48,911 bases of DNA from an uncultured Alcanivorax sp. (lineage in GTDB: Bacteria > Pseudomonadota > Gammaproteobacteria > Pseudomonadales > Alcanivoracaceae). Position numbers and translations under genes: made by a program. Where the stretch lies: the NCBI GenBank assembly GCA_913055795.1, contig CAJXLA010000008.1, positions 1 through 48,911 of the forward strand, read 5' to 3'. The notes beneath the pieces were generated by a model. That model was not told the DNA's origin and did no database searches. It saw nothing but the letters and a program-made list of their open reading frames with translations. Shown piece by piece: positions 1-48,911 of the stretch. The stretch's first letter is position 1. Each line of letters starts with the position of its first letter.

Positions 1-240
1 CTCGGGCTTTCAGGCTGGTTCGCAATCGAGGCGCGCTTTTGAAGGCGGGGCCCAGCCCCGTCGAAAAAGGGCAACGATGCGTGCGGGCCAGCCTGAAAGC
101 CGCGCAGGGCGCGGCCTGAAGCGCCCATCTGCTGCACTTTGTCGCTCGGAAAGGGCATCACCCTGTCCGTCGCAACAAAGCACACCAGCTGCACGCTTCA
201 GGCCACGCTGAGCACGCAAAGGGTTTTTCAACAGCCTGCT
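1..240 (+). repeat. MITE-like palindromic element, copy A (left end outside window)
   Basis: This is the first of four copies of one dispersed element (the others start at 5063, 29361 and 38171). The left terminal repeat is cut by the window edge. The right end has the terminal repeat GGGTTTTTCAACAGCCTGCT. Inside are the two hairpin modules seen in the other copies: one bounded by CTTTCAGGCTGG and CCAGCCTGAAAG, the other carrying the CTGAAGCGCCCATCTGC / CAGCTGCACGCTTCAG arms. No credible protein is encoded. The element ends exactly where the open frame of a truncated IS481 transposase begins, so it probably inserted into that gene. Orientation matches copies B and C. Confidence 0.8.
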
Positions 241-540
241 ATGTGTAGAGCGCGTATTCACCGATAATGGAGCCTGTTATCTCAGCCGGCGTTTTGCTCG
301 GCTGTGCCGACGCCTGGGCATCAAGCATGGGCGAACCCGACCCTACACGCCACGCACCAATGGCAAGGCCGAGCGCCTGATCGAGACGGCGATGCGCGAA
401 TGGGCTTATGCCTATACCTATAACACCAGTGCCGAACGAGCGCGCCAGTTACCGATCTGGCTGCACCACTACAATTGGCATCGCCGCCATGGCAGTCTGG
501 ACAGACACCCGCCCATCAATCGGCAGGTAGCGGATGTAAG
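241..540 (+). pseudogene. IS481-family transposase, C-terminal fragment
   Basis: Translation in the frame of position 242 gives the end of an rve/DDE integrase core: VERVFTDNG carries the second catalytic Asp, RPYTPRTNGKAERLIE the catalytic Glu, and LHHYNWHRRHGSL is the typical IS481 tail. The N-terminal helix-turn-helix and the first Asp are missing because the frame is cut at 241 by repeat copy A. After about 540 the frame stays open to 742, but the sequence no longer looks like the family, so the true 3' end is also lost or shifted. It cannot encode an active transposase. Confidence 0.8.
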
Positions 541-849
541 GCGCGTGCGATTCATACTCTCTTGCTTGCTCGTACGCCGATTCTTGCGACGGCACCGGCG
601 CTTACCTGCTTTGCCAATCACCCGGCGGGATCCAGACCCGAGCGGGCATTCCATGCTCCACAACCAGGGCTTATCCATCGACTCAATCAAACGACGGCAT
701 AAGATGACCGAGTACGTCGGGATCGACGCGGGGGGATCATGACAAGGTCCCATGGCCGCGTTCAGCCGGGCCCTAAAGGTGGCAACACAGGGCTGCGCGC
801 TCGGCTCCGGCCCTTTTGACCGCGCTATGGCCTCTTTCGGGCCCGGAAA
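541..849. other. Non-coding gap with possible IS debris
   Basis: No gene is recognised here. The open frame running on from the transposase fragment reaches a stop at 740-742. Its last residues, from an ATG at 704, read MTEYVGIDAGGS, which resembles the first residues of IS110-family transposases before it stops. This may be chance. No RNA gene or clear terminator is visible. Confidence 0.35.
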
Positions 850-858
850 TGCTAGAAT
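850..858 (+). promoter_or_regulatory. Extended -10 promoter element upstream of uup
   Basis: TGCTAGAAT matches an extended -10 (TG-N-TAGAAT) and lies 30 bp before the uup ATG. No good -35 hexamer is present at the usual distance, as expected for extended -10 promoters. This is inferred from motif only. Confidence 0.4.
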
Positions 859-888
859 CGCGCGCCCATTTACACCCTGCGGAGCCCC

Positions 889-2790
889 ATGGCCCTGTTA
901 ACCCTGAAAAATCTGCGCCTGGCCTACGGCAGCCAGCCCCTGCTCGACGATGTGGAGCTGACCATCGAGGCCGGTGAGCGGCTGTGCCTGGTCGGGCGCA
1001 ACGGCAGCGGCAAGTCCTCGCTCATGCAGGTGCTTGCCGGCGAGATCGACGCGGACGACGGCGAGTTCAACACCGCCGACGGCCTGCGCGTGGCCCGGCT
1101 GCAGCAGGATGTGCCCGGCGCCGAGGAGGGCAATACCCGGGAGGTGGTCTCCGCCGGGCTGCCCGAGGCGGGGGCGCTGCTGAGCCGTTATGATCAGCTC
1201 ACGCGCGCGCTGGCGGAAGGCGACGATAGCGTCTGGGCGGAAATGGAGAAGGTGCAGCGGGAGCTGGACAGCCGCGACGGCTGGGCGCTGGCGCAGCAGG
1301 TGGACACGGTGCTCTCGCGCATGAACCTGGACGGCGATACGCCCTTCGCGCAGCTGTCGGGCGGCATGAAGCGCCGGGTCCTGCTGGCGCGGGCGCTGGT
1401 CAGTGACCCGGACCTGTTGCTGCTGGACGAGCCCACCAACCATCTGGATATCGATGCCATCCAGTGGCTGGAAGAGTTCCTGCGGGACTATCCGGCCACG
1501 CTCATGTTCATTACCCACGACCGGGCGCTGATCCGCAGTCTGGCTACGCGGATTATCGAGCTGGATCGAGGCAAGCTCACCAGCTGGCCGGGTTCGTACG
1601 ACCGCTATCTGGAAAAGAAGGAAGAAGCGCTCAACGCCGAGGAGAAACAACGCGCCGAGTTCGACAAGAAGCTGGGCCGCGAGGAGCAGTGGATCCGTCA
1701 GGGCATCAAGGCAAGGCGCACGCGCAACCAGGGCCGGGTCCAGGAACTGCAGGAAATGCGCAAGGAGTTCGCGCAGCGCCGCGAGCGTCAGGGCAAGGCC
1801 AATCTGGAGATTCAGGACAGCGCGCGCTCGGGCAAGAAGGTGATCGAGGCGGAAGGACTCACCTATGAAGCCGAAGGCCGCACCCTCTTCCGCGATTTCG
1901 ATATTACCGTCATGCGCGGGGACCGCATCGGCGTGCTGGGCCCTAACGGCTGCGGCAAGTCCACGCTGTTGGGCGTGTTGCTGGGCGAGCAGGAACCCCA
2001 GGCGGGTACCGTGGAGCTGGGCACCAAGCTGGAGATCGCCTACTTCGATCAGCTCCGCGACACGCTCAAGCTGAACGAAACCGTGGTGGACAATATCGCC
2101 GAGGGTCGGGACACCATCGAGATCAACGGCCGGCAGAAGCATGTCATGGCCTATCTGCGCGATTTTCTGTTCGAGCCGGGCCGGGCGCGTCAGCCGGTGA
2201 GTTCCCTGTCGGGCGGCGAACGCAACCGCCTCTTGCTGGCCAAGCTCTTTACGCAGCCGTTCAACCTGCTGGTCATGGACGAGCCCACCAATGATCTGGA
2301 CGTGGAAACCCTGGAGCTGCTGGAAGAACAGCTCATGGAATTCACCGGCACCCTGCTGCTGGTGAGCCACGACCGGGCCTTTCTCGACAATGTGGTCACC
2401 TCCACCATTGCCTTCGAGGAAGACGGCCCGCACCAGTACGTGGGCGGCTACGACGACTGGATTCGCCAGAAGCAGGCGCGCAAGCCGGCCGGCGGCGACA
2501 AGCCCAAAAAGCAGAATGCCTCGGCTCAGAAGACGTCGCCCGAGAAGAAGAAGGGGAACGGACTCACCTATGCACAGGAACTGGAGCTGAAAGAACTGCC
2601 CGGACGCATCGAGGATCTGGAGACCCGTATCAGTGCCCTGCACGAGGAAATGGCCGATCCGGGCTTCTTCCAGCGGGAGCAGGACCAGATCCGCGCCAGG
2701 CAGGATGAACTCAGGGATCTGGAAAAGGAACTCGAAGAAACCTTCGCGCGCTGGGAGGAACTGGACGCCGGCGCTTCGGAAAACGCCTGA
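889..2790 (+). CDS. uup: ABC-F ATPase Uup
   Basis: A 633-residue soluble protein with two ABC ATPase domains in tandem and no membrane segments, which defines the ABC-F family. Domain 1 has Walker A GRNGSGKS (about 36-43), signature LSGGM (about 155) and Walker B LLLLDEPTNHLD. Domain 2 has GPNGCGKST (about 351), LSGGERNR (about 439) and LLVMDEPTNDLD. A basic linker lies between the domains. The last 60-80 residues form a charged coiled coil, the Uup hallmark that binds DNA or branched intermediates. Uup is known to affect transposon excision precision and ribosome or replication-intermediate handling. The ATG follows CGGAG and an extended -10. The gene stands alone, followed by a large hairpin. 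Confidence 0.92.
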   Translation: MALLTLKNLRLAYGSQPLLDDVELTIEAGERLCLVGRNGSGKSSLMQVLAGEIDADDGEFNTADGLRVARLQQDVPGAEEGNTREVVSAGLPEAGALLSRYDQLTRALAEGDDSVWAEMEKVQRELDSRDGWALAQQVDTVLSRMNLDGDTPFAQLSGGMKRRVLLARALVSDPDLLLLDEPTNHLDIDAIQWLEEFLRDYPATLMFITHDRALIRSLATRIIELDRGKLTSWPGSYDRYLEKKEEALNAEEKQRAEFDKKLGREEQWIRQGIKARRTRNQGRVQELQEMRKEFAQRRERQGKANLEIQDSARSGKKVIEAEGLTYEAEGRTLFRDFDITVMRGDRIGVLGPNGCGKSTLLGVLLGEQEPQAGTVELGTKLEIAYFDQLRDTLKLNETVVDNIAEGRDTIEINGRQKHVMAYLRDFLFEPGRARQPVSSLSGGERNRLLLAKLFTQPFNLLVMDEPTNDLDVETLELLEEQLMEFTGTLLLVSHDRAFLDNVVTSTIAFEEDGPHQYVGGYDDWIRQKQARKPAGGDKPKKQNASAQKTSPEKKKGNGLTYAQELELKELPGRIEDLETRISALHEEMADPGFFQREQDQIRARQDELRDLEKELEETFARWEELDAGASENA

Positions 2791-2807
2791 AACCAGATTC
2801 CGGGCAG

Positions 2808-2888
2808 GGTGCGCCCAGAGGGCATAAACGCTTTGCGCACCCCGGGAATTTGCAGGTGCGCACAACGTTTATGCCCTCTGGGTGCACC
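2808..2888. repeat. 33-bp inverted repeat hairpin after uup
   Basis: Arms 2808-2840 and 2856-2888 are reverse complements over 33 bases with three mismatches, around a 15-base loop. The arm core is GAGGGCATAAACG / CGTTTATGCCCTC. A third, single copy of the right arm lies at about 3086-3123. It begins 18 bases after the uup stop and could act as a transcript-end hairpin, although no T-run follows. Confidence 0.75.
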
Positions 2889-3268
2889 CTACGGTCCTCC
2901 GAGCTGAGTCAGTGAATGTTCTCCCCCTGGCAGGGGGAGTTAGGGGGGGGGTGGCGCAAAGACAGTTTTTAGCGTTCTGGAAAGACCCCTCCTTTTGCTT
3001 TTCCTCCCCTTGCCAGGGGAGGAAATCAGAGGGCTCCCTTGGCAGGGGGCAACCAAAGAAGGGACTGAACCCGATCCGTTGCAGATGCGCACAGCGTTTA
3101 TGCCCTTTGGGTGCACCCTACGGCTTCAGCGTCCTCATTCGAACGCCCGATCCTGTCACCAGACTCCGGAGAACCCCTCCTTTGTATTTCCTCCCCATGC
3201 GAAGGGGAGGAAAATTCTTCTCCCTCTTGCCAAGAGGGAGATCACAGAGGGGGTTCCCCGGAAAAACA
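2889..3268. repeat. Cluster of short G/C-rich hairpins
   Basis: This non-coding stretch holds at least four small palindromes of one family: CTCCCCCTGGCAGGGGGAG near 2922, CTCCCCTTGCCAGGGGAG near 3005, CTCCCCATGCGAAGGGGAG near 3192 and CTCCCTCTTGCCAAGAGGGAG near 3220. Degenerate trailing GATCAGAGGGGGTT-like tails follow some of them. A third copy of the uup 3' repeat arm sits at about 3086-3123. The layout resembles REP/BIME intergenic repeats. Open frames across it are low-complexity and not credible genes. Confidence 0.6.
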
Positions 3269-3324
3269 AGGGCGCCTTCGGCACTCTCTTTTTTCTTGCT
3301 CCTTGCTCCTTGCTCCTTGCTCCT
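3269..3324 (-). terminator. Heptad array and terminator after the rutE-like gene
   Basis: Read on the minus strand, the TGA stop is followed at once by four copies of AGGAGCA, then A-rich sequence, then a short hairpin (GTGCC-GAA-GGCGC) and TTGTTTTT. The plus-strand form is CTTGCTC repeated four times at 3295-3322. The hairpin and T-run suggest intrinsic termination. The heptads are one case of the array class described in the findings. Confidence 0.55.
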
Positions 3325-3915
3325 TCATTCGAAGGATGCCACTTCTTCGAATGACGGCCGGGGGCCGCGTGGATAGAGCGCTTCGCGGTCACCGTAGCCC
3401 AGATTCAGCAGGAAGTTCGACTTCACCGAAGAGCCCGAGAAGAAGGCCTCGTCCACCCTGGCGTTGTCGAAACCCGACATGGGCCCGCAATCCAGCCCCA
3501 GCGACCGCGCCGCCATGATCAGATAACCGCCCTGAAGTGTGGCGTTGCGGAAGGCGTTGTACCAGGCCAGATCCGGGTCGTTCGCAAACATATCCCGCGC
3601 GCCGGGGAAGACCGGGAAGAGTTCCGGCAGCTTCTCGTAGAACTCGTGATCGGTGGCCACAATGGCGGTCACGGGCGCGGTCATGGTCTGCTCCACATTG
3701 CCCTCGGCCAGCGCCGGCTTGAGCTTCTCCTTCGCCTCGGGGCTCACCAGATAACGCACCCGCATGGGCAGGCAGTTCATGCTGGTGGGGCCCCACTGGG
3801 CCAGCTCATGAACCTGGCGCAGCAGGTCCTCGGATACCGGCTTATCCTGCCAGGCGTTGAAGGTGCGCGCCTGGCTGAAAACCTGCTCCAGCGCCTGTTG
3901 ATCGATCGAATCCAT
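3325..3915 (-). CDS. rutE: Nitroreductase family protein, RutE / malonic semialdehyde reductase type
   Basis: A 196-residue flavoprotein of the nitroreductase fold. The N-terminal RTFNAWQDKPVSEDLL and LAQWGPTSMNCLPMR segments are typical of the FMN-binding RutE/YdfN branch. The mid-region DLAWYNAFRNATLQGGYLIMAARSLGLD and MSGFD also match. RutE reduces malonic semialdehyde to 3-hydroxypropionate in pyrimidine degradation using NAD(P)H, but no rutABCD genes are present, so a general enal or nitro reductase role is equally possible. It is divergent from a LysR regulator across a 157-bp region with dyads, suggesting control by that regulator. The 3' end runs straight into a heptad repeat array. 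Confidence 0.8.
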   Translation of the reverse strand: MDSIDQQALEQVFSQARTFNAWQDKPVSEDLLRQVHELAQWGPTSMNCLPMRVRYLVSPEAKEKLKPALAEGNVEQTMTAPVTAIVATDHEFYEKLPELFPVFPGARDMFANDPDLAWYNAFRNATLQGGYLIMAARSLGLDCGPMSGFDNARVDEAFFSGSSVKSNFLLNLGYGDREALYPRGPRPSFEEVASFE

Positions 3916-3962
3916 TGAATACTCCTCGTTTTCCGGAATGCTATGCTGGAAACCACCACTCG

Positions 3963-3987
3963 GGCTTTTCCCGACTGATGAAAAGCC
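3963..3987. promoter_or_regulatory. 8-bp inverted repeat in the rutE/lysR divergent region
   Basis: GGCTTTTC (3963-3970) and GAAAAGCC (3980-3987) are perfect inverted arms around a 9-base spacer. Its position between divergent start codons makes it a possible operator. No T-run suggests a terminator. Confidence 0.35.
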
Positions 3988-4034
3988 TGAAGGATCAGCG
4001 GCCGCCGAAAAAGCGGTCCCGTTTGAACGGAATA

Positions 4035-4049
4035 TTCAGCTTTTCTGAA
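4035..4049. promoter_or_regulatory. Candidate LysR-type binding site (TTCAG-N5-CTGAA)
   Basis: A perfect 5-5-5 dyad that contains the T-N11-A pattern known for LysR-type regulators (T at 4036, A at 4048). It lies 24 bp before the lysR ATG and upstream of the divergent nitroreductase. It would suit autoregulation and control of the neighbour. Confidence 0.45.
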
Positions 4050-4072
4050 CGATCAGCTATGGAGCCCCGGCG

Positions 4073-4951
4073 ATGAATCTGGAAACCCTGCGGGTACTGG
4101 ACGCCATCCAGCGGCGCGGCAGCTTCGCCGCCGCCGCCGAGGAGCTGGACCGGGCCCCTTCGGCGGTGAGCTATAGCGTGCAGAAGCTGGAGGAAGACGC
4201 GGGGGTGCTCATCTTCGATCGCTCGGGCCGCAAGGCGCGCCTGACGGCCGCGGGCCAGCTGCTTCTCGAGCGCGGGCGCACGCTGCTGGACGCCAGCGAC
4301 CAGCTGGTGCGTCAGGCCCAGGCGCTGGAGACCGGCTGGGAAACCCAGCTCACCCTGGCGCTGGACGCGGTCTATCCGGTGGAGCGGCTCTGGCCGCTGG
4401 TGCATCGGTTCACCGAGCTGGCGCCGGACACCAGCCTGCGCATCCTGAGCGAGGTGCTGGGCGGACCCTGGGATGCGCTGGAACAGGGCCGGGCCGAGCT
4501 GGCCGTGGCGCCGTCGAAAATGCGCCCGCCTGCGGGCACCCGCAGCACCCCTGTGGGCAGTGTGCGCTTCGTCTATGTTGCTCACCCGGACCACCCGGCC
4601 ACCCACGAAAAGGCGTTAACGCCGGAGAGCCTGGCCGCCTGGCGCGCCATTGCCGTGGCCGACACCGCCCGGGGCCAGCCCGCGCGCAGCACCCGCATCC
4701 AGGACAATCAGGTGACCCTGACCGTCAGCGACTTTCCCGCCAAGATCTCGGCGCTGTGCGCCGGTCTGGGCGTGGGCACCCTGCCCGCGGGTATGGCCGA
4801 GCCGTTGATCGAGCGCGGCGAGCTGGTGCGGCTGAACATGGCGGAAGAACCGGAACCCCAGGCCGTGCACCTGGCCTGGCGCACGGACAGCACGGGCAAG
4901 GCCCTGCGCTGGCTGACCCGGCACCTGCCCGACTATCTGGGGGACGCCTGA
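4073..4951 (+). CDS. LysR-family transcriptional regulator
   Basis: A 292-residue LysR-type regulator. Residues 1-60 form the winged helix-turn-helix (NLETLRVLDAIQRRGSFAAAAEELDRAPSAVSYSVQKLEEDAGVLIFDR with AARLTAAG-like follow-up), and about 90-290 the periplasmic-binding-like effector domain. LRILSEVLGGPWDALEQGRAELAVA is typical of the branch that includes YhaJ-like regulators. Context: divergent from a nitroreductase, with a T-N11-A dyad between them, so it likely controls that reductase in response to a small aromatic or quinone-like molecule; this is inference. The ATG at 4073 follows GGAG at a suitable distance. The gene is followed by repeat element copy B. Confidence 0.87.
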   Translation: MNLETLRVLDAIQRRGSFAAAAEELDRAPSAVSYSVQKLEEDAGVLIFDRSGRKARLTAAGQLLLERGRTLLDASDQLVRQAQALETGWETQLTLALDAVYPVERLWPLVHRFTELAPDTSLRILSEVLGGPWDALEQGRAELAVAPSKMRPPAGTRSTPVGSVRFVYVAHPDHPATHEKALTPESLAAWRAIAVADTARGQPARSTRIQDNQVTLTVSDFPAKISALCAGLGVGTLPAGMAEPLIERGELVRLNMAEEPEPQAVHLAWRTDSTGKALRWLTRHLPDYLGDA

Positions 4952-5359
4952 CAGAGCGTCGAGAAGCTACTGTGGAGGCCATCTGCTGCGTTGCGCGCTG
5001 CTAGCTTCCTCACCTACCTGGATGGTATGCCTCAGTCGGGGCGCTGCGGGCGCCTTGCAGTTGGCAGGCTGTTGCCCCCCCCCTGCGCGTTCAGGCTTTC
5101 AGGCTGGTTCGCAATCAAGGCGTCCTTTTGAAGGCGTGTGTCCACACGTCGAAAAAGGGCAACGAAGAGTGCGGGCCAGCCTGAAAGCCCCACAGGGCGC
5201 GACCTAAAGCGCCCATCTCCTGCACTTTGTCGCTTGGACAGGGAATCACCCTTCCCGTCGCAACAAAGCACACCAGCTGCACGCTTCAGGCCGCGCTGAG
5301 CACGCAGAGGGGGGTCCAACAGCCTGCCCACCTTCCTCCCTACGCTTCTCGACACTCTG
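4952..5359. repeat. Outer inverted repeat enclosing repeat copy B
   Basis: CAGAGCGTCGAGAAG (4952-4966) and CTTCTCGACACTCTG (5345-5359) are inverted arms matching at 14 of 15 positions, separated by about 380 bases that include the whole of repeat copy B. The left arm starts right after the lysR stop. This may be an older palindromic element into which copy B inserted. Confidence 0.4.
5063..5328 (+). repeat. MITE-like palindromic element, copy B
   Basis: A full-length copy: the left end GGCAGGCTGTTG and the right end CAACAGCCTGCC are inverted. Between them are the CTTTCAGGCTGG...CCAGCCTGAAAG module and the AAAGCGCCCATCTCC...CAGCTGCACGCTTCAGG module, in the same order as copies A and C. The terminal poly-A/T part is degraded to C/G here. 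No coding capacity is apparent. It sits between the lysR gene and a candidate sRNA. Confidence 0.8.
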
Positions 5360-5454
5360 TGTGGAACCGCATGTGAACACTTATTGACTGAGCAGCCCGG
5401 AAAAACTGTCGGCGTGGCGAATGGCGCGGGCGATGCTGTAACTAGAATAGCGTG

Positions 5455-5570
5455 TACAGCCTTGTTGGGCTGGATCGGTATCGGGCTTCCCATCCTCCGG
5501 TATCGGTTTCCTCCGTGATAGCTCTCCCGAGCCTATCCTGATTCGGCGCCCTCCGGGGCGCCGTTTTTTT
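5455..5570 (+). ncRNA. Candidate small RNA with CCUCC segments and a strong terminator
   Basis: No open frame explains the strong plus-strand terminator at 5544-5570, so an upstream short transcript is likely. A -10-like TAGAAT lies at 5443-5448, though without a clear -35. The predicted RNA has a small hairpin AGCC-TTGTTG-GGCT at its 5' end. It also carries two C/U-rich segments with CCTCC (5494-5498 and 5510-5514), each after a repeated GGTATCGG. CCUCC can pair with Shine-Dalgarno sequences, a known mode of several bacterial sRNAs. I do not recognise an Rfam family; the call rests on layout only. Confidence 0.3.
5544..5570 (+). terminator. Rho-independent terminator
   Basis: A perfect 8-bp stem, CGGCGCCC / GGGCGCCG, with a TCCG loop, followed by seven T residues. 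It is one of the strongest intrinsic terminators in the window and ends a plus-strand transcript that has no annotated gene. Confidence 0.85.
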
Positions 5571-5625
5571 GCGCGCTATAGCGCGCAAAAAAAGTAGCAA
5601 GATCCAAGTGGCAAGTCGCAAGAGA
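5564..5625. repeat. 30-bp perfect palindrome followed by heptads
   Basis: 5564-5593 is a perfect palindrome: seven T, GCGCGCTA, TAGCGCGC, seven A. It shares its T-run with the preceding terminator. From 5587 heptad units follow (AAGTAGC, AAGATCC, AAGTGGC, AAGTCGC, AAGAGAG). On the minus strand it could terminate the small membrane protein gene that ends at 5685. Confidence 0.7.
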
Positions 5626-5684
5626 GGGACTGCTACCTTATCAACGGGCATGCAAGGACCCACCCTGGGCACTAAACCCTTCGT

Positions 5685-5984
5685 TTACACCGCAACCAAC
5701 CAGAACAAGCCACCCGAAGCGGCCAAACCAACCGCGGCTACAGTGCGGACCGATGCATATTGCCGGGAGAGGATGATCTTCGCGGTGAAACCCAGTCCCA
5801 GCAGGATCCAGCCGACGCCGACGAGGATGGTGTCCGTGCCATGAACACGGTGATTACCACCGAACTTCGAGGGTGTGGTTACAGAGTCCGAGAGCATGGC
5901 ATCCACGCCGCAAAAGAATACTCCGGCCGCAAGCAGAGTCAATACAACCAAACCGCCGGTTCCGGGCGAGTCTTTTTTGGTCAT
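5685..5984 (-). CDS. Small membrane protein, unknown function
   Basis: A 99-residue protein that I do not recognise. Three hydrophobic segments are visible: GGLVVLTLLAAGVFFCGVDAM (about 10-30), TILVGVGWILLGLGFTAKII (about 52-71) and TVAAVGLAASGGLFWLVAV at the C-terminus. The start ATG has AAGGA about six bases upstream, which supports translation. The polar loop between the first two segments is probably outside or cytosolic depending on topology. It lies between two repeat regions, with no operon partner closer than 200 bases. It could also be a lineage-specific orphan. Confidence 0.6.
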   Translation of the reverse strand: MTKKDSPGTGGLVVLTLLAAGVFFCGVDAMLSDSVTTPSKFGGNHRVHGTDTILVGVGWILLGLGFTAKIILSRQYASVRTVAAVGLAASGGLFWLVAV

Positions 5985-6024
5985 AACATCCTTCCTGGAG
6001 ATCGTTCTCGAGTTTGCGATTTAC

Positions 6025-6149
6025 TTACCACAGAGAGCACAGAGTACACGGAGACTGCGCAAATCGTGGTCCGAATCACCATGCCGCGCACAGGTCTTTA
6101 AGCCCTGAACTTACTCAATGAGTATTTTTCTCTGTGCTCTCTGTGGTAA
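6025..6149. repeat. Inverted nonamer repeat (ACCACAGAG class), 20-bp arms
   Basis: TTACCACAGAGAGCACAGAG (6025-6044) and its exact reverse complement (6130-6149) enclose 85 bases. The arms are built from 9-base units of the form ACCACAGAG / AGCACAGAG / TACACGGAG. A second example of the class is at 25635-25696. It lies between the zinc-ribbon gene and the small membrane protein gene and may form a transcript-end hairpin. Confidence 0.75.
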
Positions 6150-6188
6150 TTCTTGCAAATACGAAACCCGGAAACGCCGCCTGGGCGG

Positions 6189-6443
6189 TTAGCCCGCGTT
6201 AGCCAGAATCAGAACCAAAACAATAACCACAGCCCCGCCGGCAAACCATAACCCCAGCTTGCGATTGGCTTTATGCTGGCGTTCCAATCGGCTCAGCAAA
6301 CGCTCCAGCTCCTGTTCATCCAGATCGCCGCAGTGGGGACACTTCTCCTTTTTCTTCGGATTATATAAAAGCCCACAGCGCTCACAGGAGCTTTGCCCCA
6401 TCTTCCTTCTCATCCGGCCGGCACTGCCAGGCAAGCCGAGCAT
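6189..6443 (-). CDS. Zinc-ribbon single-pass membrane protein, unknown function
   Basis: 84 residues. The N-terminal half has a zinc ribbon (CERCG, then CPHCGD), the middle a charged helix (LDEQELERLLSRLERQHKANRK), and the C-terminus a single membrane segment (LWFAGGAVVIVLVLILA). It is therefore probably tail-anchored with the ribbon in the cytosol. The ATG at 6443 has GAGAGG six bases upstream; a later ATG at 6401 (MGQSSCERCG) is an alternative. The leader consists of heptad repeats that follow the stop codon of the HNH gene, so the two are probably co-transcribed. Specific function unknown. Confidence 0.65.
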   Translation of the reverse strand: MLGLPGSAGRMRRKMGQSSCERCGLLYNPKKKEKCPHCGDLDEQELERLLSRLERQHKANRKLGLWFAGGAVVIVLVLILANAG

Positions 6444-6445
6444 GG

Positions 6446-6486
6446 CAGCCCTCTCGTCTTTCGGCTTTCGGCTCGCGTCTTGCAGC
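6446..6486 (-). repeat. Heptad array between HNH gene stop and the next start
   Basis: Reading the minus strand directly after the TAA of the HNH gene: GCTGCAA, GACGCGA, GCCGAAA, GCCGAAA, GACGAGA, then GGGCTGCC and the next ATG. The last heptad supplies the Shine-Dalgarno GAGAGG of the zinc-ribbon gene. Confidence 0.6.
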
Positions 6487-7053
6487 TTACGCCTGCAACA
6501 ACCGACTCTCCCGCCCGAACTGGGCCTTGAGGAATTCCATCTGGTCGCTGCGGATGCGGTGGCTGTTAATCAGGGCGAGGTATTCGGCCATGTTGGGGAT
6601 ATAGGGCAGTGCGAGCAGGTCCTGGCCGGATTCCTCGGGTTGGCGGTTGCCCTTGTTCTGGTTGCAGCGCTTGCAGGCGGCGACGACATTGAGCCAGTGA
6701 TCACCGCCGCCACGGGAGGTGGGCACGATATGGTCCCGTGTGAGGGTGTGCTCCGGGAACTGCTTGCCGCAGTAGAGGCACAGATGCTGGTCGCGGCGGA
6801 ACAGGGCGGCGTTGGTGAGCGGCGGTGTGGAGCGCGAGCGGGGATTGATGCGGCCGTCACAGGCGATGATGGAACGCAGGTGCATTTCGGAGCGTTCGCC
6901 GGTGAAGCGGCAGTGGCCGCCACGGATGCGGTAGATCACATCGCCCAGGGTCCAGGTGACCAGACCCCGGGCGTAGAGGCAGGTGGCGCTCTGCCAGTCC
7001 AGCCACTCCACGGGCTTGCCCGCGACATCGAGTCTGAGGATTCGTTCCGCCAT
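6487..7053 (-). CDS. HNH endonuclease
   Basis: 188 residues. The C-terminal half has the HNH fold with structural zinc: CLYCGK and CKRCNQNKGNR as the two knuckles, and TRDHIVPTSRGG and the nearby NVV as the betabeta-alpha metal core with catalytic His. The N-terminal 80 residues (RILRLDVAGKPVEWLDWQSATCLYARGLV) match stand-alone HNH proteins common in proteobacteria and cyanobacteria. Cells use this type as a housekeeping or phage-derived nuclease; its substrate is unknown. The start at 7053 is chosen because GGAG lies nine bases upstream; an upstream ATG at 7077 lacks one. It is followed by a heptad array and the zinc-ribbon gene. Confidence 0.85.
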   Translation of the reverse strand: MAERILRLDVAGKPVEWLDWQSATCLYARGLVTWTLGDVIYRIRGGHCRFTGERSEMHLRSIIACDGRINPRSRSTPPLTNAALFRRDQHLCLYCGKQFPEHTLTRDHIVPTSRGGGDHWLNVVAACKRCNQNKGNRQPEESGQDLLALPYIPNMAEYLALINSHRIRSDQMEFLKAQFGRESRLLQA

Positions 7054-7190
7054 GGTTTCACGCTCCGCAACATACAACCCGACCGCCCGGAACCAGCTCG
7101 ACGGTTCCGGATGCGGTGTGATTCCGTTGTCGGACCCGCCGGCGTGAAGTCTCCGACGGGCTCGAGATTCATGGCGGTCGCGCGAAACCT

Positions 7191-7238
7191 CTAATGGATA
7201 ACCGCGAGCCTGAACCGGTCATCCCGGTTATTCATTAG
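7191..7238. repeat. 14-bp inverted repeat upstream of the HNH gene
   Basis: CTAATGGATAACCG (7191-7204) and CGGTTATTCATTAG (7225-7238) are inverted arms with one mismatch around 20 bases. It lies between the 5' end of the HNH gene and the 3' end of the DUF3047 gene. It could be a terminator without a T-run or an operator. Confidence 0.45.
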
Positions 7239-7294
7239 AAGTTTCCTGAATACTAGACAATCTGCCCGCCGGTGCAAAGCCCGCGGGTCCGTGG

Positions 7295-7918
7295 TCATTC
7301 ACTGCCGGCAGGAAGAAAACGCGGCAGCTGGTAGCACGCCTGGGCGCGGCCGCCGGTATTGTCGGTATCGGTCATCAGCGCCACTGCATCGATCTGGTCG
7401 ATATCCTGGTCGTGAAAGCGGCGAAAATCGGCGCGCACGTTACGGCGGAACTCCTGCCACTGCCCCAGTCCGGCATCGCCGCTTTGCACCGCCACCATGA
7501 TGGCCTGGCCGGCGAAGGGGTTGGGCCAGTGCTTGCCCGTGGACACCTCGCGGGCCCAGACATAGTTCACCGCGCGGGTCTGCCAGGGGAAAAAGCCCTC
7601 GTGGACTACATAGACCCGGGCCAGGAAGTCATCACCGGCCTTGCTCTGCTCGTCTGCATCCGCGCCCTGCAGGGGCTGCTCCGCCCGCCAGCGCCAGCTG
7701 AGCACGGGCCTTTGGGTGAGGTCCACGTTCCGGCGCCGAACCAGTCCGGAGGCGGCATCCGAGCTCACCGCCTTCACACAGTCTTCCGCCTCGCGGTATA
7801 CCGTGCGGTTGGCAAAGATGACTTCGCGCCAGCCGTCGATGGGGCTGTCGACTTCCTCGGCGGCCCCGGCCGGTACAGCGCAAGCCAGCAGCAGCAAAAC
7901 AAGCAGGCGATTCACCAT
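7295..7918 (-). CDS. DUF3047 family secreted protein
   Basis: 207 residues. Residues 1-20 are a signal peptide (MVNRLLVLLLLACAVPAGAA). The mature part has features of DUF3047: SSDAASGLVRRRNVDLTQRPVLSWRWRAEQPL, GDDFLARVYVVHEGFFPWQTRAVNYVWA and a final DTDNTGGRAQACYQLPRF. The family folds as a beta-sandwich of unknown function, often periplasmic. The start has AGGAGG three bases before the ATG, a very strong site. It is divergent from the GMC oxidoreductase gene across 97 bases, so the two may share control. Confidence 0.78.
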   Translation of the reverse strand: MVNRLLVLLLLACAVPAGAAEEVDSPIDGWREVIFANRTVYREAEDCVKAVSSDAASGLVRRRNVDLTQRPVLSWRWRAEQPLQGADADEQSKAGDDFLARVYVVHEGFFPWQTRAVNYVWAREVSTGKHWPNPFAGQAIMVAVQSGDAGLGQWQEFRRNVRADFRRFHDQDIDQIDAVALMTDTDNTGGRAQACYQLPRFLPAGSE

Positions 7919-8015
7919 TATCCTCCTGACCCGGGATACGGACCCGTTAGTCACGTTACCGGTTCCGGTCTTGAACAGGGTTCCATACAATAAGCCGCAA
8001 AACCATGAATGGATT

Positions 8016-9611
8016 ATGAAAATGCAGTTTGATTACGTGATCGTGGGCGGCGGTTCCGCCGGCTGTGTGCTCGCCAACCGCCTGAGTGCGAACCCGGCGA
8101 ACCAGGTCTGTCTGCTTGAGGCCGGCCCGGATGACGACAGCCTGCTGGTGCGCGTGCCCGCGGGCGTGATCGCGCTCATGCGCTCGAACAAGCGCAACTG
8201 GCGCTACTACACCGTGCCGCAGCGCCATCTCGACAATCGCCAGCTCTATATTCCGCGCGGCAAGACCCTGGGCGGCTCCAGCGCGGTCAATGCCATGATC
8301 TATACCCGTGGCCATCCCTCCGACTATGACCATTGGGAGGCGCTGGGCAATCCGGGCTGGGGCTGGAAGGATGTATTGCCCATCTTCAAGCGCAGCGAGA
8401 ACCACGAAAGGGGCGCGGACAATTTCCATGGCAGTGGCGGTCCGCTCAATGTCTCCCCCCTGACCTATAGTCACGGGGTCAGTGACGCCTGGGTGCGTGC
8501 CGCCGTGGAGGCGGGTCATCCCGATAACGCCGAATTCAACAATGATGTCCAGGAAGGTGTGGGCCTGTACGAGGTCACCCAGAAAGCCGGCGAACGCTTT
8601 GGCGTGGCGCGCGGCTATCTGCATCCGATCGAACACCGGGAAAACCTCACAGTGATCACCGAGGCGCGGGTGACACGCCTGCTGATGGACGGCAAGCGCG
8701 TTTATGGCGTGGAATACCTGCACCAGGGGCATCTGCAGACCGTCGAGGCGAGCGAAGTGCTGCTCTCGGGCGGGTCCATCAACTCACCCCAGGTGCTCAA
8801 GCTTTCGGGCATCGGTCCGGGCGAGGAACTGCGGGAACACGGCATCACGGTGCAGCACGAGCTGCCCGGCGTGGGCGAGAATCTGCAGGACCATCCGGAC
8901 GCGCTGGTGGTCCACAAGGCGCTGACCAACGAGAGCATGAATCTCTCGCCCACCTGGCTGCCTCATGCCATCAAGGCCATCTGGAACTGGCTCATGCGCC
9001 GGGCGGGACCGCTCACCTCCAATGCCGCCGAAGCGGGCGGGTTCATCAAATCGCGTCCGGAAGAATCCATTCCGGATCTGCAGCTGCATCTCACCGCCGC
9101 GCGGCTGGACAACCACGGCCTGAACACCCTGTTCAGCATGGGCTACGGCTTTTCCGGCCATGTCTGCATCCTGCGGCCGAAGAGCCGGGGCCGGGTAACG
9201 CTGCAAAGCGCCGACCCCTATGCGGATGCGCTCATTGATCCGAATTTCCTGGCCGATCCGGAAGACATGGAAAACATGGTGCGCGGGGTGAAACGCATGC
9301 GCGAGATCATGGCGCAGCCGGCGCTGGACGGACAGCGCGGCGACGAGCTCTTCCCCGGCGCGCATGTGCAGACGGACGACGACATCCGCGACTTCATCCG
9401 CCGCAAATGCGACAACATCTATCACCCGGTGGGCACCTGCAAGATGGGCACGGACGACATGGCCGTGGTGGACCCGGAACTGCGGGTGCACGGCATCGAG
9501 GGTCTGCGTGTAGTCGATGCCTCCATCATGCCCACGCTCATCGGCGGCAACACCAATGCGCCCACGGTGATGATCGCGGAGAAGGCCGCGGATATGATGC
9601 TTGAAGAGTAG
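8016..9611 (+). CDS. GMC-family FAD-dependent oxidoreductase (choline/alcohol dehydrogenase-like)
   Basis: 531 residues. The FAD-binding GGGSAGCVLA (about 11-20) and LLEAGP follow the start. GMC signature 1 is GKTLGGSSAVNAMIYTRG and signature 2 is GSINSPQVLKLSGIGP. The C-terminal active-site segment YHPVGTCKMG contains the catalytic His, and GNTNAPTVMIAEKAA ends the FAD domain. The enzyme oxidises a primary alcohol to an aldehyde with FAD. The substrate is not settled: choline (betA-like), long-chain and other alcohols are all used in the family, and no betB or betI is nearby. The ATG at 8016 is chosen by frame and homology length. The stop codon touches a heptad array and a terminator. Confidence 0.87.
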   Translation: MKMQFDYVIVGGGSAGCVLANRLSANPANQVCLLEAGPDDDSLLVRVPAGVIALMRSNKRNWRYYTVPQRHLDNRQLYIPRGKTLGGSSAVNAMIYTRGHPSDYDHWEALGNPGWGWKDVLPIFKRSENHERGADNFHGSGGPLNVSPLTYSHGVSDAWVRAAVEAGHPDNAEFNNDVQEGVGLYEVTQKAGERFGVARGYLHPIEHRENLTVITEARVTRLLMDGKRVYGVEYLHQGHLQTVEASEVLLSGGSINSPQVLKLSGIGPGEELREHGITVQHELPGVGENLQDHPDALVVHKALTNESMNLSPTWLPHAIKAIWNWLMRRAGPLTSNAAEAGGFIKSRPEESIPDLQLHLTAARLDNHGLNTLFSMGYGFSGHVCILRPKSRGRVTLQSADPYADALIDPNFLADPEDMENMVRGVKRMREIMAQPALDGQRGDELFPGAHVQTDDDIRDFIRRKCDNIYHPVGTCKMGTDDMAVVDPELRVHGIEGLRVVDASIMPTLIGGNTNAPTVMIAEKAADMMLEE

Positions 9612-9712
9612 AAAGAGGCAAGTAGAAAGTAGCAAGAAATAAGGAAAGGCGCCTTCGGCGCCCTTCCTTTTTGTTTTTCACTTTCGGCTTTCTGCTTTCG
9701 ACTTTCTCCTCT
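9611..9712. repeat. Heptad arrays flanking a terminator between convergent stop codons
   Basis: The whole interval between the GMC stop and the degQ stop is one structure. On the left are units GAAAGAG, GCAAGTA, GAAAGTA, GCAAGAA, ATAAGGA; the GC hairpin is in the middle; on the right the complementary class (ACTTTCG, GCTTTCT, GCTTTCG, ACTTTCT, CCTCTTC). Both genes therefore run into purine-rich heptads on their own sense strand. Confidence 0.8.
9643..9672 (+). terminator. Intrinsic terminator after the GMC oxidoreductase gene
   Basis: An 11-bp stem, GGAAAGGCGCC / GGCGCCCTTCC, with a TTC loop and one non-Watson-Crick pair, is followed by a T-run. It probably also stops leftward transcription from degQ, although the T-run on that strand is poorer. 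Confidence 0.85.
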
Positions 9713-11086
9713 TCATCGCAACACGATCGTGAAGATGCTGCCCTTGCGATTGACCTTGAGCATCAGGGCATCGTCGGGGTCATCCACGGCCGCGCGCAGG
9801 TTGGTCAGATCCGGCACGGGCTGGCGGTTGGCCCGGAGCAAGACGTCGCCGGGACGCAGACGCGCGCTCCAGGCACGGCTGCCGCGCTTCACCTCGGCCA
9901 CCACGACGCCCTGCTGCCTGCCGTTGCCTTCACCCGGCGCCAGATCACGCAGCTGCGCCCCGGCCAGGTGGCGGGAAATGTTGCCCCCCGCAATGGCCTC
10001 GCCCGTCTCGGGCTCGGTGATTTCCGCGGTAATGGTACGGGGTTCGCCGTTGCGCTGAATCGTCAATTCGATTTCCGCGCCCACGGGCGAGAGGCCCACC
10101 TTGTTCTGCAACTGTTGCGCCTTCTTCACCGAGTCCCCATTGACGGCGGTCACCACATCCCCGGCCTTCAGACCCGCCTGGTCAGCACTGCTGCCCGGGC
10201 GCACTTCGGTGATCACCACGCCATTGTTGCGTTCCAGATCAAAGGCCTCGGCCAGTTCCGGGTTGACCGTCTGGATCCCCACGCCCAGCACGCCCCGGCG
10301 CACCTCGCCATGCTGGATCAGCTGCTGCATCACGCTGCGCGCCATATTGGCGGGAATGGCGAAACCGATGCCCACATTGCCGCCGCCGCCCGGTGAAAGA
10401 ATGGCGGTGTTGATGCCCACCAGTTCGCCGCGCAGGTTCACCAGGGCGCCGCCGGAGTTGCCCGGGTTGATGGAGGCGTCGGTCTGAATGAAGTTCTCGT
10501 AGCGGCTCTTGCCCAGACCGGTGCGGCCCAGCGCGGAGACAATCCCCGAGGTGACCGTCTGACCCAGGCCGAAGGGATTGCCGATGGCCACCACAAAGTC
10601 GCCCACGTTCAAGTCACTGGAATCGGCAAGCTCGAGTTCCGTGAGCTTGTCCCCGTCCACCTGGAGCACAGCCAGATCGGTCTGCTTGTCCGCGCCCACC
10701 AGTTCGGCCTTGAGTCCCCGGCCGCTTTTCAACGTCACCTCGACTTCGTCCGCCCCGCGCAGCACATGGGTATTGGTGAGCACATAGCCGTTGTCGGCGT
10801 CGACGATGACGCCGGAGCCGGCACTGGTGGCCCGGCGTTGCGAGCGCTGTTCCGGCACATCGAAAAAGCGCCGGAAAAAGGGGTCCTGCATGAGCGGGTT
10901 CTGGCGCCGGACACTGGCGTAGGTGGCGATGTTCACCACCGCCGGCGACACCTGCTCGACCATGGGCGCCAGTGACGGCAGGGACCGGCCCTGGGGATCC
11001 TTGAGCGGCAGCGCCGCCGCATTCACGCTCAGCATCAGCAGGGCCGTTAGCCCAGCCACGGACACCCGATGCAGCCAGGTACTCAT
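9713..11086 (-). CDS. degQ: Periplasmic serine endoprotease DegQ/DegP family
   Basis: 457 residues. A signal peptide (residues 1-24) directs it to the periplasm. The trypsin-like protease domain has an intact triad: His107 (TNTHVL), Asp137 (TDLAVL) and Ser211 (GNSGGA). Two PDZ domains follow (about 255-350 and 370-457), the arrangement of Do-type proteases that form trimers and cages and degrade misfolded envelope proteins. The short Q-linker near the start favours DegQ over DegP. It starts 10 bases after the stop of the methyltransferase gene, so the two are probably co-transcribed. Its 3' end runs into a heptad array. Confidence 0.9.
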   Translation of the reverse strand: MSTWLHRVSVAGLTALLMLSVNAAALPLKDPQGRSLPSLAPMVEQVSPAVVNIATYASVRRQNPLMQDPFFRRFFDVPEQRSQRRATSAGSGVIVDADNGYVLTNTHVLRGADEVEVTLKSGRGLKAELVGADKQTDLAVLQVDGDKLTELELADSSDLNVGDFVVAIGNPFGLGQTVTSGIVSALGRTGLGKSRYENFIQTDASINPGNSGGALVNLRGELVGINTAILSPGGGGNVGIGFAIPANMARSVMQQLIQHGEVRRGVLGVGIQTVNPELAEAFDLERNNGVVITEVRPGSSADQAGLKAGDVVTAVNGDSVKKAQQLQNKVGLSPVGAEIELTIQRNGEPRTITAEITEPETGEAIAGGNISRHLAGAQLRDLAPGEGNGRQQGVVVAEVKRGSRAWSARLRPGDVLLRANRQPVPDLTNLRAAVDDPDDALMLKVNRKGSIFTIVLR

Positions 11087-11096
11087 AGCAACTCCT

Positions 11097-11822
11097 TCAC
11101 CAGCGATTACGATGCTTTTGGACCCGCCGAACCCGCTTGGGGTTCAGCAGGCCGCAATGGAACAAGCGCACATGGTTGAATTGGGTATCCTCGCCCGGAT
11201 CCGGCCAGGTGGTGGCCTCGGCCCGGGCAAAGCGGGTATAGCCGTCCGGATCCAGATCCGGAATGCGCGAGTCCGCCAGCAGTACCGCGGAACGCGCGGC
11301 AATTTCATCCAGCAGGGGCAGGTTGTCCCGATCGTAGAGAATATCCGCGGCGACAATCAGATCCGGGGCCACGGGGGCGTCGTCCAGACTCGCCAGGGTC
11401 TCCACGGCCACGCCGTTTTCCGCCGCGTTGACGGCGCTGGCCTTTTGCGACCAGGGGTCCTCGTCACAGGCGAACACCCGGGCCGCGCCGGCCCGGGCGG
11501 CGGCCACGGCGACCACGCCGGAACCGGCACCGAAATCCAGCACCACCTGCCCGCGCACCTGTTCGGGATGGTCCAGAATGTAGCGTGCCAGGACCTGGCC
11601 CGAAGCCCAGCACAGGCTCCAGTAGGGCGGTGCTTCCATCAGGGTGTTTACGCTGGCGTCATCCAGGGGCTCGTCCGGGTGGAGATCGCGGAAAAGCCAC
11701 AGGCGGACTTCCGGCACCTCGGGCAGGGGCTCGCAGGCGAGTTCCGCGCGCGGCACCAGGGCACCCAGATGAGCGGCCAGTTGCGCCAGCGCCGGGTGGG
11801 GACTCGGAGGTAAAGGCGGCAT
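11097..11822 (-). CDS. Class I SAM-dependent methyltransferase, ETFB-lysine/NNT1 (COG3897) type
   Basis: 241 residues. The SAM-binding motif I is VVLDFGAGSGVVAVAAA, preceded by PYWSLCWASGQVLARYILDHPE, a pattern typical of the METTL20/ETFBKMT and NNT1 group. DLIVAADILYDRDNLPLL is the motif IV region, with the D-x-x-Y type acceptor site of protein lysine methyltransferases. The substrate may be the electron-transfer flavoprotein beta subunit, as in bacterial and mitochondrial homologues, but this is inference. The start at 11822 (MPPLPPSP) is uncertain; 11855 is an alternative. It sits between trmH and degQ, all leftward. Confidence 0.75.
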   Translation of the reverse strand: MPPLPPSPHPALAQLAAHLGALVPRAELACEPLPEVPEVRLWLFRDLHPDEPLDDASVNTLMEAPPYWSLCWASGQVLARYILDHPEQVRGQVVLDFGAGSGVVAVAAARAGAARVFACDEDPWSQKASAVNAAENGVAVETLASLDDAPVAPDLIVAADILYDRDNLPLLDEIAARSAVLLADSRIPDLDPDGYTRFARAEATTWPDPGEDTQFNHVRLFHCGLLNPKRVRRVQKHRNRW

Positions 11823-11961
11823 AGTATCGCGTCCGGATTCGGCAGCCGTCAGCATAACAAAAGCCCGGGGCCGCGGTCCGCTGGCATTCCGGGCCACGGG
11901 ACGCAAGGCCGGATCGGCGTGCGGAACCGCACCGGCCCCGGGGTGCCCTGCGTGCGGACGC

Positions 11962-12615
11962 TCAGGGTTCGGACTGAAGCCGTCCCTGATCGTCGATCTC
12001 CGGCCAGGGCAGCCCCTGTTGCTCACAACGCTCGGCCACGCGCGGATAGCCCCAGCGGATCAGCAGTTCATGGTAGTGCTCCGGATCCAGCCGGGGCTGG
12101 TCGTACAGGCCGGCCCGGCGGCGTTGCTCGCAGGCCTCGGCAAGAATAATCGCGGTGGCCACGCTCACATTGAACGACTCCACCATGCCCATCATGGGAA
12201 TATAAACGTGCGCATCGGCTCGCTCGGCCGCTTCCGCCGAGACGCCGAATTTCTCCGTGCCCAGCATCAGCGCCGTGGGCCGGGAGAAGTCGATGTCCCG
12301 GTAGGGCACGGCGGCATCGGAATAATGCGCCGCCAGCACCTGGTGCCCGCGCGCCTGGAGTTGTTCCATGGCGTCCAGGGCCTCGTCGTGCTGGATGACA
12401 TCCACCCATTTCTGACTGCCCATGGCCGCCTCCGCCGGCGCGTGAGCGCGGTTGTCCGGCAGACTGGCATGGATGGTCTGAATGCCCACGGCGTCGCAGG
12501 TGCGCACAATGGCGGCGATGTTGTGTTCCTTGTGCACCCCGTCCGTGACCACGGTGAGATCCGGCTGGCGCCGGTCGAGCACGGCGCGGACCTTGCGGTA
12601 GCGTTCCGGCGTCAT
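11962..12615 (-). CDS. trmH: tRNA (guanosine-18-2'-O)-methyltransferase TrmH
   Basis: 217 residues, SPOUT fold. TrmH methylates the 2'-OH of G18 in the D-loop of tRNAs using SAM. The sequence shows motif 1 DGVHKEHNIAAIVRTCDAVG, motif 2 LMLGTEKFGVS and motif 3 IPMMGMVESFNVSVATAI, which form the knotted SAM pocket and carry the catalytic Arg (VRTCD). The C-terminal extension LYDQPRLDPEHYHELLIRWGYPRVAERC is that of proteobacterial TrmH (class I). The ATG at 12615 has GGGGAG upstream. It is divergent from the CoA-transferase gene across 66 bases and heads a leftward series with a methyltransferase and degQ. Confidence 0.92.
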   Translation of the reverse strand: MTPERYRKVRAVLDRRQPDLTVVTDGVHKEHNIAAIVRTCDAVGIQTIHASLPDNRAHAPAEAAMGSQKWVDVIQHDEALDAMEQLQARGHQVLAAHYSDAAVPYRDIDFSRPTALMLGTEKFGVSAEAAERADAHVYIPMMGMVESFNVSVATAIILAEACEQRRRAGLYDQPRLDPEHYHELLIRWGYPRVAERCEQQGLPWPEIDDQGRLQSEP

Positions 12616-12681
12616 GGTTGCTCCCCTGATGAAGAGCTCGCATTCTAGCAAACCCCGTTAATGGATGGAGCAGAGGTTCCC

Positions 12682-13881
12682 ATGAACAAGCTTCCGCTTG
12701 AGGGTATTCGCGTAATTGAACTGGGCCAGCTGCTGGCCGGCCCCTTTGCCGGCACCCTGCTCGCCTACTTCGGTGCCGAGGTGATCAAGGTGGAGCCGCC
12801 CGAGGGCGATCCCATCCGGGGTTGGCGCAAGCTGGATGACACCGGCACCTCCTTCTGGTGGCGCAGCCTGGGCCGCAACAAGAAATGCATCACGCTCAAC
12901 CTGCGCGAGGACGAGGGCGTGGAGCTGGCGCGTCAACTCATGGACGGCGCCGATGTGGTGATCGAGAACTTCCGTCCGGGCACGCTGGAAAAATGGGGCC
13001 TGGGACCGGAGAGTTTCCGCGAGAGCAATCCCGGGCTGGTCTACACGCGCATCTCCGGCTATGGCCAGGACGGGCCCTGGTCACAGAAGGCCGGCTTCGC
13101 CTCGGTCTGCGAGGGTGTGGGCGGCTTTCGTTATCTCAACGGCTTTCCGGGCGGACGCCCGGTGCGGCCCAACCTGTCCATGGGCGATACCGTGGCGGGC
13201 CTGCATGCGGCGCTGGGCATTGTCATGGCCCTGCTCGAGCGCGAACGCGGCGGCACCGGCCAGGTGGTGGACGTGGCCCTTTATGAGGCCATCTTCAATC
13301 TGCTCGAAGCCGTGGTGCCCGAATACGACGGCGCCGGCGAGGTGCGCGGGCCTTCCGGGTCCACGGTCACCGGCATTGTGCCCACCAACACCTACCCCTG
13401 TGCCGACGGCAAGTACGTCATTATCGGTGGCAATGGCGACTCCATCTTCAAGCGGCTGATGACGGCCGCGGGGCGCCCGGACCTGGCCGACGACGAACGG
13501 CTGGCCACCAACGCCGGCCGGGTGGAGCACGAGGCGGAAATCGACGCGGCTCTGGAAGAATGGTGTTCCGGGCTCGACTCCGAGGACGTGCTGGGCATTC
13601 TGGAGGATGCGCGCGTGCCCTGCGGGCCCATCTACAGTGTCGCGGACATGTTCGAGCATCCGCATTTTCGCGCCCGGGGGCTGTTCGAGCAGGTGGAGAT
13701 CAACGGCGAGCCCCTGGAGATTCCGGCGCTACGCCCACACATGGCCGGCTCGCCCGGACGCACCCGCTGGCCCGGGCCCGAGGTGGGCAGCCACAACGAG
13801 GAAGTGCTGCGCGATAGCCTGGGGTTGTCGGACGCGGAATATGAACGGCTCGTGAAAGCCGGCATCATTGCTGCGGAATAG
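12682..13881 (+). CDS. Class III CoA-transferase (CaiB/BaiF family)
   Basis: 399 residues. The N-terminus (LEGIRVIELGQLLAGPFAGTLLAYFGAEVIKVEPPEGDPIRGW) and the GRNKKCITLNL and GLVYTRISGYGQDGPW segments are diagnostic of CaiB/BaiF. The nucleophilic Asp lies in NLSMGDTVAG. Such enzymes move CoA between carboxylic acids (carnitine, formate, succinate or bile acids in characterised cases); the substrate cannot be read from sequence. It resembles the succinyl-CoA-dependent branch. The ATG at 12682 has AGAGG five bases before. It stands alone, followed by a decayed IS region. Confidence 0.85.
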   Translation: MNKLPLEGIRVIELGQLLAGPFAGTLLAYFGAEVIKVEPPEGDPIRGWRKLDDTGTSFWWRSLGRNKKCITLNLREDEGVELARQLMDGADVVIENFRPGTLEKWGLGPESFRESNPGLVYTRISGYGQDGPWSQKAGFASVCEGVGGFRYLNGFPGGRPVRPNLSMGDTVAGLHAALGIVMALLERERGGTGQVVDVALYEAIFNLLEAVVPEYDGAGEVRGPSGSTVTGIVPTNTYPCADGKYVIIGGNGDSIFKRLMTAAGRPDLADDERLATNAGRVEHEAEIDAALEEWCSGLDSEDVLGILEDARVPCGPIYSVADMFEHPHFRARGLFEQVEINGEPLEIPALRPHMAGSPGRTRWPGPEVGSHNEEVLRDSLGLSDAEYERLVKAGIIAAE

Positions 13882-13963
13882 CGGGTTGCCGCGAAGTCGG
13901 TATAATCACAACAGAGAGCTCAGCGACCAAAAACAGCGGCTACACCGAGCTGTGTGGGCAGCC
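13882..13963. other. Spacer before an ISL3 relic
   Basis: The 82 bases after the CoA-transferase stop contain no recognised gene, terminator or repeat. Confidence 0.4.
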
Positions 13964-14240
13964 CTATAATTTCAGTTTTTCCGGATACAGATCCAGCCCG
14001 CCGCAGTGGAAGTCAATGGCGTTGCGGAAACGCTCGCGATTGCAGCATCCACAAGCCTGATTTTTAACCCGCTGGATGCCTGCATTCATGCTCTCCGCCG
14101 GGCCGTTGCCGGCCTTCACAACGACCGCATTGAGTGTCCCCTACAGGTTCTTCTGCACGGTCTGGGCTGTCTTTTCCATCGGCTCCAGCCGGCATCGCCG
14201 GGCCCAGCCAATCCACCGCTTCCAGCCTTTCTCTGCTCAG
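13964..14240 (-). pseudogene. ISL3-family transposase relic
   Basis: The minus strand encodes the conserved ISL3 C-terminus: WKRWIGWARRCRLEPMEKTA, then TVQKNL, an in-frame TAG, TLNAVVVKAGNGPAESMNAG, VKNQACG, NRERFRNAIDFHCG and LDLYPEKLKL before a stop at 13964. This corresponds to the family pattern RLEPMKK...LNAxVxxxSNGPAESxNxxI...RGFRNxERFxxAIxFHxGGLDLYP. The internal stop and the absence of the catalytic N-terminal two thirds show it is dead. Upstream (14241-14476) only eroded sequence is seen. It marks an old insertion at the edge of the vWA gene pair. Confidence 0.75.
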
Positions 14241-14476
14241 GTGCGCGATGGGTAGTGCCACAGATCCCTGCTCACCGAGCGAAGCTCTGATCGCTGGAAG
14301 CGCATCGCACGCGTGCTGGGGCGACGGACGAGCTGCAGGGATAGCCCCGCGAGAAAGGCAAACGGCCGGGCCGGCCCAATTACCACCCGGAAGGAACCCG
14401 TAACCTTCTGGAGCGTGACTTAACGGCCCTTTCCACCGTCTGCGGAACCGCCCCCTGCTTATCACCTTACTAATTT
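14241..14476. other. Degraded non-coding stretch beside the ISL3 relic
   Basis: Frames here are broken, and the only long reading on the minus strand is an off-frame shadow of the transposase. No clear inverted terminal repeat of the IS was found. No RNA gene is seen. Confidence 0.4.
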
Positions 14477-15136
14477 CTACTCCTTCAGCAACTGCCCCAG
14501 CCTTTCCAGATCATTGACAACACGCCAGTTACCGCCGGCATTGGCCACGCGTTTTTGCCACTCATCCAGACGATCGAGATACTCCTGGGGATTGACGTTG
14601 TCGGAGCGCAGTTTGGTGACATTCACGGCCACCACCTCCACGCCGTCGAGTGTCAACGGGATATCACGGTTATAGCCTTCGGGCAGATCCTCTTTCATGT
14701 CGGAGAAGACCAGGATCGTTTTCTGGCCCGGATTGTGCTCATTCAGGTATTCCGTCGCCTGAAGCATACCGCCGGTAATATCGGTGTGCGGCGCGCTTTG
14801 CACATTGGCCATGAAATCCTTGATTTCCTGCTGGAAGGAGCGCTTCTGGCTGTTCGCCCGGCTGGGCTGATCATCCAGTGCCACCTTCGCGATAATGTCC
14901 TCTCCACTGAAGCTGCCCGTATCGATGCGCGCCACGGCAAAGGCATCGCCCGGATTCAGCTGGGTCAGCAGATAGGAGATGATCTGCTGGGCCTTGTCCA
15001 GTTCCTCGGTATAGGTGCCCGAGGTATCCAGGAGCATGTAGACGCCGCGCTGGTTCGGGTTGGGGCCCTGGTTGTCCGAACAGCCCACGAGCACACCCAG
15101 CATCAGGACCAGGATCGTTATCGAGCGCATCATCAT
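14477..15136 (-). CDS. vWA-domain lipoprotein
   Basis: 219 residues. The N-terminus is a lipoprotein signal with lipobox LVGC (Cys19). It is followed by a von Willebrand factor A domain with an intact metal-ion site: DTSGT (about 38-42), the Thr of TDITGG and the Asp of VFSDMKED. The domain likely binds a protein ligand through a divalent cation at the membrane surface in the periplasm. It overlaps the upstream membrane protein gene by 4 bp (15133-15136), so the two are translationally coupled and probably act together. The function of the pair is unknown. It lies next to an ISL3 relic, which suggests an accessory locus. Confidence 0.75.
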   Translation of the reverse strand: MMMRSITILVLMLGVLVGCSDNQGPNPNQRGVYMLLDTSGTYTEELDKAQQIISYLLTQLNPGDAFAVARIDTGSFSGEDIIAKVALDDQPSRANSQKRSFQQEIKDFMANVQSAPHTDITGGMLQATEYLNEHNPGQKTILVFSDMKEDLPEGYNRDIPLTLDGVEVVAVNVTKLRSDNVNPQEYLDRLDEWQKRVANAGGNWRVVNDLERLGQLLKE

Positions 15137-16575
15137 GTCACCTCCTCGTTGCCGGGCCTGCCGGAATCACTGTGCGACGCCCCGTTGGCGCGCATTCGCC
15201 GGATTTGCCCTTCCACCCACAACGGCAAGAAGGACAACACATCATAGATCTGGGCGAGCAACCGGCCCAGGCCCCGGAAGAATACGCCCAGGACCCGGAA
15301 GACCGTGGCCAGCGTGCGCAACACACCTTCGGCGATCATGCCCAGCACCGTGCGCAGGGAATGGACGAAGGTCTCCAGGGGGATGGCCACGAAAACCAGC
15401 GCGAAGGGCAGGATAAAGCCCAGCCCCATCTGCGCCGCGGTAGTAATCCAGAGGAAACGTGGTTCCTGAACAGACGCCTGGTCACCACGCAGCATGGCGG
15501 CGGTGGCCATTTCATCCTGAATCAGGATTTCGCGCATGAACGCCAGGCCCGCTTCCACCGACGCGAGAATGACCAGAATGGTCAGCGACACCCAGATCAT
15601 GCGCCGGCGCAGTCGATCCTCCAGCGCCGAGATCACCGGGAAAAGCCGGGTAATGCGCATGGATTCCATGAGGAAAAGCCCCATGGAGATTTCCACCAGA
15701 ATGATCACCAGCGCGGCAATATCCGCCACCTGCATGCCGGCGATGGTATCCGTGCCGCCCACCATTTCCGCCATGGGCCGGGCGATGAGATTGAAGTTGA
15801 TCACGGCGCCGCCCACGGCGATCACCAGTACGAAGGCGGAGACGAAGAACTGGGTCAATGACGACGAGGACAGCCGGCGCAGAGCCGCATCCGAGCCCCG
15901 GTTGATCTCGGCATAGTCGTTCATGTGCCGGTCTATGGCGGCGGCCCGGTCGATCAGCCGCTGGACCTTTTTCTCGGCGCCGCTCAGGCGACTGACCAGC
16001 TCCTGCCAGTGCGGCCGGGCCCGGCTCAGCAGACGGTGACGCTTGCGCGCGTCCTGCCGGTGCTCGCGGATGGCGCGAGCTTCCATCTTTTCCATGGATT
16101 TCTGGATGCTGTCCAGCAGCTGCGCCACCTTGGCATCCTGACGGGGCAACCCGGCCACCGCTTCCACCGCCTCGGTCCAGCCCGGCGGTGACGGCGGCAC
16201 TTCGCGCGAATTCTGGTAATCCTCCTCGATGGCCGTGATGGCCTCGCTCACCTGGCGGTGCAGCGCCGGATAATCCCCCAGTTCCTTGCGCACGGTGTGC
16301 TCAATGCGTTCGAACTCGCGCTCCACGGCCCGCTCGGCGGCTTCGCGGCCATGCTCGAGCAGCACCTCGTGGTTTCGCTTCTGCAGCTTGCGATCCGCCA
16401 GCGACAGCGAATACGCGGCCATGCGGCAGACGTGATAGAGGGTATGGCCCAACTGGAACAGCGCCTGACGGGCGGGCGTGCGCGCCAGATACAGCACCAG
16501 CGAGGCGATCAGCAGCCAGATGATCACGGACAATACCGGCAAGGGCGTAATAGCAAGCATATCCGACCAGGCCAT
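15133..16575 (-). CDS. Large coiled-coil multi-span membrane protein, partner of the vWA lipoprotein
   Basis: 480 residues with no family I recognise. An N-terminal membrane span (LPVLSVIIWLLIASLVLYLA, about 11-30) leads into a long charged helical region (about 45-230, rich in Arg/Glu/Ala, e.g. HGREAAERAVEREFERIE) that should form a coiled coil. Four more spans follow: FFVSAFVLVIAVGGAVI, DIAALVIILVEISMGLFL, MIWVSLTILVILASVEAGLA and MGLGFILPFALVFVAI. The tail is amphipathic (VLRTLATVFRVLGVFFRGLG). The start at 16575 has GGGGG upstream; an ATG at 16611 lacks a site. It is the first gene of a two-gene operon with the vWA lipoprotein. Possible envelope sensor or effector; this is inference. Confidence 0.65.
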   Translation of the reverse strand: MAWSDMLAITPLPVLSVIIWLLIASLVLYLARTPARQALFQLGHTLYHVCRMAAYSLSLADRKLQKRNHEVLLEHGREAAERAVEREFERIEHTVRKELGDYPALHRQVSEAITAIEEDYQNSREVPPSPPGWTEAVEAVAGLPRQDAKVAQLLDSIQKSMEKMEARAIREHRQDARKRHRLLSRARPHWQELVSRLSGAEKKVQRLIDRAAAIDRHMNDYAEINRGSDAALRRLSSSSLTQFFVSAFVLVIAVGGAVINFNLIARPMAEMVGGTDTIAGMQVADIAALVIILVEISMGLFLMESMRITRLFPVISALEDRLRRRMIWVSLTILVILASVEAGLAFMREILIQDEMATAAMLRGDQASVQEPRFLWITTAAQMGLGFILPFALVFVAIPLETFVHSLRTVLGMIAEGVLRTLATVFRVLGVFFRGLGRLLAQIYDVLSFLPLWVEGQIRRMRANGASHSDSGRPGNEEVT

Positions 16576-16690
16576 TGTGATTCCCCCATCCTGTTGTTGT
16601 TCTCTGTCCATGCAAAATAACGAAGCGATCGCGCAACGACAGAGGCCTGATTCACAAAAGTACGGCCACCCGCGGACGCTCTGTACCTGG

Positions 16691-16706
16691 TGCGATCACA
16701 GTCACA
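16691..16706. promoter_or_regulatory. CRP/Vfr-like site upstream of the GGDEF gene
   Basis: TGCGA-TCACAG-TCACA matches the TGTGA-N6-TCACA consensus at nine of ten conserved bases. It lies in the divergent region between the membrane protein gene (start 16575) and the diguanylate cyclase gene (start 16842). Motif-only evidence; such matches can arise by chance. Confidence 0.3.
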
Positions 16707-16841
16707 AGATACGACTTGTGCCGTGCCGACGGACCGGCCTGGACGGGAATGACTCTGGCGAGCGCGGGTCCCGTCCCGATGGCATGCACCCAACCACCGT
16801 ATGTGTCACGATCAGGGGAATCGGGCCGGAGAAACAACGAC

Positions 16842-17996
16842 ATGCAATTCCGGGAGCGGTTGGCGGAACGGGTGGGTAACCCGCTGGACTGGCACTCCGC
16901 ACACAAGAGCATCTTCGTGCTCGCCATTATCTGGCTGCTGATTCTGGGCTATCTGGTCTGGGCCTTCGTGGTGCTGACCTGGCCCTTCGCCAGCGCGGAA
17001 GTGCGCGCCGAACATGTCATGCCCCATCTTCCCTGGCTACTGGGCATGCTCGGGCTCACCACCCTTTTCCTGGCCGGGTCCTGGTTCGCGGGCCGCAAGC
17101 ACCCGGACTCCGTGCTGCATCAGCATCTGTGTGCTCAGTGGTACGCCCTGGTGCTGCTCACTCTGGCGCACTTCACCGGTCTGTGGTCGCTCGCCACGGG
17201 CGTCATCCTCTGCGGCGCCGTGGTGGTGGGTTTCATGTTTCTCCACCGGACCGTGGTCTTCGCCGCCATGGGTATGGCCATTGCCCTGCATGCCGCGCTC
17301 ACCGTGGCCATGGTGCGTGGCCTGCTGCCGGACGGGCCCATGCTCGGGCCCGGCCATGATCCGGACGGCTCGTTGAACACCTTCTGGGTGACATCCATGT
17401 ACATATTCACGGCGCCGCAACTGGCGGTGCTCGTGGGGCTGTCCTATTACATCCTCACCCGCTGGCGTCAACGCGAAGCGGAGGTGCGCATGCTGAGCAT
17501 GACGGATCCGCTTACCGGCATGGCCAACCGCCGCGCCATCCTGGCCCTGCTCAAACGCGAGCTGGAAAAGAGTCAGGAAACCGGTTTGTCTGTGTCCGTG
17601 GTCATGGTGGATCTGGATCATTTCAAGGAACTCAACGACACCTGGGGCCACCAGACGGGCGATGCCGCACTCAGCCAGGCCGCTCGCGTGCTGCGCCGGG
17701 AGCTGCGCCAGAGCGACCATGTGGGCCGCTACGGCGGCGAGGAGTTTCTGATGGTGCTGCCCGGCGCCGACGATCGGGGCGCCTCGCTGCTCGCCGAGCG
17801 CTGCCGCGAGGGACTCGAGGCCGTGAGCGTGGATGCGGGCCAGGAACGGCCCCTGCGCGTCACCGCCAGCTTTGGGCTTTGCAGCAACCATCACCGTCGG
17901 GATCTGGGCCAGGACGACTTGCTGCGCGCCGCCGACGATGCCCTCTACCTCGCCAAGGAATACGGCCGCAATCGCATCGAAATCGCCTGCCACTGA
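16842..17996 (+). CDS. Membrane diguanylate cyclase (GGDEF)
   Basis: 384 residues. About six hydrophobic segments fill residues 25-205 (e.g. FVLAIIWLLILGYLVWAFVVL, AALHAALTVAMV), forming an integral membrane sensor. The GGDEF domain occupies about 220-384. The active site is GGEEF (near 298), and RQSD five residues before it is the RxxD inhibitory site, so product feedback is likely. It should make cyclic di-GMP from two GTP and so favour surface attachment. The ATG at 16842 has GGAG about nine bases upstream. It is divergent from the vWA pair, with a CRP-like site between. The heavy His and Trp content of the membrane part may serve a redox or ligand role. Confidence 0.88.
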   Translation: MQFRERLAERVGNPLDWHSAHKSIFVLAIIWLLILGYLVWAFVVLTWPFASAEVRAEHVMPHLPWLLGMLGLTTLFLAGSWFAGRKHPDSVLHQHLCAQWYALVLLTLAHFTGLWSLATGVILCGAVVVGFMFLHRTVVFAAMGMAIALHAALTVAMVRGLLPDGPMLGPGHDPDGSLNTFWVTSMYIFTAPQLAVLVGLSYYILTRWRQREAEVRMLSMTDPLTGMANRRAILALLKRELEKSQETGLSVSVVMVDLDHFKELNDTWGHQTGDAALSQAARVLRRELRQSDHVGRYGGEEFLMVLPGADDRGASLLAERCREGLEAVSVDAGQERPLRVTASFGLCSNHHRRDLGQDDLLRAADDALYLAKEYGRNRIEIACH

Positions 17997-18179
17997 CGCG
18001 CCCGGCCATCGTGCGCGACGAACGGGAACAAGCACTTCCCCCAGCGATCTGGACATAACGGCAACACTCACCCGCTCCCGGGGCCAGGTCAAGCAGGTAA
18101 CCGACACAAGGCCGGTCTGGTGATCACGAATACGCATTCACTGGAGCCTGACCCATCGACCCCATCCCGGCGCTGGATC
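17997..18179. other. Intergenic, no gene recognised
   Basis: Sequence between the diguanylate cyclase gene and the ANTAR relic. No terminator with a T-run, RNA or repeat was recognised. Confidence 0.4.
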
Positions 18180-18557
18180 AATATGTCCCTATCCCTCGGA
18201 TTCTCTTCCCCCAACAGGCAGACAGCGAACACATCCAGGAAGCCGTCCGCGCCGGGGCGCACGCCTGTGTGATGGACAGTCCGGATCCGGCACGCCTGCG
18301 CCCCATCAGGGACACGGCCCGAGTGCGGTTCCGCGAACTACAAGCCCTCCATCGGAAACCGGACAACACGTGCGCGCCTGGCCGACCGTCAGGTCATCGA
18401 TCAGGCCCAGGCCTTGCTCATCCAGCACCAAAACATGGATGAAGAACAGGCGTACCAGGCTATTCGCGAGTTGGCGATGGGACAGGAGCCGGAAGTTCAG
18501 CGAGGTCGCCAACGACACACACAAGTTCCGGCTCTGGGGAACGATGAAGTTCTGAAA
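18180..18557 (+). pseudogene. Frameshifted NasT-like ANTAR response regulator relic
   Basis: Three reading-frame pieces join into the end of a NasT-type regulator. The first reads YVPIPRILFPQQADSEHIQ, AVRAGAHACVMD and DPARLRPI (end of the receiver domain). After a shift near 18370 comes RLADRQVIDQAQALLIQ with NMDEEQAYQAIRELAM (ANTAR helices 1-2). After a second shift near 18478 comes DRSRKFSEVANDT (ANTAR helix 3). NasT proteins bind two-hairpin RNA leaders to allow nitrate/nitrite assimilation genes to be transcribed. The N-terminal receiver with the phospho-Asp is missing and no nas genes are present, so this is a dead remnant. A heptad-flanked terminator follows. Confidence 0.75.
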
Positions 18558-18668
18558 GTGGCAAGAGGCAAGGACCAAGTGGCAAGGAAGAACGAAGGGC
18601 GCCCCAAAAGCGTCCTTCGGTTTTTTGATTTCCTTGCTACTTGCCACTTGCCCCTTGCGACTTCCCAG
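18556..18668. repeat. Heptad arrays flanking a terminator hairpin
   Basis: Left side: GTGGCAA, GAGGCAA, GGACCAA, GTGGCAA, GGAAGAA. Right side: TTGCTAC, TTGCCAC, TTGCCCC, TTGCGAC. The two sides are complementary in class and can extend the central hairpin. It lies between the ANTAR relic and the 3' end of the ABC1 kinase gene, whose stop is 39 bases away. Confidence 0.75.
18593..18626 (+). terminator. Intrinsic terminator inside the heptad arrays
   Basis: The stem CGAAGGGCGC / GCGTCCTTCG, with an A-rich loop, is followed by six T residues on the plus strand. On the minus strand it could also end the kinase transcript, with a weaker T-run. Confidence 0.75.
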
Positions 18669-18705
18669 AGCGTCTGATGAAACCTCCCATAGGGTGCTGC
18701 CTGCG

Positions 18706-20283
18706 CTACGGGTCGATCGCCGCACCCAGAATATGCGGCAACACATACCGATGGACGTCGAGTTCCGGCCGGTAGTGCATGAAGAGCCCGCCCAGGGTGC
18801 CGAAAACCCGCGCCAGCATGATGAACTCCGCCGGCACCTGATGCACCGGATCGACTTCCATCTGTTTCAGCAGCTCGGTCATCATCTGCAGCACTTCGTC
18901 TTCGGAAGGCCACTGGATTTCCAGGCCCTCGCCGGAAAGGGCCGCGTCACGGATCTGCTGCAACAGGACATCAACGAAGGCCAGCAGGGTATCGGGTGCA
19001 CCACTGGCCGTGGCGAAGCCCAGCTCGTCCAGGGTGTCCAGAATGACGTCGGTCTCGCCCACAATGGCGGCGGTGAGAATGCGGTGATACCCGGCACGGA
19101 AGGTTTCCGGCAGATGCATGGTGGCGCCGAAATCAAGCAGGACCAGATCGTCGTGTTCCGTCACCAGCAGATTGCCGGCGTGCGGATCCGCCTGGAAGTA
19201 GCCGGCGGCCAGCACCTGCTCCAGATAGGCGTCCAGCAGACGGCCCAGCAGATCGGCCACGCGGTCGTGCTCGCCAGCATCGTGCAGTTCATCCAGCACC
19301 GGGTTGAGCTTGCGTCCGGGAATGTATTCCGAAGTAAGCACCTGCTCGCTACTGCATGCCCGGATCAGGCGCGGCACGCGGAAACCGGGCCGGCCTTCGA
19401 GCAGCGTGCCGATGCGTTCCATGGCCCGGGCCTCGCCGCGGTAATCCAGCTCGGACCAGACGGTACGCTCGATCTCGGCGGTGATGGTGTCGTAGTCCAT
19501 GGGGGGCAGTGAATCCCGGACGCCGTTCATGAAGAGCTTGAGCAGGGCCATGTCCAGACCGATTACGTCGTGCAGGCCGGGCCGCTGAATCTTGACCGCA
19601 ACCCGCCGCCCGTCGTGGAGGGTGGCCTGGTGGACCTGGCCGATACTGGCCGCCGCCAGGGGCTCTTCCTCGAAATCCGCGAAGAGGGTTTCCAGGGGCG
19701 CATTGAGGTCCGCCTCGATCACCTCGCGCACCGCCTCGAAGGGTTCAGGTGTCACCGCATCCTGCAGCACCGCCAGTTCGTCCACCCAGGTGTCGGGCAA
19801 AAGATCCGGACGGGAGGACAACAGCTGCCCGATCTTGAGAAAAGCGCCACCCTGTTCCAGCGAGGTGTGCACAAAGCGCCGGGCATTCTTGCGGTGCAGC
19901 TTTTCCAGGGCCGCGGGCATGCGCGATTCCGGCAGAAAGGCGGCACGCGTGCCCCAGAAGCGGTAGCTGCCGGACACCTTGGTGAGCATCCAGCCCGCCT
20001 TCGACAGCCGCGCAATCCGCGCCGGCCATTGCTCCACTTCCGCTTGGAGGGCGTAATAACGTTCCAGGGCCGCGTCCGTGCCCCGCTCCAGGGCACGGAA
20101 AGCGTCCAGCGCCTGCTGGCCCAATTCCCGAGCTTCCCAGAGCCCGTGTTCCACCGCCGAAACGGCCGTGTTGAGCACGGCCAGTCCGGCCTTGAGCCGG
20201 CTCTGGCGACGTTCGACCGGCGTGGATTCGCACTCTTCGGACTCGGTGTCCATAACGACGTCGTCCTTCACTGTGTCTTTCAC
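18706..20283 (-). CDS. ABC1/UbiB-family atypical kinase
   Basis: 525 residues from a GTG at 20283 that has GGAG six bases upstream; an ATG at 20253 is an alternative. Family motifs: the KxGQ helix FLKIGQ (about 150), the Ala-rich loop AAASIGQVHQA (about 210) in place of a glycine loop, VAVKIQRPG with the catalytic Lys, and ADPHAGNLL and LLDFGA with the metal-binding Asp. UbiB/ADCK relatives are membrane-peripheral ATPases needed for ubiquinone or lipid handling. This one lacks the usual C-terminal membrane anchors of UbiB and has an N-terminal helical extension (about 20-90), so it is more likely a paralogue. It shares an upstream 22-bp block with the RHH gene behind it. Confidence 0.82.
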   Translation of the reverse strand: MKDTVKDDVVMDTESEECESTPVERRQSRLKAGLAVLNTAVSAVEHGLWEARELGQQALDAFRALERGTDAALERYYALQAEVEQWPARIARLSKAGWMLTKVSGSYRFWGTRAAFLPESRMPAALEKLHRKNARRFVHTSLEQGGAFLKIGQLLSSRPDLLPDTWVDELAVLQDAVTPEPFEAVREVIEADLNAPLETLFADFEEEPLAAASIGQVHQATLHDGRRVAVKIQRPGLHDVIGLDMALLKLFMNGVRDSLPPMDYDTITAEIERTVWSELDYRGEARAMERIGTLLEGRPGFRVPRLIRACSSEQVLTSEYIPGRKLNPVLDELHDAGEHDRVADLLGRLLDAYLEQVLAAGYFQADPHAGNLLVTEHDDLVLLDFGATMHLPETFRAGYHRILTAAIVGETDVILDTLDELGFATASGAPDTLLAFVDVLLQQIRDAALSGEGLEIQWPSEDEVLQMMTELLKQMEVDPVHQVPAEFIMLARVFGTLGGLFMHYRPELDVHRYVLPHILGAAIDP

Positions 20284-20301
20284 GGGTTGCTCCCACTCTT
20301 T

Positions 20302-20323
20302 GGTGTCATTTTTTGTATTACAA
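20302..20323 (-). promoter_or_regulatory. Shared 22-bp block with TTGTAATACAA dyad, kinase copy
   Basis: This block is identical over 22 bp to 20970-20991. On the minus strand it contains the dyad TTGTA-A-TACAA (20313-20323) followed by AAAAAATGACACC. It lies about 20-40 bp before the kinase start. It may be an operator for the neighbouring ribbon-helix-helix protein, or a shared promoter part. Confidence 0.55.
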
Positions 20324-20407
20324 AACAGCGCTAAATAAAAGGCCTTGCGGCCCGGGTGTCTGTCTCTGCTGTCAACTACCGATTTTTCCTGCTCGAAGAG
20401 GGAAGCC

Positions 20408-20427
20408 ACCCAGGGTGCACCCTGGGT
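20408..20427. repeat. 20-bp perfect palindrome after the RHH gene
   Basis: ACCCAGGGTGCACCCTGGGT is a perfect palindrome that follows the heptad array after the RHH gene stop. A short run of pyrimidines follows on the minus strand. It is probably the hairpin of a transcript end. Confidence 0.6.
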
Positions 20428-20461
20428 CTTATACTCGTTCCTCGCACCTCGCCCCTCGCAC
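20428..20461 (-). repeat. Heptad array after the RHH gene stop
   Basis: On the minus strand the stop codon is followed by GTGCGAG, GGGCGAG, GTGCGAG, GAACGAG, then the palindrome at 20408-20427. This is the GCGAGGN subclass also seen after ccmB. Confidence 0.65.
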
Positions 20462-20956
20462 CTACAACGCCTCGATACAGTCACCGCACAGCCAGACCAC
20501 GGGCATGCCTGGATCCGTGGTCAGCCCCCGGAATGCCCGGCTGCCGCGTTTCACCGCGGCACCGCACTGCACGCAATGGCCCGGCTTGTTGACGATCACG
20601 TCCTGCCAGGCATCCACGGCCTCCATGAGCGTCCGGGCCTGCTCGCCGCCCTGATCAGCGGGCACAAAGGGTTCGTCGTCCTTGCGCGCGCCGGCGGCGG
20701 ATTCGGCAATGCGCCGGGCATCCCGGGTAACGTTTTCCACCAGCTGGCTGGAATCCGCCACCACGCTTTCCACCAGATCAAAGCTGTCTTCCAGCACGTT
20801 GCGGATCAGCTGGGACACGGGCACACGCTCGCGCTCCGCCGCTTCCTTGAGCGACGACTCCAGATCCCGCGGCACCCGCGTCTGGATCACCTTGTCCTTG
20901 CGTTCGTCTTCCGCCGCCGGCTTGCGCCCGCGCCGGGATTTCTCGGTTCCGGCCAT
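20462..20956 (-). CDS. Ribbon-helix-helix protein with C-terminal zinc ribbon
   Basis: 164 residues from MAGTEKS; a start at 20977 would place the ATG inside the shared 22-bp block. Residues about 20-55 (DKVIQTRVPRDLESSLKEAAERERVPVSQLIRNVLEDSF) are an Arc/MetJ-type ribbon-helix-helix DNA-binding unit. The middle is helical, and the end has two CxxC knuckles (CVQCG, CGDC), a zinc ribbon. RHH dimers bind short inverted repeats. The dyad TTGTAATACAA stands before this gene and before the ABC1 kinase gene downstream, so autoregulation plus control of the kinase is a reasonable inference. It is followed by a heptad array. Confidence 0.68.
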   Translation of the reverse strand: MAGTEKSRRGRKPAAEDERKDKVIQTRVPRDLESSLKEAAERERVPVSQLIRNVLEDSFDLVESVVADSSQLVENVTRDARRIAESAAGARKDDEPFVPADQGGEQARTLMEAVDAWQDVIVNKPGHCVQCGAAVKRGSRAFRGLTTDPGMPVVWLCGDCIEAL

Positions 20957-20969
20957 AAAATCATTATGG

Positions 20970-20991
20970 GGTGTCATTTTTTGTATTACAA
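20970..20991 (-). promoter_or_regulatory. Shared 22-bp block with TTGTAATACAA dyad, RHH copy
   Basis: Second copy of the block at 20302-20323, identical over 22 bp. The dyad is at 20981-20991. It overlaps a possible upstream ATG of the RHH gene and lies 14 bp before the preferred start. Confidence 0.55.
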
Positions 20992-21224
20992 GAGTTGCTC
21001 ATGCACCCATCTCGAAACAGAAAGCCCCGCGCATACCCCTGTAGCAGTACCCGCGAGGGCTCGCGGGCGCACCAGGGCCGCGCCAACCCGGGGCGAGGCA
21101 GGTTCTTTCGGTGCACGGTCACGGGACCGCATCTCCGATATCGCCATGACCATGCCAGTGACTCCAGCATGGGGAGGTTGTGACAGGTGGGCCTGGGGAC
21201 CATCCGGCAATGGGTCCCGGGATC

Positions 21225-21728
21225 TTACTGATAGCTGGCTGAACCACTCTTCTCGTCGGAATCGCCGTACTCCGGTTTTCCGCCGGATTTGTTCGCCCCC
21301 GGATGCCCGGCTTGCTCCAGCGCCTCCTGCACTTCCGGGGCCATGTATTCTTCATCGTGCTTGGCGAGCACTTCCTTAGCCTGGAAATTTTCCCGGCTGA
21401 CCAGGGTGCCGTTGGCGACAATGCCCTGCCCTTCGCGAAAGAGGTCGGGCAGGATACCCTGGTAATGCACCGTGAAAGCGCCGTTGCCGTCGGTGATTGC
21501 GAAGCTCACTTCCAGGGTTTCCGGATCCCGTTGCACGGAATCCTCGACCACCAGGCCGCCCACGCGCATCTTGCGGCCCACCGGCGCCTCGCCGGAGACG
21601 ATCTGCTCGGGGGTATAGAAGAGATTGATGTTGTCCTGCAACGCGGTGAGCGCCAGAGCCACGGCGATGCCCAGGCCCGCCACTACACCCAGAACGACCA
21701 TCAAACGCTGCTTGCGTACCTTGTTCAT
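21225..21728 (-). CDS. ccmE: Cytochrome c maturation heme chaperone CcmE
   Basis: 167 residues. An N-terminal membrane anchor (LMVVLGVVAGLGIAVALALTAL) is followed by an OB-fold periplasmic domain. The heme-binding His124 lies in LAKHDEEYMAPE, the signature of CcmE, which binds heme covalently and passes it to CcmF/H. The C-terminal tail is Gly/Ser/Lys-rich. It overlaps ccmD by 4 bp. It is the last ccm gene here; ccmF, ccmG and ccmH do not follow, so they must lie elsewhere. Confidence 0.93.
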   Translation of the reverse strand: MNKVRKQRLMVVLGVVAGLGIAVALALTALQDNINLFYTPEQIVSGEAPVGRKMRVGGLVVEDSVQRDPETLEVSFAITDGNGAFTVHYQGILPDLFREGQGIVANGTLVSRENFQAKEVLAKHDEEYMAPEVQEALEQAGHPGANKSGGKPEYGDSDEKSGSASYQ

Positions 21729-21931
21729 GACGACTGCTCGTTTCGGGGATGATTTTCCACCGCTTCCTCGCGCCGCGAGGCACGGCGGATCTCGGCGCGT
21801 ACTTGCCGGCGGCGATGCACCATGGCCACCAGATTGGTCACGATCAGCGCCAGGCTCACGCCATAGGCCGTCCAGACATAAAAGCCGTGCCGGCCCATCT
21901 CCAGGAAATCGGCGAAGGACTCAAAGTACAT
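21725..21931 (-). CDS. ccmD: Cytochrome c maturation protein CcmD
   Basis: 68 residues. A short leader with GRHGFYVWTAYGVSL is followed by the membrane span ALIVTNLVAMV and a basic tail (HRRRQVRAEIRRASRREEA), which is the CcmD pattern. CcmD helps release holo-CcmE from the CcmABC complex. It overlaps ccmC by 11 bp and ccmE by 4 bp, giving tight translational coupling. Confidence 0.9.
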   Translation of the reverse strand: MYFESFADFLEMGRHGFYVWTAYGVSLALIVTNLVAMVHRRRQVRAEIRRASRREEAVENHPRNEQSS

Positions 21932-22673
21932 TCGACAACTCCCGGCGCACCCAGTTCGCGCGGCGCTCGCGCCACAGCACCTCGCTGCGCGCGTTCACCA
22001 GCACGATACAGGCGAACAGCAGATAGAACCCGGCCATGCTGATCAGAAGGGGCGTGAGCATCTCCGGCGGCATGGTGCTTTCTTCAGTCATGCGAATGGT
22101 GGAGCCCTGGTGCAGGCTGTTCCACCACTGCACCGAATACTTGACGATGACCACATTGATGACCCCCACCACCGCCAGCAGGCCTGCCGCGCGGCCCGCC
22201 TGGCGGGGATCGGTGATGGCGTTCTGCAGCGCGATTACGCCCAGATAGAGAAACAGCAGGATGAGCATGGAGGTCAGGCGCGCGTCCCAGACCCACCAGG
22301 TGCCCCAGGTGGGTTTGCCCCAGATCGCGCCCGTAATCAGGGCGATGGCGGCGAGCGTGGCACCAAAGGGAGCGATGGCCTTGATCATGATCTCGGCCAT
22401 CTTCATGCGCCAGACCAGCGCCACAAGCCCGGCCACGCCCATGGCCACGTAGCCCAGCAGCGCCGCGCTGGCGGCAGGCACATGGATAAAGATGATCCGG
22501 TAGCTGTTGCCCTGCTGATAGTCGGGCGGCGCGAATGCCAGCCCCCAGACCAGACCGGCACCGAGAGTCAGCACCGCCAGCGGCCACACCCAGGGCAGCC
22601 AGGCCCCCGTGATTTCATAGAAATACCGCGGCGATCCCAGCTTGTGATACCACTTTTTCAGCCAGTTCCACAT
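21921..22673 (-). CDS. ccmC: Heme-handling membrane protein CcmC
   Basis: 250 residues with six membrane spans and the WWD domain WGTWWVWDARLTS. Conserved His residues flank it (FIHVPAA and the SLHQGST segment) and bind heme before transfer to CcmE. Length and order match E. coli CcmC. A 167-base gap with a hairpin and a heptad array separates it from ccmB, whereas ccm genes usually abut; the cluster has probably been invaded by this repeat. Confidence 0.93.
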   Translation of the reverse strand: MWNWLKKWYHKLGSPRYFYEITGAWLPWVWPLAVLTLGAGLVWGLAFAPPDYQQGNSYRIIFIHVPAASAALLGYVAMGVAGLVALVWRMKMAEIMIKAIAPFGATLAAIALITGAIWGKPTWGTWWVWDARLTSMLILLFLYLGVIALQNAITDPRQAGRAAGLLAVVGVINVVIVKYSVQWWNSLHQGSTIRMTEESTMPPEMLTPLLISMAGFYLLFACIVLVNARSEVLWRERRANWVRRELSNVL

Positions 22674-22793
22674 GCCGCTATGGCTCTCCTTTCAATTGAT
22701 CGGTTTCCGGCGTGGGAGGGGCGTCCCCGCCCGGACTCTTTCCGGATGTTCTGGAAACTCGCGACGAGGATACCGCTCCAACAGTGCCTGTTT

Positions 22794-22840
22794 CCTCGCA
22801 CCTCGCCCCTCGCCCCTCGAACCTCGCACCTCGCACCTCG
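22794..22840 (-). repeat. Heptad array between ccmB and ccmC
   Basis: Read from the ccmB stop on the minus strand: GAGGTGC, GAGGTGC, GAGGTTC, GAGGGGC, GAGGGGC, GAGGTGC, then GAGGAAA. A GC hairpin (about 22715-22735, GGGCGGGGACGCCCC) lies downstream before ccmC. The array splits an otherwise tight operon. Confidence 0.7.
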
Positions 22841-23509
22841 TCAATCCCCGGAACTGATCCGCAAGCCGGCTGCCACCGCCAAAGGCCCCAGGCTCACCGC
22901 CAGCGCCAGCAGGGCACCCAGCAGCGCGAAGACGGCATCGACGTCATAGCCGGCCAGCGAGCGTCCCACCACCCCGGCGCCGAAGATCAGCACCGGTACA
23001 TAGAGCGGCAGTACCAGCAGGGCCAGGAGCATACCGCCCCGGCCCAGGCCCGTGGTCAGGGCCGCGCCGATGGCGCCCACCACGGTCAGAATGGGTGTGC
23101 CCAGCAGCAGGCTCAACGCGAGTTCATCCAGCACGGCCGCCGGCAATGCGAAAAGTCCGCCCAGCACCGGCGAGAGCACCACCAGGGGCAGCCCGGTGAG
23201 CAGCCAGTGGCCCAGCAGACGCGCCAGCACGGGAAAATACAGGGCCACGGGCGCGACCAGCAGCTGTTCCAGGGCGCCACTCTCGTAATCCCGGCGGAAG
23301 AGCTGATCCAGCGAGAGCATGACCGCCAGCAAGGCCGCCACCCAGACCACGCCCGGCCCGATCCGGCGCAACAGGTCCGGTTCCGGATCCAGCCCCAGCG
23401 GGAACAGGGTCACCACCATCAGGAAGAAAAACAGCGGGTTGATGATTTCCGCCCGGGCGCACAGGCCCAGCCGCAGTTCCCGCGCCAGCGTGGGAGCGAA
23501 ACCGGTCAT
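22841..23509 (-). CDS. ccmB: Heme exporter permease CcmB
   Basis: 222 residues with six hydrophobic spans. FFFLMVVTLFPLGLDPEPDLL, VWVAALLAVMLSLDQLFRRDYESGALEQLL and PALPxxx-free loops match CcmB, the membrane subunit that works with CcmA in a complex that releases heme-loaded CcmE using ATP. The ATG overlaps the ccmA TGA (ATGA). The stop is followed directly by a heptad array. Confidence 0.92.
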   Translation of the reverse strand: MTGFAPTLARELRLGLCARAEIINPLFFFLMVVTLFPLGLDPEPDLLRRIGPGVVWVAALLAVMLSLDQLFRRDYESGALEQLLVAPVALYFPVLARLLGHWLLTGLPLVVLSPVLGGLFALPAAVLDELALSLLLGTPILTVVGAIGAALTTGLGRGGMLLALLVLPLYVPVLIFGAGVVGRSLAGYDVDAVFALLGALLALAVSLGPLAVAAGLRISSGD

Positions 23510-24108
23510 GGTCCCAGCTCCAGCCGGCGAACCTCCGAGCCCACGGCATGATGGGAGGTGTAGAGCACCAGCCCGCCAGCGGCAGCATGGTCCGCCAGCC
23601 GGGTCTCGATGGTCGCCACCCCGGCGGCATCCACGGCGGCGAAGGGCTCGTCCAGGATCCAGACTTTTTGTTCGCCCAGCCACAGCCGCGCCAGCGACGC
23701 GCGCCGCTTCTGGCCCGCGGACAGTTGTGTCAGGGGCACATCCTCGAAGCCGCGCAGCCCGGCGCTGGCCAAGGCCGGCCAGGGATCGGCATCGTCAAGA
23801 CCATGCAGCGCATTCAGCCAGTTCAGGTTTTCCAGCGGCGTCAACTCGGCGCGCATGCCCGGGCGGTCGCCGATAAAGAGCAAATGCTCGCGGAAGTCGC
23901 CGGACAGATGCCAGTGCAGCTCACCGTCATAATGGGTAAACAACCCGGCCAGCACGCGCAACAGGGTGGTCTTGCCCGCGCCATTGGGCCCCACGATCTG
24001 CCAGCATTCGCCGGCATGGGCGGTCAGCGACAGGCCCCGGAAAAGCTGCCGATCATCACGCTCACAAGCCAGATTGTGCGCCTGAAGCAGGCAGGTCTCG
24101 CTCGACAC
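23506..24108 (-). CDS. ccmA: Heme exporter ATP-binding protein CcmA
   Basis: 200 residues. Walker A GPNGAGKTT, signature LSAGQKRRASLARL and Walker B WILDEPFAAVD define this short ABC ATPase. LTPLENLNWLNALHG is typical of CcmA. It drives release of holo-CcmE with CcmB. It is the first gene of the leftward ccmABCDE series; its upstream region (24109-24337) is shared with a divergent hydrolase gene and carries an orphan heptad array. Confidence 0.93.
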   Translation of the reverse strand: MSSETCLLQAHNLACERDDRQLFRGLSLTAHAGECWQIVGPNGAGKTTLLRVLAGLFTHYDGELHWHLSGDFREHLLFIGDRPGMRAELTPLENLNWLNALHGLDDADPWPALASAGLRGFEDVPLTQLSAGQKRRASLARLWLGEQKVWILDEPFAAVDAAGVATIETRLADHAAAGGLVLYTSHHAVGSEVRRLELGP

Positions 24109-24225
24109 CGGGGCTCCCGTCGCGCTGGGTCGTCGGTCGCGTAGTATAGCACGGTGCCCGGCTCGGCGAGCGAAACGGTCATGGCCGTCGCCGCCTCTTT
24201 GCGCCTATGCTGATCCGGGTAAGAA

Positions 24226-24262
24226 GGTGCGAGGCTCGAGGAGCGAGGGGCAAGGGGACGAT
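24226..24262 (+). repeat. Orphan heptad array upstream of ccmA and the hydrolase gene
   Basis: Units GGTGCGA, GGCTCGA, GGAGCGA, GGGGCAA, GGGGACG lie between divergent genes. Unlike the other arrays, it does not follow a recognised stop codon. Confidence 0.6.
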
Positions 24263-24337
24263 ACGGGCACCTTGCAGGAGTGGTCATTGTGTCCTCCGGG
24301 TAATCCTTGCCTCGACACCCAAAACAAGGGGGGCTGC

Positions 24338-25615
24338 ATGCTGTTGATCTCGAAATCCTACTGGCTGGGCATGCCCTTCGAGTACAAGGGGGAACTGCCC
24401 GAGGGTGTGCAGGTGGAGCCGGTGCGGCTCAAGGCGCTGGACTACCGGGACCTGAACGGACTCTTGTACCGGCCAGCCACAAACCGCACTCGCACCGCCG
24501 TGCTGGTCATGCATCCGCGCGCGGACTTTCAGCGCCACTACTGCATTCCCCGTTTCGCCGCTGCCGGCTATTACTGTCTGGGGCTCACCACCCGCTGTCT
24601 GAACAATGACACCACCGCCGTGCACGAGGATCTGATTCTGGATGTGGCCGCCGGCGTCGGTTTTCTCAAGGACCAGCCGGAGATCGACAACGTCATCCTC
24701 TTCGGCAATTCCGGAGGCGGTTCACTGTTCGCCTTCTACCAGAGCCAGGCCGTACTGGCGCCGGAGCAACGCCTGGAACGCGCGCCGTCGGGCCGGCCCA
24801 CGCGACTGGCGAAAGCGAACATGCCACCGGCGGATGCCTTCATTGCCTGTTCCGCGCACAAGGGCGAGGGGCGCATTCTCATGGATTGCATCGATCCGGC
24901 GGTGACCGACGAAAACGACCCCACCGTTACTGATCCGGCACTGGATCTCTATGATCCGCGCAACGGCTTCGCCGAACCACCGCGTCCGTCGCACTACTCG
25001 CGGGCCTTTGTGGATCAGTTTCGCGCCGCCCAGCGCGCGCGGGTGGAGCGCCTCGATGCCCGGGCGCATGCGTTGATCCGCGAGGCGCGCCACAACGAAC
25101 GACTCTACCGGGAAACCGACAACAGCCTGCCCTTTGAACAACGCCAACGCATCGGCCGGCGCGCGGCCCAGGAACACGTCATGGTGGTCTATCGCACCAT
25201 GGCCAATCCGCACTATGTGGCGCCGGATCTGGATCCGTCGAAGCGCAGCTATGGTTCGCTGTTCAGCGAGCGGCCCGATTTGATGAATCACCAGTATCTC
25301 GGCTTCGCCCGGGTCGTGACGCCCGAGGCCTGGCTGTCCACCTGGTCCGCACTGAGCTCGCGTGCCGATCTGGAGGCGAATATCGGCGCCTTCGACGGGC
25401 CCGTGCTCTGCGCCTTTGCCGAGCGCGACCGTGAGATTCATCCCAAAGCCGATGCCGAGCCCATCTGGAACGCTGTATCCAGCCGGGATTGCACCCTGCA
25501 ATGGTTCGACGCGGAACACTATTTCGAGCCGGAATACGGCACGGAAACGGCCCCGGATGTGGAAACACTCATGGACTCCGTGATTCCGTGGGCGGACGAA
25601 CGCTTCGCGCTGTGA
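24338..25615 (+). CDS. Alpha/beta hydrolase
   Basis: 425 residues with the alpha/beta hydrolase core: TAVLVMHPRADFQRHYC near the oxyanion loop, the nucleophile elbow GNSGGG (Ser, about residue 128), and a late acid and base in DGPVLCAFAERDREIHP and WFDAEHYFEPEYG. A roughly 150-residue helical insertion in the middle forms a cap and makes it longer than usual lipases or esterases. The substrate is not known; similar proteins act on esters or amides in catabolism. The ATG at 24338 has GGGGG a few bases before. It is divergent from ccmA and followed by a nonamer hairpin. Confidence 0.75.
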   Translation: MLLISKSYWLGMPFEYKGELPEGVQVEPVRLKALDYRDLNGLLYRPATNRTRTAVLVMHPRADFQRHYCIPRFAAAGYYCLGLTTRCLNNDTTAVHEDLILDVAAGVGFLKDQPEIDNVILFGNSGGGSLFAFYQSQAVLAPEQRLERAPSGRPTRLAKANMPPADAFIACSAHKGEGRILMDCIDPAVTDENDPTVTDPALDLYDPRNGFAEPPRPSHYSRAFVDQFRAAQRARVERLDARAHALIREARHNERLYRETDNSLPFEQRQRIGRRAAQEHVMVVYRTMANPHYVAPDLDPSKRSYGSLFSERPDLMNHQYLGFARVVTPEAWLSTWSALSSRADLEANIGAFDGPVLCAFAERDREIHPKADAEPIWNAVSSRDCTLQWFDAEHYFEPEYGTETAPDVETLMDSVIPWADERFAL

Positions 25616-25634
25616 GGTGAAACCAGCAATAAAT

Positions 25635-25696
25635 AACCACAGAGGACACAGAGACCGGAAACGCCAACCTCTGTGCTCTCTGTGATCTCTGTGGTT
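25635..25696. repeat. Nonamer inverted repeat hairpin
   Basis: The left arm begins AACCACAGAGGACACAGAG and the right arm is the complement of ACCACAGAGATCACAGAG plus GCACAGAGG. The 9-base units match the element at 6025-6149. It lies 20 bases after the hydrolase stop and may end its transcript. Confidence 0.7.
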
Positions 25697-25798
25697 TATA
25701 CTGGAGCTTGTGGCACTTGGCCTTATTCGCGGCGAGGACGCCGCTCCTGCACGCATCAACAAAACCCGCAAGACGGGCCCGAACGGAGGTTACTATCC

Positions 25799-26350
25799 AT
25801 GCCGCGAATATTGCTTTTCTCTGTCGTGCTGCTTATCGCGGGCTGCGGCGGCGATCCCGAACCACTGCCTGTAGTGGACGAAGTGGACCTGGAGCGCTAC
25901 ACCGGCACCTGGCGAGAGATCGCGCGCCTGCCGCAGTGGTTCCAGCGCGGCTGCTACAACGCCACCGCCGAATACCGCCTGAACGACGACGGCAGCCTCA
26001 AGGTGATCAACCGGTGTGACAAGGTGGATGAGAAACCCAGCCGGGCCGAAGGCCGCGCCCGCGTAGTGGAGGGCTCGAACAACGCCAGGCTCAAGGTGCG
26101 TTTCGACAACTGGTTCAGCAACCTCTTCCCCACCATCGCCGAGGGCAACTACTGGATCATTCATTTGTCCGAGGACTATGACGTGGTCATGATCGGCGAG
26201 CCGACGCGCGATTACCTGTGGATTCTGGCACGCGAGTCGGAGCTGCCCGACGCACGTTATGAAAAACTGGTAGCCAAAGCCGAAGGACTGGGTTTCCCCG
26301 TGGATGAGCTCAAGCGCAACCGCAACCTGGTACCTGCTGATGGAAGCTGA
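25799..26350 (+). CDS. blc: Outer-membrane lipocalin (Blc family)
   Basis: 183 residues. A lipoprotein signal with lipobox LIAGC (Cys16) is followed by a lipocalin beta-barrel. The first structurally conserved region is YTGTWREIARLPQWFQRGC, and YNATAEYRL, INRCDK and YDVVMIGEPTRDYLWILARES are the other Blc landmarks. Blc-type proteins bind lysophospholipids or fatty acids at the outer membrane under stress. The ATG has GGAGG nine bases upstream. The next gene starts inside its last codons, so lipocalin, DUF4279 and CYTH genes form one operon. Confidence 0.87.
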   Translation: MPRILLFSVVLLIAGCGGDPEPLPVVDEVDLERYTGTWREIARLPQWFQRGCYNATAEYRLNDDGSLKVINRCDKVDEKPSRAEGRARVVEGSNNARLKVRFDNWFSNLFPTIAEGNYWIIHLSEDYDVVMIGEPTRDYLWILARESELPDARYEKLVAKAEGLGFPVDELKRNRNLVPADGS

Positions 26351-26804
26351 CGAACATCATGTTTTTTTCGCGGTGGTGGGCTTCACCGGGCATCCGCGCA
26401 ACATCAGCCTGATCACGGGCGTGGAAGCGGATGATTTCTGGGTGGAGGGCGAGACCTTTACCGAGGCCATGCCCGAAGCGCGCCGCCGCGAAAACCGCTG
26501 GATCCTGTCCAGCGGGCTGAGCCGGGATGCCGGCCACCGGGACCACTTCGAGCGCCTGCTGTACAAGCTTCATCCCCTGGCCGAGCGCCTGCCCGGGCTT
26601 ATGCAAGACTACCGCTGCGGCATCGGGGTCTCGCGTTTTTTCTTCATGGATGATCCGCGTTTCTATCTCCCGGACGAGCTCATTGCCGCCTTCCATGAAC
26701 TGGGCCTGGATGTGGGCTTCGATCAGCTCGTACCGTCCGCTGCCGGCGGTCTGCCGGAGATGGACGACGAAATCCTGAACCTGCCGGACGAGGAAGATCT
26801 GTAA
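26340..26804 (+). CDS. DUF4279-like protein
   Basis: 154 residues from MEADEHHVFF. The pattern HHVFFAVVGFTGHPRNISLITGVEADDFWVEGE is that of DUF4279, a small alpha/beta domain of unknown function that is also found among polymorphic-toxin immunity proteins. The rest (ERLLYKLHPLAERLPGL, GIGVSRFFFMDDPRFYLPDELIAAFHELGLDVGFDQ) fits the same fold. The gene overlaps the lipocalin gene by about 11 bp, and its stop overlaps the ATG of the CYTH gene (TAATG). No toxin is next to it, so an immunity role is not supported. Confidence 0.65.
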   Translation: MEADEHHVFFAVVGFTGHPRNISLITGVEADDFWVEGETFTEAMPEARRRENRWILSSGLSRDAGHRDHFERLLYKLHPLAERLPGLMQDYRCGIGVSRFFFMDDPRFYLPDELIAAFHELGLDVGFDQLVPSAAGGLPEMDDEILNLPDEEDL

Positions 26805-27283
26805 TGGGCACGGAAATCGAGCGCAAGTTCCGGGTGCGGCACACGGACTTCCTCGTCGGCGCCACGGGGCAGTGGCTGTGCCAGGGCTATCTCAGCCATC
26901 AGGCCGAGGCGACCGTGCGTGTACGCATGGATGACGACGGCGCCTGGCTGACGATCAAGGGCGTCACCCAAGGCGCCACGCGGCGCGAATTCGAATACCC
27001 CATTCCGCCGGACGACGCCCGGATCATGCTCGACGAAATGTGTCCCGCGGGCCGTATCGAGAAAACCCGCTTTCGCATCCCGGCACCACCCCATGTCTGG
27101 GAAGTGGACGTGTTCGCCGGCGACAACGAAGGCCTGGTCGTGGCGGAAATCGAGCTGAGCGATGAAAACGAGGCCTTCGAACACCCGGAATGGCTGGGCG
27201 CCGAAGTCACCGACGACCCGCGCTATTACAACAGCGAACTGAGCCGCCATCCCTGGCGGCTCTGGTCCGGCGGCACCGAATAA
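26804..27283 (+). CDS. CYTH-domain triphosphatase-like protein
   Basis: 159 residues. The N-terminal EIERKF (residues 4-9) is the ExExK motif of the CYTH triphosphate tunnel. VRVRMDDDGAWLTIKG, REFEYPIP and EVDVFAGDNEGLVVAEIELSDENE give the remaining acidic and basic tunnel residues. Bacterial members hydrolyse inorganic triphosphate or related compounds; a few act as class IV adenylate cyclases. It overlaps the DUF4279 stop by one base and converges on metR with a 3-bp gap. Confidence 0.85.
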   Translation: MGTEIERKFRVRHTDFLVGATGQWLCQGYLSHQAEATVRVRMDDDGAWLTIKGVTQGATRREFEYPIPPDDARIMLDEMCPAGRIEKTRFRIPAPPHVWEVDVFAGDNEGLVVAEIELSDENEAFEHPEWLGAEVTDDPRYYNSELSRHPWRLWSGGTE

Positions 27284-27286
27284 GTC

Positions 27287-28207
27287 TCAGCGGGCACTGG
27301 GCTCGCGTATGCCGGACAGGTCCTGAAAACACTGCTCCCGCGCGATCTCGATGAACTGACGCAGATAGGCGGCATCGGCTTCCTCGGTGCGCACCGCTGC
27401 ATAGAGGGTGCGCCAGACGCCGTCGCCCAGGGGCCGGCTGGTGAGCAGCCCGGCATCCAGATATTCCGTCAGCGCCCAGTTGGGCAGTGCCGCCACGCCC
27501 CGACCGCTGGCTACCAGCTGGGCCATCATGGGCGTAAGCTCGGCCGTGCGTACATCGGCCGGCTCCCGCCCGGCCGGATCGAGAAAGGCGTGAAAGATAT
27601 CCAGGCGCTCGCGCTCCACGGGATAGGTGATCAGCGTCTGCTCCGCCAGATCCTCGGGTTCCACGCGCTTGTGCTGCGCCAGCGCATGATCGCGGGCCAG
27701 GGCCAGAACCAATTCATAGCGGAACAGCGGAATATAGACCACGGCCTCGTCTTCCACCGGGTCCGAGGTGATGACCATGTCCAGGTCGCCACGCGCCAGC
27801 GCCGGCAGAGGCGCGAAGTTGAACCCCGCGGAGAGATCCAGCTCCACCTCGGGCCAGCGGGCCCGGAACTGATCCAGCGTGGGCATGAGCCACTGAAAAC
27901 ACGAATGGCACTCAATGGCCAGGTGCAGGCGTCCGGCCGCACCCGCCGCCATGCGCTGCAGCTCCTGCTCCGCGAGCCGCACCCGGGGCAGCACCTCTTC
28001 GGCGAGTTCCAGCAGCCGCAAACCGGCGGTGGTAAAACGCAGCGGCCGCGCCCGTCGGTTCAGCAGAGACAGATCCAGCCTGGACTCCAGGTCCCGGAGC
28101 TGATGGGAGAGCGCGGACTGGGTGATGTGCAGCCGCTCCGAGGCTTCCACCAGGCTGCCCGTCTCCTGGATGGCTCTCAGGCTTTGCAGGTGGCGCAGCT
28201 CAATCAT
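27287..28207 (-). CDS. metR: LysR-family regulator MetR
   Basis: 306 residues. The N-terminal helix-turn-helix has MIELRHLQSLRAIQETGSLVEASERLHITQSALSHQL, close to MetR of methionine biosynthesis. The effector domain includes LAIECHSCFQWLMPTLDQFRARWPEVELDL, which is highly characteristic of MetR. It is expected to activate metE, metF or related genes with homocysteine as co-effector. None of those genes is in this window, so the regulon lies elsewhere. It is divergent from the PF10118 gene, whose promoter region carries a separate dyad. Confidence 0.85.
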   Translation of the reverse strand: MIELRHLQSLRAIQETGSLVEASERLHITQSALSHQLRDLESRLDLSLLNRRARPLRFTTAGLRLLELAEEVLPRVRLAEQELQRMAAGAAGRLHLAIECHSCFQWLMPTLDQFRARWPEVELDLSAGFNFAPLPALARGDLDMVITSDPVEDEAVVYIPLFRYELVLALARDHALAQHKRVEPEDLAEQTLITYPVERERLDIFHAFLDPAGREPADVRTAELTPMMAQLVASGRGVAALPNWALTEYLDAGLLTSRPLGDGVWRTLYAAVRTEEADAAYLRQFIEIAREQCFQDLSGIREPSAR

Positions 28208-28465
28208 GATTCGTTCTCATACTCGTTTCCGGGGCGCTGATTCTCGCTCATCACGACGCGGGCCCACAATGGTCCATCGAGGGGCTGCCGGCTCTTGCCC
28301 ACCTTTTATTGGGCACGGCTCACTTGCTGGTCCTCGGCGTTGCCATCGATTGGCCTTGATGACACCAGTCCAGGTCCGCAGGGCCAAAAATTCGCTTTAA
28401 TCCGTGAAAACAGGGAGTTACGGGCCCTTTCCGATCGTCGACCCGCCTTGATTTCTGTTGGGAGC
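28208..28465. other. Divergent intergenic region between metR and the PF10118 gene
   Basis: No open frame of note and no RNA family recognised. No clear MetR half-site pair of the TGAA-N5-TTCA type was found. It should hold both promoters; the dyad at 28466-28491 is listed separately. Confidence 0.45.
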
Positions 28466-28491
28466 ACTGTAACACTGGCCGATGTAACAGT
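28466..28491. promoter_or_regulatory. 26-bp imperfect palindrome before the PF10118 gene
   Basis: The outer arms are ACTGTAACA and TGTAACAGT around GGCC, giving 20 of 26 symmetric positions by eye. It ends 18 bp before the start codon and overlaps the likely Shine-Dalgarno approach. The size and symmetry suit a TetR-type dimer operator. The cognate regulator is not known. Confidence 0.5.
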
Positions 28492-28509
28492 TAGCGAGGA
28501 AGAATCGCC

Positions 28510-29358
28510 ATGGTTCATCAGATTTTGCCGACCCGACGCAACCTCAAGTTCAAGCTGCGCCCGGAACGGGCCCTGAACTGGCATCAGGACGGGCTCAATG
28601 TGAGTCAATTCCTGAATACCCTGAGCCTGTTCTTCCCGGTGGGTGAGCGCTTCTTCATCGACAGCGTGCGCGCCTTCCGTGACCAGGTGGACGAGGCCGA
28701 GCTCCAGGAAGCGGTCAAGGCCTTTATCGGCCAGGAAGCCATGCACGGCCGTGAGCACGAGGAGTACAACGAGGCCATCGCGGCCCAGGGCGTACCCATC
28801 GAAGCGCAGGAAAAGTTCGTGAATGATCTGCTCAAGGGCATTCAGCGCACCACGCCGGAAGCCTTTCAGCTGTCCGCGACCATCGCGCTGGAACATCTGA
28901 CCGCCATTCTTGCCGACGGCCTGCTGAATCTGCCGGAAATCATGGACGGCGCGGACGAGGACTACAAGGCACTGTGGAACTGGCACGCGCTGGAGGAAAC
29001 CGAGCACAAGGCGGTGGCCTTTGATGTCTACCGCACCGTCATGGGCGATGACAGCAAGGTTGGTTCCTATGCCCTGCGCTCGTCCGCTCTGGTCCTGGCT
29101 ACTGGTATCTTCTTCGCCCTCTTTATCCCCTATTATCTGCACAATGTGCGCATCAAGGGTGGTCTTTTTGATCTGCAGGGCTGGCGTGGCGTCTGGCGTC
29201 ACACCTGGGGCCGCAAGGGCATCTTCCGGTTCATGCTGCCCAACTGGTTCGATTGGTTCCGCCCGGGCTTTCACCCCTGGGACCACGACAATAGCCGCTT
29301 TCTGGAACAGATCGACACACTGGTGACGGACGTGCTGGAAAAACGCGACGCCGCCTGA
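28510..29358 (+). CDS. PF10118 predicted metal-dependent hydrolase (di-iron, ferritin-like)
   Basis: 282 residues. The carboxylate/His clusters expected of a di-metal four-helix bundle are present: QEAMHGREHEEYN, ATIALEHLTAILADG and WHALEETEHKAVAFDVY, each with the E-x-x-H pattern. Residues after about 190 contain a membrane-binding hydrophobic stretch (ALVLATGIFFALFIPYYL) and a basic region. The family is listed as a metal-dependent hydrolase, but the motifs look more like a di-iron oxygenase or desaturase; the reaction is unproven. GAGGA lies nine bases before the ATG. Repeat copy C starts two bases after its stop. Confidence 0.82.
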   Translation: MVHQILPTRRNLKFKLRPERALNWHQDGLNVSQFLNTLSLFFPVGERFFIDSVRAFRDQVDEAELQEAVKAFIGQEAMHGREHEEYNEAIAAQGVPIEAQEKFVNDLLKGIQRTTPEAFQLSATIALEHLTAILADGLLNLPEIMDGADEDYKALWNWHALEETEHKAVAFDVYRTVMGDDSKVGSYALRSSALVLATGIFFALFIPYYLHNVRIKGGLFDLQGWRGVWRHTWGRKGIFRFMLPNWFDWFRPGFHPWDHDNSRFLEQIDTLVTDVLEKRDAA

Positions 29359-29360
29359 CT

Positions 29361-29628
29361 GGCAGGCTGTTGGACACCCCCTGCGTACTCAGGCTTTCAG
29401 GCTGGTTCGCAATCGAGGCGCTCTTTTGAAGGCGGGGCCCGCCCCCCGTCGAAAAAGAGCAACGATGAGTGCGGGCCAGCCTGAAAGCCCCGCGGGGCGC
29501 GGGCCGAAGCGCGCATCTGCTGCGCCTGCTCGCTCGGAAAGGGAACCACCCTGTCCGTCGCAATCAGGCACACCAGCTGCACGCTTCAGCCGGCGCTGAG
29601 TGCGCAACGGGTTTTTCAACAGCCTGCT
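29361..29628 (+). repeat. MITE-like palindromic element, copy C
   Basis: Full-length copy in the same orientation as A and B. The left end is GGCAGGCTGTTGGACA and the right end is GGGTTTTTCAACAGCCTGCT. Internal modules: CTTTCAGGCTGG...CCAGCCTGAAAG with a GC hairpin inside, then CGAAGCGCGCATCTGC...CAGCTGCACGCTTCAG. It lies between the convergent PF10118 and rplS genes. No flanking direct repeat is clear. Confidence 0.85.
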
Positions 29629-29660
29629 AACCTCAAACGAAAGCTTCCAGCTCCAGAGGC

Positions 29661-30029
29661 TTATTGCTGTTTGTGCGTGACCTTTTCCTTGATCCGGGCC
29701 GACTTGCCCGAACGCTCACGCAGATAGTAGAGCTTGGCCTGACGCACATCGCCGCGGCGATCCACCCGGATGCTGTCGATCAGCGGGCTGTGCACCTGGA
29801 AGACCCGTTCGATGCCCACGCCGTGGGTGGTCTTGCGCACGGTGAAGTTGGAGCTCAGACCACGGTTGCGCTTGCCGATCACCACGCCCTGGAAAGCCTG
29901 CAGACGCTCGCGGCTGCCCTCTTTCACCTTGACCTGGACGGTGACGGTGTCGCCGGGGCCGAACTCGGGCACGTCATCCTTCATCTGGGCCTGCTCAATT
30001 TCCTGAATCAGAGGGTTCTTGCCGCTCAT
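29661..30029 (-). CDS. rplS: 50S ribosomal protein L19
   Basis: 122 residues. [46 protein letters not shown] and [40 protein letters not shown] are unmistakable L19, which sits at the 30S-50S interface. It is the last gene of the rpsP-rimM-trmD-rplS operon. Its start codon and Shine-Dalgarno (AGGAG) lie inside the end of trmD, an overlap of 35 bp that is unusual for this operon. L19 must be made in far larger amounts than TrmD, so translation start is probably independent. Confidence 0.97.
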
Positions 30030-30825
30030 GACTACCTGCTCCTGTTGAATCGGTATCGTCTTGTCGTGCCTCGTGCTCGCGAATGAACTCCGCCAGCAGT
30101 TGTTCCGCTTCCTGGTCCAGCCCACGCTCGCGGCGCCGGGCTTCCAGCACATCCGGCCGCCACAGCCAGGTGCGTCCCAGCGACTGCTTCAGCCGCCAGC
30201 GCCGGATGCGCTCATGGTGGCCGCTCAGCAACACCGGCGGCACCGCCCGACCCTCGAAATCCTCGGGCCGGGTGTAATGAGGGCAATCCAGCAACCCCTC
30301 CAGCTCGCCGGTAAAGGAGTCCTGTTCCGCCGAGTCCTGATGACCCAGCACTCCGTCCAGGCGCCGCGCCATGGCGTCGATCAGGACCATGGCCGGCAGC
30401 TCGCCGCCGCTGAGCACATAGTCACCGATCGACACGGTTTCATCCACTTCCGCCTCGATCAGGCGCTCGTCCACGCCTTCATAGCGACCGGCCACCAGCA
30501 CCAGGGCTTCTTCCGCCGCCAGGGCTTCCACCCGGCCCTGCGTCAGCACCCGGCCGTGCGGTGCCAGATAGATGGTCCGCGCGGGCCGGCCCAGTTCCTC
30601 GCGCGCCTGCCTCAGGGCGGCGCGCAAGGGCTCGATTTTCATCACCATGCCGGGGCCGCCACCAAAGGGTCGGTCGTCCACCGTCTGGTGCCGGTCCGTG
30701 GTGAAATCCCGCGGATTCACCGGCCGGAGCTGTAGCCGGCCCGCTTCCACGGCGCGACCGGTAATGCCGTACTCGGTCACCGCCGACAGCATTTCCGGAA
30801 ACAGGGTGACCACGGCGACCTTCAT
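29995..30825 (-). CDS. trmD: tRNA (guanine-N1-)-methyltransferase TrmD
   Basis: 276 residues, SPOUT fold. It makes m1G37 next to the anticodon, which prevents +1 frameshifting. Motifs: [41 protein letters not shown] and [18 protein letters not shown] around the SAM knot; [13 protein letters not shown] is the tRNA-binding end. It is about 20 residues longer than E. coli TrmD because the tail ([21 protein letters not shown]) runs over the start of rplS. It follows rimM with a 2-bp gap. Confidence 0.97.
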
Positions 30826-30827
30826 GT

Positions 30828-31358
30828 TCAGAAATCCGGATCCCAGAAGACGGTTATCGTGCCGGCCCCTGCGTCCACCGGACCAACTACCTGCTCCGGA
30901 ATCCAGGGAATCAGGCGCTCGCGGCGGTCGAGGCTCTCGGTGTCGCCGCGCACCACCAGCACATCGTTGGCGCCTGTTTCCATGAGCGTGTCGACCACAC
31001 CCAGATCGCGCCCGTCGTCCAGGCGCACACGCAATCCCACCAGATCGCGCCAGTAAAAGTCCCCCGCGTCCAGCGCCGGCAGTGCCGACCGGGGCACGGC
31101 GACGCGGCAGCCGCAGAAGCGCTCGTACGCTTCATCGCGATCGGTGCAATCGGCGAGCCGGGCAATCAGGCCCTTGCCATGACGCCTGCCGTCATTGACC
31201 CGGACCTCGTGCCACTTGCCGCCGGACTCCAGCCACCAGGGCCGGTAGTCCAGAATATTGTCCAGCGGGTCGGTCCACGAATAGACCTTGACCCAGCCCC
31301 GCACACCGTGGACCCCCATGATGCGGCCCACGATCACGGCCTCGTCGGACGCGTCCAT
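30828..31358 (-). CDS. rimM: 16S rRNA processing protein RimM
   Basis: 176 residues. The N-terminal RimM barrel ([24 protein letters not shown]) and C-terminal PRC barrel ([46 protein letters not shown]) are both present. RimM helps mature the 30S head and binds S19. Its ATG overlaps the rpsP TGA by one base (TGATG). The product order in this operon is conserved across gammaproteobacteria. Confidence 0.96.
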
Positions 31359-31609
31359 CAGGCCTCTTGCTTGCGGGCCTCTTTCAGCAGCGAACGAACC
31401 CGCTCGGACGGCTGGGCGCCCTGGCTGACCCACTGATCCGCCTTTTCATGATCCAGCTTGAGGCGAATTTCACCGCCCCGGGCCACGGGATTGAAAAAGC
31501 CCAGGCGCTCGATGAAGCGACCGTCCCGGGTGTTGCGGTTGTCGGTGACCACAACGTGATAAAACGGTTTTCTCTTGGCCCCGCCACGGGCCAGACGAAT
31601 CGTTACCAT
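31358..31609 (-). CDS. rpsP: 30S ribosomal protein S16
   Basis: 83 residues. [41 protein letters not shown] and the [15 protein letters not shown] tail are clear S16, needed for 30S assembly. The start at 31609 is fixed by the family's MVTIRL N-terminus, with AAGG just upstream. It is the first gene of the operon rpsP-rimM-trmD-rplS. Confidence 0.97.
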
Positions 31610-31759
31610 AGCGCCTTCTCTGCCTTGTTCGTGCGTTGCCGGCTGCCCCGAAACGCCCGCTACGGGGGCATCCATCCGGCCGGAGTGCGGAAAGGCCGCA
31701 GATTCTAGCGATTTCCGGGGGCGAAATAAAGGGGTTTATGCAGGCGCGACGCGGGAAGC

Positions 31760-33151
31760 CTACATGGGCGGCATGCCGCCGCCGGGACCGCCACCCGGTC
31801 CGCCCTGGCCGCCCATCATGCCTTCCATGCCCCGCATCATTTCCTTGCCGCCCTTGCCCTTCATCTTCTTCATCATCTTGCTCATCGTCTTGTGCTGCTT
31901 GATGAGCCGATTCAGGTCCTGGATCTCCAGGCCCGCCCCCTGGGCGATGCGGCGCTTGCGCGAGCCCTTGATCTGCTGCGGATGGCGGCGCTCATAGGGG
32001 GTCATGGAGTTGATCAACGCCTCCATGTGCTTGATGTTCTTCTCGGCCGCCGGGTCCTGGGCCATCTGGCTCATCTGCCCCATGCCGGGCATCTTGTCCA
32101 GCATGGAGGCCATGCCGCCCATGTTGCGCATCTGCTGGAACTGTTCCTTCAGATCCTCGTAGTCCATGGCCCGCCCTTTCTTCATCTTCTTGGCGAGCTT
32201 TTCGGCCTTGTCCTGATCGACCTTGCGTTCGGCTTCTTCCACCAGGGAGAGCACGTCGCCCATGCCCAGAATCCGCGACGCGATACGATCCGGATGGAAG
32301 GGCTCCAGGGCGTCCGTCTTTTCCCCCGTGCCCATGAACTTGATGGGCTTGCCGGTAATCTGGCGTACGGACAGCGCCGCGCCGCCGCGCGAGTCGCCGT
32401 CCGCCTTGGTCAGCACCACGCCCGTCAGCGGCAGCGCATCGGCAAAGGCCCGGGCCGTATTGGCCGCGTCCTGGCCGGTCATGGCGTCCACCACGAACAG
32501 GGTCTCGTGGGGATTCACCGCCTCGTTCAGACGGCGGATCTCGCCCATCATGTCCTCATCGACATGCAGCCGACCCGCGGTGTCCACCAGCAGCACGTCG
32601 GCATGGCGGCGCTTGGCCTCGCCCACGGCATTATGGACGATATCCACTGGATCCTGATCACTCTGCGAGGAGCAGAACTCGGCGTCCACCTCGCCCGCCA
32701 GGGTTTCCAGCTGATCAATGGCGGCCGGACGGTAGATGTCCGCCGAAACCACCATGGCCTTTTTCTTTTCCCGCTCGCGCAGGTAGTGGGCCAGCTTGGC
32801 CACGGACGTGGTCTTGCCCGAACCCTGCAAACCGGCCATGAGGACCACCACCGGCGGCTTGGCGTTGAGATCCAGCGCATCATTGGTATCACCCATGACA
32901 TGGACCAGCTCGTCATGGACGATCTTGACCAGCGCCTCGCCCGGCTTGAGGCTCTTGAGTACGTCCTGGCCCAGCGCCTGCTCCCGGACCCGCTCGATGA
33001 AATCCTTGACCACGGGCAGCGCCACATCCGCTTCCAGCAGCGCCTTGCGCACCTCGCGCAGCGTCTCGCGGACATTGTCCTCGGTGAGCGTGCCCTGGCC
33101 CGATAACGAGCGCAGGGAATTTTCCAGCCGTTCGCTGAGATTCTCGAACAT
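31760..33151 (-). CDS. ffh: Signal recognition particle GTPase Ffh
   Basis: 463 residues. The N domain (MFENLSERLENSLRSL) and G domain (GLQGSGKTTS, DTAGR, TKADGDSRGG) hold the GTPase. The M domain at the C-terminus is Met-rich and ends in a glycine- and methionine-rich tail. It binds 4.5S RNA and signal sequences of inner-membrane proteins and delivers them to FtsY. The start at 33151 (MFENL) is the family start, with AGGAGAGG upstream. It is divergent from ypjD. No 4.5S RNA gene is seen in this window. Confidence 0.97.
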   Translation of the reverse strand: MFENLSERLENSLRSLSGQGTLTEDNVRETLREVRKALLEADVALPVVKDFIERVREQALGQDVLKSLKPGEALVKIVHDELVHVMGDTNDALDLNAKPPVVVLMAGLQGSGKTTSVAKLAHYLREREKKKAMVVSADIYRPAAIDQLETLAGEVDAEFCSSQSDQDPVDIVHNAVGEAKRRHADVLLVDTAGRLHVDEDMMGEIRRLNEAVNPHETLFVVDAMTGQDAANTARAFADALPLTGVVLTKADGDSRGGAALSVRQITGKPIKFMGTGEKTDALEPFHPDRIASRILGMGDVLSLVEEAERKVDQDKAEKLAKKMKKGRAMDYEDLKEQFQQMRNMGGMASMLDKMPGMGQMSQMAQDPAAEKNIKHMEALINSMTPYERRHPQQIKGSRKRRIAQGAGLEIQDLNRLIKQHKTMSKMMKKMKGKGGKEMMRGMEGMMGGQGGPGGGPGGGMPPM

Positions 33152-33268
33152 CAACCTCTCCTGTTCGTGGCGCGGCAATTATAGACGCTGCCGGGGCCCC
33201 GCGTCATGGTTCAAAAGCCGGTGGCGGTATGACACACTTTTCGCCTTTCTGTTGGGGAAAACTCCCGC

Positions 33269-34075
33269 ATGACGATGACGAGCTCGACAGCGCTGGCGGC
33301 CATTGCGCTCTACTTCACCGCTGCCGGGCTCATGGCCCGGGAGCTGCGCCGGGGCCGAACCGGCAAGCGTGCCGCCCTACTGCTGCTCGGTGTGGGGGCC
33401 GTGGTCTGTCACGTCGCCGGGCTCTGGCCCCGGCTCGTAACGCCCGACGGCATTCAGCTGGGGTTGTTTCCCGTGCTCTCGCTGGTGGGCGCCACGGGCG
33501 CGGCCCTGGTGATACTGTCGTGTTTCTGGCGACCGCTGGAATGGATCAGCGTGCTCGTGTTTCCCCTGAGCGCGCTCACGGTACCGCCGGCGTTGTGGAT
33601 CCAGGCCGGTGAGACAGCCTCTTCCCTGAACCATGGTCTGGGCGCGCATGTGCTGCTGTCCATTCTCGCCTATGCCGTCTTTGCCGTGGCCGCCGCTCAT
33701 GCGCTGCTGATGCATGTGCAGCACCGCCAGCTCAAGGAAGGCCATATCCGGGGCGTGATGCGGGTCATGCCGCCCGTCCAGGTGATGGAAATCATGCTCT
33801 TCGAGATGATCTGGCTGGGCATGGTGCTGCTGGTGGCAGCCATCGCCACGGGCTTTGTCTATGTGGACGACCTCTTCGCTCAGCATCTGGTGCACAAGAC
33901 GGTGCTCAGCCTGGTGGCCCTGGTGGTCTATGGTGTACTGCTGGGCGGGCGGCATCTGTTCGGCTGGCGCGCGCGTACGGCGGTGCGCATGACGCTGGCG
34001 GGCTTCGCGCTGCTGGTGCTGGCCTTCTTCGGATCCCAGCTGGTGCTGGAATATATTCTCGAACGCGGTGCCTGA
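33269..34075 (+). CDS. ypjD: CcsA-like inner membrane protein YpjD
   Basis: 268 residues with about eight membrane spans, of the CcsA/CcmC-related cytochrome c assembly family. YpjD is divergently paired with ffh in most gammaproteobacteria, as here. The sequence has conserved LGAHVLLSILAYAVFAVAAAHALL and YVDDLFAQHLVHKTVLSLVALVVYG, with His residues that may contact heme, but no WWD tryptophan motif, so a heme-export role is not shown. The start has no strong Shine-Dalgarno. Confidence 0.87.
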   Translation: MTMTSSTALAAIALYFTAAGLMARELRRGRTGKRAALLLLGVGAVVCHVAGLWPRLVTPDGIQLGLFPVLSLVGATGAALVILSCFWRPLEWISVLVFPLSALTVPPALWIQAGETASSLNHGLGAHVLLSILAYAVFAVAAAHALLMHVQHRQLKEGHIRGVMRVMPPVQVMEIMLFEMIWLGMVLLVAAIATGFVYVDDLFAQHLVHKTVLSLVALVVYGVLLGGRHLFGWRARTAVRMTLAGFALLVLAFFGSQLVLEYILERGA

Positions 34076-34197
34076 ATCCGGGGCCAACAGATTTCCGGGT
34101 GGGCCCGGCTTCGCAACGGCCACGAAAGTGCTGGTCGAGAAACCCGATGGCTGGAGGCTGATTTCGCCGTAGTGCCGATTTGAAGGTGCTACGCCGT

Positions 34198-34284
34198 GGC
34201 AGCGCCCAACCCGGCTAACGCCCGCGCCGCGGAGTCCGGCACAAGCCCGGGAAACTTCTATTGACCCCCGGGTTGGGCGCTGCC
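34198..34284. repeat. 17-bp perfect inverted repeat in the leader of the CorB-like gene
   Basis: GGCAGCGCCCAACCCGG (34198-34214) and CCGGGTTGGGCGCTGCC (34268-34284) pair perfectly around 53 bases. Inside, CCCGGG at about 34252 can pair with the CCCGGG of the right arm as an alternative hairpin. No T-run follows. It lies 36 bp before the TTG start, so it may be a structured 5' leader or a mobile repeat. Confidence 0.55.
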
Positions 34285-34320
34285 GACAATAGCTTTCCGT
34301 TTCGCAGCCGGTCATCATCC

Positions 34321-35619
34321 TTGGACCAGTTACCCCCCAGTGTGCTCGTGACGGCATTGATCATCCTGATCATGCTGTCCGGCTTTTTCTCCAGTAGCGA
34401 AACCGGCATGATGGCGCTCAACCGCTACCGGTTGCGCCACCTGATGCGCCAGGGGCACCGCGGCGCGCGGCGCGTGGACCGGCTGCTGCAGCGCACCGAC
34501 CGGCTGCTCAGCGTCATCCTGATCGGCAACAACTTCGTCAACAACTATGCCGCCACCCTGGCGGCACTGCTGGGTTTGATCTGGTTCGGCAACACCGGCG
34601 CGGCCCTGGCGCCGGTGGTCTTTACCGTCATCATGCTGATCCTGGCGGAAGTCACGCCCAAGACCTGGGCGGCGCTGCGCCCCGAATCCATTGCCTATCC
34701 CGCCAGCTTTATCCTGGGGCCGCTGCAGAAGCTACTCTCGCCTCTGGTATCCCTGGTCAATGGTGTGAGCAGTATCCTGCTGCGTCTGGTGGGGCTGAAA
34801 CCGGGCGAACAGAACGACGACGACCATCTGTCCGCCGAGGAACTGCGCACGGTGGTGAACGAAGCCGGTGGACTCATACCGCGCCAGCACCAGCGCATGC
34901 TGCTGGCGATCCTGGACCTGGAGGACGCCACGGTCGAAGACATCATGATTCCGCGCAACGAGATGGTGGGGATCGATCTCGACGACGATCTGCACGAAAT
35001 CATGGGACAGTTGCGCTCCGCCCAGCACACACGCCTGCCCGTGTTCCGCGACGACCCCAATCACGTGATCGGCATGCTGCACCTGCGCCGGCTCAGCCGG
35101 CTGCTGCTGCAGCAAGAGATCAACAAGGCGGAGCTGATGCAATCCACCGTGGAACCCTATTTCGTGCCCGAGGGCACCCATCTGCACCAGCAATTGATCA
35201 ATTTCCAGAACGAGCGCCAGCGCATTGCGGTGGTGGTGGATGAATACGGCGAGGTGCTGGGTCTGATTACCCTGGAGGACATTCTCGAGGAAATCGTGGG
35301 CGAGTTCACTACGGACCTGGCCACCTCCAACGAGGACATTCACTACCAGGAGGACGGCTCCTGGGTCATCGATGGCAGCGTCCACTTGCGCGAACTGAAC
35401 CGGCGGCTGCATTGGCATCTGCCCACCGCCGGCCCCAAGACCCTGAACGGGCTGATCACCGAACACCTCCAGGACATTCCCGAGAACAACACCTCATTGC
35501 GCGTGGACGATTATCTGATCGAGGTGCTGCACGTGAAGGACAACATGGTGAAGACGGTGCGCATGCGCCATGCCAGCCAGGCAGGACTGAGCACGCGCAC
35601 CTCGGCGCATCGGCCCTGA
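34321..35619 (+). CDS. corB: CNNM/CorC-family protein CorB (YfjD-like)
   Basis: 432 residues. DUF21 membrane domain at the N-terminus with SGFFSSSETGMMALNRYRLRHL and LLSVILIGNNFVNN, two CBS domains in the middle (VEDIMIPRNEMVGID and IAVVVDEYGEVLGLITLEDILEEIVGE) and a C-terminal CorC_HlyC domain (DGSWVIDGSVHLRELNRRL). Members take part in Mg2+/Co2+ transport or resistance. A TTG at 34321 is taken as start because homologues begin near here with a short polar leader, but no good Shine-Dalgarno is seen. It is followed by convergent rssA. Confidence 0.87.
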   Translation: MDQLPPSVLVTALIILIMLSGFFSSSETGMMALNRYRLRHLMRQGHRGARRVDRLLQRTDRLLSVILIGNNFVNNYAATLAALLGLIWFGNTGAALAPVVFTVIMLILAEVTPKTWAALRPESIAYPASFILGPLQKLLSPLVSLVNGVSSILLRLVGLKPGEQNDDDHLSAEELRTVVNEAGGLIPRQHQRMLLAILDLEDATVEDIMIPRNEMVGIDLDDDLHEIMGQLRSAQHTRLPVFRDDPNHVIGMLHLRRLSRLLLQQEINKAELMQSTVEPYFVPEGTHLHQQLINFQNERQRIAVVVDEYGEVLGLITLEDILEEIVGEFTTDLATSNEDIHYQEDGSWVIDGSVHLRELNRRLHWHLPTAGPKTLNGLITEHLQDIPENNTSLRVDDYLIEVLHVKDNMVKTVRMRHASQAGLSTRTSAHRP

Positions 35620-35625
35620 AGGCGG

Positions 35626-36549
35626 CTACGCGCCCTGGTCACCATCCCCGGCTTCGCCCAGCCAGGCCTGGAGTCGGCTCTCCACCTCGCCTGCGAGCCG
35701 CCGACCCTCCTCGATGGCCTCGCCGGCGCGGTGGAAATCCATGATGGCAAAATCACTCAGTTCCGGTGCCAGCATTTCTTCCGCCGGGTCGCCGGCCATG
35801 CGGCTGCGGGTGATGCGATCCTGCATGATGTCGACGCTGGCCGTCATGACATCGAAAAACCCCGGATCCTCGTCTTCATCCGAACCCAGAAAGCTCATGA
35901 CCTTTTGCCAGAAGCTTTCGTCCTGTTCAGCGCCCTTCCCCTCCGCCATACCACGGCGATTGGGCCGGGCAATATGCTTGCCGGCGGGCAGATGGTTGAG
36001 GTTAACGGCCAGCACCACATCCGCACCCATCGCGCGGCAAACCGACACCGGCACCGGGTTGACCAGGCCCCCGTCGAGCATCCAGTGCCCTTCATGCTGC
36101 ACGGGCGAGAACAAACCCGGCAGGGCGCAGGAAGCCCGCGCGGCCTGGAGCACCGGCCCCCGGTCGAGCCAGGTTTCGCGGCCATTGCGCATGTCCGTGG
36201 CTACAGCCGCGAAATCGATGTCCAGGTCCTGAATATCCGGGTTCTGGTGGCGTTCCTGAAAAAACTCGAAGAGTTTTTCGCCCTTGATCACACCCCCCGA
36301 GAAGGAAAAATCCATGAGCCCGAGCACATCACGCACGGTCAGGCTCTGCACCCAGTCGCTGAAGGCTTCCAGTTGACCCGAGGCGTAGACCGCGCCCACC
36401 AGTGCCCCGATGGACGTGCCGCACACAACTCGAGGGCGCAGATTCATGCGCTCAAGCTCCTGGAGCACGCCAATATGCGCCCAGCCCTTGGCGGCGCCGC
36501 CGCCCAGGGCCAATCCCAGAACGGGCTGATCGGGGCGCGTGTCAGTCAT
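35626..36549 (-). CDS. rssA: Patatin-like phospholipase RssA
   Basis: 307 residues of the bacterial patatin fold. LGLALGGGAAKGWAHIGVLQEL is the oxyanion loop, CGTSIGALVGA carries the nucleophile Ser46, and DGGLVNPVPV the catalytic Asp of the Ser-Asp dyad. It should hydrolyse acyl lipids at the membrane. RssA is next to the DUF1289 protein gene, overlapping it by 8 bp, which suggests they are made from one transcript. Confidence 0.87.
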   Translation of the reverse strand: MTDTRPDQPVLGLALGGGAAKGWAHIGVLQELERMNLRPRVVCGTSIGALVGAVYASGQLEAFSDWVQSLTVRDVLGLMDFSFSGGVIKGEKLFEFFQERHQNPDIQDLDIDFAAVATDMRNGRETWLDRGPVLQAARASCALPGLFSPVQHEGHWMLDGGLVNPVPVSVCRAMGADVVLAVNLNHLPAGKHIARPNRRGMAEGKGAEQDESFWQKVMSFLGSDEDEDPGFFDVMTASVDIMQDRITRSRMAGDPAEEMLAPELSDFAIMDFHRAGEAIEEGRRLAGEVESRLQAWLGEAGDGDQGA

Positions 36550-36751
36550 CGCCGAGGATCACACAGGGGTCGGCCTCGCCCTGCATGCGCCGCGCGCTGC
36601 GGCGCACCACTTCGCGCTGCTGTTGATTGCTGAGCCGTCCCCAGCGAGTGATCTCCATGCCGGTACGGAAACAGCCGATGCAGACATCGTCATTGTCCAG
36701 CGCACAGATACTCATGCAGGGCGAAGCCACGGGTTCATGGGGCATATTCAT
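36542..36751 (-). CDS. DUF1289 small cysteine protein (YdhL-like)
   Basis: 69 residues. [27 protein letters not shown] is the DUF1289 signature: four cysteines that could bind an Fe-S cluster or zinc. Function unknown in the family. It overlaps the gamma carbonic anhydrase gene by 4 bp and rssA by 8 bp, forming a leftward operon. Confidence 0.87.
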
Positions 36752-37293
36752 ACATCCTTCTCCGCGAAACGGGGATCCGGCGCCAGATCCTGCTGATAAT
36801 GGTGGGCATGTTCAACATAGTGCCGCGCACTGTATTCCAGCATGCTCCGGTGGTGATCCTCGATCTGCTTGACCACCTTGCCGGGCGAGCCCAGTACCAG
36901 GGAGTTGTCCGGCACTTCCATGCCCTCCGGCACCAGGGTATGGGCGCCGATAATGCAGTGCTTGCCGATGCGGGCGCCGTTGAGCACCACCGCATTGATG
37001 CCCACCAAACTGTGGTCGTCGATATCACAGCCGTGAAGCATGACGTTGTGGCCCACGGTGACGCCGGCGCCCAGATTCAGGGGCGTACCCGGGTCCACAT
37101 GCAACACGGCGCCGTCCTGGATGTTGGTGTGATCACCAATGGTGATGGTGTCGTTGTCGGCGCGGATCACGGTTTGGAACCAGACACTGGCATGGTCGCC
37201 CAGCACCACGGAACCGATCAGGGTCGCATCGGGCGCAATCCAGTAATTTTCGGTGCGGGTTTCCAGGCGGCGATCGCCCAGTTGGTAGATCAT
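36748..37293 (-). CDS. yrdA: Gamma carbonic anhydrase family protein (YrdA-like)
   Basis: 181 residues of left-handed beta-helix repeats. [34 protein letters not shown] and [23 protein letters not shown] match the family, with three metal-site His residues ([13 protein letters not shown]) of the gamma carbonic anhydrase type. Many members lack measured activity. GTG at 37305 and ATG at 37299 are alternative starts; 37293 is preferred because GGGG lies six bases upstream. First gene of a leftward operon with DUF1289 and rssA. Confidence 0.9.
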
Positions 37294-37511
37294 GCTCATC
37301 CCCACGATGGCTGGTTACGGAGCGCGATTGTACCAGAGCATGCGTCGCGCGCCCGAGCAGCCGCCGAGTACAGGGCGGCCCAAGGGGGTCAGGTCGGAGG
37401 GACCGGCTGCGCGGCGTCCCCGAACGGCTTGTCGAAAACGGCAGTTTCCCGAGGCTTCGCCCGCCCGGCTGCCCGTTTGATCGGCTTCGCCGTGGCGACG
37501 TTCAGTTGAGG

Positions 37512-38111
37512 TCAGCCAACCTCGAACTGCACATCGGCATCAAAGGCGAAGTTGATCAGGTCCAGGATCATGAAGGCGGTCAGGCCCCAGATGCGCTTGT
37601 CGTCATAATAGTAGGACGGTATACACATCTGGCGCCCGTGGAACTCGATGGGCTCGGACAGCTCCGGTTCGTGCTCCAGAAAGAAATCCAGTGGCACGCG
37701 GAAGATATCCCGGATCTCGTCGGGCTCGGCCATCAGCGACACCCGATGAGGCACCACTCCCACAAAGGGGGTCACTTTCATGCCGTAGCGCGAGGCCAGT
37801 GGTGACAGCTGACGCAGCACCTCCACATCCGTGACGTCCAGCCCCACCTCCTCCCGACTCTCGCGCAGCGCCGTGGCCAGCAGATCCGGATCCGCCGGGT
37901 CATGCTTGCCGCCGGGGAAGGCCACCTCGCCCGCATGGGTGGGCATGGCCGCGGAACGCACCGTGAGAATGAGTTCAGGCGTGGAAGAATCCGTGACCGG
38001 CATCAATACCGCCGCCTCGGGCAATTCCAGAGGCAATGCCCGCGGCTGGTACTGCCGCAGTCTCTGACGCAGGGTATGGATCACCGCCGACTCCCGTACA
38101 CGGCTCTTCAT
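37512..38111 (-). CDS. nudL: NUDIX CoA pyrophosphatase (NudL-like)
   Basis: 199 residues. The NUDIX box lies in FPGGKHDPADPDLLATALRESREEVGL, in the form used by CoA-type NUDIX enzymes (YeaB/NudL), where GGKxDPxD replaces GGxxExGE. SPLASRYGMKVTPFVGVV and IPSYYYDDKRIWGLTAFMILDL are the UPF0035 landmarks. It should split CoA or oxidised CoA into 3'-phospho-ADP and phosphopantetheine. The start is a choice between ATG 38111 and a TTG at 38156. Repeat copy D lies in the divergent region behind it. Confidence 0.88.
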   Translation of the reverse strand: MKSRVRESAVIHTLRQRLRQYQPRALPLELPEAAVLMPVTDSSTPELILTVRSAAMPTHAGEVAFPGGKHDPADPDLLATALRESREEVGLDVTDVEVLRQLSPLASRYGMKVTPFVGVVPHRVSLMAEPDEIRDIFRVPLDFFLEHEPELSEPIEFHGRQMCIPSYYYDDKRIWGLTAFMILDLINFAFDADVQFEVG

Positions 38112-38170
38112 CAGGCCGCTTGTGTCCAATTTGCAGGGTCTGACCAGCAAATTCAAACGATAGTTTCACC

Positions 38171-38437
38171 AGCAGGCTGTTGAAAAACCCCTTGCGTACT
38201 CAGCGTGGCCTGAAGCGTCCATCTGCCGTACTTTGTCGCGACGGACAAGGTGGCTCCCTTTGCGAGCGGCACAGTACGGCAGATGGACGCTTCAGGGCGC
38301 GCCCCGCGGGGCTTTCAGGCTGGTCCGCACTCATCGTTGCCATTTTTCGACGGGGCGGACCCCGCCTTCAAAAGGGCGCCTCGATTGCGAACCAGCCTGA
38401 AAGCCTGAGCACGCAACGGGTTTTTCAACAGCCTGCT
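38171..38437 (-). repeat. MITE-like palindromic element, copy D (best preserved)
   Basis: Terminal inverted repeats AGCAGGCTGTTGAAAAACCC (38171-38190) and GGGTTTTTCAACAGCCTGCT (38418-38437) are perfect over 20 bases. Inside are two hairpins: perfect 24-bp arms at 38209-38232 and 38273-38296, and 14-bp arms at 38311-38324 and 38391-38404 with GC stems between. It is the reverse of copies A-C. It lies in the divergent region between two NUDIX genes, so it may also bring promoter or structural effects. Confidence 0.88.
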
Positions 38438-38506
38438 AATTCCGTTTTCCGGCGCCACAAGGCACAATACCCAGCGAAAGAGCCCGAAAATCGCCCCTGA
38501 AGAGCC

Positions 38507-39052
38507 ATGAAATATTGCAGCGAGTGCGGTAGCGGCCGGATTGATCTGACCATCCCCGGTGGGGATGACAGGCACCGGCACGTCTGCCCGGACTGTGGCA
38601 TCATTCATTACACCAATCCACGCATCATCGCGGGCGTTCTGCCGGTCTGGGAGGACCGGATCCTGCTGTGCAAGCGCTCCATCCAGCCGCGCGAGGGCTA
38701 CTGGACCCTGCCCGCGGGTTTTCTGGAGAACGGCGAAACGCTGCAGGACGGCGCCCGGCGCGAGACCCGGGAAGAAGCCCTGGCGCAGGTGGATCTCCAT
38801 GACATCTACACCATCTTCAACCTGACGCATATCAATCAGGTCTATATCTTCTTCCGCGGCAGCCTGCTCGACGGCGACTACGGCGCCGGCGATGAATCCG
38901 CCGACGCCGGCCTTTTCAGCGCCGAAGACATCCCCTGGGGCGAGCTGGCCTTCCCCACCATCCATGAAACCCTGGGTTTTTACCTGCAGGATCGCGAACA
39001 CGGCGATTTCCCGGTACGAACCCGGGATATCGAACCCATGAACCGAGGTTGA
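38507..39052 (+). CDS. NUDIX hydrolase with N-terminal zinc ribbon
   Basis: 181 residues. The N-terminus has CSECGSG and CPDCGIIHYTNP, a zinc ribbon as in NudC-type enzymes. The NUDIX box is GFLENGETLQDGARRETREEAL, with the G-x5-E-x7-RE-U-x-EE-x-G pattern nearly complete. Members act on ADP-ribose, NADH or FAD; a plant homologue class hydrolyses FAD. The substrate is not determinable here. It starts 70 bases after repeat copy D and is followed by the DUF3365 gene. Confidence 0.88.
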   Translation: MKYCSECGSGRIDLTIPGGDDRHRHVCPDCGIIHYTNPRIIAGVLPVWEDRILLCKRSIQPREGYWTLPAGFLENGETLQDGARRETREEALAQVDLHDIYTIFNLTHINQVYIFFRGSLLDGDYGAGDESADAGLFSAEDIPWGELAFPTIHETLGFYLQDREHGDFPVRTRDIEPMNRG

Positions 39053-39070
39053 ATTCGACGGAGCAATGCC

Positions 39071-39622
39071 ATGCGCACACTGACGCTGATCCTGCTCGCT
39101 TCCACCCTACCCTGGACCGTGCAGGCGGGATCCAATGACGGGCCTATCAAGGAAGAGGGGGCGGAACTGCTCAAGCCCTTCAAGAAACAACTCATGGGTG
39201 CACTCAAACAGGGGCTGCAGCAGAGCCCGGCGGAGGCCGTGGATATCTGCCATGTGCAGGCCCCGGGCATCCCGGAAAACGTCGCGCCCGAAGGCGTCGA
39301 GCTGGGCCGCACCAGTCACAAGCTGCGCAACCCGGACAACGCACCCACGGACTGGCAGCGCGAGCTGGTGCAGCATTATCGCCAGCACGAGGATCGCTCG
39401 CCGAAGAGCCGCACCCTGGACAATGGCCGCGTGGCCTACGCCGAACCCATTGAGGTAAAGCCGCTGTGTGTCACCTGCCACGGCCCGCGCGAACAGATCC
39501 CGGACGCGGTGCGCGCAAAGCTGGACAAACAATACCCGCAAGATGAGGCCACCGGCTTCCGGGTGGGCGACTTCCGGGGCATTTTCTGGGCCACCTGGCC
39601 GGCCGGGGACAACCCGTCCTGA
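39071..39622 (+). CDS. Secreted DUF3365 (Tll0287-like) heme protein
   Basis: 183 residues. A signal peptide (MRTLTLILLASTLPWTVQA) leads to a DUF3365 domain. CVTCH is a c-type heme attachment site, and an upstream CHVQAPG provides another Cys-His. LGRTSHKLRNPDNAPTDWQRELV is the family core. In Tll0287 the single heme has an unusual Cys ligand and sensor-like properties. The protein needs the cytochrome c maturation system present elsewhere in this window. It sits 18 bases after the NUDIX stop and may be co-transcribed. Confidence 0.85.
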   Translation: MRTLTLILLASTLPWTVQAGSNDGPIKEEGAELLKPFKKQLMGALKQGLQQSPAEAVDICHVQAPGIPENVAPEGVELGRTSHKLRNPDNAPTDWQRELVQHYRQHEDRSPKSRTLDNGRVAYAEPIEVKPLCVTCHGPREQIPDAVRAKLDKQYPQDEATGFRVGDFRGIFWATWPAGDNPS

Positions 39623-39629
39623 AGCGGGC

Positions 39630-39953
39630 TCAGGCGGGCAAATCCTCCAGCTTCCACAGATCGATGGCGGGCTCTTCATAGGGGTGCGCCTCACGCAACG
39701 CGCGCAGGCCCGGCTTGAGCTGATCCTCGGTGACCACCGTCTCGAAGCGCACCTCGCTGACCGTCTCGATTTCGCCCTGGTTGCCCAGATAGGGGTCGGT
39801 GCCCTCGAGCGGCCGGAACTGGCCCTGACCGGTGAGCTGAAAGCCACAGCAGTCATAGTTGCCGATCTTGCCCACGCCGGCACGGAACACCGCCGTCTTG
39901 ACCTGCTCCGCATGGGTTTCGGGTACATAAAAGCACAGCTTGTAGGTCGTCAT
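39630..39953 (-). CDS. NIF3-associated YqfO-like domain protein
   Basis: 107 residues. YKLCFYVPETHAEQVKTAVFRAGVGKIGNYDCCGFQLTGQGQFRPLEGTDPYLGNQGEIETVSEVRFE matches the stand-alone YqfO/NIF3 insert domain, a PII-like alpha/beta fold of unknown function. The C-terminus (LREAHPYEEPAIDLW) is also typical. It overlaps the upstream thioesterase gene by 4 bp, which suggests co-expression. Confidence 0.85.
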   Translation of the reverse strand: MTTYKLCFYVPETHAEQVKTAVFRAGVGKIGNYDCCGFQLTGQGQFRPLEGTDPYLGNQGEIETVSEVRFETVVTEDQLKPGLRALREAHPYEEPAIDLWKLEDLPA

Positions 39954-40654
39954 GCTATCCCCTCGTCTGTGAACATGGCTGCGAATTCGTCACGAACAAT
40001 ATAGTCGCCCTGGGCACAGATCCAGATGCCGTCGGCGGCCACCGTCTGGCGTTCGCCGGCGAACACCTTCGCCGCCACGAAAAGCTTGCGGCCCTCTACC
40101 CGGGTCACACGCGCCTCGAAGTCAATATCCGATTCCAGCGGTGTCGCGTCCAGATAGCGCACATTCAGGGTGCCGGTAAAACCTTTCATCGTAAAAAAGT
40201 CCTGACACTTGGCCATGACCATATCCAGCGTCAGGCTGAGCACACCGCCATGCACGCGTCCGGGCGGCCCCTGATACGTCAGCCCGTACCAGCCACGCGC
40301 GCGCACCCGGTCGCCGTCCAGCCAGAGCTCCAGGGGCGTGTTCACCGCCGTCGCCCGGCCCGTGAGGATCTCGAAGTCCAGTACATCCAGCACGTCCTGG
40401 CGGCTGCCCTCGCCGGTAAGCAGACGCTGGAGCATTTGCGGATAATCGCGCTTGTCCCGGGTTTCGAGTTCTTCGTTGAGCTCCGCCAGCCGCGCGCGCA
40501 CGGACTCCAGTTCGTCCATGGGGGCATCCAGCCGGATCAGTTGCTCGTTCAATCGCTTGAGTTCCTGGCCCATCTCGCGGCGCAGCCGGCTTTCCGCGGT
40601 GGGCTCGGGCGGCTCGGCCACGCGTATATCCTGGAAATGATACTGCTCGCTCAT
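39950..40654 (-). CDS. Hotdog-fold thioesterase, paralogue 1
   Basis: 234 residues. The C-terminal 120 residues form a PaaI-type hotdog domain with YQGPPGRVHGGVLSLTLDMVM as the active-site helix region. A helical N-terminal extension (about 20-110) is shared with the protein encoded at 45201-45872, so they are paralogues. PaaI-type enzymes hydrolyse aryl- or acyl-CoA thioesters; the substrate is unknown. The ATG at 40654 has GGGG six bases upstream. It overlaps the NIF3-like gene. Confidence 0.8.
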   Translation of the reverse strand: MSEQYHFQDIRVAEPPEPTAESRLRREMGQELKRLNEQLIRLDAPMDELESVRARLAELNEELETRDKRDYPQMLQRLLTGEGSRQDVLDVLDFEILTGRATAVNTPLELWLDGDRVRARGWYGLTYQGPPGRVHGGVLSLTLDMVMAKCQDFFTMKGFTGTLNVRYLDATPLESDIDFEARVTRVEGRKLFVAAKVFAGERQTVAADGIWICAQGDYIVRDEFAAMFTDEGIA

Positions 40655-40745
40655 GGGGATCCCCGTCACCGGACGTGCGGGCGAAAGATGCCGCAGAGCA
40701 GCCCGGTTGTACAGGACGAAAACAACCGTGCCCGGCGCTTTGCGG

Positions 40746-41474
40746 TCAATCCTGTTCCGCGGCCACGTGGCTGTCGTCCAGCCCCGCCCGCAGCGTGCGC
40801 ACACGCTCGTTCAGATCCACCGCCAGGGTGGCGGGATACTCCAGCGCCCGGTCCTCGAACACATTGCCCACATGGGCATCTTCCCATGCCGTGATGCGCT
40901 GATCACGGGCACGCACCAGACCGGCGATCTCCGGGGCAAACGCGGATACCACCGACTCCAGCCAGCGATTGAGCGGCCAGGACGGGAAGGCGTGGCCTAC
41001 GCTGAAAGCGGGCAGCAACTGCAGCACGTCCTCGGCCCGGAACCAGTGCTCGGCGGTAACCCAGCGGTTGGTGGTAAAGAGTTCGCGCAACCGGCCCTCG
41101 GCATCCACGGAGATCCCGACGAGATGACAGAGCAGATCCTCGGGCTCGTCCGGGGGTTCCAGGTCGGGCAGCGGTACGGGTCGCACATCCATGCCCGCCT
41201 GGGCGGGACGGACGAAGAGATGAAAATGCCCGTGCTCGTCCGCCGGGCGCGTACCCGGCGGATGCGCATGATAATAGTACTGCGCGCCCGTATCCGGATC
41301 CTGAACGTCGCCTTCCGGGTAGTGCTGCCACTGGTAAAAGGTGGACACATCCCCGAGTACGGCGGTGACCACGCTGTCCCCCGTGCGCGCAAGCACCTCT
41401 TCCCAGCCCAGCGCTTCTTCCGCGGCCGCCAGCAATTGCCGGCGCACCTGCGGAGAAAAGCCCTGCCCGGCCAT
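40746..41474 (-). CDS. Uncharacterised protein, possibly DUF6969
   Basis: 242 residues with no known domain that I can name with confidence; the pattern resembles DUF6969. Recognisable blocks are WQHYPEGDVQDPDTGAQYYYHAHP and GHFHLFVRP, then LCHLVGISVDAEGRLRELFTTNRWVTAE. The His-rich HAHPPGT and GHFHLF may bind metal. There is no signal peptide. Its start codon overlaps the stop of the phosphatase gene upstream (41474), so it is translated with it. It lies 91 bases before the thioesterase gene. Confidence 0.6.
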   Translation of the reverse strand: MAGQGFSPQVRRQLLAAAEEALGWEEVLARTGDSVVTAVLGDVSTFYQWQHYPEGDVQDPDTGAQYYYHAHPPGTRPADEHGHFHLFVRPAQAGMDVRPVPLPDLEPPDEPEDLLCHLVGISVDAEGRLRELFTTNRWVTAEHWFRAEDVLQLLPAFSVGHAFPSWPLNRWLESVVSAFAPEIAGLVRARDQRITAWEDAHVGNVFEDRALEYPATLAVDLNERVRTLRAGLDDSHVAAEQD

Positions 41475-42199
41475 CAGGAGTTATCCAGCCCCAGACGCTC
41501 GCGTACCGCGCCTTCACGACTGGGCTTGAGGCCCACGGTCCGCCCTTCCTGAATGGCGATTTCAGCCGGCACGCCCTGGCGCGCGCGATACAGGGCCCAG
41601 ATCGCGCCCACGCGGTTGCTGCTGCCGCAATGCACCAGCACCGGATACTGGCTCGTTTCGGCCATGATCTGCGCGAAACGATCCACCTGATCCCGCGTGG
41701 GCGCGGTGGTGGAAACACCGATCCGGGTAAATGCCAGACCGGCCGCTTGCGCCTCTTCCGCTTCCTGCGCGTTTTCCTCTTCGGTCAGCAGACTGACCAC
41801 GGCGGTGAAGCCCAGCTCACGCAGTTGCTCCATGGCCCCGTCGGCGAGCACGCCCCCGGTGCCCACATAGGGCGCGGCCTGGCCATAATTCTCGACGATC
41901 GCGGGCATGGTGTCGCCATAAGGCGCGCGCGCTATGTCCAGGCTCAGATCAAACGGCCGTGCGGCCTCGCTGGCGACGGCGGCCGCGGGCGCCTTTCGCT
42001 TCGCCGGCGCACAGGGGTGGGCCGCCTTGCGCGGACCGGCGGCGCAGGGATTGGCGGCCTGGCCGCTCCGCGCGTCGGCGGGTTTGCGCGGCCCCGCGGC
42101 GCACGGATTCTGCACCTGCGCCGGCAGGGGCCCGGCCGCGCCCAGCGACAGGGCCACCGCTACCGGCAGTTGCTTGCGCATGAAACCTTTGTTGCTCAT
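41474..42199 (-). CDS. Secreted DUF442/phosphatase-like protein with NPCAAGPRK repeats
   Basis: 241 residues. A signal peptide-like N-terminus (QLPVAVALSLGAAGPLPAQ) is followed by a Cys-rich repeat: NPCAAGPRKPA, NPCAAGPRKAA and HPCAPAKRKA. The catalytic domain has YVGTGGVLADGAMEQLRELGF and the Cys-x5-Arg loop HCGSSNR, typical of DUF442/dual-specificity phosphatase-like proteins. In Blh-type sulfur operons a DUF442 domain occurs with YeeE/YedE transporters. Its gene overlaps the amidohydrolase gene by 4 bp and the next gene by one base. The repeat Cys may bind metal or thiols. Confidence 0.75.
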   Translation of the reverse strand: MSNKGFMRKQLPVAVALSLGAAGPLPAQVQNPCAAGPRKPADARSGQAANPCAAGPRKAAHPCAPAKRKAPAAAVASEAARPFDLSLDIARAPYGDTMPAIVENYGQAAPYVGTGGVLADGAMEQLRELGFTAVVSLLTEEENAQEAEEAQAAGLAFTRIGVSTTAPTRDQVDRFAQIMAETSQYPVLVHCGSSNRVGAIWALYRARQGVPAEIAIQEGRTVGLKPSREGAVRERLGLDNS

Positions 42200-43896
42200 G
42201 AGTCGTCTCCCGATGGTTTATCTGGTTGTCCGATGCGCCGGCCCGCCACCCAGGTGGCCAGCACTTCGATTTCGCTGAGTTTTTCCGGTTTCGTCTTGCG
42301 CGGATTGGCGTCCAGCAGCACCAGATCCGCGTACTTGCCCGCTTCCAGACTGCCCCGGTCGTTCTCCGCGTGGGTCTGCCAGGCGGCATCCCGGGTCAGG
42401 GCCCGGATGGCCCGGTCAATAGGGACCCGTTCATCGGCATTGAGCACACCGCCATCGCGCATCTGCCGGGTGACCGCGGTTTCCAGCATCAGCATGGGAT
42501 CGGGCTGGCCCGTGGGCGCGTCGTCATGGACGGTAAAACGCATACCCAGCCGCTCGGCCGTGCCCGTGGCGTCCAGATGCCGCGCGCGCTGCTCGCCCAG
42601 GATGTCGTCGCGGAAGGCCTGACCCCAGACATAGACGTGCTGATTGAGAAAGCTGCAGGTCACACCCACTTCGGTCGCCCGATGAAGCAATTCCCGGTTG
42701 CCCACGGTGCAGTGCTCCATGCGGTGGCGCGGATCCTCGCGCTCCTGTTCCTCCTGCGCGTGTTCGTAGGCATTCAGCGCCATCTTCATGGCGCGGTCGC
42801 CATTGGCGTGGATGGCCACCTGATAACCGCCCCGGTGGCCGGCCAGCACGAGTTCGTTCAGCTGCTCCTGCTCGTAGTTGGCGTTCCCGGTCGTATCCCG
42901 GCCCTTGTAGGGTTCCTCCAGCGCGGCCGTATAGCCCTGGGTGGAGCCGTCGGCCCAGAGCTTCATGCCCAACACCCGGAAGCGCGCGTCATTGTCCGGG
43001 ATCAGCCCATGAATGCGCTCGCGCTGCGACGAGACCACATAGCCCTGCACCCGCACCGGCGGCTGATCGGCGCGTGCCACCGAGCGCAGGTGGTCGATAT
43101 GCGCATCCGGCGTGGGCGCCGGCATGCCCAGACCCGGCACGGTTATGGTGGTGAACCCCTGTCGGGCATAGTTTTCCAGGCTCCGCCGCGTCAGCGCCCG
43201 GAAATCGATTTCACCGGCCGTATCGCCCAGGCCGGTCAGCAACCGCGTCATGGCCGACACTTCCTGGGCCACGCCCGTGAGTCGGCCCTGATCGTCGCGC
43301 AGAAAACGCCCGCCTTCGGGGTTCTCGGTATCTTCGTTGACACCCGCCGCCTTGAACAGCTTGCGGTTGCCATAGGCGATGTGGCCGGACAGGTTGACCA
43401 CCAGGATGGGCACCTCCGTGGAGATCGAATCCAGGGTATCAAAGCCCAGGCTCGGGTTGCCTTCCATCAGCGAAGGATCATAACCAAAGGCCACCACCGG
43501 GCCGTGCTGGTTTGCGGCTTTTTCGAGCGTCTTGCGGATCGAGGCCATGCTGGTGTGGGTAAAGGGCCCGACATCGATCATTTCCTGCGTCACCTGGCGG
43601 GTCACCGGATGGGTATGGGGATCAATGAATCCGGGCAACAAGGCGCGCCCCTCCAGGCGGGTAATGGCGGTGTCCTCCCCCCGGTAGGCAAGCACCTCCT
43701 CCCGGTTGCCCACGGCGAGAATCCGGCCATGGCGCACGGCCAGCGCTTCCACTTCCGGGCGATCCGGGTTGGCGGTGACGATATTGCCGGCCAGGAAGAT
43801 CTGGTCCGCCTCCGGTTGCTCCCCGCAGCCGGCCAACAAACCCGCGATCAGCGCGAGTGCGGCAGCGTTCAACCACCCGGTCCCATGCTCGCTCAT
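42196..43896 (-). CDS. Amidohydrolase lipoprotein (YtcJ family)
   Basis: 566 residues. A lipoprotein signal (lipobox LLAGC, Cys24) precedes an amidohydrolase-3 domain. DPHTHPV holds the first metal His pair, VAIHANGDRAM and RMEHCTV the later His, and HDDAPTGQPDP the metal Asp region. The final part (GSLEAGKYADLVLLDANP) is the usual beta-sandwich end. YtcJ-type enzymes deacylate or hydrolyse amides; substrate unknown. The ATG at 43896 follows AAGGAG. It lies 57 bases after the YedE-type gene in the same direction, so it likely belongs to that operon. Confidence 0.82.
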   Translation of the reverse strand: MSEHGTGWLNAAALALIAGLLAGCGEQPEADQIFLAGNIVTANPDRPEVEALAVRHGRILAVGNREEVLAYRGEDTAITRLEGRALLPGFIDPHTHPVTRQVTQEMIDVGPFTHTSMASIRKTLEKAANQHGPVVAFGYDPSLMEGNPSLGFDTLDSISTEVPILVVNLSGHIAYGNRKLFKAAGVNEDTENPEGGRFLRDDQGRLTGVAQEVSAMTRLLTGLGDTAGEIDFRALTRRSLENYARQGFTTITVPGLGMPAPTPDAHIDHLRSVARADQPPVRVQGYVVSSQRERIHGLIPDNDARFRVLGMKLWADGSTQGYTAALEEPYKGRDTTGNANYEQEQLNELVLAGHRGGYQVAIHANGDRAMKMALNAYEHAQEEQEREDPRHRMEHCTVGNRELLHRATEVGVTCSFLNQHVYVWGQAFRDDILGEQRARHLDATGTAERLGMRFTVHDDAPTGQPDPMLMLETAVTRQMRDGGVLNADERVPIDRAIRALTRDAAWQTHAENDRGSLEAGKYADLVLLDANPRKTKPEKLSEIEVLATWVAGRRIGQPDKPSGDDS

Positions 43897-43953
43897 CCCC
43901 TTCTCCTTGCTGTCCATACCCGCGTCTTCGCTGACTGAAGACCGTCCAGGGGT

Positions 43954-44553
43954 TCAGGGTCGGGCATGAATATCCCCCGCGTCCAGCGGCCCGCCCAGCT
44001 TTCTTTCCAGCCGACTGCCCAGGCGGAAACCACCCCAGGCGAGGCCGATGAGCACCAGCAGGATCAACCAGGCCGGCACACCCAGCAGATCCGTGAGTGT
44101 CTGCCCCTGGGGTCCCTCGGCGGCGTAATAGAGCCCTTCCACGGACCCGAAGACGCCGGCAAAGAGCCCGGTGCCCAGCACCATGCCCACCATGAAAACC
44201 AGCGCATCCAGGCGGCCGCCGGCCAGACCCACCGCCGAGGTGCCCGGACAATACCCGGCCAGCGCGAAACCGGCCCCGATCAGCAGACCGCCCAGGGCCA
44301 TGGCCCAGTAGAAGGGCGTGGCCACGTAATAGCTGTCCGCGCCGATCCCGCCGAAGGCCTTCGACAGCCACAGCGCCACCGCCGCCACGATCACGGCGGT
44401 GAACATCACCTTGAACACGGACCAGTCATGCAACCGGAACTGCGCCGAGAGCTTGCGCGGACTGCCGAAGCCGGCGTTTTCCAGCACATAACCGAAGAGA
44501 AAGCCGGCCAGCAAACCGGCGGCGACACCGTTGTCGTAGATGGGCCAGCTCAT
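43954..44553 (-). CDS. YeeE/YedE-type sulfur transporter subunit (DUF6691-like)
   Basis: 199 residues with about six spans. GFLFGYVLENAGFGSPRKLSAQF and GFALAGYCPGTSAVGLAGGRLDAL are family signatures: the Cys in GYCPGT lies on the transport path for thiosulfate or another sulfur species. It pairs with the partner encoded just upstream (4-bp overlap). The pair corresponds to split YeeE/YedE (PmpA/PmpB) systems. Confidence 0.87.
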   Translation of the reverse strand: MSWPIYDNGVAAGLLAGFLFGYVLENAGFGSPRKLSAQFRLHDWSVFKVMFTAVIVAAVALWLSKAFGGIGADSYYVATPFYWAMALGGLLIGAGFALAGYCPGTSAVGLAGGRLDALVFMVGMVLGTGLFAGVFGSVEGLYYAAEGPQGQTLTDLLGVPAWLILLVLIGLAWGGFRLGSRLERKLGGPLDAGDIHARP

Positions 44554-45065
44554 TGCCAGATCCTCCTTGTCAGGTAGCTCACCGCGAAGCCGGCGATAAA
44601 GAACGCCATCAGGAAGACGAAACCGCCCACGGCCAGCGCCGCCCCGCCGGACAGCCCCAGGCCACTGGTGCAGCCCCGCGCCAGCCGGGCGCCGAAGCCG
44701 GTAAGCACGCCACCGACCAGCGCCAGTCCCAGTCGGCTGCCCGGCGAGATCGAGCGGCCGCGCTCCACACCGGGCCGGAAGCGACCGCTGTTGAGCGCAC
44801 TGACCACCGCACCCACCAGCATCCCGACGACTTCCCAGCTGATCCAGGCGGACAGCACCGAGCCCTGCGACACCATACCGCCCAGATAGGCGTTGTTCGC
44901 CGTGGCCTCGGGCAGCCACCAGTCACCGAACCAGGCGGTCAGGCGCGTAAAGAAGCCACTGGCGCCCAGGCCGTGGCCAGTGATCATGAAAGTGAGCCAC
45001 AGTACCAGCCCCAGCGCGATGCCGGCCCAGAGCGGCGGCCAGTAAGATCTCGGCGTTGCGTTCAT
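44550..45065 (-). CDS. YeeE/YedE-type sulfur transporter subunit (first half)
   Basis: 171 residues, about four to five spans. GVLTGFGARLARGCTSGLGLSGGAALAVGGFVF is the canonical motif, with the Cys of RGCTSG in the substrate path. The split pair likely imports thiosulfate or a persulfide for sulfur assimilation or oxidation. It is the first gene of the leftward operon and its promoter region carries an FNR-like box at 45157-45170. Confidence 0.87.
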   Translation of the reverse strand: MNATPRSYWPPLWAGIALGLVLWLTFMITGHGLGASGFFTRLTAWFGDWWLPEATANNAYLGGMVSQGSVLSAWISWEVVGMLVGAVVSALNSGRFRPGVERGRSISPGSRLGLALVGGVLTGFGARLARGCTSGLGLSGGAALAVGGFVFLMAFFIAGFAVSYLTRRIWQ

Positions 45066-45156
45066 GGCAATGCTCCCCGCGTACCGGGCCGGGGCCCGAT
45101 ACGTTGTCCCATTCCTGTGGACCTTTCAGGATAGCGACCAAACAGGGACGGACGAT

Positions 45157-45170
45157 TGATCTGGATCAGT
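45157..45170. promoter_or_regulatory. FNR/ANR-like box upstream of the YeeE/YedE operon
   Basis: TTGAT-CTGG-ATCAG matches TTGAT-N4-ATCAA at nine of ten bases. It lies 92 bp before the start of the first yeeE-type gene, a normal distance for class I or II sites. It predicts oxygen-dependent control of the operon. Confidence 0.5.
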
Positions 45171-45200
45171 TTCGGGTCATCGCCCGGCCGGCCTGCGCTG

Positions 45201-45872
45201 TCAGTCACCGCCAACGAGGGCCTTGGGAATCAGCCAGATGCCTTCCGCCTCCACGGTCTGCTCGTCGCCGTTGAAGATGCCGCCCTCGATCACCAGCTTG
45301 CGCCCATCCTGGCGCACCACATGGGCTCGGCAGGTCAGCTCCGTATCGATGGGTGTACCCGCCGTGTAGCGCAGCTTGAGCGTGCCGGTCACGCCCATTC
45401 GTTGCGCGGCATGCATGGCGCGCGAGAGCACCGAGTCCATGAGCCAGGCCACGACGCCACCGTGCACCCGCCCGGGCGGCCCCTGATAAGCCTGACCCAG
45501 GGTCACGTGGCCCTCGACCCCCTCGGGCGAATCATGGTCCCAGATCAGGTGCGGCGCGATGGGGTTGGACAGGCCGCCGACAGGATCGTAATCCATCATG
45601 TCGAAGATATCCCGGGCCGTAGCCTGGCCGGAAAACAACGCACGATTGGCCGGACGGGTTTCGCGCCGCTCATGGCCCTCGACGTCATCGGCCAGTTGTT
45701 CCAGCCGGTCCGCCCAGTCACTCAGCTCCGCCGGTTCCGCCTCGATCCGGATCAGGGCATCGTGCAAGCGCTGCGCGGCGGCGGCAATGCGCCGACGCTC
45801 GCCGAAGTCGCCGGGCGGATCTTCCTTGTGCGCCGACAGCAATTCAAAGGGGCCGTAGGTCTGTTCACTCAT
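45201..45872 (-). CDS. Hotdog-fold thioesterase, paralogue 2
   Basis: 223 residues. It has the same architecture as the protein at 39950-40654: a helical N-terminal part (about 20-90), then a PaaI-type hotdog domain with YQGPPGRVHGGVVAWLMD. ALFSGQATARDIFDMMDYD-like linkers are also shared. It probably hydrolyses an acyl-CoA; substrate unknown. The ATG at 45872 is the first with a family-like N-terminus (MSEQ, as in paralogue 1). It stands alone between rhlE and the YeeE/YedE operon. Confidence 0.78.
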   Translation of the reverse strand: MSEQTYGPFELLSAHKEDPPGDFGERRRIAAAAQRLHDALIRIEAEPAELSDWADRLEQLADDVEGHERRETRPANRALFSGQATARDIFDMMDYDPVGGLSNPIAPHLIWDHDSPEGVEGHVTLGQAYQGPPGRVHGGVVAWLMDSVLSRAMHAAQRMGVTGTLKLRYTAGTPIDTELTCRAHVVRQDGRKLVIEGGIFNGDEQTVEAEGIWLIPKALVGGD

Positions 45873-46044
45873 GGCACCACGCGATTCAGCCTGAAAAGCG
45901 GCAAGCCTGCCGCCTCGCCGCCGTGGAGGCAAGACAGAAACTGACACCTCCGCGGGCAGCCAGGTCAATGAATGCAAGTGGACAACCGAGTGTTTTAGCT
46001 GTAGCCGCCGTCCGCCACTACAGACCCGGCGACCCCGGTCACAC

Positions 46045-46070
46045 AAAAAAAGGGGCGCCGAAGGCGCCCC
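46045..46070 (-). terminator. Intrinsic terminator after rhlE
   Basis: The perfect stem GGGGCGCC / GGCGCCCC, with a TTC loop on the minus strand, is followed by seven T residues. It ends rhlE. Confidence 0.87.
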
Positions 46071-46112
46071 ACATTATTTCTTGCTACTTTCTACTTGCGG
46101 CTTTCCACTTAT
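46071..46112 (-). repeat. Heptad array between the rhlE stop and its terminator
   Basis: On the minus strand, directly after the TGA: ATAAGTG, GAAAGCC, GCAAGTA, GAAAGTA, GCAAGAA, ATAATGT, then the hairpin. The inner part is nearly identical to the array after the GMC oxidoreductase gene. Confidence 0.75.
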
Positions 46113-47429
46113 TCAGGCCGTGGCACGCCGGCGCTGCGGGCTGCGGTTGCCATTACGGCCCTGGCCGTTGCCGCCGCGGTTGCCGTTGTTGCCATTGCGG
46201 CGATTGCCGGAGGCACGCTGATTGCCCTTGCCGCCCGCATTGCGGCCGGACTTGCTGCCACCTCGGTTGTCCTGAGACTGCTTCTGGCCCGGAGCCGGTT
46301 CATAGCCGGGAACCTTTTCCCGGGGCAGCTGCGTCTTCAGCACCTTTTCAATGTCCTTGAGCATGCGGTTTTCCGCCGGCGCCACCAGGGACACGGCACG
46401 GCCCGACTGGCCGGCGCGGCCGGTGCGGCCGATACGGTGGACATAGTCCTCGGGCACATTGGGGAGATCGAAATTCACCACATGCGGAAGTTGATCAATG
46501 TCCAGCCCGCGCGCGGCGATATCCGTGGCCACCAGGGCACGCACCTTGCCGCCCTTGAAACCGGACAATGCCTTGGTGCGCTGCGCCTGGCTCTTGTTGC
46601 CGTGAATGGCGGCACTGGTAATGCCGTCCTCTTCCAGCTGCTGGCTGAGCTTGTTGGCGCCGTGCTTGGTGCGCGTAAAAACCAGCACCTGCTGCCAGTC
46701 GCCCCGGCCAATCAGACGGGATAGCAGGGCCCGCTTGTTGGGCTGATCCACCGGGTGCACCACCTGCTCCACGCGCTCGGCCGTGGTCTGTTCGGGTGCA
46801 ATCTCGATGCGCTCGGGGTTGTGAACAAGGTCCTCGGCCAGCTTGCGGATCTCTTTCGAGAAAGTGGCGGAGAACATCAACGTCTGGCGGTTGTCGGGCA
46901 CGGCCTTGATGACCTTGCGGATGTCATGAATGAAGCCCATGTCCAGCATGCGATCGGCTTCATCCAGAATCAGGGTTTCCACCTGCGAGAGATCGATATG
47001 ACCCTGACGCATGTGATCGAGCAGCCGGCCGGGCGTGGCGACCAGAATATCCACGCCCTGACGCAGTTTGTGGATCTGCGGATTCATCTTGACGCCACCA
47101 AAGATTTCCGTGGAGCGCAGCGGCAGATTGGCGCCGTACGTATGGACACTCTTGCCCACCTGGGCGGCGAGTTCACGCGTGGGCGTGAGCACCAGCGCGC
47201 GGATGGCCCGCTTGCCCTTACCCGGAGCTTGCTGGCTCAGGTTGTGCAGCAGCGGCAGCGTAAAAGCGGCGGTCTTGCCGGTGCCCGTCTGGGCGGCGGC
47301 CATGAGATCGCGGCCCTGGAGCACGGCCGGAATGGCCTGCGCCTGAATGGGCGTGGGCGTCGCATAGCCTTCGCTGGAAACGGCACGACGCAATTCGGCG
47401 CGCAGGCCGGAGGCTTCAAAATCTTGCAT
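46113..47429 (-). CDS. rhlE: DEAD-box RNA helicase RhlE
   Basis: 438 residues. Helicase motifs: the Q motif [14 protein letters not shown], Walker [24 protein letters not shown], the DEAD box [15 protein letters not shown], and [10 protein letters not shown] at the end of the second RecA domain. The C-terminal 60 residues are Arg/Gly/Asn-rich ([11 protein letters not shown]) and bind RNA. It unwinds RNA duplexes in ribosome assembly or decay, mainly in the cold. The ATG at 47429 is the family start. It ends in a heptad array and a strong terminator. Confidence 0.92.
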
Positions 47430-47693
47430 GGATGGTCCTGATATTCGGGGAACCGGCCTGCCTCGTATTCAGCGAACAGAGGAACGGTCAAGGCGGGAAC
47501 AGCAATCGCTCAAGGCGGGATGATACTGCCTGTTTTGCAGGGGCGCCGACCGATGGGCGCCATGGGCGGGCGCAGTATAGGGCAACCGGCCCCGGGGCGA
47601 AAGCGTTTTCGCCCCGACATGATGTAGGTATCCCCATGGCCTACGCCCTTCGAGAGGCGTTTGCGTCTGACGGAAGCCCCGTCGCCCGGACCC

Positions 47694-48605
47694 TTAATCG
47701 ACATCGAGATAATAAACGCCGGTCATTTCCTCGGAAATGCGCCAGAGCTGACGCGCCACTTCCTCGTTTTTCGCCAGCTTGCGCATCTGCGCCTGCGCGG
47801 GCATCCCCCAGAGTTCCATGAACCCATGGGGACCGTAATAGGTGCCGGACTCGGCCAGCTCGGATGTAGCGGCGAAAACCTGGGGATAAGCCCCCTTCGT
47901 CTGTGACTGGGCAAACAGGGCATTGAAAAGACCGCCACCCGCCACCGTGCGCTGCAACCCCGTGGCCGAATAGCCCGGATGCACCGGCACCGCGCGAATC
48001 GAGGAGCCGTCGGCACGCAGGCGCCGATCCAGCTCCAGGGCATGCATCAGATTGGCCAGCTTGCTCTGCCCGTAGAACTTCCAGCGCTGGTACCACTTCT
48101 CCGCGTTGAGATTATCGAAATAGATATCGCCCATCCGGTGGGCGAAACTGCTGATCAGCACAATTCGGGGATCCGGTGCGCTTTCCAGCTGATCCAGCAA
48201 CAACCCGGTGAGCGCGAAAGGCGCCAGATGATTCACACCCAGCTGCATCTCGAAACCGTCTTTCGTATGCTCCAATGGCGGCGCCATGATGCCGGCGTTG
48301 TTCATGAGCACATCCAGCCGTTGGTAGTGCTGACGGAAGGCATGCGCGAAATCACGGACCGAAGCCAGATCGGACAGATCCACCTGCATGAGATCCAGGT
48401 GCGCTTCGGGATGAGCAGCCCGGACTTCGGCACGCGCCTGCTCGCCCTTGTCCGGATTGCGGCAGGCCATCACCACCCGTGCACCACGGCCGGCAAGCAT
48501 GTGCGTGGATTCCAGGCCCAGACCACTGTTGGCGCCGGTGATCAGCACGGTCTTGCCCGAAAGATCGGGTATGGTATCCGGTGTCCAGTTCAGCGCTTTC
48601 TTCAT
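47694..48605 (-). CDS. Short-chain dehydrogenase/reductase (retinol dehydrogenase-like)
   Basis: 303 residues. Cofactor motif TGANSGLG (near 24), NNAGIM, the catalytic Ser in LISSF and the YGQSK active-site Tyr-Lys. The family includes protochlorophyllide-reductase-like and retinol-dehydrogenase-like SDRs that reduce diverse aldehydes or ketones using NADP(H). The substrate is unknown. The start at 48605 has GAGGA upstream. It is divergent from the TPP enzyme gene. Confidence 0.85.
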   Translation of the reverse strand: MKKALNWTPDTIPDLSGKTVLITGANSGLGLESTHMLAGRGARVVMACRNPDKGEQARAEVRAAHPEAHLDLMQVDLSDLASVRDFAHAFRQHYQRLDVLMNNAGIMAPPLEHTKDGFEMQLGVNHLAPFALTGLLLDQLESAPDPRIVLISSFAHRMGDIYFDNLNAEKWYQRWKFYGQSKLANLMHALELDRRLRADGSSIRAVPVHPGYSATGLQRTVAGGGLFNALFAQSQTKGAYPQVFAATSELAESGTYYGPHGFMELWGMPAQAQMRKLAKNEEVARQLWRISEEMTGVYYLDVD

Positions 48606-48778
48606 GGTTGGTCCTCGATCCAGTGCGGGTTTGCGGGACAAGCTAGAAGAGCAGGCCCCGACCTTCAACCAGCCCTGTCCCGCGGGGCCAATTCAACCGG
48701 CAAACGCAATCCTTTTATCATGGCCCCTTCACGCGACTGTGGCCGGCGCGGCATAGTCACCAAAAACGGGAGATCGAC

Positions 48779-48911
48779 ATGTCGGAAACTGAACATGGCG
48801 GCGCCATTGTCGCCCGTCATCTGGAAGACGCGGGTATCAGTCACATCTTCACGCTGTGCGGCGGCCATATCTCGCCCATCCTGGTGCAGTCGCAACAGCG
48901 CGGCATTGGCA
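48779..48911 (+). CDS. Thiamine pyrophosphate-dependent enzyme, N-terminal fragment (cut by window end)
   Basis: The first 44 residues read MSETEHGGAIVARHLEDAG and ISHIFTLCGGHISPILVQS, the start of the N-terminal TPP-binding (PYR) domain of acetolactate-synthase-like enzymes; the FTLCGGHI segment is typical of the branch used in 2-hydroxyacyl or ketoacid chemistry. The rest lies beyond the window, so subfamily and function are open. GGGAG lies six bases before the ATG. Confidence 0.65.
   Translation, partial: MSETEHGGAIVARHLEDAGISHIFTLCGGHISPILVQSQQRGIG

Follow-up and report, generated by a model that had tools for sequence, protein, structure and literature searches.

The gene ends of the window

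The window (the whole stretch of 48,911 nucleotides analyzed here, with a GC content of 64%) is contig C8 of a 2.78-Mb draft genome, G000, in 169 contigs and 86.7% complete. In it, a GMC oxidoreductase gene and a degQ-like gene converge. The former ends in a TAG stop at 9609-9611, and from 9611 to 9712 there follow, in order, heptads on the sense strand, a GGCGCC hairpin with a T-run, and a pyrimidine array reaching the stop of the opposite gene. The initial annotation had claimed that this structure makes up the full interval 9611-9712 between the two stops, and our re-reading of the sequence bears this out. The parts are as follows:

9606-9713, no strand: whole stop-to-stop dispersed palindromic element (own-genome BLAST, folding and family search)
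9604-9638, plus strand: left arm, heptads GAAAGAG, GCAAGTA, GAAAGTA and GCAAGAA, from the GMC oxidoreductase stop
9639-9678, plus strand: centre, with an A-tract, the intrinsic-terminator-like hairpin GGCGCCTTCGGCGCC and a T-tract
9679-9713, minus strand: right arm, minus-strand heptads GAAAGTC, GAAAGCA, GAAAGCC and GAAAGTG, beginning at the degQ-like stop

A GC hairpin followed by a T-run, as expected of an intrinsic terminator, is present at 9639-9678 and again at 46046-46079. No RNA family scored above the Rfam gathering score anywhere in the window, and a known RNA family was set aside accordingly.

Arrays had been reported at seven gene ends (rutE-like, HNH nuclease, GMC oxidoreductase, degQ, RHH, ccmB and rhlE), and each of these does carry one. 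Pfam backs a nitroreductase, an HNH nuclease, a GMC oxidoreductase, a DegQ-like protease, CcmB and a DEAD-box helicase at the array-bearing ends; the RHH assignment is weak, its Pfam score lying under the family cut-off. The other arrays and arms of the window are:

3288-3327, minus strand: one-armed array of GCAAGGA units at the nitroreductase (rutE-like) stop, followed by a hairpin and T-run
5592-5624, plus strand: degenerate array, an exception with no predicted sense stop before it
6451-6490, minus strand: array at the HNH nuclease stop
18554-18588, plus strand: left arm; a small ANTAR-like ORF ends here in TGA, the GA of which is also part of the first heptad
18633-18665, minus strand: right arm, partner of 18554-18588 in a long hairpin (z -8.5), with the stop of an ABC1-kinase gene 40 bp away
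20434-20459, minus strand: one-armed GCGAG array, with a TAG stop in heptad register
22795-22848, minus strand: one-armed GCGAGGN array overlapping the ccmB stop
24226-24256, plus strand: GCGAG-type array flanked by divergent genes, likewise an exception to the rule
46080-46105, minus strand: one-armed array after rhlE, followed by the terminator GGGGCGCC

The inner parts of the arrays after the GMC oxidoreductase and rhlE genes had been called almost identical; GCAAGTAGAAAGTAGCAAGAAATAA is indeed exactly common to both, and the rhlE array has 25 nt in common with the left arm at 9618.

Three further observations concern the surroundings of these arrays. The ANTAR-like sequence at 18370-18677 is spread over two overlapping frames, one with a weak match to PF03861, and this split just before the array at 18554 suggests a frameshift or an assembly error. 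A palindromic repeat, GATCACAGAGGGGGTTCC ... AACCCCTCC, CCTCCCCTTGAGAAGGGGAGG, occurs at 3240-3275 and at loci on contigs C11 and C16, often directly within heptad arrays. Another intergenic repeat, about 270 bp long and starting CAGGCTGTTGAAAAACCC, is also dispersed: it lies at 29359-29629 and 38112-38440, and many loci in the genome sample carry it at 86-95% identity; it is possibly a MITE or an insertion-sequence remnant.

Period 7 and the stop codon in the genome

We sampled 1.11 of the 2.78 Mb of G000, where a home-made, dicodon-based gene finder gave 1,002 genes (87% coding) and defined all gene ends counted here. Tandem Repeats Finder (TRF), run without any assumed motif, returned 56 period-7 arrays in this sample, compared to one in locally shuffled sequence. 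Almost every consensus unit rotates to GNRAGNN, that is, GAAAG (91 units), GCAAG (89) or GCGAG (81) plus two free positions; G1, A4 and G5 are kept, position 2 is A or C and position 3 is A or G. Among intergenic periodic regions, 50 have period 7, 33 period 9 and at most four any one of the other periods from 4 to 12. The preference is sharper in G031, a genome from a different genus of the family (up to 800 kb sampled, partly picked around array hits), with 78 regions at period 7 and no more than two at any other period.

Arrays of at least three units are intergenic in 55 of 60 cases. When their distance to stops was set against that of random intergenic positions, 32 of the 55 intergenic arrays had their start no more than 10 bp from a sense stop, compared to 5.2% of the random positions. 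The claim that arrays start at or near stop codons is thus upheld, with 5592-5624 and 24226-24256 as the exceptions in the window. The purines lie on the sense strand of the adjoining gene, again as proposed: two or more heptads within 60 nt past the stop were seen on the sense strand of 58 of 530 gene ends, vs. 5 on the antisense strand (Fisher 4e-13). Upstream of 635 starts there was one such case on the sense strand and six on the antisense strand, so that arrays are neither lacking at stops nor equally frequent before starts.

The period does not come from codons, as had been argued: it is out of frame, and genes have no heptad register before their stop (0.28 in the last 14 nt vs. 0.27 for all phases), which excludes a codon or C-terminal peptide repeat. 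The boundary of the arrays is therefore the stop itself. TAG stops of G000 do fall in heptad register, 16 of 18 in two of the seven phases (P 2e-7), as if the repeat supplied the stop. No such register was found in the congener G001, and we rejected it as a general rule, strong for TAG in G000 but missing in G001. Heptads that carry TAG themselves (GCTAGGT, GCTAGGA) occur at gene ends in the C9:9956 region and at C21:29741-29787 of G000, where the stop codon is repeated in several frames.

Paired arms, terminators and folding

A complementary pyrimidine array had been noted on the far side of some arrays, and such inverted arms are found genome-wide. In the convergent gaps of G000, 11 had arrays at both ends, 10 at one end and 52 at neither (Fisher 3e-6). 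The association of arms is also present in tandem gaps, where one-armed copies are commoner. The two arms of a pair tend to be of one heptad class, most clearly in G031, which has several classes: its 18 inverted pairs have a mean class distance of 1.28 vs. 2.83 when permuted, with none of 5000 permutations as low. Thirteen of these 18 pairs lie between tandem genes, and their second arm is thus antisense. The two arms of a locus pair with each other no better than with same-class arms of other loci. We therefore see no sign of selection for exact arm pairing, an idea rejected on this ground, and the coupling is by class and not by fine complementarity.

Arrays had also been described as mostly leading into terminators. 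This holds in part: at convergent ends an intrinsic terminator was detected in 17 of 33 cases with an array vs. 24 of 121 without (P 6e-4), an enrichment that still covers only about half of the arrays, while at tandem ends the figures were 4 of 21 and 22 of 271, a difference that was not significant. An RNA-stabilizing extended hairpin, one of the functions first considered, likewise fits some copies only. The two two-armed intervals fold far better than shuffled sequences (z -4.4 and -8.5), whereas one-armed copies had no significant fold beyond the terminator hairpin.

Dispersed copies of the element

BLAST with 9606-9713 against the whole of its own genome gave 48 matches, some overlapping or partial, of which about ten cover at least 85 of the 108 bases at 73-83% identity. 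The interval aligns end to end with C2:36826-36931 (80% over 101 bp), and copies on C10 and C21 are 83% identical over 100 bp. A multiple alignment of copies contains both arms and the GGCGCC/GGCGCC central hairpin, with a loop that varies. No match was found in 45 other genomes of the family, the congener included. G031 has an element of different sequence that is laid out alike, with GCGAGTAACGAGTTTCGAGTTGCGAAA and then GCCTTTCGAAACTCGCTTCTCGTCACTCG separated by a centre of about 27 nt, in 18 full copies in 800 kb; its arms are 86% and 75% identical between copies and its centres close to random (27% identity vs. 17% shuffled).

These data bear on two proposals of the initial annotation. A mobile terminator is right insofar as the whole interval 9606-9713 is a dispersed repeat; for the heptad palindromes we found neither a transposase nor an excision product nor a duplicated target. 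Slipped replication fits the variation in unit number within arrays but is insufficient alone, because arms and centres are homologous at unlinked loci and the inverted arms are of one class. The same facts weigh against the reading of the arrays as pure microsatellites, in which heptads would arise separately at each gene end by slippage, their 7-nt loops evading mismatch repair, and be kept where they are neutral, after stops; polarity would then come from purine-rich, R-loop-prone nascent RNA free of ribosomes. The favouring of period 7 over neighbouring periods, the differing unit numbers within arrays and the fast turnover between species speak for this reading, and a slippage hypothesis for heptads is cited by Rehm et al. 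2015 (PMC4692102). We nevertheless consider it unlikely, since both the homology between unlinked loci and the inverted, class-matched arms need copying or long-range homogenization.

Comparison between species

We compared orthologous 3' ends of G000 and its congener G001 (244 kb sampled, partly picked for array-holding contigs; both genomes are drafts, 87-89% complete), a comparison that the initial annotation had called for. With a median protein identity of 61%, the array was mostly present in one species only; few ends were arrayed in both, and their units differed. In one ortholog pair the last 12 nt, gattacgaataa, are identical, and an array follows directly in G001, with none in G000. 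An essential function is made less likely by this general lack of arrays common to both orthologs.

The motifs themselves change as well. Period-7 motifs at stops are CAAGGGR, GCGAGTG, CGGGCTN and GGTCRGT in G001, and CGAGTTN, CAAGCTN, CAGTKAA and GACGCCN in G031. A class-wide survey for CAAGCTN found none in 274 genomes, and an order-wide survey for CRRGYTN heptads found them in 19 of 146, scattered over families and genera. The motif thus varies by genome (GNRAG, CAAGGG, CGAGTT, CAAGCT, CAGTGAA), whereas the period, the inverted arrangement and the position next to stops are kept, and G-quadruplexes are therefore not a general explanation. At G001 loci L065-L142, GGGACAA units stand next to the stop, followed by inner GGGGCAA or GGAGCAA units, in an order that recurs at several loci; this recurrence suggests that whole arrays were copied.

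Another reading is that a multimeric RNA-binding protein recognizes the sense purine heptads past the stop and sets the fate of the mRNA 3' end, inverted pairs being simply two separate sites. Strand polarity and stop adjacency, also in the one-armed tandem cases, would be accounted for. It is nonetheless very unlikely in our estimation: motifs change between genera while placement stays, the antisense second arms between tandem genes in G031 have no place in it, and orthologous genes show no clear conservation.

A model for the arrays

That the copies are dispersed, adjoin stops, keep a strand polarity, have inverted arms matched in class and, between convergent genes, are associated with terminators is seen directly in these genomes. 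The arrays are probably the arms of genome-specific, dispersed, non-coding imperfect palindromes, REPIN-like in organization, that lie against the 3' ends of genes. In a complete copy, a heptad array pointing inward would be followed by a short centre, often a GC hairpin with A- and T-tracts, and then by a second array, inverted and of the same class; copies with one arm would be incomplete or decayed.

MutS repair largely misses loops of more than about 4 nt, and in a compact genome few insertions do less harm than those right after a stop. We propose that a copying process with a REPIN-like outcome spreads the palindromes and that 7-nt replication slippage may then lengthen or shorten their arms. 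Copies would be kept at stops because an insertion there damages neither coding sequence nor promoter. Between convergent genes, a transcribed copy would act as a putative bidirectional terminator with an extended stem, which may stop read-through and shield the mRNA 3' ends.

More tentatively, these elements could form a RAYT-independent class of bacterial dispersed palindromes, with 7-bp periodic arms docked at stops, and spread by an undescribed process in which new copies become joined to stops; the arm sequence would be replaced wholesale between species as period, layout and docking persist. Why seven, and why at stops, become questions that can be tested through strains of one species.

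Relation to known repeats

In a study of GTAG- and CGTC-tagged REPs, those between convergent genes lie less than 20 bp from the 3' ends of both ORFs, and GTAG ends often provide a TAG stop (PMC3733652); a REPIN is an inverted REP pair with a less conserved spacer (PMC3116915). The present elements resemble this REP/BIME/REPIN group in being dispersed, placed near 3' ends in intergenic DNA, built of inverted arms around a less conserved, variable centre, able to form hairpins and, in places, a source of TAG. They differ in that their arms are tandem 7-mers, with no palindromes tagged by GTAG or CGTC. A true REP/REPIN family, moved in trans by a RAYT or another HUH transposase, would match the placement less than 20 bp from both convergent 3' ends (PMC3733652), as well as the inverted dimers with variable spacers and the repeat-supplied TAG stops (PMC3733652, PMC3116915), and G031 has four matches to Y1_Tnp (PF01797). 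We regard it as quite unlikely: a PF01797 search for a RAYT-type transposase gave no match in G000 or G001, incomplete drafts as they are, and across the family the Y1_Tnp count, by inspection, does not follow array richness. Nor is the unit a palindrome of 20-40 bp with a GTAG or CGTC tag, since the heptad consensus has no constant tag and one-armed arrays form no hairpin of their own beyond the terminator. With arms made of heptad arrays in place of tagged palindromes, and with no RAYT-type transposase detected, we do not call the element a REP.

Rehm et al. 2015 (PMC4692102) described GGGNATC and GGGGAYT heptads in Xanthomonas and Nostoc, with a sense-strand preference near or overlapping stops; by their count, each Xanthomonas genome has 70-75 convergent inverted pairs. 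The present arrays share with these the period of 7, the many intergenic arrays of 7-bp tandem repeats, the sense strand at stops, the convergent inverted pairs and the turnover of length across species. They depart from them in a genome-specific unit, GNRAGNN (GAAAG 91, GCAAG 89 and GCGAG 81, and not GGGNATC or GGGGAYT with four G-tracts), in GAAAG and GCAAG arrays without the G-tracts required for quadruplexes, and in arms that are part of a dispersed element with a terminator-like centre. The present elements thus resemble both REP/REPIN and Rehm repeats in placement and layout, but fail the REP tests of unit structure and RAYT and the Rehm test of G-tracts. Our results would link the heptad simple repeats of Xanthomonas and cyanobacteria to REP/REPIN palindromes, in that a REPIN-like dispersed element can have heptad arrays for its arms.

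Integron attC sites were set aside on the grounds of ordinary chromosomal flanking genes and tandem-repeat arms. The TAACTGA repeats of Beggiatoaceae are likewise heptamer direct repeats abundant in intergenic DNA, but they stand just upstream of start codons (MacGregor 2015, PMC4679880), whereas the present arrays come after stops. With bidirectional intrinsic terminators, finally, the element shares a GC hairpin and A- and T-tracts between convergent genes, and it is set apart from them by the long heptad arms at its sides and by its copies between loci.
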